DNA of 42,777 nucleotides, taken from the NCBI GenBank assembly GCA_903881505.1, contig CAIRTM010000046.1, positions 1 through 42,777 on the forward strand, given 5' to 3'. Below are positions 1-42,777 of this stretch, in pieces. A program made the translations under genes and the position numbers. The notes under the pieces were generated by a model, which was given only the letters and a program-made list of their open reading frames with translations, searched no databases and was not told where the DNA came from. The stretch's first letter is position 1; each line of letters starts with the position of its first letter. The DNA comes from an uncultured delta proteobacterium. GTDB lineage: Bacteria > Desulfobacterota > WTBG01 > CAIYCZ01 > CAIRTM01.

Positions 1-43
1 CGATTGACAACCAGGCGTAGCGGGTGAGAGCGGAACGGCTCAT
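1..43 (-). CDS. Probable cation diffusion facilitator transporter, N-terminal codons only
   Basis: An ATG at 41-43 on the minus strand opens a frame reading MSRSALTRYAWLSI up to the window edge. From memory, a start of the form LTR-aromatic-AWLSI is common in CDF-family (CzcD/FieF-like) efflux transporters, just before the first membrane helix. An AAGGA lies about 11 bases upstream of the ATG. Only 14 codons are visible, so the family call is tentative. A metal exporter would fit the heavy-metal-type two-component system about 3.4 kb away. Confidence 0.4.
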   Translation of the reverse strand, partial: MSRSALTRYAWLSI

Positions 44-124
44 GGATGCATGTATCCTTTTATACTGACCGGTGCCGGAAGATGTACCACAGGCGCTGAT
101 AAAAAAATATCCTAAAAATCATCT

Positions 125-139
125 GGGTGCAGGTCACCC
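125..139. repeat. Small hairpin just past the transposase relic
   Basis: GGGTG (125-129) and CACCC (135-139) form a 5-bp stem with a 5-base loop, ten bases beyond the stop codon of the IS200-like relic. IS200/IS605 elements carry subterminal hairpins recognised by TnpA. The position suits a decayed right-end hairpin, but five base pairs can easily occur by chance. Confidence 0.25.
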
Positions 140-148
140 TAGGTGTCT

Positions 149-382
149 TTAATCAAATAATTTGATTTGGTCAAGCCTTTGATTATCGCTCTCTTGGTGC
201 CGTATGTATTTCCTAACCTGATCATCATCTCTTCTGCGCGTGGTCACAAAGCACTCGCGCGGCCAGAAATTCTCGCCTGTAAAATTTTTTCCGCTGCCTT
301 TTTCGGGCAGATACTGTATTTCTGTTTTCATGACACCGTATTGCAGCCTTAGCCGTAACTGTTCCAAAGAACACCGCTCCAT
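149..382 (-). pseudogene. IS200/IS605-family TnpA relic (C-terminal part)
   Basis: This 77-codon frame resembles the C-terminal third of an IS200-type single-strand transposase. It has an NFTGENFW segment (residues 33-40), a degenerate copy of the usual FWxRGYFVST stretch, then VRKYIRHQE and an LDQIKLFD terminus. Tyr59, in VRKYI, aligns with the family's catalytic tyrosine. The HUH metal-binding motif and everything N-terminal to it are missing, so no active transposase can be made. Recognisable similarity covers roughly 149-305; codons 1-26 look unrelated. A GGGTG/CACCC hairpin follows the stop and could be the remains of the right-end hairpin of the element. The assignment rests on remembered family motifs. 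Confidence 0.6.
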
Positions 383-389
383 CTACTCA

Positions 390-587
390 TCATCTGAACA
401 TGCCCTTTATATTCTTCCAATAGATACGTGCGTGAATCACCATTAAAGCTGAAAAAGCATACCCGACAAATGCATGCAGTCCCTCAAACTCTGCGATACC
501 AGAAATCGCAGCCAGGCCGAATGCTGACAAGAAAGTTATATTATAAATTCTTCTGTTGTTTTCACTCAAACCATTTAAGACCGTCAT
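390..587 (-). CDS. Small two-helix membrane protein (DUF4405-like)
   Basis: A 65-residue protein with two hydrophobic stretches (about residues 18-32 and 40-52). The second holds the pattern LHAFVGYAFSALMVIHARIYWKNI. Spaced histidines followed by an aromatic and Trp recall DUF4405-like small cytochrome-b-fold membrane proteins, in which His can bind heme. The start is strongly supported: GGAGGAAAT lies directly before ATG. It follows the methyltransferase gene on the same strand after 66 bases and may be cotranscribed with it. It is shorter than usual for the family and could be a truncated copy. Function unknown. Confidence 0.55.
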   Translation of the reverse strand: MTVLNGLSENNRRIYNITFLSAFGLAAISGIAEFEGLHAFVGYAFSALMVIHARIYWKNIKGMFR

Positions 588-653
588 ATTTCCTCCATCA
601 AAGTTATCCAGATTTTTTCACATAGAAAAAATACGCCCGCTGTGCACAGACGC

Positions 654-1268
654 TCAGGGCATATTAAAAAAACAAGGCCACCATGACGCACTGCGAAGAT
701 GCATCAGGAGTTCAGCGCCGAAGGGCAACAGTCCGGCCAGCCAGAGCCGCCGGGCTTCCAGCCTCATTGCCTTCAGGTTGACCACCACGGAATCGGACGA
801 CGCATAGTTTCGCGCGATTGGGATAATTCTGGGCGTCCTGAGTATATAATCGCAAAAGCGGTCCTTAAAAATTTTCATCAACACTTTTTCTTCGGCCGGG
901 ATAATCCTTTTAAGATAAACAACAGCAACCACCATGACCACTCCCAGAAGCAGCAGACTTTTTAAAAAAAATGCCGTGGCAAGGCCAAAGCATAAGCTGC
1001 CCAGATAAAGAGGATTGCGGCATATCGAGTACGGCCCCTGATCCTGCAATTGTTTATCTTTGCGACTGCCGATATACATCGTTGCCCAAATTCGCGATGT
1101 CAGGTACAGCATAAAACAGAGCCATCCCAGCAGTGTCATGAAAACATCAAGCGACGTATCTTCGCCAAGCCTTGGTTTGCTGAATACAGCCCCTGTAACT
1201 GCCGGGACAAAAAACAGCACGCCCATCCAGCCGCGATACCTAAACCAGAACGATTCCTTGACCTTCAT
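654..1268 (-). CDS. ICMT/PEMT-like membrane methyltransferase family protein
   Basis: A 204-residue integral membrane protein with hydrophobic segments near residues 10-30, 38-60 and 92-118. The region around residues 75-90 carries the GPYSICRNPLYLGS signature. This is the (G)PY-x-x-xRNPxY-x-G motif of isoprenylcysteine carboxyl methyltransferase-like and phospholipid methyltransferase-like bacterial proteins, which use S-adenosylmethionine. A PAEEKVLMKIFKDRFCDY segment matches the E-E/F-Y end of the same fold. Residues after about 150 form an unusual tail with a further hydrophobic stretch. I chose the ATG at 1268 because GGAGAG precedes it by 7 bases; a GTG 15 bases upstream lacks such a site. 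The substrate cannot be told from sequence. Confidence 0.75.
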   Translation of the reverse strand: MKVKESFWFRYRGWMGVLFFVPAVTGAVFSKPRLGEDTSLDVFMTLLGWLCFMLYLTSRIWATMYIGSRKDKQLQDQGPYSICRNPLYLGSLCFGLATAFFLKSLLLLGVVMVVAVVYLKRIIPAEEKVLMKIFKDRFCDYILRTPRIIPIARNYASSDSVVVNLKAMRLEARRLWLAGLLPFGAELLMHLRSASWWPCFFNMP

Positions 1269-1536
1269 GGAAATACTCTCCACTCTTGCTCTGCTATTAA
1301 TGCCTCACAGTGATTGATGAATATATTCTCTTTTTACCATCGCCACATAGGGCAGCATTTTCCTTCCCGCTGTCCCAAGTGCTGCACGCGCTATTGAACC
1401 GATGCATAGCTGAATGCTTTCTTAATATAAACAGTTTTTAAAAAAACAAGGGGAGGAGCCGTAATCATGGCATCTGCAAAGAGGGGAGTGTGATGCATGT
1501 TCCATGATTCCGGCCGGAGAGGTAGTACTATGAAAT

Positions 1537-3369
1537 TTAGCGTTGCTTTTCATGGGTGTGTTTTCTCAGGCGCATACCGGAATGCTTGCTTTTTTTTGCT
1601 TTGGGCGAAACCGGCAACAGGTAGCGGCATTTCAGCAGCGTCTTTTGCCAAAAGCCCACAGTAGCGCTGCGGCGCTGCGCAATCATCTGATCGATGTGCT
1701 GCGCGATATCAAAATAGACCCTGCGGCTGTAACTGCAGATAGTATGGGTATGGTCGTTTGCAGATTGAGCAAACTGCCGCACATCGCAGAGAGCAGCATG
1801 GGGCATGCGTGCCAGCACTTCATCAAGGGCCTTGTTCATGTCGCGGTGACGAAGCCATCTATCGTGCTCGGCCGGCTGGTCGCACGCTACCTCCGAACCG
1901 TTAAGAATAATGAGCAATCGGTCGCTGTCGATCTGATCGCAAAGCCAAACCATATTCTGCTTAAAAGTCTCCGCGTCCAGAGGGCCCGTAAAGACAAAGT
2001 TGTCACGGAACCATTCCCAAAAATCATTGGGAATGCTCTGTTTTTGGCTCAGACTGGCAGGATATTGCCCTGTACTCTGATTCGTGAGGTCCTCAGTGTA
2101 GTCGCCAAAAGCAATGCTAAAGTCGGAATTGCGATAACGGTAAAGACCTTGTGTATAATTGTCGAGTACGCTGTAAATATACACGTCGTGGCTGTTCGTG
2201 AAAAAATTTGTTCTGAAAGCCGACCGGTCAAAGAAATACAGCCTGTCGATGATCGGCCCGTAGTTGGTCAGCGTATGAAGATTGCACCGTTTCAGAATTT
2301 CCGTGTGAGAAGCATTCATCCGGTAGCCGGCGCCAGAGAGATCGCTCAACTCGAAGTCAAAGTGCGGACTCATCAGCAAATAATTTTGAACCTGCAGAAG
2401 ATCGCAGCTGACTCTGGACATGACACGCAGGGGCTTGCGTCGGATTTTAGCCTCCCTGTTCACGGAGGCAACTTCCGTGGCTTTTTCCGTAATCCAACTG
2501 CAGGGTCGGTCTGGCGAAAGCTGAACGGCAACCGGGCCCACAATATTGATATTTGGCAACCCGAGTTTTTTGTACACCCAGTTTTCTACTCCCATGTTCA
2601 TGATTCTGCGGGAAAACAGGAAGTGCTCGAGCATGCCGTTTTTCAGGGCGTAAAAGCCGCTGACACCGTAGTCGTCATACGTGTCCTGCACCCGAATAAA
2701 GCCAGTTTCAGTGTCGGGTTCGCGCACCACACCTTCAAGTTCCCGAAGTGTCAGCCAACGCTTAGTATAGTTGAGATGGTTGGTGCGGTTAATGAGGTCA
2801 AGAATCCTGTCGAGTTCAGCCGCGCAGTCATGATGTAAACGGACAGTAATGCCGCAGCTTCGCAGGAACTGCTCGTTGCCGCACTGCGCGCGTGCATGGC
2901 CGGCATGCTTCTGCTCAAGCAGTTTATAGTACCCGAGCCGCGACAGGTTTTGGTCGGTCATGCCGACGCACACGTCAAGGCTGAGAAGACCGGAAAGTAT
3001 TTCAGGCGACGATGTCTGTATACCCGGGCTGTAAAACTGCGCCTCGCTGAGGTTTAGCTGATGTTCGTCGATAAAAAGCACATTTTGTGGCTGTAGATGC
3101 ATATCAGCGATCAGATCCGCCACCAAAGTGCCCTTGGGCTGATACGCTATTTTCGGGAACACAAACCAGTCCCAGATGCCATGTTGTATCAGTTTCCGCT
3201 TCACGTCATCAAAGTTGTTTTTTGAGCAGATGGCACTCATGATGCCACGCCGGGCCAGCTCTATAACTGCATCGTGGTTGTGCTGTACGTAGTGTATCGC
3301 GCCTTCCGAGAGCGTCCCTTTCCAGAAGGTGTCATCAAGGTCCCAAATGACAAGCTTTACGGGTTGCAT
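1537..3369 (-). CDS. FkbH-type HAD-IIIC protein with long C-terminal extension
   Basis: This 610-residue protein begins with a HAD-IIIC phosphatase-like domain: DLDDT at residues 10-14 (nucleophile Asp10, acid/base Asp12), then WKGTLSEG, as in FkbH proteins. FkbH-like enzymes load or dephosphorylate a glyceryl unit on carrier proteins in polyketide pathways, or act in surface-glycan assembly. Residues about 170-290 match the GNAT-like second domain typical of FkbH (ILDLINRTNHLNYT, then YGVSGFYAL). Residues about 330-590 form an extension that may be an SGNH-like esterase fold; this is a weak inference. No carrier protein, ketosynthase or glycosyltransferase gene is adjacent, so it is an orphan here. 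The start has only a weak ribosome binding site (AGG), but the DLDDT spacing supports it. Confidence 0.8.
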   Translation of the reverse strand: MQPVKLVIWDLDDTFWKGTLSEGAIHYVQHNHDAVIELARRGIMSAICSKNNFDDVKRKLIQHGIWDWFVFPKIAYQPKGTLVADLIADMHLQPQNVLFIDEHQLNLSEAQFYSPGIQTSSPEILSGLLSLDVCVGMTDQNLSRLGYYKLLEQKHAGHARAQCGNEQFLRSCGITVRLHHDCAAELDRILDLINRTNHLNYTKRWLTLRELEGVVREPDTETGFIRVQDTYDDYGVSGFYALKNGMLEHFLFSRRIMNMGVENWVYKKLGLPNINIVGPVAVQLSPDRPCSWITEKATEVASVNREAKIRRKPLRVMSRVSCDLLQVQNYLLMSPHFDFELSDLSGAGYRMNASHTEILKRCNLHTLTNYGPIIDRLYFFDRSAFRTNFFTNSHDVYIYSVLDNYTQGLYRYRNSDFSIAFGDYTEDLTNQSTGQYPASLSQKQSIPNDFWEWFRDNFVFTGPLDAETFKQNMVWLCDQIDSDRLLIILNGSEVACDQPAEHDRWLRHRDMNKALDEVLARMPHAALCDVRQFAQSANDHTHTICSYSRRVYFDIAQHIDQMIAQRRSATVGFWQKTLLKCRYLLPVSPKAKKSKHSGMRLRKHTHEKQR

Positions 3370-3481
3370 TCGCAGGCCTGTTCTTGATCGAGATAATCGG
3401 TATTTGTACTGCCTTGCAGTATAACGGCGAATAATTACGGGACTATCACAGGAGTATTAAAAAATACTAATTTCGGATGGT

Positions 3482-4906
3482 TTATGCGATATGCGGAAAC
3501 AGGAGGGTAACGGTTGTGCCGCGGCCCGGAGCGCTGTGTATGTCTACCGTACCGGCGTGCAGATCCATAATTGATTTGACAATGGCAAGCCCAAGTCCCG
3601 ATCCTGTCGCATCCAGGGTGCGCGCTGACTCGGCCCGAAAAAAACGATTGAAAATATTGTGGATGTCATCAGGATGAATGCCGATGCCCGTATCGGAAAC
3701 GGCAATAATGGCATTCTTGTGGGCGTCCTGAACAATGCTAATCTCGACTGATCCACCATCGGTGGTGTAGCGCAGGGCATTGGACAGCACATTGCTGAGT
3801 GCCCGTCGCAACAACAGCTGATCGGCTGTAACTGCTGCGTTTCCCTCGATGGCAAGCGTGATATTGTTTTCATGAAACAGCTCAATAAAATAATCGGCAA
3901 CGGTATGCGTTTCCGCTGCGGCATCAAGCTTTGCGCGTTCGACCTTAATGTCAGTACTTTCGGCTTTGGCAAGAAACAACAGGCTTTCTATCATATGCCC
4001 CAACCGCGAAAACTCTTCGAGGCTCGATTCGATATTCTGCTGATACTGCAGTGGTGTTCTGGGTTTTGCAAGCATCACCTCGGCTTCACCGATCAGGTTG
4101 TTGATGGGGGTGCGCAACTCATGGGCAAGATCAGCCGAATAATGAGACAGCCGCACAAAGGACTCCTGCAGCCGATCAAGCATGCCGTCAAAGGCTGTCG
4201 CCAGGCTGGTCAATTCCCGGGGCCACTGATCAGGGTTTACCCTCGCATTGAGCTGGGTCGCTTTGATCCTCTGAATTACCGCGGTGATGCGCGCCAGAGG
4301 GCGCATGGCCCTGCGCGCCAGCACCATACCGGCAACTGCTGAAATGAGAATGCCGACCAGAAGAACTCCCTCGGCCATAAAACGATAACGGCGCACAATG
4401 CCGGCTTCACGGGACACGTCAAGCGCTGCCTGGATGACATAACGGCTGTCGGAGCCCGCCAATGTTGACAGCAGCAGGTAGGCTCGGTCTTTGGATAGCT
4501 TTTTTTTAGTAATCTCAGGCGTTGACCCTGGGTCTGCGGCAATGCCTTCAAAAAGTGCCTGCGGGGGACTCTCTCCTGTAGTGCTTGTCTGAGCATATGT
4601 CCCGCCATTCGCTTCAAGCACAACAATATGATATCTTAAAAACTGAAGATCGGAGCCTTTGTGAATTTCATTTGCCACCATTCCACGGTCGACCATATCA
4701 CGGTTAAGAAGCGCTTGGATGCGCATAACTTTTTCCCGAAGAAAAAGCATATCCTCTTCCTCAAGGCTTTTGAGCAGCGAATAATACAGTGCGCTGATGG
4801 TCACGGCGAGAATGGAAAATGTGATAAGGGTATATGTTACTGTCAGGCGGTTCGTGATAGAAATGGTCGGCCGGGATGACTTATTCCTCGCGCTGTTCCA
4901 GAACAT
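3482..4906 (-). CDS. Heavy-metal-type sensor histidine kinase (CusS/CopS-like)
   Basis: This is a 474-residue membrane sensor kinase. It has TM1 (about 22-45), a periplasmic sensor region (about 46-177), TM2 (about 178-198), HAMP (about 199-252), a HisKA H-box with phospho-accepting His262 (DLAHELRTPINN), an N-box (SNALRYT), and the ATP-lid glycine motifs DTGIGI and GSGLGLAIVKS. The layout and H-box context match the CusS/IrlS heavy-metal sensor group. I chose the ATG at 4906 because GGAG lies 6 bases upstream; it overlaps the end of the response regulator gene by 26 bases, so translation is probably coupled. Longer in-frame starts reach 4996 but run deep into the regulator. The signal is unknown; the periplasmic loop has no Cys or His cluster that would reveal a metal. 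Confidence 0.88.
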   Translation of the reverse strand: MFWNSARNKSSRPTISITNRLTVTYTLITFSILAVTISALYYSLLKSLEEEDMLFLREKVMRIQALLNRDMVDRGMVANEIHKGSDLQFLRYHIVVLEANGGTYAQTSTTGESPPQALFEGIAADPGSTPEITKKKLSKDRAYLLLSTLAGSDSRYVIQAALDVSREAGIVRRYRFMAEGVLLVGILISAVAGMVLARRAMRPLARITAVIQRIKATQLNARVNPDQWPRELTSLATAFDGMLDRLQESFVRLSHYSADLAHELRTPINNLIGEAEVMLAKPRTPLQYQQNIESSLEEFSRLGHMIESLLFLAKAESTDIKVERAKLDAAAETHTVADYFIELFHENNITLAIEGNAAVTADQLLLRRALSNVLSNALRYTTDGGSVEISIVQDAHKNAIIAVSDTGIGIHPDDIHNIFNRFFRAESARTLDATGSGLGLAIVKSIMDLHAGTVDIHSAPGRGTTVTLLFPHIA

Positions 4907-5558
4907 AGCCGACTCCGCGAATGGTGTGAATGAGCTTAACAGAGTACGGATCATCTGTTTTAGCCCTGATACGGCGTATGACAACATCAACGACATGAGG
5001 GCTGCTGTCGAAGTTTATGTCCCATATGTGCTCGGCGATCATCGTGCGAGAAAGCACCTGACCCGCACGCTGTGCAAGCAGGCTCAGGAGCGAAAATTCC
5101 TTTTTCGTGAGCTCGACAATATGGCCCGCGCGCGTAACACGGTGGGAGAGCAGGTCGACTTCAAGGTCGGCAATGATGATCCGGTCCTGCTGCTGCATAG
5201 GGCCGCGCCTTCTGATGACATGAATGCGGGCCAACAGTTCGGAGAACGCAAACGGCTTTATTAAATAGTCGTCGGCCCCGAGATGCAGTCCCTTGACCCT
5301 GTCGTCCACCCGGTCGCGTGCCGTGAGAAAAATGACAGGGGTCTGCTTTTTCCCTTTTCTGAACTCCGAAAGAAGGGCCCAGCCGTCCATGCCCGGCAGC
5401 ATGACATCAAGAATCACCAGATCATAATCGATACCCAGAGCCATACTGAGCCCATCGCAGCCGTTGTGCATAACATCCACGGCAAAGCCGTTTTCCGTCA
5501 GGCCTCGCTTCAGGAACTGTGCTGTTTTGATTTCGTCTTCAATGACAAGAATACGCAT
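4881..5558 (-). CDS. OmpR/PhoB-family response regulator (CusR/CopR-like)
   Basis: A 225-residue transcription regulator with a receiver domain (residues 1-115) and a winged-helix DNA-binding domain (about 125-222). The acidic pocket is seen as EDE at 7-9, and the phosphorylation site is Asp51 in VILDVMLPGMDGW. The switch Thr is in FLTARD and the conserved Lys in LIKPFAF. The C-terminal LTKKEFSLL and VVDVVIRRIRAK stretches are typical of the CusR/CopR subgroup. It is the first gene of the pair with the kinase and is divergent from the membrane/flavodoxin/zinc-ribbon operon, which is a natural candidate target. The ATG at 5558 has only a weak ribosome binding site. Confidence 0.92.
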   Translation of the reverse strand: MRILVIEDEIKTAQFLKRGLTENGFAVDVMHNGCDGLSMALGIDYDLVILDVMLPGMDGWALLSEFRKGKKQTPVIFLTARDRVDDRVKGLHLGADDYLIKPFAFSELLARIHVIRRRGPMQQQDRIIIADLEVDLLSHRVTRAGHIVELTKKEFSLLSLLAQRAGQVLSRTMIAEHIWDINFDSSPHVVDVVIRRIRAKTDDPYSVKLIHTIRGVGYVLEQREE

Positions 5559-5943
5559 AGCAAAAATTCACCGGATCGTGCTCTCAACACGTCTATTGGT
5601 TTGCCAGCCCCGGCACGTTTAATCGCGAGGGCAATCAGGGCGCGAACGGTACGCTTCATCTGAATATATCAGTTGAACATCTCATTTTCATTACAAAACT
5701 CTTGAAAAATTTAAAAACAGGCATATAGGCACGCATTCTCCCAAAAGTCTGCGCAACCACGCCACCACGTTCCGATCGACAGATTCTTTAAATTTTTTAA
5801 TGTTTGTGAAACACAACTGTAACCTGCAGGAAGTAGTATACCATACAATGCATTACACGCGGCCATTGCAAGGCAATCTCATGGCCGTGACGGAGGCCAC
5901 AGGCAATAAACGGTGCAACGGAACTTGTAACAGGAGAATCTCC
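5559..5943. other. Divergent intergenic region between two-component system and membrane/flavodoxin operon
   Basis: This stretch of about 385 bases has no convincing gene; the frame that continues from 5800 into the next gene lacks a ribosome binding site until 5944. It is AT-rich in the middle (about 5680-5810) and must hold the promoters for both flanking transcription units. A short inverted repeat TTGTG-AAA-CACAA lies near 5804-5816. No clear regulator box with two matching half-sites could be identified by eye. Confidence 0.5.
5702..5729 (+). promoter_or_regulatory. Possible sigma-70 promoter for the 5944-8168 operon
   Basis: TTGAAA (5702-5707) and TATAGG (5724-5729) are separated by 16 bases on the plus strand in the intergenic region before the membrane protein gene. 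The resulting leader would be a little over 200 bases. The match is moderate, and AT-rich DNA gives such hits by chance. Confidence 0.3.
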
Positions 5944-6687
5944 ATGAAAAGAACCATTTTCATCGGCCTTTCAGGCATTCTTTATTTTGCCGTTTCGCTG
6001 GCGCTGTTCATGCCGTTTCGCATGAAGCCCATCGAAAACTACAATCTCTTTGCGCTGCCGCTGTTTGCCGCCGCTTTTCTGTTTCTTTTGTACAAAGCCT
6101 GCACGGTTAAAAAGGACACACGGGGGTATTTGTACGGCTATTTCGCAGGTATACTCATGTGGCAGCTTCTCGGCGAAACAGCCTCACTGAAAGTACCGGC
6201 CGGCGCGATCCTGCAGTTCAGCGATATGAACATCAAGCTGCTTGGCGGGTATTTCTATGCCTTGGCGGGCTGGACGCTTTTATATATGCTCTGGAAGCTC
6301 AAGATGCTCAACAGCCGCGCGGCCTATGCTTTTGTGATTTTTCTTGGGATATGGTCGTTTGAGCTCTACATGGACAACTATTCCTCCCGCCTGCCGCTGT
6401 ATATGATGGGCATGGTTGCCAATGCCATCATGGTCGTTTCTCTCGTCGCAACCATCGTGGTTCTGGTCATGGCAAAGCGCACAACAAGCATTGAGCGCAA
6501 AACAGTACTTGGTGGCGTTTTTTATATTATCCTTAATATCCTGCTGTCGGCCTCCGGCCCGTGGAAGCTGCCCCAAAGCTTTTATCTCAAATATGAAATT
6601 CCGGCGCTTCAGCAGGAGCTTATAGATACCCAGCGTGAGCTCGACCATATCAGGCAGCTGCAAATGCAGATGATTTATTTGAAATAA
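5944..6687 (+). CDS. Polytopic membrane protein of unknown function
   Basis: A 247-residue protein, almost entirely hydrophobic, with about seven predicted membrane helices (starting near residues 4, 32, 62, 94, 122, 148 and 178). A short amphipathic, Gln/Glu/Leu-rich tail (about residues 218-245) looks like a small coiled coil in the cytoplasm or periplasm. The ATG at 5944 is preceded by GGAG with 6-base spacing, which excludes the upstream in-frame codons. It is the first gene of a three-gene operon, 36 bases before the exported flavodoxin-fold protein and divergent from the two-component system. I do not recognise a family. There are no clustered cysteines and no regularly spaced histidines that would suggest heme binding. 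Confidence 0.75.
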   Translation: MKRTIFIGLSGILYFAVSLALFMPFRMKPIENYNLFALPLFAAAFLFLLYKACTVKKDTRGYLYGYFAGILMWQLLGETASLKVPAGAILQFSDMNIKLLGGYFYALAGWTLLYMLWKLKMLNSRAAYAFVIFLGIWSFELYMDNYSSRLPLYMMGMVANAIMVVSLVATIVVLVMAKRTTSIERKTVLGGVFYIILNILLSASGPWKLPQSFYLKYEIPALQQELIDTQRELDHIRQLQMQMIYLK

Positions 6688-6723
6688 CCCCTTTTTTCTT
6701 ACACATAGCGAAAGGATCCATCC

Positions 6724-7857
6724 ATGAAACAATCCGTAAAAATGCTGCTGGTGCTCATTGCTGTTGCCGGTCTCTGGCTGCGGCCTGCAGTTTGTCAGGC
6801 CGAAACAAAAAAAGGCTTGCTGATATATGATTCCAACTACAGCTCGACCGCAGAGGTTGCCTACTGGCTCAAGGCCATCATAGGCAACGAGCAACCGTTG
6901 GACGTTAAAAAAATCGATCAGGTCATTACCGTAAAACCGTATGATTATGTGATATTCGGCAGCTATTCAAAATGGGAGAAACCTTCGCCGCGGATTTACA
7001 AATTTATAGAATTCTGGAAGGACGAACTGGCAAAAAAACAAGTGTGCTACTTTCTGACAGGCGGAGACTGGGATGAAACCATGGTGCTCAAGGCCCCTGG
7101 CTCGCCGGTTAAAATTATCGCTGGCAGAAACTATCTGTTTGATCTGCAGGAGAAATATCCTGACATCAAGCCGGTGATCCTGGGCGGCTTCGGCGGCAGG
7201 CAGGTGCTGCCGACATTGCAGGGAACAGACGGGTTCATGATCTGGCTGCTTGAAAAACTATCTCGCGAAGGCGCACACTGGGTAGGCCTTGATATATGGG
7301 AATCGCTTGTTCCCGAGCGCGTTGAAGTATTCGGCAATGAAGTGCGCACGCAAATTTTAGGGCTCCCCCCGCTTGCGGATGTACAAAAATACCGCGGATT
7401 CTGGGATTCGCTCCAACCAGCCTCGCTGACGGATCCCACAAAAATAAAAACAACGACGCTTGTCACGGAAGACGGCGGCAAGACATGGGTTGCCAAAAGC
7501 AAGCGCCCCTACACAGTCAAGCAGAATTCCCCCAAAATCTATTACTCCCGCTCGCGCATCAAGGCCGACCTGCCCGCTGCCGTGAAGCTGCTGGAACAGT
7601 GGTCCGCAAAAGAAGGCTATGCGCTGGAGGAAAAGAAAAAAGCGTCCTATATGGTGTACTATAATGCCGTCAAAAATATCAACGGCAAGGACATGATCAT
7701 CTACATCGTTGCAGCTACCATGCCAGATGATCCGGGGAATGTTCATGTTTCCTTCCGGACCTGGGACAAGCCCGACGTGCGAAAGCCAATGGAAGATGCC
7801 ATTGACAAGGGCGAGCAGGTCCTGTGGGCCGATGGAAGACAAGTCACAGGACGATAA
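6724..7857 (+). CDS. Exported flavodoxin-fold protein with C-terminal extension
   Basis: This 377-residue protein starts with a Sec-type signal peptide (residues 1-27, likely cleaved after CQA, no twin arginine). Residues about 30-190 resemble the HemG/flavodoxin_5 group: a first strand and phosphate loop (LLIYDSNYSSTAEVAYWL), then the DYVIFGSYSKW strand-loop and a KKQVCYFLTGGDWDE strand. About 180 further residues follow that I cannot assign. Flavodoxins are normally cytoplasmic FMN proteins, so Sec export is odd: the cofactor would have to be acquired outside, or the fold may be used without FMN. AAGGA seven bases before ATG supports the start. It lies between the membrane protein and the zinc-ribbon gene. 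Whether it binds flavin is not established. Confidence 0.7.
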   Translation: MKQSVKMLLVLIAVAGLWLRPAVCQAETKKGLLIYDSNYSSTAEVAYWLKAIIGNEQPLDVKKIDQVITVKPYDYVIFGSYSKWEKPSPRIYKFIEFWKDELAKKQVCYFLTGGDWDETMVLKAPGSPVKIIAGRNYLFDLQEKYPDIKPVILGGFGGRQVLPTLQGTDGFMIWLLEKLSREGAHWVGLDIWESLVPERVEVFGNEVRTQILGLPPLADVQKYRGFWDSLQPASLTDPTKIKTTTLVTEDGGKTWVAKSKRPYTVKQNSPKIYYSRSRIKADLPAAVKLLEQWSAKEGYALEEKKKASYMVYYNAVKNINGKDMIIYIVAATMPDDPGNVHVSFRTWDKPDVRKPMEDAIDKGEQVLWADGRQVTGR

Positions 7858-7880
7858 ACGTCTATTAAAGGAGACAAGAG

Positions 7881-8168
7881 ATGAATTGCCCTATTTGCAG
7901 TGTCCCGCTTGTAATGAGCGATCGTCAGGGAGTTGAAATCGACTACTGCCCTACATGCCGCGGAGTATGGCTTGACCGGGGCGAACTTGATAAAATCATC
8001 GAGCGCTCGACAGCTGAATTGCGGCCGGCGCAGTCCACCCCTGCCCCGGCTGCGCCGGAGCAGGGATACCAGAACAGCGTCTATTATGACAAACATCATG
8101 ATAGTCATCATGGAGACCGCTATCACAACAAGCGCCGAAAAAGCTTTCTTGAACAATTGTTTGATTGA
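7881..8168 (+). CDS. Zinc-ribbon protein (zf-TFIIB family) with His-rich tail
   Basis: A 95-residue protein whose first 45 residues form a TFIIB-type zinc ribbon: CPIC at 3-6 and CPTCRGVWLDRGELDKI from about 24. The two CxxC knuckles and the WLDRGELDKI helix are the family signature. A Pro/Ala-rich linker leads to a His/Asp-rich segment (YYDKHHDSHHGDRYH) and an SFLEQLFD terminus, which is also common in this family. Its biochemical role is not known; the His-rich part could bind metal. AAAGGAG seven bases before the ATG supports the start. It is the last gene of the operon, 23 bases after the flavodoxin-like gene, and metal binding would suit a heavy-metal-type regulator next door. Confidence 0.85.
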   Translation: MNCPICSVPLVMSDRQGVEIDYCPTCRGVWLDRGELDKIIERSTAELRPAQSTPAPAAPEQGYQNSVYYDKHHDSHHGDRYHNKRRKSFLEQLFD

Positions 8169-8442
8169 TTCACCCGGGACAAACAGGGCTCGACAGCATT
8201 GACGGGCCTTGTCACCTTAAAAATTGACTGCAATTATGTGCTGACGTACACCATGAAACTCGACTGTCGCAAAGTTTCGATTGTTGCTTGCCATTTGTGC
8301 AAGTACCGTAAAATTCAGCCAAACCCGAGTTCTACATCAGGTTACTTCTTGCCATAATTTTGCCAAAAGCGGTTAAGTAAAGGTAAATCTCGGGAAAATA
8401 ATTAGATTAGAGGATACATCACGATCAGCCTAACCACCTGAG

Positions 8443-8495
8443 TGTATTTACTTTTTTAAAATACCTGATTTTTAGCCGATGTGACTGTATTTACT
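8443..8495. repeat. 10-bp direct repeat flanking the attachment-site region
   Basis: TGTATTTACT occurs at 8443-8452 and again at 8486-8495, 43 bases apart in the same orientation. The right copy runs into the tRNA-Asp anticodon loop. Repeats of this kind near an att core can be recombinase or excisionase binding sites; this is inference. Confidence 0.4.
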
Positions 8496-8500
8496 GTCAC
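8481..8500. repeat. 20-bp dyad across the presumed recombination core
   Basis: GTGACTGTAT-TTACTGTCAC reads as GTGAC-T-GTA-TT-TAC-T-GTCAC. Both arms match their reverse complement except for two symmetric T:T positions and the central TT. The right arm is the tRNA-Asp anticodon loop (CTGTCAC); the left arm is not tRNA sequence. Inverted core-type sites around an anticodon loop are what tyrosine recombinases use, so this is the likely crossover region. Confidence 0.5.
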
Positions 8501-8538
8501 GCCGAAGGGCGCGGGCTCGAGTCCCGTCGTCCCCGCCA
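8494..8538 (+). tRNA. tRNA-Asp(GTC) 3' half; probable att site remnant
   Basis: The sequence reads as tRNA-Asp from the anticodon loop onward: loop CTGTCAC (8494-8500) with anticodon GTC at 8496-8498, 3' anticodon stem GCCGA, variable loop AGGGC, T-stem GCGGG/CCCGT around loop CTCGAGT (8511-8527), acceptor strand CGTCCCC (8528-8534), discriminator G73 (8535), and encoded CCA (8536-8538). G73 and GTC are tRNA-Asp identity features. The bases upstream cannot supply a D-arm, a 5' anticodon stem or the GGGGACG acceptor strand, so the gene is cut at the anticodon loop. A displaced 3' half of this kind is the usual scar at the distal end of an element integrated into a tRNA gene. Confidence 0.88.
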
Positions 8539-8546
8539 GTTTTATC

Positions 8547-8577
8547 AAGCACTTAGCTCGCAGGGCTAAGTGCTTTT
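8547..8577 (+). terminator. Rho-independent terminator after the tRNA-Asp fragment
   Basis: A perfect 11-bp stem AAGCACTTAGC / GCTAAGTGCTT (8547-8557 and 8565-8575) with a 7-base loop is followed by TTTT. It lies nine bases past the CCA end and was probably the terminator of the original tRNA-Asp gene. Confidence 0.8.
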
Positions 8578-8718
8578 CATTTCTGGTTGCGGACAGGTTG
8601 CGTTGTGCTTCAGGCCGGCGCATAATTATTAATGTTGTTTCACAGATAATCAATATAAATACCTAAAATAAGTTTTAATTTTATACTAAGGATTACTTTT
8701 TCTTCAGCTATTACAAAA

Positions 8719-8743
8719 GCCCGGAATCAATGAGATTCCGGGC
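8719..8743 (-). terminator. Hairpin terminator, minus orientation
   Basis: A 10-bp perfect stem GCCCGGAATC / GATTCCGGGC with a 5-base loop. On the minus strand it is followed by TTTT, so it would stop leftward transcription. No minus-strand gene lies immediately to its right; it may insulate the junction region from read-through. Confidence 0.5.
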
Positions 8744-8890
8744 CTAATGTATTGTGCCGCAACGGCACTGTGCGCTTCCCGACTCCCCGATCCCGCAGGG
8801 CTGGCGTAACGTCTGCGTCTGTGATAATCTGGCTACCGTCAAAAAACGGCGCACTATCAGCGAAACACCGATGCCAAGGAATACCGGCCC

Positions 8891-9265
8891 ATGGACAATA
8901 TCGCAGGCATCATAACCATAAACCTGGCGCTGGCGTGTTATTCCATCGGCGTATGGAGCGAGAGGATATCGGCACAGTTGAAACCCTGGCATGTGGTGTT
9001 CTTCTGGTTCGGGATCGTATTCGACACCTGGGGCACCGGGCTGATGTTCGCCGGCGCGGACGGGATGACCTATGACGTACACGGCCTGAGCGGCGTTCTG
9101 GCCATCGTGCTCATGCTGATCCACGGGGTCTGGGCCACCGCGGTACTTCTCAGGAAGGATGAAAACCTGATCGCGAACTTCCACAAGTTCAGCGTCACGG
9201 TCTGGCTCATCTGGCTTATTCCCTACCTGAGCCCCATGCTGCTCATGGTGGCCGCACGGGCATAG
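8891..9265 (+). CDS. HsmA-family small membrane protein
   Basis: A 124-residue membrane protein with four hydrophobic helices (about residues 6-20, 32-50, 66-88 and 100-121). The segments YSIGVWSERI, LKPWHVVFFW, DTWGTGLM, HGLSGVLAIVLMLIHGVWA and NFHKFSVTVWLIWL match the HsmA family (TIGR03987-type) as I remember it. The conserved histidines within helices could bind heme or metal. The function of this family is poorly defined. AAGGA about ten bases upstream supports the ATG. The overlapping 187-codon minus-strand frame is rich in His, Pro and Gln and looks like an antisense shadow. A strong terminator follows the gene. Confidence 0.75.
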   Translation: MDNIAGIITINLALACYSIGVWSERISAQLKPWHVVFFWFGIVFDTWGTGLMFAGADGMTYDVHGLSGVLAIVLMLIHGVWATAVLLRKDENLIANFHKFSVTVWLIWLIPYLSPMLLMVAARA

Positions 9266-9286
9266 CCGTTCATACACCACAACTTT

Positions 9287-9322
9287 AAAAAAGGGACGCA
9301 GCAGCACCGCGTCCCTTTTTTT
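9287..9322. terminator. Bidirectional terminator between convergent genes
   Basis: The stem GGGACGC (9293-9299) / GCGTCCC (9309-9315) is flanked by an A-run on the left and a run of seven T on the right, so it can terminate transcription in both directions. It lies between the convergent HsmA-like gene and the octaheme cytochrome gene. Confidence 0.85.
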
Positions 9323-9380
9323 GCATTTCCCTCTATGGCACTGAGTTCGTCAGCGTCCGCGAGCGCACGGCGCGCAGCAC

Positions 9381-10646
9381 CTAGCGGGCGCCATCGCCGC
9401 GCAGATCAGGCACGTCGATGCCGGGCCTCAGATTGGGCCCCTTCTCATACGGCGCACCGGGAACGTAGGGCGCCGGGTCGGGCCGGCCGAGTTTCTTCAG
9501 CCGCTCCGCTTCGTGCCACAGCTCGATGTAGCGTATCTTGGTTTCATGCGCGCCGTGCCACCAGGCGTAATCGGGCCCCATCATGGCCGCGCCGATGCGC
9601 ATGCGCCGGCCCTCGTGATGCCACAGGTACCAGTACAGCCATTCGGCCTTTTCGTCAAAGGGCCTGGGCGTAAGCAGCTTTTTCTCCTTCAGCTCATCCA
9701 TGATCTTTTTCGCGGGCCTGAAGTAGTTCTCCGTGTAGTCAGCGACCACATGGTCGAACTTTTCAAAAAACGCGTCGGCATGGCGCGACACGTGGCACTG
9801 CATGCACACGGCCCGCATGGCCTCGCGGTTCTTCTTCGCGACCTCGGGCTGGGGCGTGTGGTTGATCTTGTCCTTCTGCACAGTCGACTCGGGCGCCTGC
9901 AGCTCCCAGTACAGCCGCGAGCCGATATCATGCGTTGCAGGGATGATCTCTTTGCCGGTGGCATTGTCCCGTACGGGGCCCATGTGGCAGGTGTAGCAGG
10001 TGGGCGCCCATTTCTCGCCGGCAGCGTGCAGCTTGCCGTGTTTTGACTCCTCATAGATTTCGATCTGCGGATGATCGGGTCCGAGATGGCAGCGGCCGCA
10101 GGTGGTGGGGTTTTTGGCCTCATCAAGTGAGAAGCGGTGATGCGAATGGCACACCGTGCAGGTGCCGAGGCTGCCGTCGGGATTGAGGCGGCCTACGCCG
10201 TTGTTGGGCCAGTTTATCCAGTCGGTCGTGTCCTTGACGATCGAGCCGTGGCACATGTAGCAGCCGATCGCGCGCTCGGGATCGCTGTTGGCGCCCTTGA
10301 CCGTCCAGGGGTCCTCCAGCACGTTGACGAAAAAATGCAGCGTGGCGGCATGCTTGGTGCCTTTCTGCTGGGAAACCTCGTCCTCATGACAGTTCGCGCA
10401 GACCGCGGGCGACACGACAACCGCGACTTTTTCCGGGCAGCGGTCGCTGACGATCGTTTTGGTTATTCCCGGATCGTGGCAGGCAAGGCAGCCGATCTCG
10501 TTCTGGCCGTGTTTGCTGCCGCGCCACTGCTCAACCACCATGGGAGAGCTTTTTTCATGGCATGACAGGCAGTTTTCCTCCTGGGCGGCCGCACGGACCG
10601 GCAGCACAGCAAGGCAGCAGATGAGCATAGGCACGCGTGTGTTCAT
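9381..10646 (-). CDS. Octaheme c-type cytochrome, hydroxylamine oxidoreductase (HAO)-like
   Basis: A 421-residue exported cytochrome with a signal peptide (about residues 1-21, cleaved near RAAA-QEE) and eight CxxCH heme sites at residues 26, 53, 83, 129, 163, 183, 217 and 281. Their spacing, the GPDHPQIEIYEESKHG segment before heme 7 and the long helical C-terminal third (about 290-421) resemble the HAO/octaheme superfamily, which handles N-oxides such as hydroxylamine or nitrite. It is shorter than nitrifier HAO, and I cannot confirm the Tyr crosslink that separates oxidative from reductive members. GGAGGAGG five bases before the ATG fixes the start at 10646; the longer in-frame N-terminus is not coding. 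No nitrite reductase or quinol dehydrogenase partner is adjacent. Confidence 0.85.
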   Translation of the reverse strand: MNTRVPMLICCLAVLPVRAAAQEENCLSCHEKSSPMVVEQWRGSKHGQNEIGCLACHDPGITKTIVSDRCPEKVAVVVSPAVCANCHEDEVSQQKGTKHAATLHFFVNVLEDPWTVKGANSDPERAIGCYMCHGSIVKDTTDWINWPNNGVGRLNPDGSLGTCTVCHSHHRFSLDEAKNPTTCGRCHLGPDHPQIEIYEESKHGKLHAAGEKWAPTCYTCHMGPVRDNATGKEIIPATHDIGSRLYWELQAPESTVQKDKINHTPQPEVAKKNREAMRAVCMQCHVSRHADAFFEKFDHVVADYTENYFRPAKKIMDELKEKKLLTPRPFDEKAEWLYWYLWHHEGRRMRIGAAMMGPDYAWWHGAHETKIRYIELWHEAERLKKLGRPDPAPYVPGAPYEKGPNLRPGIDVPDLRGDGAR

Positions 10647-11051
10647 ACATTCCTCCTCCCGCTCAATTTTTGTTGTGAACCCGGACAGCGGCCGGGCGGA
10701 AGCACTGCCTTCACCCGGAAGCCGGCGGCCTTCTGAAAAACATCGGCAGAAAACCGTTCCACAATACAACATTTCAGCGCGATGGCGAAACTATAGGGAG
10801 GATGCCGGCAGCTGTCAAGAAAACAATGATCCTGCCGGACAGAAGCGGTATCAGACAGTAACCCGCGCACTATCCTTAGAGGGTGCAGGCGCCCCTTGGG
10901 TTGCGAACCGGCCATACCGGGCCGGTCATTGCCTGCGGCAGACGTTTCACGGCATCTTTTTTTAAACCCGCGCGTTGCCAGGGACCGCGGGCAAAAAAAG
11001 GCGCTGGCCGGATGCCAGCGCCCGTGAACAGCGCACACCTTCTTGTCGGTC
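10647..11051. other. Intergenic region upstream of the octaheme cytochrome gene
   Basis: About 400 bases with no supported gene. It must contain the cytochrome promoter. It also contains the terminator of the foldase gene (10993-11022) and a 7-bp GC hairpin (ACCGGCC/GGCCGGT, 10907-10926) without a T-run. Confidence 0.5.
10993..11022 (-). terminator. Rho-independent terminator of the minus-strand xerC-to-foldase block
   Basis: The 9-bp stem GGCGCTGGC / GCCAGCGCC (11000-11008 and 11014-11022) with loop CGGAT is preceded on the plus strand by seven A, which is a T7 tail in minus-strand RNA. It lies about 30 bases past the foldase stop codon and ends the long leftward gene block. Confidence 0.9.
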
Positions 11052-11936
11052 TTATTTGTAGGTCACCCGGTATTTCTTTTTTAAACTCTCCACATATTTT
11101 TCATAGGCTTCGCGCTGCTTTGACTGCTGCAGCCTGCGCTCTATTTTGGGCTTTGCAGACTCCAGGCTTTCCTCGGTACGCGGCTGCCGGTCATCAAGAC
11201 GGACGATGAAAAAGCCGAACTCGGTTTCAATCACATCGCTTATTTCGCCCTGCTTGAGGGCAAACGCGGCTTCCTCGAATTTTTTGCCGTAGATGCGCTC
11301 GCGCCGCCCCTCGGCAAAAAAGCCGGTCACCCCGCCGCGGCGCTGCGTGCGCTGGTCCTCGGAGACTTCCTTGGCGACGCCCGCGAAATCAGCTCCCTTT
11401 TGAAGGCGTTTGAGCGTTTCCCGGGCAAGCTTGCTCTTTTGCTTTTTTACATCAGGGGATGCCGAAGCGCCTGCTGCGAACATGATCACACTGGCGTTGA
11501 TCTGCTCGGGCCGCACAAAATCTTTTTTGTTGGCTTCGTAATAGGCTGCAATGTCCGCTCCGGAAACCGCGACATCGCCGGACACCTGCTGACGGGTCAG
11601 TTCCTGAACGATAATATTATCGGCCGCCTCCTTGATGCGCTTGGCGACATCAGGCTGCCTGTCGATGCCCAGCTGCCGCGCTTCCTGCGACATCAGGCTG
11701 ATCAGCACGACCTGATCGAGCAGCTGGCGGCGCCCGGCATCGGTTTCAAAACGGCTGCGTATCTGCGGCGGCAGCATCGCGGTCCTGGCATCGAGGTCGG
11801 ACTGGGTGATGCTCTCCGTGCCGACCGTGACCAGTACGTTCGAAGCGGCGCCCTCGGCGCGCACCGCTGCCGGCAAAGCCGCGCACGCGGCAATCATCAT
11901 GCATCCGCACACCAGCGTATTCATCCTGTATTTCAT
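11052..11936 (-). CDS. Parvulin-type peptidyl-prolyl isomerase (PpiC/SurA-like)
   Basis: This 294-residue protein has a signal peptide (about residues 1-27, AAVRA-EG). A SurA_N/PpiC-type helical domain follows (about 30-150: NVLVTVGTESITQSDLDAR, then helices), then a rotamase domain (about 155-255) with RRGGVTGFFAEG and FEEAAFALKQGEISDVIETEFGFFIVRL, typical of parvulins. It probably assists folding of secreted or outer-membrane proteins in the periplasm; it could be lost to the cytoplasm only if the signal were not used. I chose the ATG at 11936 because GAGGAG lies upstream; a longer in-frame start at 11981 would precede the signal peptide with 15 unlikely residues. It is the last gene of the block, 57 bases after dapF. 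Confidence 0.88.
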   Translation of the reverse strand: MKYRMNTLVCGCMMIAACAALPAAVRAEGAASNVLVTVGTESITQSDLDARTAMLPPQIRSRFETDAGRRQLLDQVVLISLMSQEARQLGIDRQPDVAKRIKEAADNIIVQELTRQQVSGDVAVSGADIAAYYEANKKDFVRPEQINASVIMFAAGASASPDVKKQKSKLARETLKRLQKGADFAGVAKEVSEDQRTQRRGGVTGFFAEGRRERIYGKKFEEAAFALKQGEISDVIETEFGFFIVRLDDRQPRTEESLESAKPKIERRLQQSKQREAYEKYVESLKKKYRVTYK

Positions 11937-11993
11937 AGTCAGCTCCTCGTTCGTGATCAAAAACGGCAACACGCAATCCATCCGCCGCCGCAG

Positions 11994-12818
<825 letters not shown>

Positions 12819-12838
12819 ACCGATAGTCTTTCAGAAAG

Positions 12839-14095
12839 TCATCCCAGACAGCCGGGTATCATTTCGCAGCGCACCAGGTCGTCGAATGTTTCCCGGCGCC
12901 GGATGACATGGTACTCCGATCCGTCGACCAGAACCTCGGCCGCGCGCAGGCGCGAGTTGTAGTTTGACGCCATGCTGAACCCGTAGGCGCCGGCGCTCAT
13001 CACCGCCAGCAGGTCTCCCTGGGAGGGCCGGTTCATCTCGCGGTCGTGCGCCAGAAAATCACCGCTTTCGCAGATCGGCCCCACGATGTCGGCCCTGACA
13101 ACAGGGCCGTGCTGCTGCCTGACGGCCGTCAGCGTATGATGGGCGTCATAGAGGCTGGGGCGGATCAAATCGTTCATGGCCGCATCGACGATGACGAACT
13201 CTTTGAGTTCCGTCTGCTTGGTATAGAGCACCCGCGTTACCATGCAGCCGGCATTGCCGACCAGGCAGCGTCCGGGCTCAAGAATCAGGGTGCAGTCAAG
13301 ATCCCCCAGTTCGCTTATGACCGCGGCGGCGTACTGGTCGGGCGCAGGCGGCTCTTCGCGGTTGTACGTGATGCCGAGGCCGCCGCCCAGATCGACATAC
13401 CGGACCGCGATGCCCAGGGCGCGCAGGCGCTGCACAAAGGCCTTGATGCGGCTGAGCGCATCGACAAACGGGGTAACCGAGGTAATCTGCGAGCCGATAT
13501 GGCAATCGATGCCGGCGACCTCGATTGCGGGCATGGCGGCCGCGCGCTCATATACCTCAAAGGCATCATCGATGCTCACGCCGAACTTATTTTTTTTCAA
13601 CCCGGTTGAAATATAGGGGTGCGTCTGGGGATCGACATCGGGGTTGACGCGCAGCGCGATGCGCGCCCGCGCGCCCTTTTCAGAAGCAGCCCGGCTTATC
13701 AGTTCAAGCTCCTGGGCCGACTCTACATTGAACATCAGAATGCCGCTCTCAAGCGCACGCTCGATCTCGGCCCGGGTTTTACCCACGCCGGAATACACGA
13801 TTTTCTCCGGCGCTATGCCGGCCTTAAGCGCCCGCATGATCTCGCCGCCGGAGACGACATCGACACCGCTGCCCAGGCGGCCGAACAGCCGCAGGACGGC
13901 GATGTTCGAGTTGGCCTTGACCGAATAGCAGGTCAGGTGCCTGACCGCGGCAAAGGCATCGTCGAAAGCCTTGAAATGGCGCTCAAGCGTGGCGCGGCTG
14001 TACACGTACAGGGGCGTTCCTTCCCGGGCGGCAATCCGGGCAAGCGGCACCGATTCACAGTACAGTTCATCGTCGTGAAAAGAAAAATGATTCAT
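12839..14095 (-). CDS. lysA: Diaminopimelate decarboxylase
   Basis: LysA is a PLP enzyme that decarboxylates meso-diaminopimelate to lysine, the last step of the pathway. The 418-residue protein has the PLP lysine at residue 60 in CYSVKANSN, the HIGSQI and GGGLGI phosphate-binding loops, EPGRCLVGNAG, and the CESGDFLA segment with the substrate-binding cysteine from the partner subunit. I chose the ATG at 14095 (MNHFSFHDDEL, a usual LysA start) because GGGAG lies upstream; the longer start at 14131 overlaps the preceding gene and adds 12 atypical residues. It is followed by dapF. Confidence 0.97.
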   Translation of the reverse strand: MNHFSFHDDELYCESVPLARIAAREGTPLYVYSRATLERHFKAFDDAFAAVRHLTCYSVKANSNIAVLRLFGRLGSGVDVVSGGEIMRALKAGIAPEKIVYSGVGKTRAEIERALESGILMFNVESAQELELISRAASEKGARARIALRVNPDVDPQTHPYISTGLKKNKFGVSIDDAFEVYERAAAMPAIEVAGIDCHIGSQITSVTPFVDALSRIKAFVQRLRALGIAVRYVDLGGGLGITYNREEPPAPDQYAAAVISELGDLDCTLILEPGRCLVGNAGCMVTRVLYTKQTELKEFVIVDAAMNDLIRPSLYDAHHTLTAVRQQHGPVVRADIVGPICESGDFLAHDREMNRPSQGDLLAVMSAGAYGFSMASNYNSRLRAAEVLVDGSEYHVIRRRETFDDLVRCEMIPGCLG

Positions 14096-14127
14096 GCTGC
14101 GGCTCCCGCTGGTGTCGGTAAACAGGT

Positions 14128-15285
14128 TCAATCCAAAACATAATGTATATACACGGTCTCGCCGAAAGCGCTTTCATTGGCGCTCTTCGAATCATCGACC
14201 GCCGAGACCGCATACTCATAGCGCTGCCGCCTGACGGCCGTGGTGTCGACCCACGAATTTTCCGTAAGAAGGCCGGCATTGAGGCGCTTGAACTGCCCGG
14301 CCCCGGCCGTCCTCCGGTAGACATGATAGCCTGCAAATCCCTTTTCCGATTTCGCCATCCATTTCAGCAGCACGCCTTCGGGCTGCGCGATGGCGGTAAG
14401 AAAACGCGGCGGCTCCGGAGGCGTCATGTCAAGATAGGCAAGCCGTATTTCAGGTGCGCCGTCGCTCTCGAGTACGCTCTGCTCGATCCTGCGCACCGCC
14501 CGCACGCTGTAATAATAGACCGTGTCATAGGCGGGCGGTATATCCTCGAAGCGCGGCTCGGCAACCGGCGCCGCGTTCAGCGGCGCGGCGTACTCTTCCG
14601 TATCCAGCCGGCGGTAAACGTTATATCCGGCGATATCTTCAGCTGCGCGCCCGTCAGCAAGCCCGCTGACCTTCTGCCAGCCGAGCACAATCAGCCGGCC
14701 GCTGCGCTCAAGCGCAACGTCCTGCGGAGGACGGGGAGCGGCATCATAGTGAACGGCAACCGGTTCAGGCGCCGGGCCGGCAGCACCGGCTGCATTGTAG
14801 GCCTGCAAACGGTACTCATACACGGTTCCGGGCGCAACCGCGCTGTCGCGATACTGGTACATGCGCCGTTCAGGCTTTTGTCCGGACGGGCCGCGGTATT
14901 CATAATCGAAAAGAAGTTCATAGCGCCGGGGGCAGCTTCGGCAGTAATCGGCAAACGATGACTGTGCGCGGTAGATGCGGAAGCCGCCCAGATCAAGCAG
15001 ATCGCTGTCATCGGTATTGTCGCGCGGCGCCTGCCACGAAAGCACTATCTCAGCCGGACGGCCGACGGCCGTGAGCTGGCGCACCTTTGACGGCCCAAGC
15101 GGAACGCCGAGAAACGGGTCGCCCTTGCGGCCGCAGCCGGAAGCGGCGCACAGCCCGCACGCGAGGCAGCAAAAAAGCACGGCGCGTGCGGCCATGCCGC
15201 CGGTAATCACACGAGCAAGAATGGCTCCCGGCCGCTGCGCGGTGCCTGTCCGGGCTGCCCCAGCTTCTGTATGCATGCGTTCCAT
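14128..15285 (-). CDS. Fibronectin type III lipoprotein with LptM-like N-terminus
   Basis: This is a 385-residue lipoprotein. The lipobox AASGC places the lipidated cysteine at residue 51 from the first ATG, or residue 21 if translation begins at Met31 (15195), which would give a cleaner signal peptide. Directly after it comes CGRKGDP, like the CGxKGPL start of LptM (YifL), a short lipoprotein that assists LptD assembly in enterobacteria. Three fibronectin III-like domains follow (about 65-185, 187-290, 292-385), seen as repeated GFRIYR, GYNVYRRLD and GYHVYRRT strands and Y-x-Y-x-V strands. It lies between argH and lysA-dapF; enterobacterial lptM lies next to dapF. A role in LPS-transport assembly is inference; the Fn3 part may bind other envelope proteins. 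Confidence 0.75.
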   Translation of the reverse strand: MERMHTEAGAARTGTAQRPGAILARVITGGMAARAVLFCCLACGLCAASGCGRKGDPFLGVPLGPSKVRQLTAVGRPAEIVLSWQAPRDNTDDSDLLDLGGFRIYRAQSSFADYCRSCPRRYELLFDYEYRGPSGQKPERRMYQYRDSAVAPGTVYEYRLQAYNAAGAAGPAPEPVAVHYDAAPRPPQDVALERSGRLIVLGWQKVSGLADGRAAEDIAGYNVYRRLDTEEYAAPLNAAPVAEPRFEDIPPAYDTVYYYSVRAVRRIEQSVLESDGAPEIRLAYLDMTPPEPPRFLTAIAQPEGVLLKWMAKSEKGFAGYHVYRRTAGAGQFKRLNAGLLTENSWVDTTAVRRQRYEYAVSAVDDSKSANESAFGETVYIHYVLD

Positions 15286-15291
15286 GGCGAT

Positions 15292-17941
<2,650 letters not shown>

Positions 17942-17992
17942 TGCATTTCTCCCCTGCCCGCCGCCGGGCGGGCCGAATAATGGTTACCGCGC

Positions 17993-18916
17993 TCAGCGCC
18001 GGTTGTGCGTCATCAAAATTTCAAGGATCGCCTTCTGCACGTGCAGGCGGTTTTCAGCCTGGTCGAACACGGCCGAATTGGGCCCGTCCATGACAGCGTC
18101 GGTGATCTCCTCGCCGCGATGCGCGGGCAGGCAGTGCATGACTATCACGTCCTTTTTCGAAGCGGCGATGAGCCGCTCATTGACCTGGTAGCTGCTGAAC
18201 GACTTGATGCGCTCGCGGTACTGCTTTTCCTGGCCCATGCTGACCCAGGTGTCGGTGCTGATCACGTCGGCATCGCGCACGGCCTCGAACGGGTCGCTGA
18301 TCACGCTGATGCGCGAGGCCGCCTCGCCGCGGGCGCGGTCGAGCACGCCCCGGTCAGGCTCATGCCCGGCCGGGCAGGCAAGCGTAAGGTCAAAGCAGAG
18401 CCGCAGGGCTGCATTGATCCATGAGTGGGCGATATTGTTGCCGTCCCCGATGTAGACCGCCTTCATGCCCCGCACGGAGCCCCGGCGCTCGATCACCGTC
18501 AAAAGGTCGGCCAGAATCTGGCAGGGATGGTACATGTCGGTCAGCCCGTTGATCACCGGCACATCCGCGTCGCGGGCAAGGTCTTCGACCGTGCTCTGCG
18601 CGAACGTTCTGATCATGATGGCATCGAGATAGCGCGAGAGCACCTTGGCGGTATCGTAGATGGACTCGCCCCGGCCCAGCTGCGTATCGGTCCATCGCAG
18701 ATACATCGCATGGCCGCCCAGCTGAAACATGCCGGCCTCGAACGATACGCGCGTGCGCGTGGAGGGCTTTTCGAAAATCATGCCCAGGGTTTTGCCGCGC
18801 AGCGGATGGTAGAGCTCGCCGCGCGTATGGCGCGCTTTCAAGTCGGCGGCCCGTTCAAAAATCAGGTCAAAATCAGAGGGCGTCAGATCATACAGGCACA
18901 AGAGATCTTTTTGCAT
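17993..18916 (-). CDS. argF: Ornithine carbamoyltransferase
   Basis: ArgF transfers the carbamoyl group of carbamoyl phosphate to ornithine to give citrulline. The 307-residue protein has the carbamoyl-phosphate motif STRTR (in EKPSTRTRVSFEAG), the HPCQILADLLT motif that binds substrate, and HCLPAHRG with the ornithine-binding cysteine. I chose the ATG at 18916 because GGAG precedes it with proper spacing; the longer in-frame ATG at 18940 lacks one. It follows argD by 33 bases. Confidence 0.97.
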   Translation of the reverse strand: MQKDLLCLYDLTPSDFDLIFERAADLKARHTRGELYHPLRGKTLGMIFEKPSTRTRVSFEAGMFQLGGHAMYLRWTDTQLGRGESIYDTAKVLSRYLDAIMIRTFAQSTVEDLARDADVPVINGLTDMYHPCQILADLLTVIERRGSVRGMKAVYIGDGNNIAHSWINAALRLCFDLTLACPAGHEPDRGVLDRARGEAASRISVISDPFEAVRDADVISTDTWVSMGQEKQYRERIKSFSSYQVNERLIAASKKDVIVMHCLPAHRGEEITDAVMDGPNSAVFDQAENRLHVQKAILEILMTHNRR

Positions 18917-18949
18917 GGCATCATCTCCGTAAAAAAACACACCGGTTTC

Positions 18950-20140
18950 TCAGCCGGCAGCCCCGAGCGCCCTGTCAAGAATCGCGCAGCACTCGTCAAC
19001 CTGCGCGCGCGTGATAATCAGCGGAGGCAGAAAGCGGAGTATGCGATCGGCCGTGCAGTTGAGAATCAGGCCGTCGGCCAGGCAGCGGTCAACAACCGGC
19101 TTGCCGCTGCCCCTGAGCTCCATGCCCAGGATAAGGCCCCTGCCGCGCACGCACGCGACAGCTTCCGGGCGGCGTTTTTGAAGCTCTTCGAGCCTGTCCT
19201 GCAGATAGAGGCCCATCGCCCGGCAGTTCTCAAGCACGCCGCCGTCGAGCAGCTCGCGCATCACCGCGCAGCCGGCCGCGGTGGCGACCGGGTTGCCGCC
19301 GAAGGTGGAGGCGTGGCTGCCCGGCGTAAAGAGATCGGCAACGCGCTGCGAAGCGAGCATGGCCCCGAGCGGCAGGCCGCCGCCAAGGGCCTTGGCAAGC
19401 GTCATGATGTCGGGCGTTACGCCGAAATGCTCATGGGCGAAAAGCCGGCCGGTGCGGCCCATGCCGACCTGCACCTCGTCAAAAATCAGCAGCAGTCCGG
19501 CGCGGTCGCACAGTCCGCGCACGCGCTTCAGGTAGTCGGCGTCCGGAACATTCACGCCGCCCTCGCCCTGGATCGGCTCGAGCATGACCGCGCAGGTGCG
19601 CGCGTTCACCGCGGCCTGCAGGGCGTCGAAATCGTTGAAGGGCACGTACACGAACCCCGGCATCAGGGGGGCGAACCCTTCCTGCACCTTGGCCTGCGCG
19701 GTCGCGGCCAGCGTGGCGAACGTGCGGCCGTGGAACGAGGCCTGCATGGTGATGACCTCGCTGCGGGGCCCGCCTGCGGCGGCGTTGCCGTACCTGCGCG
19801 CAAGCTTCAGAGCAGCCTCGTTGGCTTCGGCGCCGCTGTTGCAGAAAAACACCCGGTCGGCGAACGAGTGCCGCGTGAGCTGTTCGGCCAGTTCGGCCTG
19901 CGGCGCGGTATAAAAGAAGTTGGAAACATGCACAAGGCGCTCAAGCTGCTCTGTCGCGGCCCGGACCACGGCCGGGTGGCAGTGTCCCAGGTTGCACACG
20001 GCAATGCCTGACAGGAAATCAAGGTAGCGCCGGCCCGCGTCATCCCACAGCCAGGCCCCCTCGCCGCGCACGAACGCAATCGGGAACCGGCCGTAGGTTT
20101 TAAAAATATGGGCGTCTGTCTGCTCGATACTGCGGCTCAT
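18950..20140 (-). CDS. argD: Acetylornithine aminotransferase
   Basis: ArgD is a class III PLP aminotransferase that makes N-acetylornithine; some members also serve in lysine synthesis as DapC. The 396-residue protein has the family features [15 protein letters not shown], the aspartate site [15 protein letters not shown], and the PLP lysine in [15 protein letters not shown]. Its start codon overlaps the argB stop codon (ATGA, 4 bases), a sign of translational coupling. Confidence 0.96.
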
Positions 20141-21039
20141 TTCAGCGCTTCCCCGGCCTGTGCAGGCGCATGCATAATCTGTGTTCCGATACCGACATCG
20201 GTGAAAATTTCAAGCAGAACGGCATGTTCAAGCCGCCCGTCGATGATATGGGCCTTGCCCACGCCCCGCTCAAGCGCGCGGCAGCAGCACTGCACCTTGG
20301 GTATCATGCCGCCGGCAATCTCGCCCGAAGCGGTCATCTGCCGAACGTCCCGTTCGGTAAGGCTCGAGCGCAGCGCACCGCTGCCGTCCTTGACCCCCTC
20401 GACATCGGTCAGCAGAATCAGTTTCTCGGCTTTCAGGGCCGCGGCGATCGCGCCGGCGGCGGTGTCGGCGTTGATATTGTATGTTTCGCCGCTTTCACCG
20501 GCGCCCAGCGGAGCGATCACCGGGATAAAATGGTTGGCGTCAAGCGTCGTGATCACGCCGGGATTAACCGACACGATCTCGCCGACCTGGCCGATATCGA
20601 TCAGTTTGCCGGGGTCATTGCGGTCGGCCACCTGCTTTTTGCGCGCGACGATCAGGCTGCCGTCCTTGCCGCTGATGCCGACCGCGCGGCCGCCGTTGGT
20701 ATTGATCTGGCTGACGATCTCCTTGTTGATGGTGCCGACCAGCACCATCTCAACGACTTCGATCGTTGCGGCGTCGGTGACCCGCAGCCCGTCGACGAAA
20801 TCGGAGACAACGCCCAGGCGCTCCAGCATGGCCCCGATCTGCGGACCGCCGCCGTGCACGATCACCGGCCGGATGCCGACCAGGGAGAGCATGATCACGT
20901 CCCGCGCGAAGCTCGCGCTCAGGGCCGCATCAACCATGGCATGGCCGCCGAACTTGATGACAAAGGTCTTGTTGGCGAATGTCCGGATATAGGGCAGCGC
21001 CTCCATCAGGGTCTTGGCTTTGGCGATTGCTTTCTGCAT
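20137..21039 (-). CDS. argB: Acetylglutamate kinase
   Basis: ArgB phosphorylates N-acetylglutamate, usually the arginine-regulated step where a linear or cyclic pathway is inhibited by its end product. The 300-residue protein has the nucleotide motifs KFGGHAMVD and HGGGPQIG and the [26 protein letters not shown] segment. An N-terminal helix ([19 protein letters not shown]) like that of arginine-sensitive hexameric enzymes is present, so feedback by arginine is plausible. The ATG at 21039 has AGGA eight bases upstream; the one at 21048 overlaps that site. It is the first arginine gene, after the hairpin repeat that follows hslU. Confidence 0.96.
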
Positions 21040-21128
21040 ACACAGCATCCTTTATCACATGTCAGGTGCATATTGGGCTGCACGCGCCACGGGCAGCCCT
21101 GGGAAATAGCACCAACGTCTTTCATATC

Positions 21129-21253
21129 CAGGCTGTTCAAAAATGTTCAGATGCAAGGCGCGCGACATTGTGAGGAATGAGGCGTACTGTTTTGTACGCC
21201 GCAGTTACGAACAATGAGCGCAACGCCGCAGATGAACGTTTTTCAACAGCCTG
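21129..21253. repeat. 125-bp inverted-repeat element between hslU and argB
   Basis: The left end CAGGCTGTTCAAAAATGTTC (21129-21148) and the right end, read in reverse complement, CAGGCTGTTGAAAAACGTTC, match at all but two positions. In the centre is a perfect 7-bp hairpin GGCGTAC-TGTTTT-GTACGCC (21181-21200). Between these, CATTGT and ACAATG can also pair, so the whole element can fold into one long hairpin. It ends at the base before the hslU stop codon. It looks like a non-coding dispersed repeat (MITE- or REP-like). It may also weaken transcription from hslU into argB. Confidence 0.75.
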
Positions 21254-22629
<1,376 letters not shown>

Positions 22630-22633
<4 letters not shown>

Positions 22634-23187
22634 TGCTGCGGGCCGATCTCGTCAAGCGTTATCCGGGTGTTGGTATAGATGCAAATCTCGGCGGCAAGCT
22701 GCAGCGCGGCCTCGACGATTTCGCGCGCCCCGCGGTCGGTATGCCGCGCCAGCGCCCGGGCGGCGGCCAGCGCATAGGGGCCGCCGGACCCGATGGCCGC
22801 CATGTCGTCATCGGGCTCGATCACGTCGCCGTTGCCGGAGATGATCAGAAGATGCTCGCTGTCGGCAACGATCATCAGCGCCTCCAGATGGCGCAGCACT
22901 TTATCAGAACGCCAGTCCTTGGCCATTTCGACCGCGGAGCGGGTCATGTTGCCGTTATACTGCTCAAGCTTGCGCTCGAAGCGCTCAAACAGGGTGAAGG
23001 CATCGGCCGTTGCGCCGGCAAATCCGGCCAGCACCCGGTCCTGGTACAGGCGCCGGATTTTGCGCGCCCCGTGCTTGACAACGGTTGCGCCCAGCGTGAC
23101 CTGGCCGTCGCCGCCAAGGCACACGCGCCCTGCCCTGCGCACCGCGACAATCGTCGTTCCATGCATGGCCGCCATGGCTGTCTCCAT
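22630..23187 (-). CDS. hslV: HslUV protease peptidase subunit
   Basis: HslV is the proteasome-like N-terminal threonine peptidase of the HslUV complex. The catalytic threonine is expected at the [10 protein letters not shown] motif (Thr11 from the chosen start), to be exposed by removing a short propeptide. The GDGQVTLG and [11 protein letters not shown] segments are typical. The start at 23187 overlaps the stop codon of xerC (TAATG) and has GGAGGG six bases upstream; Met8 at 23166 is an alternative that would also leave a short propeptide. Confidence 0.96.
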
Positions 23188-24110
23188 TACAGGCCCTCCG
23201 GAACGATTTTACTGCGCGGATGGGCCCGGTCATAGACCTGCATCAATGCATCGACATGCAGATGCGTGTATCTCTGGGTTGTTGCCAGGCTGGCATGGCC
23301 CAGAAGTTCCTGAATGCCGCGCAAATCGGCGCCCGCGTTCAAAAGATGCGTCGCAAAGCTGTGCCGGATCGCGTGCGGGCTGATCTTGTGCGCGATGCCG
23401 CAGCGCTCGATCCAGCCGTCCAGCAGCCGCGCAACGCTGCGGCCTGAAAGACGGCCGCCCCGGCTGTTCAAAAACACCGGCGCCCGGTGTGCGCCGTGAA
23501 GCCTGCAGGCCGGCTCCTGCGAGCGTGCGCAGTAGCCGGCCACGGCTGCAGCGGCCTTGCGGCCCATGGGCACGACGCGCTCCTTGCGGCCCTTGCCTCT
23601 GACGAGCACCGTGCCTGCGCGCTGATCGATATCACAGCGGTTAAGCCCGACCAGTTCACTCAGCCTGATCCCCGTGGAATACAGGAGTTCCAGCACGGCA
23701 TGGTCGCGCGCATGCAGCAGCGTATCCTTCGGCACGGCATCCAGCAGCGCGAACATTTCATCAACGGTCAGGTGGCGGGGCAGCGTGCTGTCGCGCCTGG
23801 GCGCTTTGAGCATTTCAGCGGGATTGCCGCCTGCAAGCCCGTCGCGCACCAGAAACGAAAAAAACGTTTTCAGGCAGGAAAGCTTGCGCGCCTGGGTCGA
23901 CTTCCTGTTGCGCCTCGCGCAGTCGGCAAGATAGGCACGCACGGCCAGGGCATCGATATCAGCGATATTCGCAAACGAACCGATATGCGTGGAGCGCAGG
24001 AATCCGGCAAAATCCTCCAGGTCCCGCAGATAGCTCCGGCACGTACAGTCGGATGCATTCCTTTCAATGCGCAGATACTTCTCAAATGCACGAATCTGGG
24101 CTGACAGCAT
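23187..24110 (-). CDS. xerC: Tyrosine recombinase XerC
   Basis: XerC acts with XerD at dif to resolve chromosome dimers. The 307-residue protein has an N-terminal core-binding domain (about 1-90) and a catalytic domain with Arg149 (TGIRLSEL), Lys173 (RGKGRKE), His246 and Arg249 ([10 protein letters not shown]), His272 ([13 protein letters not shown]) and Tyr281. The ATG at 24110 ([13 protein letters not shown]) fits the family start, though its ribosome binding site is weak; in-frame starts up to 24230 would give a long atypical N-terminus. It precedes hslV with a one-base overlap, as is common in this and other phyla, and so is a housekeeping recombinase, not the integrase of the left-hand element. 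Confidence 0.93.
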
Positions 24111-24214
24111 AACCGGCCTGCAACGCCAACAAGACGGATGCGTATCCGTTTCAAAAAAAAATGAAAGCATATCGGCTTTTCGCCAAAGAATCAATCGAAA
24201 AATACATTTACTTC

Positions 24215-24243
24215 TTGCTAAAACAGGCAAAATTGAGTATTAC
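24215..24243 (+). promoter_or_regulatory. Possible sigma-70 promoter for coaD
   Basis: TTGCTA (24215-24220) and TATTAC (24238-24243) lie 17 bases apart in the AT-rich stretch between the divergent xerC and coaD genes. Each box matches consensus at four of six positions. Confidence 0.35.
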
Positions 24244-24356
24244 TGTAGCGCACAGCGTACAGACGTTCACCCGTTTTCCCAACCGCCCTGCAGGCGTCGG
24301 GCATTGTGCCTGAATGCCGGCAGGTTGCGAAAAAAATACAAGGAAAGCCGCAGCCG

Positions 24357-24848
24357 ATGGACACACGCCGAGAACATGCCTGTATTTATCCCGGCACCTT
24401 CGACCCCCTGACCAACGGGCACCTTGACCTGATAGAGCGCGCCCTGCATATTTTCGACCGCGTGATCGTGGCAATCGCCGTCAATCCCGACAAAAACCCG
24501 CTGTTTACCGTGGAAGAGCGCCTGGACATGATCCGCGCATCGGTTAACGACAACCCGCGCGTGACCACCGACTCGTTTGAGGGACTGCTGGTCGACTACG
24601 CCCGCGCGCAGGGTGTGCACACCGTGCTGCGCGGCATGCGCGCCGTGTCCGACTTTGAATATGAATATGAAATGACGTTCATGAACCGCAAGCTGGACCG
24701 CGAGATCGACACCATCTTCATGCTTACGGGACTGCGCTGGCTGTTTGTGCACTCAAAAACAATTAAAGCGGCCGTGAAGGCCGGCGCCGACGTGACCGGC
24801 ATGGTGCCTGAAATCGTCGCCCGCAAGCTGCATGAAAAACTGCGCTGA
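24357..24848 (+). CDS. coaD: Phosphopantetheine adenylyltransferase
   Basis: CoaD transfers AMP from ATP to 4'-phosphopantetheine, the next-to-last step of coenzyme A synthesis. The 163-residue protein has the nucleotidyltransferase loop YPGTFDPLTNGHLDL (T-x-G-H type, His22), the R-G-M-R motif LRGMRAVSDFEYE, and the usual length. Near the C-terminus HSKTIKAAVKAGADVTGMVP replaces the commoner SSS-x-V-K sequence but keeps the pattern. I chose the ATG at 24357 because the upstream 17 residues are not family-like; AAGGA lies 12 bases before it, slightly far. It starts the rightward run to the Tol genes. Confidence 0.96.
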   Translation: MDTRREHACIYPGTFDPLTNGHLDLIERALHIFDRVIVAIAVNPDKNPLFTVEERLDMIRASVNDNPRVTTDSFEGLLVDYARAQGVHTVLRGMRAVSDFEYEYEMTFMNRKLDREIDTIFMLTGLRWLFVHSKTIKAAVKAGADVTGMVPEIVARKLHEKLR

Positions 24849-24916
24849 CGCGCTCTCACCGCGGCTCCGGGACACGCGCCCGGGCGCACTTCCAACAGCC
24901 TTACAGGAGCACCGCA

Positions 24917-26110
24917 ATGAAACTTGCCAAACGCATGGAGCACATCAAACCCTCGCCGACGCTGGCCGTTTCCGCAAAAGCGGCTGCCATGAAGGCCCAG
25001 GGAATAGACGTCATCGGTTTCGGCGTCGGCGAGCCGGATTTTGATACGCCCGAGCATATCAAGCAGGCCGCTGTCGCGGCGCTTGCGGCCGGGTTCACCA
25101 AATACACACCGGTCGGCGGGACCGACGATCTCAAGCAGGCCGTCGCGGCCAAGTTCAAGCGCGACAACAGCCTGGAGTATGCCAGAAACGAACTGCTGAT
25201 TTCATGCGGCGCCAAGCACAGCCTCTACAATGCATTCCAGGCACTCCTTAATGAAGGCGATGAAATCATTATACCCGCCCCCTACTGGGTCTCATACCCT
25301 GACATGGCCTATCTGGCAGGCGCCGTTCCGGTCATCATTGAAACGGGCCAGCAGGCCGGCTTCAAAGTGACGCCCGCGCAGGTGCGCGCGGCAATCACCC
25401 CCCGGACGCGGGCATTTGTATTAAACTCCCCCTCCAACCCCACCGGCTCGGCCTACAGCTCCGAGGAACTCCGGGAGCTGGCCGACGTTCTGCTCGGCAC
25501 CGGCGTCATGGTGATCAGCGATGAAATTTATGAGAGCCTTGCGTATGACGGATTCACCGCAACCAGCATCGTCACGGTTGAACCCCGGCTGAAAGAACAG
25601 GCGCTTGTGGTCAACGGCGTGTCCAAGACCTACTCCATGACCGGCTGGCGCATCGGCTATGCCGCGGGCCCGGCCGGCCTGATCAGCGCAATGTGCGACA
25701 TCCAGAGCCAGAGCACCTCCAATCCGACATCCATCGCCCAGAAAGCAGGCACGGCCGCCCTGAACGGGCCGCAGGACTGCATCCAGGAAATGCTGCAGGC
25801 ATTCGACAGGCGCCGCCGCTATATGGTGGATCGGCTGAACGCGATCGAGGGCTTCTCGTGCTTCATGCCCAACGGCGCGTTTTATACATTTCCGACCGTT
25901 TCCGGCGTGTTCGGGAGGAAATCCGGAACAAAAGTGATCAGCGGTTCCGATGACCTGGCAGCGGCACTGCTTGAATCGGCCCGCGTCGCCGTTGTGGCCG
26001 GTTCCGCGTTCGGCGCGGATGCAAACATCCGCCTGTCCTATGCGACGTCGTTTGAAACAATCGAAAAAGGGCTCGACCGCATCGAAGCCTTCGTAAAAAA
26101 TCTTATATAA
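24917..26110 (+). CDS. Class I aspartate-type aminotransferase (PLP)
   Basis: This 397-residue enzyme exchanges amino groups between aspartate (or other amino acids) and 2-oxoglutarate with PLP. It has the class I features FGVGEPDFDTPEHI, SPSNPTGSAYS and the PLP lysine in NGVSKTYSMTGWRIGY, with a C-terminal RLSYATSFE arginine for the substrate carboxylate. Overall it resembles the Ib-subgroup aspartate aminotransferases (Thermus-like), so aspartate is the likely main substrate, but prephenate or other activity cannot be excluded. AGGAG sits before the ATG. It lies 68 bases after coaD and 73 before tolQ. Confidence 0.9.
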   Translation: MKLAKRMEHIKPSPTLAVSAKAAAMKAQGIDVIGFGVGEPDFDTPEHIKQAAVAALAAGFTKYTPVGGTDDLKQAVAAKFKRDNSLEYARNELLISCGAKHSLYNAFQALLNEGDEIIIPAPYWVSYPDMAYLAGAVPVIIETGQQAGFKVTPAQVRAAITPRTRAFVLNSPSNPTGSAYSSEELRELADVLLGTGVMVISDEIYESLAYDGFTATSIVTVEPRLKEQALVVNGVSKTYSMTGWRIGYAAGPAGLISAMCDIQSQSTSNPTSIAQKAGTAALNGPQDCIQEMLQAFDRRRRYMVDRLNAIEGFSCFMPNGAFYTFPTVSGVFGRKSGTKVISGSDDLAAALLESARVAVVAGSAFGADANIRLSYATSFETIEKGLDRIEAFVKNLI

Positions 26111-26183
26111 CCGCAGGTGACGCCCGGACGCGCGAGCGGCCCGGGAGTCCAAAAGCAGCAGCGCTGCAGGAGCACTATTTGCC

Positions 26184-26972
26184 ATGCTACACACCATTGC
26201 ACATCTGATGAGCCCGCTTGCCGTCACATCCTCTGAACTCGGATCCAACCTGGGCGGCGATATCTGGGTACTGTTTCTGTATGCCGGCCCCATGGTCAAG
26301 GGAGTTATTCTGCTCCTGCTGTCGCTGTCGGTCGTGTGCTGGGGGATTTCGCTGTTTAAATTCCTGGTGCTGAGATCGGCCCTGAACGAATCCGAATCGT
26401 TCCTGGACATATTCTGGAACAACCAGAGCCTGAGCCGAACCTACGCGGACGCCCGGCAGCTGGAGCACAGCCCGCTGGCTGAAATATTCCGCTCGGGCTA
26501 TCTTGAGCTGCAGCAGATGCAGCAAAAAAGCGGCGCCGCTTCCGGTCAGCCGAAATCGGGTGAGTCGGCATCAGATTCGCCGCTTGGCCTCTACGGCCTT
26601 GGCGCAATCAAGAGGGCTCTTGACCAGGCTGCCACGGCCGAGCTGACCCGCCTGGAAAAAAACCTCGGGTTCCTGGCAACGACCGGCAGCATCGCGCCGT
26701 TTATCGGCCTGTTCGGCACGGTGTGGGGCATCATGAATTCGTTCCGCGACATCGGCCGCCAGGGATCGGCCAACCTGGCCACGGTCGCGCCCGGGATCGC
26801 CGAAGCTCTTATCGCGACCGCATTCGGCCTGGTGGCGGCCATTCCGGCGGTCGTGCTCTACAATTACTTCCTGGGCCGCATCAAAATGATGACAGCGGAG
26901 ATGGACAATTTTGCATCCGAGCTGCTGAACATTATCGAGCGCTATCTTGAATCGCGCAAAAGGGCGGGCTGA
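26184..26972 (+). CDS. tolQ: TolQ, motor subunit of the Tol-Pal system
   Basis: TolQ and TolR form the proton-driven inner-membrane motor that energises TolA. The 262-residue protein has three membrane helices (about 32-54, 158-182, 195-218) and the conserved TTGSIAPFIGLFGTVWGIMNSF stretch across helix 2, as in the TolQ/ExbB/MotA family. It is longer than E. coli TolQ because of an extended N-terminus and a Ser/Gly-rich insertion near residues 113-130 in the cytoplasmic loop. TolQ rather than ExbB is chosen because tolR, tolA, tolB and pal follow. Confidence 0.94.
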   Translation: MLHTIAHLMSPLAVTSSELGSNLGGDIWVLFLYAGPMVKGVILLLLSLSVVCWGISLFKFLVLRSALNESESFLDIFWNNQSLSRTYADARQLEHSPLAEIFRSGYLELQQMQQKSGAASGQPKSGESASDSPLGLYGLGAIKRALDQAATAELTRLEKNLGFLATTGSIAPFIGLFGTVWGIMNSFRDIGRQGSANLATVAPGIAEALIATAFGLVAAIPAVVLYNYFLGRIKMMTAEMDNFASELLNIIERYLESRKRAG

Positions 26973-26975
26973 GCC

Positions 26976-27398
26976 ATGGGAATGAGCATGCCGGGCAACG
27001 GGCGGCAGCAGCGGCTGATGTCGGAAATAAACGTCACGCCATTCGTGGATGTCATGCTCGTGCTGCTGATTATTTTCATGGTGGCCGCTCCGCTGGTGCA
27101 GCACGGCGTGGACGTCGACCTGCCGCAGGCGCGCACGGCCCACATCGCGGCCCAGGAGGAAGCGCTCACGATTTCCCTCACCGGCGACAAAAAAATATTC
27201 ATCAACAAAATGGAGGTCGACGTCGGCGACCTGCGGGAACGACTGGTGCGCATTTTCCAGCAGCGAAGCGATAACACCCTTTTTTTTAAAGCTGACCGCG
27301 ACCTGCCCTACGGCTTCGTCGCGCAGGTTATCGCCGAAATCAAGCTGGCAGGCGTTGAAAAGCTGGGGATCATCACGACCCCGATTGAAAAAAAATGA
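26976..27398 (+). CDS. tolR: TolR/ExbD-family stator subunit
   Basis: The 140-residue protein has a single membrane helix (about 20-42) preceded by MSEINVTPFVDVMLVLLIIFM, whose Asp is the proton-carrying residue of the TolR/ExbD family. A periplasmic domain follows that probably binds peptidoglycan. It starts 3 bases after tolQ and overlaps tolA by 4 bases. In this position it is TolR of the Tol-Pal system. Confidence 0.94.
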   Translation: MGMSMPGNGRQQRLMSEINVTPFVDVMLVLLIIFMVAAPLVQHGVDVDLPQARTAHIAAQEEALTISLTGDKKIFINKMEVDVGDLRERLVRIFQQRSDNTLFFKADRDLPYGFVAQVIAEIKLAGVEKLGIITTPIEKK

Positions 27399-28210
27399 CC
27401 GCCTATCCCTCAATCCTGAAAGCGGCCCATGTCGAGCGGGGCATGCGCTGGACCATCTTCGCCTCCCTGTGCCTGCATGCGTGCCTGATTGCGGTCGTCC
27501 TGGGAAAACCTCCCGACCGGGGCACAACCATCTATTTCAACCCGGCCTACACCGTTGACCTGATCGGAACCGGCGGAGCGCCCGGCGCCCCCGGTGAGCC
27601 GGGCGGCGGCGAAGACACAGGCGCGCCCCAGGCCGCGGCCAGCGGCGCGCCTACCGGCAGGGCCGAACCCCTGTGGAAAGGGCCAAGCGCACTGCCCTCG
27701 CAGGTTAAGACGCTCGAGGACCGTACGCATACGATCGCCGAGCCCGATACAAGCCTGAAACCAGCAGCGCCTGCGGCCGCGGCAACCCCGGGCGGGTTCC
27801 GCAACCCGTCAGACACCGGCACGTCAGCAGGCCCGGGAACGCAGCCGGATGGCAAAGGCCGCCCGGCAGGAACCGGAACCGGCGGGGGGGGCGGAGGCGG
27901 TGTCGGCGGCACCGGGTACGGACTGACACCCGAGCAGGCCCGCTTCGGCCGGTACTATATGACGGTGTTCAATAAAATCCAGTCCGCCTGGGTGCTGCCG
28001 CACTATGATGAACAGACGAATCTCTCGGCTGTCGTAGAGATTACCGTGCGCCCTGACGGCCGCATCGTCAATGTTCAATTCGAGCAGAAGTCAAACAACG
28101 CGGAATTCGACCGGTCCGTCATGCGGGCGATACAAAAAGCCAATCCCCTGCCCCCGCTGCCGCCCGACATCAAGGAGCCGCTGCTCACCCTCGGCATCCG
28201 CTTCCAGTAG
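27395..28210 (+). CDS. tolA: TolA/TonB-like energy transducer
   Basis: This 271-residue protein has an N-terminal membrane anchor (about 18-37, with the SxxxH motif SLCLHACL), a long periplasmic spacer (about 55-175) and a TonB-type C-terminal domain (about 185-271: FNKIQSAWVLP, then VVEITVRPDGRIVNVQFEQ, then SVMRAIQKANPLPPLP). The spacer is Gly/Pro/Ala/Thr-rich, with a run of eight glycines, instead of the long Ala/Lys-rich helix of E. coli TolA. The ATG overlaps the tolR stop (ATGA). Context makes it the TolA of this system; the protein by itself could also be called TonB. Confidence 0.88.
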   Translation: MTAYPSILKAAHVERGMRWTIFASLCLHACLIAVVLGKPPDRGTTIYFNPAYTVDLIGTGGAPGAPGEPGGGEDTGAPQAAASGAPTGRAEPLWKGPSALPSQVKTLEDRTHTIAEPDTSLKPAAPAAAATPGGFRNPSDTGTSAGPGTQPDGKGRPAGTGTGGGGGGGVGGTGYGLTPEQARFGRYYMTVFNKIQSAWVLPHYDEQTNLSAVVEITVRPDGRIVNVQFEQKSNNAEFDRSVMRAIQKANPLPPLPPDIKEPLLTLGIRFQ

Positions 28211-28297
28211 CGCCGGCGCCTGCATCAATAATTTTACTTACGCTGCAGCCGGATTTCTGATATATAACTCTGATTAACTATTCACAGCATCACGACC

Positions 28298-29656
28298 ATG
28301 CATATGCACCCATCCCAACGCAGAACATCCCGCACGCGAGCGCGCTGTGCCGCAGCGCTGACTGCCGCCGTGCTGACGGCTCTCAGCCTTGCGAGTGCGG
28401 CATCCGCGAAAGTATACATCGACATCAACGCGCCGTCGTCGATGAGCGTTCCCATTATTATACCGCCGTTTCAAAACACCGGCTCAGAGCCGGACCCCGG
28501 TAAACTCGCGGCCGGCATGGCGGCCGTCATCAGCGCCGACCTTGAATTCTCAGGGCTGTTCCGTATCATCGACCCGAAACTTCTGAACGCAGAGCTTCTG
28601 CGCGGCGTGACCAGCAATGAGATCAAGTGGGACAGCCTGTCGGTCGTCGGCGCCGAAGCAGTCGTGACCGGTGTGTTTGCGGTCAGCGCCAACCGGGTCA
28701 GCGTTGAGCTGCGGCTGTTCGACGCGGTGCAGGGCCGCTTCATCATGGGCAAGAAATACAGCGGAACCCTCAACGAGCACCGCCTGATCTGCCACCGCTT
28801 CGCCAATGAAATTTTCAAAGAGCTCACCGGCGCGCCCGGCATCTTCGAAACCGGTATCGTGTTCGTCATGCAGGCCGGAGGGAACAAGGAGCTCTATTAC
28901 TGCGATTACGACGGCGGCAATCCGCGCCGCCTGACCACGTTCAACTCGCTCAGCCTTTCTCCCAGCGTTTCTCCTGACGGCGCGCGGGTTGCCTTTACCT
29001 CGTATCGCGACGGCAATCCTGATCTCTACGTCATGAATCTGGCCGGCGGGAGATCTGAAAAGATCTGCAACAAAAAAGGGATCAATATCTCGCCCGACTG
29101 GTCGCCCGACGGCAGAAAAATTGCCTTGACTTTAAGCCCGAAAGACGGTAATTCAGAAATATTTACGCTTGATGTCCAGCGGCGCACGCTTGAAAGGATA
29201 ACCAACCACTGGGCAACGGATGTATCGCCGTCATGGTCTCCGGACGGCCGAAGCATGGCGTTTGTTTCAAGCCGCTCCGGCAGCCCGCAGATATTCATGC
29301 AGACGCTCGCGGACCGATCCGAGCGGCGCGTTACCTTCGGCAGGGGCAGCTACAACACATCCCCGTCATGGTCGCCCCGCGGAGACCGCATAGCGTATGC
29401 GGGCCTGATAGACGGCAGCTTCAACATCCACACGATCGCCCCGGACGGATCCCAGTACCGGCAGATCACCGCCGGGCAGGGCAACAACGAGGACCCGAGC
29501 TGGTCGCCGGACGGACGATACATTACTTTCAGCTCAAACCGGACCGGCCGCAAGGAAATATACATAATGCGGGCCGACGGTACCGGACAGAAAAAAATAA
29601 CAATTGGGAGCGGTGATAAAACCGATCCGGCATGGGCCCCGCTCCCGGGGAATTAA
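28298..29656 (+). CDS. tolB: TolB, periplasmic beta-propeller of the Tol-Pal system
   Basis: The 452-residue protein has a signal peptide (about 1-37, SAASA-KV), an N-terminal TolB_N domain (about 40-170: IIIPPFQNTGSEPDPG), and a propeller of PD40 repeats (about 195-450). Successive YCDYDGGNPRRLT, SPSVSPDGARVAFTS, SPDWSPDGRKIAL, SPSWSPDGRSMAF, SPSWSPRGDRIAY and DPSWSPDGRYITF units are visible. TolB binds Pal and is released by TolA. The 87 bases before it contain no obvious terminator, so it probably shares the tolQRA transcript. Confidence 0.96.
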   Translation: MHMHPSQRRTSRTRARCAAALTAAVLTALSLASAASAKVYIDINAPSSMSVPIIIPPFQNTGSEPDPGKLAAGMAAVISADLEFSGLFRIIDPKLLNAELLRGVTSNEIKWDSLSVVGAEAVVTGVFAVSANRVSVELRLFDAVQGRFIMGKKYSGTLNEHRLICHRFANEIFKELTGAPGIFETGIVFVMQAGGNKELYYCDYDGGNPRRLTTFNSLSLSPSVSPDGARVAFTSYRDGNPDLYVMNLAGGRSEKICNKKGINISPDWSPDGRKIALTLSPKDGNSEIFTLDVQRRTLERITNHWATDVSPSWSPDGRSMAFVSSRSGSPQIFMQTLADRSERRVTFGRGSYNTSPSWSPRGDRIAYAGLIDGSFNIHTIAPDGSQYRQITAGQGNNEDPSWSPDGRYITFSSNRTGRKEIYIMRADGTGQKKITIGSGDKTDPAWAPLPGN

Positions 29657-29688
29657 TTAACAACACTTTTTCGCAAGGAGGAACCACT

Positions 29689-30198
29689 ATGCAGCAAACG
29701 GCAAAAACTCTTCTGGTATGTCTTTTCATCGCGGCACTGATGGGCTCAGTGGCCTGTTCCAAAAAGAATCCGCCCCCGGCAGCACTGGACACCAATGCCG
29801 AGCTGCAGAATGCCGATCTCGGCGCCGGCGAATTCAGGTCACCCGCTGACATCGACCCCGCGCTGGCAGCGATCTTCAAAAACATTCTTTTCAACTACGA
29901 CGAATTCTCACTGACCCCGCAGGCCCGCGCCATTCTTGACGGCATTGCCGGCTGGCTGAAAAACAATCCCGCGAAGCTTGTCCTGATTGAAGGCCACTGC
30001 GACGAGCGCGGCACCAACGAGTACAACCTTGCGCTCGGCGACCGCCGCGCCAACAGCGCCAAGACCTACCTGACGCAGCTTGGTATCGACGGCGCCCGCA
30101 TCTACACCATCAGCTACGGCGAAGAGCGCCCGCTTGACCCCGGCCACAGCGAAGCCGCCTGGGTCAAAAACCGCAGAGGCGAATTCAAGATCAAATAG
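29689..30198 (+). CDS. pal: Pal, peptidoglycan-associated lipoprotein
   Basis: The 169-residue outer-membrane lipoprotein has a lipobox GSVAC (lipidated Cys23) and an OmpA-type peptidoglycan-binding domain (about 60-165). The latter includes NYDEFSLTPQARAIL, EGHCDERGTNEYNLALGDRRANSAKTYL and SYGEERPLDPGHSEAAWVKNRRGEF, with the Asp and Arg that bind diaminopimelate. AAGGAGG lies before the ATG at 29689; a longer frame from 29632 only reads through the end of tolB. It links the outer membrane to the cell wall. Confidence 0.97.
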   Translation: MQQTAKTLLVCLFIAALMGSVACSKKNPPPAALDTNAELQNADLGAGEFRSPADIDPALAAIFKNILFNYDEFSLTPQARAILDGIAGWLKNNPAKLVLIEGHCDERGTNEYNLALGDRRANSAKTYLTQLGIDGARIYTISYGEERPLDPGHSEAAWVKNRRGEFKIK

Positions 30199-30226
30199 CA
30201 CTGATCTTCTCAGGCACCACCACGCA

Positions 30227-30264
30227 ATCTCTCAGGGCCGCCCATGGGCCCTGAGAGATTTTTT
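30227..30264 (+). terminator. Strong terminator between pal and cpoB
   Basis: A perfect 13-bp stem ATCTCTCAGGGCC / GGCCCTGAGAGAT (30227-30239 and 30247-30259) with a 7-base loop ends in TTTTTT. It should stop most tolQRAB-pal transcripts before cpoB. Confidence 0.92.
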
Positions 30265-30293
30265 GCAATCCTCTCACGCGACAGGCCGGCCCT

Positions 30294-31028
30294 ATGCCTA
30301 CCATCTCCCCGATCACTAAAACAGCAGCCCTGATACTGTGTATCGCATGCACCTCATGCGTCAACCTGCAGCATCAGCTTGACCGGCATGACCGCGAACT
30401 GGCGCAGCTGCGCGCCGATATTGCCCGTCTCCAGGCAACCAGCCACAGCGAGATTGAACAGCTGCGCAGCGACATGCAGACACTCAGCGGATCCATTGAG
30501 GAAAACACGGTCGTTCAGCGCCGGGAGATACAGGAAATGAAGGCGCGCCTTGACACAATGACCGCTGCGGCCAGGCAGGCGCCAGCCGCCGCGGAATCCT
30601 CTGACCTCACGTCCGGCCCTGCGCCGGAAGCCCCGGCAAATACCGAGCAGGCCCAGTACGACCGGGCGCTGCAGCTGTACTATGCCCGCGAATATGAGCA
30701 GTCCCGCGCCTCGTTTCAGGCGTTCGCCGGGCAGTACCCCGGCGGCAACCTGACGCAAAACGCGCTGTTCTGGGTCGGCATGTGCCTGTTTCAGCAGAAA
30801 AAATACCAGAACTCCATTGCGGCTTTCGAGGACCTGATCAAAAAATTCCCGCAGGGCACCAAGGTGCCCGACTCCTACTACTGGCAGGCACTTGCCTTTA
30901 TTGAGCTCAAAGAAACGCTCACCGCCAGGATTCTTCTTGAAACCCTGCTGCAGTCCTATCCCACGTCGGAACTGGCACCCAAGGCCCAGGCAAAATACCA
31001 GGAAATCACGCCGGAGAGCGCCCGCTGA
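30294..31028 (+). CDS. cpoB: CpoB/YbgF-like Tol-Pal cell-division coordinator
   Basis: This 244-residue protein has a lipobox-like CTSC (Cys22), a coiled coil (about 25-85: heptad-like LQHQLDRHDRELAQLRADIARL and onward), a linker, and TPR repeats (about 118-240: YDRALQLYYAREYEQSRASFQAFAGQYPGGNLTQNALFWVG). This is the YbgF/CpoB layout, which links Tol-Pal constriction to peptidoglycan synthesis. E. coli CpoB is periplasmic, while this one may be lipidated. The ATG has no clear ribosome binding site; the start is placed so that the signal region follows directly. It comes right after a strong terminator, so it may need its own promoter or read-through. Confidence 0.88.
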   Translation: MPTISPITKTAALILCIACTSCVNLQHQLDRHDRELAQLRADIARLQATSHSEIEQLRSDMQTLSGSIEENTVVQRREIQEMKARLDTMTAAARQAPAAAESSDLTSGPAPEAPANTEQAQYDRALQLYYAREYEQSRASFQAFAGQYPGGNLTQNALFWVGMCLFQQKKYQNSIAAFEDLIKKFPQGTKVPDSYYWQALAFIELKETLTARILLETLLQSYPTSELAPKAQAKYQEITPESAR

Positions 31029-31044
31029 AGAACATCGCGGCGGG

Positions 31045-32856
31045 CTACCTGAAATTGACTGTCACGCGCCCCTGAGTCTTGAGGCGGCAGACGATCCGCC
31101 GCGCCTCGATAAAATCAGGCTTGATTTCCAGCACCCGCCGGAAGGCTTCCAAAGCTTCGGCGCTGCGGCCGGCATTGGCATATCCGGCGCCCAGGATAAA
31201 CAAAGCATTGAGATTATAGGGCTGGCGAGCGGTTACGGTTTGAAGGGCACCGATGCCTTCGTCCAGACGGCCTGTCGTAATACAGGCCCGGCCCAGCGTT
31301 GTCAAAACATCCATGCGGGCCGGACGCGCCTCCTGCGCCCGCCGGGCCAATGCACGCGCATTGGCGTTATTACCGCGCTTTTCAAATGCAACAGCACGTT
31401 TGTAATAGCCGTCGCTTTCAATGTCGTGCAGGTTAAACCGGAGCACAACGATGCCGGCGGCGGCGCAGATCAAAGCAGCCGCAGCAGCAGCGCCTCGGCG
31501 GGAAAAAACAAAAAACGCGTTTTTTTCACGGCAGTACAGCGCACTGATCATTCCCGCGCATGCAAACGCAAGCAGCGGGGTCACGGAACGCTGCAACGGA
31601 AAACCGAAGCAGGCGGTCACCAGAAAAGCGACCAGCGCGCCTGAACCCGCATACAGGATGAACTGCTCAAAGGCCGTGCGCCGCGCGTTCATGAGCCGCA
31701 GCGCCAGCAGCAGCGCACCCCCGAACAGCACAATCTGCAACGCCGTACCGGGCAGGCCGAGTTCAACCGCGGCCTGCACAAAATCATTATGAGCGCGCCT
31801 GATCTGCGTGTCCTTGCCGAATGACGGGTCCGTCTGCCAGGTATTGACGACGGAACCGTACATAGCGGCAAAGCTGCCGGCCCCATGACCGGCCAGGGGC
31901 CTTTGTTTAAAAAGTTCAAGCGCGTTCTGCCAGACTATCAGCCGGTACTGAGAGCTGTCATCAAGAGAATTTTTAACGGCCGGTTGCGTCATAAGAACAA
32001 AAACGGCAAACAAACCGAGGCCCAGCATCAACACGGAGGCCGGCGCATAGCGCTTCCATCCCGCGCGGCGCTTGAGCAGCAGCCCGGCGCTCCACAGGGC
32101 AGCGCAGACGACGGCGAGCCAGCCGGCCCGGCAGTACGTTTCATACAGCACCACCAGCCCGCCCGCGACGGCGAGCCAGCACAGCGCCGCGGCCACGGGC
32201 CTGCGCCGCAGGAAGCAGGCGGCCGACGCGCTGAACAGTATTGCCATGGACAAAAATTCACCAAGAACATTGGGATTGGCAAAAGCGGCCGATGGCACCA
32301 TGACGGAAGGGATTCCCTTCAGCCCGCCGGCAAGCTGCACGAACGACACCGTCGTCACCGCCGCCCCGGACACGACGACAGACAGCGCGAAACGGCCGAG
32401 CCACGCATCAGAACGCATCCAGCCCGCGAGCCCCAGCGCGACAAGGCAACATGCGCCCCAGTGGACAGCGGCATAGAAAGCATCATAGGGGTTTGCGCTC
32501 CACGCCGTGCTCAGAAGGGCCCAGCACGCAAACGCCGCCAGCGCGCACGAGCACAGGTCGCGCGGGACGACGAGCCTGCCCGTAATCGCCGCGCGCGCCA
32601 GCCCCAGTACGCAAAAAAGAGCAGCCGCCGCCTGTATGAACGTGCGCTGCGGCAGGTCGGCAAAGTTGCTGATGCGCGCAATGAAAACCAGCGGGGCGGC
32701 AACGACAATCAGGCAGGCAAGCCAGCCGCAGCAGGCATCAAGGCGCTGCTGCCATGACGCGCCTTCAAAGCGCGCGTGCGCAGCCGGGGCTGGCTGCGGG
32801 CTGTGCTTTAGATGTTTTTTCTTCTGCTCTCCTGGCTTTTTCTGGGGGGGGCTCAT
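31045..32856 (-). CDS. O-antigen ligase-like membrane protein with C-terminal TPR
   Basis: This 603-residue protein has a basic N-terminus, about 11-12 membrane helices (about residues 38-460) and a cytoplasmic or periplasmic tail with TPR-like repeats (about 480-600: GYYKRAVAFEKRGNNANARALARRAQEARP, then LGRACITTGRLDEGIGAL, then LFILGAGYANAGRSAEALEAFRRVLEIKP). The Wzy_C signature appears as GHGAGSFAAMYG and RRAHNDFVQAAVELGLPG in the large loop, as in WaaL-type O-antigen ligases and PglL-type O-oligosaccharyltransferases. It could attach O-antigen to lipid A or glycans to protein; sequence alone cannot decide. The start at 32856 has GGAAGG nine bases upstream and leaves 14 bases to the preceding gene. 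It converges with cpoB. Confidence 0.85.
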   Translation of the reverse strand: MSPPQKKPGEQKKKHLKHSPQPAPAAHARFEGASWQQRLDACCGWLACLIVVAAPLVFIARISNFADLPQRTFIQAAAALFCVLGLARAAITGRLVVPRDLCSCALAAFACWALLSTAWSANPYDAFYAAVHWGACCLVALGLAGWMRSDAWLGRFALSVVVSGAAVTTVSFVQLAGGLKGIPSVMVPSAAFANPNVLGEFLSMAILFSASAACFLRRRPVAAALCWLAVAGGLVVLYETYCRAGWLAVVCAALWSAGLLLKRRAGWKRYAPASVLMLGLGLFAVFVLMTQPAVKNSLDDSSQYRLIVWQNALELFKQRPLAGHGAGSFAAMYGSVVNTWQTDPSFGKDTQIRRAHNDFVQAAVELGLPGTALQIVLFGGALLLALRLMNARRTAFEQFILYAGSGALVAFLVTACFGFPLQRSVTPLLAFACAGMISALYCREKNAFFVFSRRGAAAAAALICAAAGIVVLRFNLHDIESDGYYKRAVAFEKRGNNANARALARRAQEARPARMDVLTTLGRACITTGRLDEGIGALQTVTARQPYNLNALFILGAGYANAGRSAEALEAFRRVLEIKPDFIEARRIVCRLKTQGRVTVNFR

Positions 32857-32870
32857 ACCGGAACACCTTC

Positions 32871-33875
32871 CTACCGGGCAGGCATGGAAATGCATGTGAC
32901 GGTCCGGCGCTTTCCTCCGGGAAAATAGACTGCTCCGGATCCATACCGTACAAGCTTGCTGCCGCCGGAACCAGGCACTGTCCTGTGCAGGGAACCGTCA
33001 GCCCCGCCCAGCAGCAAAAATTCATTGCCAAACGTCCTTGCCAGTATCTGCCCCTCAAGGGCGTACGCATCCCGGACAAAAAGCCGGCCCGGATTAAACG
33101 TCCACAGCGGATTGCCGGTTTCAGGATTGACGCAATAGAGAGCGCCCGCACTGATGAGCACGCTGCCGTCACCGGTCACGGAAAAATGAACAAGGGGAAA
33201 ATCGGTTGCGAGCTGCCACTGCACCTCGCCGGTTGTGATCCGGTGCGCCCGCACAAGCCCCCCGCGGCCGGCACTCACCAGATACCCCCGGGAACACGCA
33301 AGCTGGCCTCTTCCGCTGCCGATCTCACAGTGCCACAGTTCCTGCCCGCTTTCGGCATCCAGGCAGAAGACTGCCCTGTCATGGCAGAAAAAAACCCTGC
33401 CTGCGTGCACAACCGGCGCCGATTCAAGAGCACCTGTTTTCAACGACCACAGGCGTTTGCCGTTTGCGGCATCAAGGCAATAGAGAACGCCGCCTGCCTG
33501 CGCATACACCTTCCCGGCGCCGGCTGCGGGAGCGTCTGCGGCCCACTCGTTTGTCCAGAATTCCCAGAGTACGCGCCCGGTGGCGGCGTCCAGCGCATAG
33601 AGCCCCCCGCATTGGAAATACAGCCTGCCCGCATCAGCAACAGGCGCCGATGCATGCGTGCCGAAGGTTTTAAACTCCCATACCAGGCTCCCGGTGGCGA
33701 TATCGAGGCAGTACACATCATCAGCGCACAGATACAGGCGCCCGGCATCGACCGCACCCCATTGCACATGGGATTTTTTTATTTGAAACTCCCAGAGGAT
33801 TTCCCCGTCGCGGGAAGGAGCACAGGCGCCCGCTGCCGCTGCCAGCAGCATGAGCGCCATACATCGCATCAGCAT
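32871..33875 (-). CDS. PQQ-type beta-propeller lipoprotein (BamB-like fold)
   Basis: The 334-residue protein has a type II signal peptide (lipobox AAGAC, Cys18) and seven propeller repeats, each ending in a LWEF-like strand (ILWEFQI, LVWEFKT, VLWEFWT, RLWSLKT, ELWHCEI, VQWQLAT, PLWTFNP) after a LDAxxG turn. This is the PQQ-enzyme-repeat fold, also used by BamB, without the catalytic residues of a PQQ dehydrogenase. It is probably a periplasm-facing lipoprotein of unknown partner; it is not next to bam genes. The ATG at 33875 is preferred (GGAG ten bases upstream) over the one at 33896. It directly precedes the O-antigen ligase-like gene with 14 bases between, so the two may act together. Confidence 0.8.
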   Translation of the reverse strand: MLMRCMALMLLAAAAGACAPSRDGEILWEFQIKKSHVQWGAVDAGRLYLCADDVYCLDIATGSLVWEFKTFGTHASAPVADAGRLYFQCGGLYALDAATGRVLWEFWTNEWAADAPAAGAGKVYAQAGGVLYCLDAANGKRLWSLKTGALESAPVVHAGRVFFCHDRAVFCLDAESGQELWHCEIGSGRGQLACSRGYLVSAGRGGLVRAHRITTGEVQWQLATDFPLVHFSVTGDGSVLISAGALYCVNPETGNPLWTFNPGRLFVRDAYALEGQILARTFGNEFLLLGGADGSLHRTVPGSGGSKLVRYGSGAVYFPGGKRRTVTCISMPAR

Positions 33876-33918
33876 ACCACTACCGCTCCGTATCATGGCC
33901 CGACACCGGCATAGCAGC

Positions 33919-33935
33919 GCGGGGCAAAACCCCGC
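33919..33935. terminator. GC hairpin between leuB and propeller lipoprotein gene
   Basis: GCGGGG / CCCCGC with a CAAAA loop (33919-33935) lies 14 bases after the leuB stop codon. It has no T-run, so it may be a weak terminator or a transcript-end stabiliser. Confidence 0.35.
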
Positions 33936-33948
33936 ACGCGCTGGCCTG

Positions 33949-35007
33949 CTACGGGCTTACAATATAGCCGGCTATCCTGTCGCCCACCTGGCTGGTCGAC
34001 AGGCCCATCCGGCCGGCAGCCATGCTCTTCATATCACGGCTGACAACGCTCTGGATGGCCGACTCGACCTGCAGCGCGGCCCGGTCTTCGCCCAGGACGG
34101 AGAGCAGCATCTGCATGGCCGCGACAGCGGCGATCGGGTTAATCACGTTCTGCCCCGTGTACTTGGGCGCCGAGCCGCCCATGGGCTCGAACATGGATAC
34201 GCCTTCAGGATTGATATTGCCGCCGGCCGCCACGCCAACGCCGCCCTGAATCATGGCCGCAAGGTCGGTGATGATGTCGCCGAACATGTTGTCGGTCACG
34301 ATCACGTCGAACCACTCGGGGTTCTTGACCATCCACATGCAGATGGCATCGACGTGCGCGTAATCGGTGCTGATGTCCGGGTACTCGGCAGCCACCTCGT
34401 TGTAGGCCCGCTGCCACAGGTCAAAGGCATAGGTGAGCACATTGGTCTTGCCGCACAGGGTAAGCTTTTTCTCCTTATTGCGCTTGCGCGTGAATTCAAA
34501 AGCGTAGCGCAGGCAGCGCTCAACACCTTTGCGCGTATTGATCGACTCCTGTATGGCGACCTCGTCGGGCGTGCCTTTTTTCAAAAAACCGCCGCCGCCG
34601 GTGTAGAGGCCCTCTGTATTTTCACGCACAACCACGAAATCGATGTCCGCAGGCCCCTTGTCCCTGATCGGCGTTTCGACCCCGGCAAACAGCTTGACCG
34701 GCCGCAGATTAATGTAGAGGTCAAGGGCAAAGCGCATGGTGAGCAGAATGCCCTTTTCAAGGATGCCCGGGGCGACATCAGGATGGCCGATCGCGCCGAG
34801 ATAAACCGCGTCGAACCCGCGCAGCTCGTCCAGAACGCTTGCGGGCAGAATTTCTCCGGTGCGCTTGTAGCGCTCTCCTCCCAGATCATAGGTATGCAGG
34901 TCATACGTGAAACCATTAACGCCGGCTGCAGCCTCAAGCGCCTTGAGGCCTTCGCGCACGACTTCAGGCCCGGTGCCGTCGCCGGGAATTACCGCGATTT
35001 TGTACAT
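33949..35007 (-). CDS. leuB: 3-Isopropylmalate dehydrogenase
   Basis: LeuB oxidises and decarboxylates 3-isopropylmalate in leucine synthesis, using NAD. The 352-residue protein has the beta-decarboxylating dehydrogenase features [11 protein letters not shown], the [10 protein letters not shown] loop (substrate-specificity region) and [14 protein letters not shown] with the metal-binding aspartates. Within this family homoisocitrate, tartrate and isocitrate dehydrogenases look alike; leucine is inferred from the adjacent leuD and leuC. AAAGGA lies seven bases before the ATG. No leuA is in the window. Confidence 0.9.
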
Positions 35008-35097
35008 GGGTTCATCCTTTCATCTAAAAGCATCCATACAGTGCCATCTCATGCACGCTCCCTAACCAGGCAGGCAGCAGGACATGCGGGCCCGCGT

Positions 35098-35592
35098 TCA
35101 CCTGATCGTCTTTTTTTTGACATAGTTCATCAAACCGCCGGCATCGATCAGGCTGCGCATAAACGGCGGTATGGGCTGGGCGGCCAGTTCACCTGAGGCT
35201 TGGGCCAGGATAATCCTGCCGCTGTCAAGCTCAACCGTCACCGTGTCGCCTTCGGCGATTCTCCCGGCGGCCCCGGGGCATTCCAGAATCGGCAGCCCCA
35301 TGTTGAAGGCATTGCGGTAAAAAATGCGCGCGAAGCTGCCCGCAATCACGCAGGCCACGCCGGCGGCCTTGAGCGCGATGGGCGCATGCTCGCGCGATGA
35401 TCCGCAGCCGAAGTTCTGGCCCGCGACGATGATATCGCCGGGTCTGACCTTGTCCGGAAAATCCGGGTCAGCGTCCTCCATGCAGTGCCGGGCGAGCTCG
35501 GCCGGATCAGAGGTGTTCAGGTAGCGTGCCGGTATGATTTCATCGGTGTTGATGTTGTCGCCGAACTTCCAGACTTTTCCCGTATAGCGCAT
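35098..35592 (-). CDS. leuD: 3-Isopropylmalate dehydratase small subunit
   Basis: LeuD is the swivelling subunit of isopropylmalate isomerase, which with LeuC converts 2- to 3-isopropylmalate. The 164-residue protein has the KFGDNINTDEIIPARYL start and the FGCGSSREHAPIALK loop typical of the short LeuD type. I chose the ATG at 35592 because GAGGA lies five bases upstream; a longer start at 35613 adds seven residues and lacks one. It is 29 bases after leuC and 90 before leuB. Confidence 0.95.
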   Translation of the reverse strand: MRYTGKVWKFGDNINTDEIIPARYLNTSDPAELARHCMEDADPDFPDKVRPGDIIVAGQNFGCGSSREHAPIALKAAGVACVIAGSFARIFYRNAFNMGLPILECPGAAGRIAEGDTVTVELDSGRIILAQASGELAAQPIPPFMRSLIDAGGLMNYVKKKTIR

Positions 35593-35621
35593 AGCGTTCC
35601 TCGCGTGTTTCATTCTGACAG

Positions 35622-36881
35622 TTACAGTTCATCCGGAGATCCGATCCGGCCCAGCACGGCCGAGGCCGCCGTAACGGCCGGATTGGCCAGGTATACAAAA
35701 CTCCCGGGGTGGCCCATGCGGCCGACAAAATTGCGGTTGGTTGTTGCGATGGCTGTCTCACCGCGCGCCAGGATGCCCATGTGCCCCCCGAGACAGGGCC
35801 CGCAGGTCGGGGTGCTGACCACGGCTTCGGCCTCGATGAACGTTTCCAGCAATCCTTCGCGCAGGGCCTGCAGGTAAATAGCCTGCGTGGCCGGAAAGAC
35901 GATCAGCCTGACCCCGGGTGCGGTTGTGCGGCCCTTCAGGACCGCTGCGGCCGTGCGCAAATCCTCGATGCGGCCGTTGGTGCATGATCCGATCACGGCC
36001 TGGTGGATCGGAACCGTGCCCACGGCGCTGACCGGGCGGGTGTTGTCGGGCGAATGCGGAAAGGCGACCTGCGGCTCGATGTCTGCGCAGCGGTAATGCT
36101 TCACGCAGCAGTAGCCGGCATCCGCGTCAGCCGCAACCGGCTTCCAGGCCTGCGCTGTGCGCCCTTTCAGATATGACTCGGTAACGGCATCGGTGGCGAA
36201 AATGCCGCATTTGCCGCCGGCCTCGATGGCCATGTTGGCCATGGTCAGACGGCCGTCCATCGACAAGCGGTCGATGGCATCGCCGCCGAATTCCATGGCG
36301 CGGTACAGCGCGCCGTCAACCCCGATGTCGCCGATGATGTAGAGGATCAGGTCCTTGCCGCTGACCCAGGGCCGCAGCTCGCCGCTGAACATAAACCTCA
36401 TGGTCTCCGGCACCTTGAACCAGAGCTCGCCGGCGATCATGGCGGCCGCCACGTCCGTGCTGCCCACGCCCGTTGCAAAGGCGCCCAGGGCCCCGTGCGT
36501 GCACGTGTGGCTGTCGGCGCCGATGATGATCTCGCCGGGCAGCACCAGGCCCTGCTCGGGCAGCAGCGCGTGCTCGATGCCCATGCGGCCGACTTCGAAA
36601 TAATTCGCCAGCTGCTGTTCGCGGGCGAACTCGCGCAGCAGCCTGCACTGCTCGGCCGAAGCGATGTCCTTGTTCGGCGCGAAATGGTCCGGCACGAGGA
36701 TAATGCGCTGCGGATCGAACACCCGTGATGCGCCTGCCTGCCGGAACTCGCGGATCGCGATCGGCGCGGTGATGTCATTTGCAAGCACGCGGTCAACGCG
36801 CGCCTCAATCAGCTGGCCCGGCACGACCCGGTCAAGCCCGGCATGCGCGGCCAGAATCTTCTCAACAATCGTCATTCCCAT
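35622..36881 (-). CDS. leuC: 3-Isopropylmalate dehydratase large subunit
   Basis: LeuC carries the 4Fe-4S cluster of isopropylmalate isomerase. The 419-residue protein is of the shorter archaeal/Deltaproteobacterial type (HacA/LeuC2-like), with cluster-ligand segments [11 protein letters not shown] and [10 protein letters not shown], the [23 protein letters not shown] loop and [17 protein letters not shown] precedes the ATG by five bases. It is the first gene of leuC-leuD-leuB. Related homoaconitases share these motifs, and leucine is preferred from the operon. Confidence 0.93.
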
Positions 36882-36932
36882 ACATACCTCTGTCTATACA
36901 ACCACCACGTTCTCACCGCCTGTGCGTCATGC

Positions 36933-38669
36933 TCACTGCGTCAGGCGCGGCCCGCCTGCCGGGCCGTCTTTTGAGGGCTCCTGTTCAGATATGCTCTCAG
37001 CCCACATGCCTGCCTTGAGGTCCCGGGCACGATTGAGGGCTTCCTGAAATGCCTCGCGCCTGTCGTCCGGCACTCTGTTCTCATCCACAAGAGCCAGGCC
37101 CTGCCTGATCAGCTCGATCTGAACGTCCGCCCCCGACCGGTAGTACAAAGAACCGGCCAACATATCGCCGCGCACGTCGGCGGGGCTGTACTTCACGCGC
37201 AAGGGCTCTTTCGACAGCAGCGCCATGATCCCGGCGGCGGCCTGCGCCCGCCCCTCGGCGGGCAGCCTGATGCCGGCCGGCTGGACCGTGCAGCGCCTGC
37301 CTTCTACCTCCACCACAAAAACGTCTCCGTGTTCAGGCACATCCAGCAGCATGACCGGAAAGATCGAGACATACTGTATGCGGTTCTGAAACTGCTTCGG
37401 AATAGCGCCGCCTGCATTCGTCAGATTAAGCTCGTTGTCGGGCCCGGGATAGGCATACATCTTGACGGCCGTATCAGGCCAGCCCTCGGGCTTCGCGGCA
37501 GCGGCATCAGATGCAGGCACTTCCGGATCCTGCTCCGCCACTGCCTGCTCCTGGGCCGGGCCGTCTGGTTCAGGCGCGAGCTCCGGCTGCATTGCCGGGC
37601 CAGGCGCTGCGGGCGGCTCCGGAACGTCCACAGGGGGCCCGGCCGCAGCAGGAGCCTCTTGCAGCGGCATTTCCCGCTCCGTGCGCACCACCAGATAGTC
37701 ACGGCCGCCCTTCTGCTCATAGGCGCGTGCGAGCTCATCCGCCGGGCCGCGCTCCTCAAAGCCGCCCATCCTGACACGGTACAGGATTTTACCGTTGGGC
37801 GCCTCATAGCGGGCAATATAGGGCTCAAAACCCCTGGCGCGCACCTGCCCGGCATATTTTTCAGCCGATTCGCGTGTTTCACGCACGCACAGCTGCACGG
37901 TAAAAATATACCCGGCGGCTCCGGCTGCCGGACGGGCGGCTGGCCCTGCCGGGCCTACTGCCGGTGAACCCGCTGCGCGGCCGGGCGGCGAAAGAACAAC
38001 CAGGAAATCACCCTGCTCACGCTCGGTGTAGGAGCGCCCGGCCTGCTCTGCCTGCGCGCGGGTCGCATAGCTGCCGAAGCGGATCCGGTGCAGCATCTTG
38101 GCATCGCCCGGTTCAGGCTGCAGCACATAGGCCGGATAGCCTTTGCGCTGCAGATCTGCGGCAAGCGCCTGCGCGACAGAGCTCTCAGCTTTGGCAGCCA
38201 CCTGCACGGTATAAAACTCGCCCGTGCTCATCTGCGCCTGCCGGGGCTGGGTGCCCTGAGCGCCGGCGGACGCAGCGGAAGCAGGCTGCACGCCGGCGGG
38301 CCCGGGAAGCCGTTCCCGGGGATTCGCGGGCTGCACGCTGGAGCCGCCAGGCGGCGCGGCCTGCACCACGAAACATTCGCGCTGTTCCCTGCGCCGGTAC
38401 TCCCTGGCGGCCGCATCGGCCTCGGCGCGGTTCGCGAAACGGCCGAACCGGACCTTGTACACGACCCTGCCGCCTGATTCGGTCTGGCTTTCAAAATAGG
38501 CGTCATAGCCGTGGGCGCTCAGCCGGCTGACCACCGCCCGCGCGGCCGGCTCGAACGAAAGCGTCTCGGCCTGCACCGTATACTGCACAGCCTCTGCGGC
38601 AGCGGGCGCCGCACGGCAGCTCAGCGCCAGGAAGCACAGAACGAAAACGGCATTTTTTTTCAAAACCAT
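36933..38669 (-). CDS. Three SPOR domains, DUF4124-like segment and degenerate nuclease domain
   Basis: This is a 578-residue exported protein. After a signal peptide (about 1-25) come three SPOR domains (about 28-103, 151-226, 253-330), each with a TVQ start and an RVRFG-like strand; SPOR domains bind denuded peptidoglycan at division sites. A Pro/Ala-rich linker (about 335-395) follows, then a DUF4124-like patch (about 401-435: MYAYPGPDNELNLTNAG). A C-terminal region (about 445-557) resembles staphylococcal nuclease/thermonuclease (GDVFVVEVEG, then DVQIELIRQGLALV, then ALNRARDLKAGMW). The catalytic positions look lost: the region of the first Arg reads VQPAG, the D-x-P-E site reads IRLPA, and the second Arg (usually YGR) reads RGD. 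The start at 38669 is an ATG; GTG at 38711 adds 14 residues. Function unknown, probably cell-wall-associated. Confidence 0.7.
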   Translation of the reverse strand: MVLKKNAVFVLCFLALSCRAAPAAAEAVQYTVQAETLSFEPAARAVVSRLSAHGYDAYFESQTESGGRVVYKVRFGRFANRAEADAAAREYRRREQRECFVVQAAPPGGSSVQPANPRERLPGPAGVQPASAASAGAQGTQPRQAQMSTGEFYTVQVAAKAESSVAQALAADLQRKGYPAYVLQPEPGDAKMLHRIRFGSYATRAQAEQAGRSYTEREQGDFLVVLSPPGRAAGSPAVGPAGPAARPAAGAAGYIFTVQLCVRETRESAEKYAGQVRARGFEPYIARYEAPNGKILYRVRMGGFEERGPADELARAYEQKGGRDYLVVRTEREMPLQEAPAAAGPPVDVPEPPAAPGPAMQPELAPEPDGPAQEQAVAEQDPEVPASDAAAAKPEGWPDTAVKMYAYPGPDNELNLTNAGGAIPKQFQNRIQYVSIFPVMLLDVPEHGDVFVVEVEGRRCTVQPAGIRLPAEGRAQAAAGIMALLSKEPLRVKYSPADVRGDMLAGSLYYRSGADVQIELIRQGLALVDENRVPDDRREAFQEALNRARDLKAGMWAESISEQEPSKDGPAGGPRLTQ

Positions 38670-38852
38670 GGCCTGAGCCCGAACAATGCGTTGCCGATAC
38701 AGATCAAGCACTATACTATTTACAACAGGCGGCTTTCAAGCATTTTATGCGCCCGGCCGCCTGAGAGCGTGAGCGAGGCATATAAAAAACGCCGCGCAAT
38801 CATAGCTGTGGCCGCGCATGCCGCTGGCCGGCAGACAGCGCATATAAACACG

Positions 38853-38880
38853 TTGACTTTCAGTGCAGATAGGCTACAAT
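38853..38880 (+). promoter_or_regulatory. Sigma-70 promoter for the diguanylate cyclase gene
   Basis: TTGACT (38853-38858) and TACAAT (38875-38880) are separated by 16 bases; both boxes match consensus at five of six positions. The predicted transcript starts about 60 bases before the ATG at 38949. Confidence 0.6.
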
Positions 38881-38948
38881 TTTTGAAATCTTTACACCCT
38901 GTGTATATACACGCCACCACGCAACCACGTTCGAAACACACTATTGCC

Positions 38949-40403
38949 ATGCAGCAGGCGCGGGCTATCGTTCAGGAAATCGTTCAGGAAATCGAGCAGC
39001 GCGTTTTCGATCAGCCCCCGGATGAAACGCTGCATAAGCTTTTTGCGGATAAAAAACGCGAAATCCAGGACCGCATCGCGCTTGATTTCTCACGCGGCAT
39101 ACCCCATGCCCGTGTCGCCAGGATCAGGGAACTGCTGGGCAGCGAGTGCCTTGAATACCTCGACCAGAGCGGCTTCGGCCCCTTCGCCCGCAAAGGCAGG
39201 GACCGCATCGAGCGCATCTACCGGCACCTGGCCTGCGTTGCGGAAATGTACCGCTATTATGAGGCCGAAGCCGCACACTTCGCGCACAGGAACGGCTGCC
39301 TTGAAAAAATCAAAACCGAGCTGATCGAAGCCCAGATATCGCATGTCGACGAAGTGGAGCAGCTCGAAAAACGCCTGAAGACGCGGGAAATGCTGATCCG
39401 CCTGGTGCTGGAGCCCTTTGAGCAGGCCCTGTCCGAGATCATGGCCTTTCTGCAGGCAACCCAGCTCGAGGTCTTCCTCTTCGATGACGACCGGTTCCTG
39501 GCCCAGGAGCTGAAAACCGACGGTCACACATTCATCTACAACACGGGCGAAGAGAGCCTGCCGTCCCTGCCCGAAGCCGTCAGCGAACTGCGGTTCGATG
39601 AAGTGAAGGAAATCAGCCTGAATGTGCCGCTGAGCGTCGAGGACCGGCATATCGGCCATTTCCGCATAACCCGCCAGGCCGCCGAAGGCTTCGACCAGGA
39701 AGCCTGGAAAACGGACGTGACCATCGTGACCCCGGTGCTGGGACGCATCATCGAGGCCTACCGCAACAGCCATGAAACCAAGAAGATCTACATCGACGAT
39801 CTTACGCAGCTCTACAACAAGCGCAAGCTCAATGACCAGATGGGCAAGCTGTTCAAACAGTTCAAGCGCGGCGACAAACAGCTCTTCATCGTCATGATGG
39901 ATATCGACCGGTTCAAGTCGCTCAACGACAAGTACGGCCATCCCGTCGGCGATGAAATCCTGCGGCAGACCGCCGCGATCATAAAAGCGATGGTGCCCTA
40001 CGCCTACCGCTACGGCGGCGAGGAGTTTGCCGCGATATTCTACGGATACAGCCTTGAGGAAACCGTCGATGCCGTCGAAAAACTGCGTATCCGTATCGAG
40101 CAGACACCCTACTCCATCAGCGGTCAGGATTTCCACATAACCATGTCCGCGGGTATTGCCGAATTTGAGACGCACATGAATTCGGTCATGGATGCCATCG
40201 ACCATGCCGACCAGGCCCTCTACGCGAGCAAGCAGGACGGCCGCAACCGCACGACCTATTACGCCGATGTCAAGGACCGTCTGTCCGAAGACGCCTCACG
40301 GCTGCGTCAGGAAATGCTGCAGCTCAGGGACCGCCTGGAGCAGGTCCACGCCGAAAACAAGCGCCTTGCCGAACAGCTCAAAAAAACAAAAAAAAGCGCC
40401 TGA
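38949..40403 (+). CDS. GGDEF diguanylate cyclase with N-terminal helical/GAF-like domains
   Basis: This 484-residue cytoplasmic protein makes cyclic di-GMP from GTP. It has a helical region (about 1-145), a GAF- or PAS-like sensor region (about 150-272: LEVFLFDDDRFLAQ and FIYNTGEESLPSL), a linker helix, and a GGDEF domain (about 278-440) with DLTQLYNKR, MMDIDRFKSLND and an intact active site RYGGEEF (356-360). The RxxD inhibition site that would lie at 347-350 is absent (AMVP), so product feedback inhibition of the common kind is not expected. A basic coiled-coil tail ends the protein. No membrane helix. The start is inferred from codon 38949 and the promoter; its ribosome binding site is weak. 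Confidence 0.85.
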   Translation: MQQARAIVQEIVQEIEQRVFDQPPDETLHKLFADKKREIQDRIALDFSRGIPHARVARIRELLGSECLEYLDQSGFGPFARKGRDRIERIYRHLACVAEMYRYYEAEAAHFAHRNGCLEKIKTELIEAQISHVDEVEQLEKRLKTREMLIRLVLEPFEQALSEIMAFLQATQLEVFLFDDDRFLAQELKTDGHTFIYNTGEESLPSLPEAVSELRFDEVKEISLNVPLSVEDRHIGHFRITRQAAEGFDQEAWKTDVTIVTPVLGRIIEAYRNSHETKKIYIDDLTQLYNKRKLNDQMGKLFKQFKRGDKQLFIVMMDIDRFKSLNDKYGHPVGDEILRQTAAIIKAMVPYAYRYGGEEFAAIFYGYSLEETVDAVEKLRIRIEQTPYSISGQDFHITMSAGIAEFETHMNSVMDAIDHADQALYASKQDGRNRTTYYADVKDRLSEDASRLRQEMLQLRDRLEQVHAENKRLAEQLKKTKKSA

Positions 40404-40521
40404 TTCCCCTGCCGGCGCCGCCCGGCGGCCAAACCCCGCCCAGACGCCGCCCCGTCATCAGTACCCGCCGGACTTCGCAGGATCTGATTACGAACACCGG
40501 CGGAACCGCATGCCCGGGCGC

Positions 40522-40549
40522 TTGACTTGGGCGGACAAGTGCTTATATT
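40522..40549 (+). promoter_or_regulatory. Sigma-70 promoter for htpG
   Basis: TTGACT (40522-40527) and TATATT (40544-40549) are 16 bases apart, 58 bases before the htpG start codon. Both match consensus well. The CCCCTCT after the -10 box is too far from CTTGAC for a sigma-32 (heat-shock) promoter. Confidence 0.6.
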
Positions 40550-40607
40550 CCCCTCTGTAAAAAATGCAGCCGGTTCACACACAACGCACTGAAAGGTAAG
40601 GGCGGCA

Positions 40608-42485
40608 ATGTCAAAACACTCATTTGAAACCGAAGTCAACCAACTCCTGCAGCTGATCATTCATTCCCTGTACTCGCACAAGGAAATCTTCCTGCGCGAG
40701 CTCATATCAAACGCCTCCGACGCGCTCGACAAGCTCAAGCTGCTGACGCTGACCGATGACGCCTTCAAGGGCTATCAGCTGGACCCGCGCATCGATATCT
40801 CGTTTGACGACTCAGCCAAAACCCTCACGATCACCGACACGGGCATCGGCATGAGCGCCGACGACCTGATCGACCAGCTCGGCACCATCGCCCGCTCGGG
40901 CACGAAAAGCTTTATGCAGAAGCTGACCGGCGACGAGAAAAAGGACGCCAGCCTGATCGGCCAGTTCGGCGTGGGCTTTTACTCGGCCTTCATGGTTGCC
41001 GACCGCATCGAAGTCACCTCGCGCAGGGCCGGCACCGGACACGCCGCGCGCTGGGTCAGCGACGGCAAGTCCGACTATGAAATATCCGAGGCCGAGCGCG
41101 ACCGTGACGGCACAACCGTGGTGCTGCACCTCAATGAAAACGGCCGCGAATACGCCAGCCGCTGGAGCGTTGAAAGCATTATCAAAAAGTACTCAAACCA
41201 CATCGCCTTCCCCATCTACCTGCACTATGAGGACAGCCGCTTCGAAGGCGAAAAGGAACAGCGCACGGAGATCAAAGAGACCAGATGCGAGCAGGTGAAC
41301 GCGGCGACCGCGCTGTGGAAGCGCAGCAAGAAAGAGCTCAGCGACGAGGACTACCGCGAGTTTTACAAAACCATCGCGCACGATTCCGACGACCCCATGC
41401 TGTACGTGCACACACAGGCCGAGGGCACGCTCGAATACACCACCCTTTTTTATGTTCCGCTCAAGGCGCCCTTTGACATGTATCACGCCAATTACCGCGC
41501 AGGGGTGAAGCTCTACGTGCGCCGGGTCTTCATCACCGACGATGAAAAGGAACTCATGCCGAGCTACCTGAGATTCGTGCGCGGCATCATCGACTCCGAG
41601 GACCTGCCGCTGAACGTGAGCCGCGAAATCCTGCAGCAGAACAGGGTGCTGGCGAAAATAAAATCAGGCTCAGTCAAAAAGCTGCTTGAAGAGTTCGCCG
41701 AGCGCGCAAAGGACCGGGAAGCCTACGCCGCCTTCATCACCGAATACGGACGCCCGCTCAAGGAGGGCCTGTACCAGGACTATGAAAACCGCGAAAAGCT
41801 GCTCGAACTCGTGCGCTTTAAAAGCACCGCGGCCGAAGGCTACACCAGCCTTGCTGAATACAAGGAGCGCATGCAGCCGGAGCAGAAATATATCTACTAT
41901 ATAACCGGTGACAATGAACAGCTGCTGCGCACCTCGCCCCTGCTTGAGATGTACCGGCTGAAGAATATCGAAGTCCTGATCATGGACCAGGATATCGATG
42001 AGCTCGTCATACCCTCGGTGCATGCCTACAAGGAGGTAGAATTCCGCAGCATCAACCGCACGGATGCGGCCGAGGACCTGAAGACCGAACAGGACAGGGA
42101 ACGCGAGAAGGAAATCGAGCCGCTGGTTCAGCGCATGAAGACAGCCCTCGGCGATGATGTCAAAAACGTCAAGGCCAGCACCCGGCTGTCGGATTCGCCC
42201 TGCTGCGTCGTGGCCGACGAAAACGATCCCACCGTGCAGATGCAGACCATCCTGAAATCACTCGGCCAGAAAAACGTGCCGGAGTTCAAGCCGGTCCTTG
42301 AGATCAATCCCGCGCACTCGATCGTCAAAAAGATGGCCGATATCAAGGACGAGACGCTGTTTGAAGACATCAGCCGCCTGCTGCTCGAGCAGGCCCTTCT
42401 GATCGAGGGCGTACCGATCAAGGACCCGGCCAGTTTCGCCCGGCGGCTCAATGACGCACTGTCAAGGGCCCTGCAGGCCGGGTAA
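40608..42485 (+). CDS. htpG: Hsp90-family chaperone HtpG
   Basis: HtpG is the bacterial Hsp90, an ATP-driven dimeric chaperone in the cytoplasm. The 625-residue protein has an N-terminal GHKL ATPase domain with the FLRELISNASDALDK motif, DTGIGMSADDLIDQLGTIARSGTK and GQFGVGFYSAFMVAD lid motifs, a middle domain (about 230-490) with LNVSREILQQNRVL, and a dimerisation domain ending at LQAG. Length and motif order are as in E. coli. An AAGG-containing site precedes the ATG. Confidence 0.97.
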   Translation: MSKHSFETEVNQLLQLIIHSLYSHKEIFLRELISNASDALDKLKLLTLTDDAFKGYQLDPRIDISFDDSAKTLTITDTGIGMSADDLIDQLGTIARSGTKSFMQKLTGDEKKDASLIGQFGVGFYSAFMVADRIEVTSRRAGTGHAARWVSDGKSDYEISEAERDRDGTTVVLHLNENGREYASRWSVESIIKKYSNHIAFPIYLHYEDSRFEGEKEQRTEIKETRCEQVNAATALWKRSKKELSDEDYREFYKTIAHDSDDPMLYVHTQAEGTLEYTTLFYVPLKAPFDMYHANYRAGVKLYVRRVFITDDEKELMPSYLRFVRGIIDSEDLPLNVSREILQQNRVLAKIKSGSVKKLLEEFAERAKDREAYAAFITEYGRPLKEGLYQDYENREKLLELVRFKSTAAEGYTSLAEYKERMQPEQKYIYYITGDNEQLLRTSPLLEMYRLKNIEVLIMDQDIDELVIPSVHAYKEVEFRSINRTDAAEDLKTEQDREREKEIEPLVQRMKTALGDDVKNVKASTRLSDSPCCVVADENDPTVQMQTILKSLGQKNVPEFKPVLEINPAHSIVKKMADIKDETLFEDISRLLLEQALLIEGVPIKDPASFARRLNDALSRALQAG

Positions 42486-42606
42486 TCTTCAGCACGGCAG
42501 AATGATCTTTTTGAGCAACCGGACACACCTGCACTGATGTCGCCCAAAGGCTGCCGGATTAATAAATCCAGCCCGTGTGCGATACCGATATCAACGCAAT
42601 AAAAAA

Positions 42607-42627
42607 AGGGCCGCTTAAAGCGGCCCT
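42607..42627 (-). terminator. Terminator for the minus-strand gene at the right edge
   Basis: AGGGCCGCT / AGCGGCCCT (42607-42615 and 42619-42627) with a three-base TAA loop, preceded by seven A on the plus strand, so minus-strand RNA ends in a U-run. It lies about 43 bases past the stop codon of the partial gene at 42670. Confidence 0.85.
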
Positions 42628-42669
42628 GCCTGTGTTGCTACTCCTTGAGGCGAACTTTATACGGCGCGG

Positions 42670-42777
42670 TTACTCAACCTTGAAGTAATAATAGCCGGGG
42701 GTTCTGTACTGGCCCGCGCAGTCAGCCACGTCAAACAGCAGCTGGTACGTGCCGGCATCAAGGCTCTCTACCGGCAG
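42670..42777 (-). CDS. C-terminal end of an unidentified protein
   Basis: An open frame of 35 codons runs from the window edge to a TAA stop at 42670-42672. It encodes alternating hydrophobic and polar residues (GTYQLLFDVADCAGQYRTPG, then YYYFKVE), as in a beta-sandwich or Ig-like extracellular domain. A downstream terminator shows that it is the real end of a leftward gene. The family cannot be named from this fragment. Confidence 0.6.
   Translation of the reverse strand: MPVESLDAGTYQLLFDVADCAGQYRTPGYYYFKVE

Follow-up and report, generated by a model that had tools for sequence, protein, structure and literature searches.

Position 8494 of the analysed window (42,777 nucleotides, the whole of contig C46 in a 149-contig draft assembly, G000, of an uncultured deltaproteobacterium) most probably marks a decayed, integrase-less, CIME-like accretion joint at a tRNA-Asp hotspot, with metal-response cargo. 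We assign this reading a probability of roughly 0.7. An earlier note had interpreted the same scar as the distal, chromosome-side end of an island integrated in tRNA-Asp. A tRNA half beside foreign DNA need not mean that an island reaches its chromosomal end there; once the native flank was examined in a relative, the answer changed.

A tRNA-Asp 3′ half broken at the anticodon loop

The window contains the 3′ half of a tRNA-Asp(GTC) gene (8494–8538, plus strand), running from the anticodon loop (CTGTCAC) to the CCA end and identical at 43 of 45 positions (96%, E 2e-14) to positions 33–77 of the intact gene on contig C39 of the same genome. Its 5′ half is missing and the break falls in the anticodon loop, in agreement with what the earlier note had read from the letters. 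Two mismatches separate the piece from the intact copy (GGGCGCGGGCTCGAG here for GGTCGCGGGTTCGAG); one is located within the T loop, and they indicate that the piece is a relic and not a gene. ARAGORN called 0 tRNAs across the window and Rfam gave no match within 8300–8900, both of which are expected because only half a tRNA gene is present.

Attachment sites in the anticodon loop are well established, as is the displaced-fragment signature (Islander, PMC4383910; for the overlap region and the anticodon loop, PMC8371274), and about half of the Islander islands use the anticodon-loop start site (PMC4383910). We regard 8494–8538 as the probable core relic of an attachment site belonging to elements with tRNA-Asp(GTC) as their target, presumably recognized by a tyrosine integrase. 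As in a tRNA-gene island, this fragment stands at one end of the foreign DNA. The 20-bp dyad previously reported over the break does exist (8481–8500, 8 of 10 pairs) and is a possible core site, but it is imperfect and weak, as equally good dyads occur about once per kb in the window (P ~0.02 per 60-bp stretch).

Foreign DNA with metal-response cargo to the left

Both GC content and codon use change beside the piece. GC is 0.495 over 1–8493, 0.446 over 8494–8760, and 0.612 beyond, with the best change point at 8755 (range 8693–9353), slightly to the right of the tRNA piece, which agrees with element DNA on both sides of 8494. Codon use is foreign in every tested gene left of the scar (z −3.6 to −10.2) and host-like in every tested gene from 8891 onward (z −1.9 to +3.7), these z values being given without the spread of the reference genes. 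Foreign codon use is combined with lower GC in every gene from 654 to 8168, and the segment has no full-length match in the congener G001. The accessory, AT-richer DNA that the earlier note had placed left of the scar is therefore confirmed, but the AT-rich stretch does not end at the scar.

The cargo comprises, on the minus strand, genes for a PEMT/ICMT-type methyltransferase (654–1283; codon z −5.9), an FkbH-like HAD protein (1537–3369; z −10.2; NCBIfam TIGR01686, E 4e-29, below the cut-off), a heavy-metal sensor histidine kinase of the CusS/CopS/SilS type (3482–4996; TIGR01386, 373 bits, cut-off 292.55), and a heavy-metal response regulator of the CusR/CopR/SilR type (4881–5558; TIGR01387, 320.6 bits, cut-off 279.2). 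On the plus strand follow a membrane protein of no family (5800–6687; 85% amino acid identity to G008), a flavodoxin-domain protein (6724–7857; PF12724), and a TFIIB-type zinc-ribbon protein (7881–8168; PF13453). Compared with genome G008, the proteins of this block share 71–88% identity, against 40–69% for the neighboring core genes, suggesting that the cargo was probably transferred between lineages. In G008 the block adjoins CDF (cation diffusion facilitator) and ffh genes and is inverted relative to CDF.

On G008 contigs C264 and C43 (L105/L106), a metal-response block with a P-type ATPase-like gene lies beside CDF, fabD, and ffh, inverted with respect to CDF relative to the window. Near the left end of the window, 149–331 (minus strand) is a probable transposase relic (PHROG transposase, E 0.0024; related sequence at many G001 contig ends), for which the family name IS200/IS605 is our own reading. 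The stretch 135–277 matches at 78% a sequence that ends many G001 contigs and is probably a multicopy IS200-type transposase.

Putative element end to the right

Immediately right of the tRNA piece, the AT-rich stretch 8539–8760 appears to be what remains of an element that has lost its body, namely its near, integrase-side end. It contains a hairpin followed by a T-run (AAGCACTTAGC..GCTAAGTGCTTTT; 8547–8577, plus strand), which folds at −18.8 kcal/mol and resembles a bidirectional terminator; homologues follow the tRNA on C39, on C201 and C216 of G008, and in a tRNA-Thr element of G001. Two GGTTGCG repeats with 11-bp spacing (8585–8602, plus strand), read in the sequence, may correspond to arm-type integrase sites. 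Repeats of the same period follow the tRNA on C39 (GGTTGCG, GGTTGCG, GGTTGTG) and are also present in G008 (GGGTGCG twice).

The 64 bp that hold the hairpin and the repeats (8539–8602) align to the post-tRNA DNA of C39 with a score of 86, the best of 1000 shuffles reaching 27. They also align, above all shuffles, to G008 C201, G008 C216, and the tRNA-Thr element end in G001, and have no counterpart in the native 3′ flank of tRNA-Asp (G001, C120). A collection scan with the hairpin alone returned three virus contigs (IMG/VR); in two of these, by reading, the hairpin directly follows a tRNA 3′ half starting in the anticodon loop, and in one of the two an integrase lies just upstream. An exact tRNA-Asp 3′ half was not found in IMG/VR, and in phage and plasmid records only the tRNA part was matched (tRNA-Asp genes where annotated), the whole module in none. 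The matches on C39, in G008, at the G001 tRNA-Thr gene, and in two virus contigs, with none at the native flank, argue that the hairpin/repeat module belongs to elements. With element DNA on both sides, the scar at 8494 would be a junction.

In the tRNA-Thr element of G001, AlpA and the short relic of an integrase C-terminus, which scores weakly, adjoin the hairpin module. At this locus (L075:7763–8291), the same hairpin type follows tRNA-Thr together with the integrase relic and AlpA, and restriction-modification-like genes lie beyond.

The native tRNA-Asp flank and the locus at 8494

The intact tRNA-Asp gene whose existence the earlier note had predicted was found at C39:273–349, as part of a tRNA-Val/tRNA-Asp pair, 272 bp from the contig end. 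In the congener G001 the site is empty: downstream of tRNA-Val and tRNA-Asp come a terminator and then Kelch-like and ABC-transporter-like genes. The studied genome has the same native flank on C120, where a decayed tRNA-Asp 3′ end of 17–20 nt (TTCCCGCCGTTCCCGCC) stands before the orthologous terminator, and this flank is separated from C39 by foreign DNA. Because the empty-site flank of G001 is orthologous to C120, with its decayed tRNA-Asp end, sequence comparison places the right end of the native tRNA-Asp site's island on C120 and not in the window. The displaced fragment at 8494 is not continuous with the native 3′ flank and, with element-borne DNA to its right, is not supported as the distal end of the island. 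Beyond the decayed tRNA-Asp end on C120, we noticed an AT-richer tail with a beta-helix protein (L102/L104, 56240–58628), where the true tRNA-Asp island probably ends on its right side.

In the window, the first host-like gene right of the scar encodes an HsmA family protein (8891–9265, plus strand; TIGR03987; codon z −0.3). A host-like multihaem cytochrome c gene (9381–10772, minus strand; PF13447), which in G003 adjoins TlpA-like and CcdA-like genes, and a host gene for a SurA-like PPIase (11052–11981, minus strand) come after it; by gene-neighborhood comparison the latter is adjacent to dapF-lysA and next to ffh in G001. After the PPIase gene, G001 and the studied genome have different DNA. 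No second tRNA-Asp was found at the PPIase/ffh locus of relatives, and the start of contig C68 resembles, by reading, the end of a CcdA gene. Since the native flank is on C120, we infer that 8494 sits at another locus (cytochrome/PPIase) or reached it by rearrangement. This locus and the native tRNA-Asp locus could be joined by an inversion, their separation here resting on draft contigs.

A second tRNA-Asp 3′ half on contig C34 and its probable linkage to the window

The window starts within a CDF transporter gene (2–118, minus strand; N-terminal end) that apparently continues on contig C34 (5.3 kb). Residues 24–62 of the G008 CDF match the window start, residues 198–347 match C34:1–450, and the intact CDF of G001 predicts a 405-bp gap between the two parts. 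No second close CDF copy was found elsewhere in the genome. From this one split gene, on which the join rests, we infer that C34 and C46 are linked; as contig C46 ends with the window, the physical order C39-C34-C46 is presumed as well. We also considered that the split CDF might simply be a resident host gene in its original position, an idea weakened by its absence here from its G001 position. The host-like codon use of CDF inside the segment (z −1.1) counts against the accretion joint, as does the shortness of the direct repeats.

On C34, another tRNA-Asp 3′ half, likewise starting at the anticodon loop, is flanked by genes for an RND efflux protein and an M48 peptidase; C34 has the M48 3′ end in common with C39 (96% over 156 bp). 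If C34 and C46 join, two tRNA-Asp 3′ halves, both mutated, are ~10.5 kb apart, and no integrase lies between them. C34:1–1655 together with 1–8493 of the window contains no integrase or transfer genes, as in a CIME. An element continuing left beyond the window to an intact tRNA-Asp, as proposed in the earlier note, fits the foreign DNA on the left and the intact gene in the genome, but the nearest piece to the left is probably the second 3′ half on C34, not an intact gene. The intact cognate gene, which in a tRNA-gene island would stand at the other end of one replicon interval in the same orientation, is on a separate contig, C39, and the C34 half is the nearer partner.

Search for an integrase

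PF00589 had three matches in the assembly, namely XerD, XerC (23187–24230 of the window), and a prophage integrase on C37. The window XerC was considered as the element integrase and rejected, and the C37 enzyme adjoins a different tRNA piece; at L073:6631–7800 this prophage integrase is accompanied by a tRNA 3′ piece that belongs to another isotype. Six-frame reading and tblastn beside the tRNA-Asp pieces revealed no convincing integrase relic. The integrase thought likely to accompany the element on the left was thus not present in the assembled interval or beside any tRNA-Asp piece. The draft has gaps, and the unassembled DNA that separates C39 from C120 or C34 may contain an integrase.

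Proposed origin of the joint and rival explanations

We propose that elements targeting tRNA-Asp would carry, at their integrase-side end, a tRNA 3′ half, a terminator-like hairpin, and short repeats. Upon integration, the 3′ half brought by the element would complete the tRNA gene in the chromosome, and the resident 3′ half would be displaced to the far side. In piled-up elements, each joint would consist of the far end of one, a tRNA 3′ half, and the near end of the next. The window joint would then have on its left the far end of an integrase-less metal-response segment, probably extending ~10.5 kb back to the C34 3′ half, and on its right ~65–220 bp of the near end of the next element, followed by host DNA. 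Such a segment would be stable, or mobile only via an integrase supplied in trans (CIME-like). Secondary-site integration or rearrangement would account for a joint at the cytochrome/PPIase locus, away from the native tRNA-Asp 3′ flank.

A distinctly less probable history has the array start at the native tRNA-Asp (C39), pass through C34 and C46, and end at 8494. A chromosomal inversion or translocation that had one of its breakpoints inside the island would later have joined it to the cytochrome/PPIase locus and left the native flank, C120, elsewhere. C39, C34, and C46 do have element ends in common (the M48 3′ end, 96%, and the hairpin module), foreign DNA separates the C120 flank from C39, and the differing DNA after PPIase in G001 and G000 implies that a breakpoint exists there. 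This history requires an extra event, however, and if the G003 order CcdA-TlpA-cytochrome held, the C68 start and the window cytochrome would be neighbors, which a plain insertion fits equally well.

Very little weight is left for the model of the earlier note, a single island in tRNA-Asp with the intact gene far to the left, the window piece as attR, and the native flank to the right. The sharp composition change and the presence of a tRNA half and an intact tRNA in one genome suit it, but the native flank belongs to C120, element-borne DNA adjoins the piece on its right, a second 3′ half probably lies in between, and an integrase was not found. We consider it just as improbable that the scar was made otherwise than by an integrase, either by copying of the tRNA-Asp 3′ region through homologous recombination or transposition or as an assembly chimera at a tRNA repeat. 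The lack of an integrase nearby, the probable IS relic at the left end, and the 149-contig draft would be compatible with such an origin; the window piece nevertheless differs from the other copies, which speaks against an exact-repeat chimera, its break is at the anticodon loop as in C34 and two virus contigs, and tRNA-Asp pieces recur in G002, G008, and G025.

Starting from the accretion joint, one may speculate, with considerable doubt, that the tRNA-Asp 3′ half, hairpin, and repeats form a portable attachment module, with elements landing and accreting at non-tRNA loci and tRNA halves joining metal-resistance segments far from the tRNA gene.

Comparison with known systems

The feature appears mostly ordinary, the footprint of a well-known kind of integrating elements. 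Like the tDNA/tDNA-fragment islands of Islander (PMC4383910), the window has a 3′ fragment from the anticodon loop, adjoining foreign DNA, and an intact tRNA elsewhere. It differs from them in that no integrase is present in the assembled DNA, the nearest partner is probably a fragment, and the flank is not native; the Islander integrase filter would reject it. Integrase loss followed by accretion of more elements at the remaining att site gives rise to CIME-containing arrays, as described in PMC5704250 (citing Pavlovic et al. 2004). The window resembles this CIME/tandem accretion in having a segment without integration genes, probably between attachment-site relics, beside a further element end, but has no sign of an ancestral element with transfer genes and is known here from draft sequence alone. 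SGI1, whose primary site is the thdF 3′ end, has been shown both to integrate at a secondary chromosomal site and to form tandem arrays (PMC2297512), providing a precedent for both. The site of SGI1 is thdF, not a tRNA gene, and SGI1 is transferable, whereas no integrase was found for the window.

tRNA-Asp as a recurrent integration site in related genomes

These data document tRNA-Asp(GTC) as a repeated integration site, with metal-response cargo, in an uncultured deltaproteobacterial family. G006 has an integrase C-terminal relic (L072:9666–9896) shortly after tRNA-Asp. Other tRNA-Asp 3′ pieces are present in G002 (by reading, a decayed copy ~110 bp after the intact gene), in G008, and in G025 (39 nt, 6.3 kb after the intact gene). 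Finally, G005 (L070:1202–1578) and G003 (L071:4079–4455), which are of different genera, seem identical over the ~300 bp that follow tRNA-Asp. The encoded toxin-antitoxin and kinase proteins also match, and the tRNAs differ, so that the identity would reflect either very recent transfer or cross-binning.
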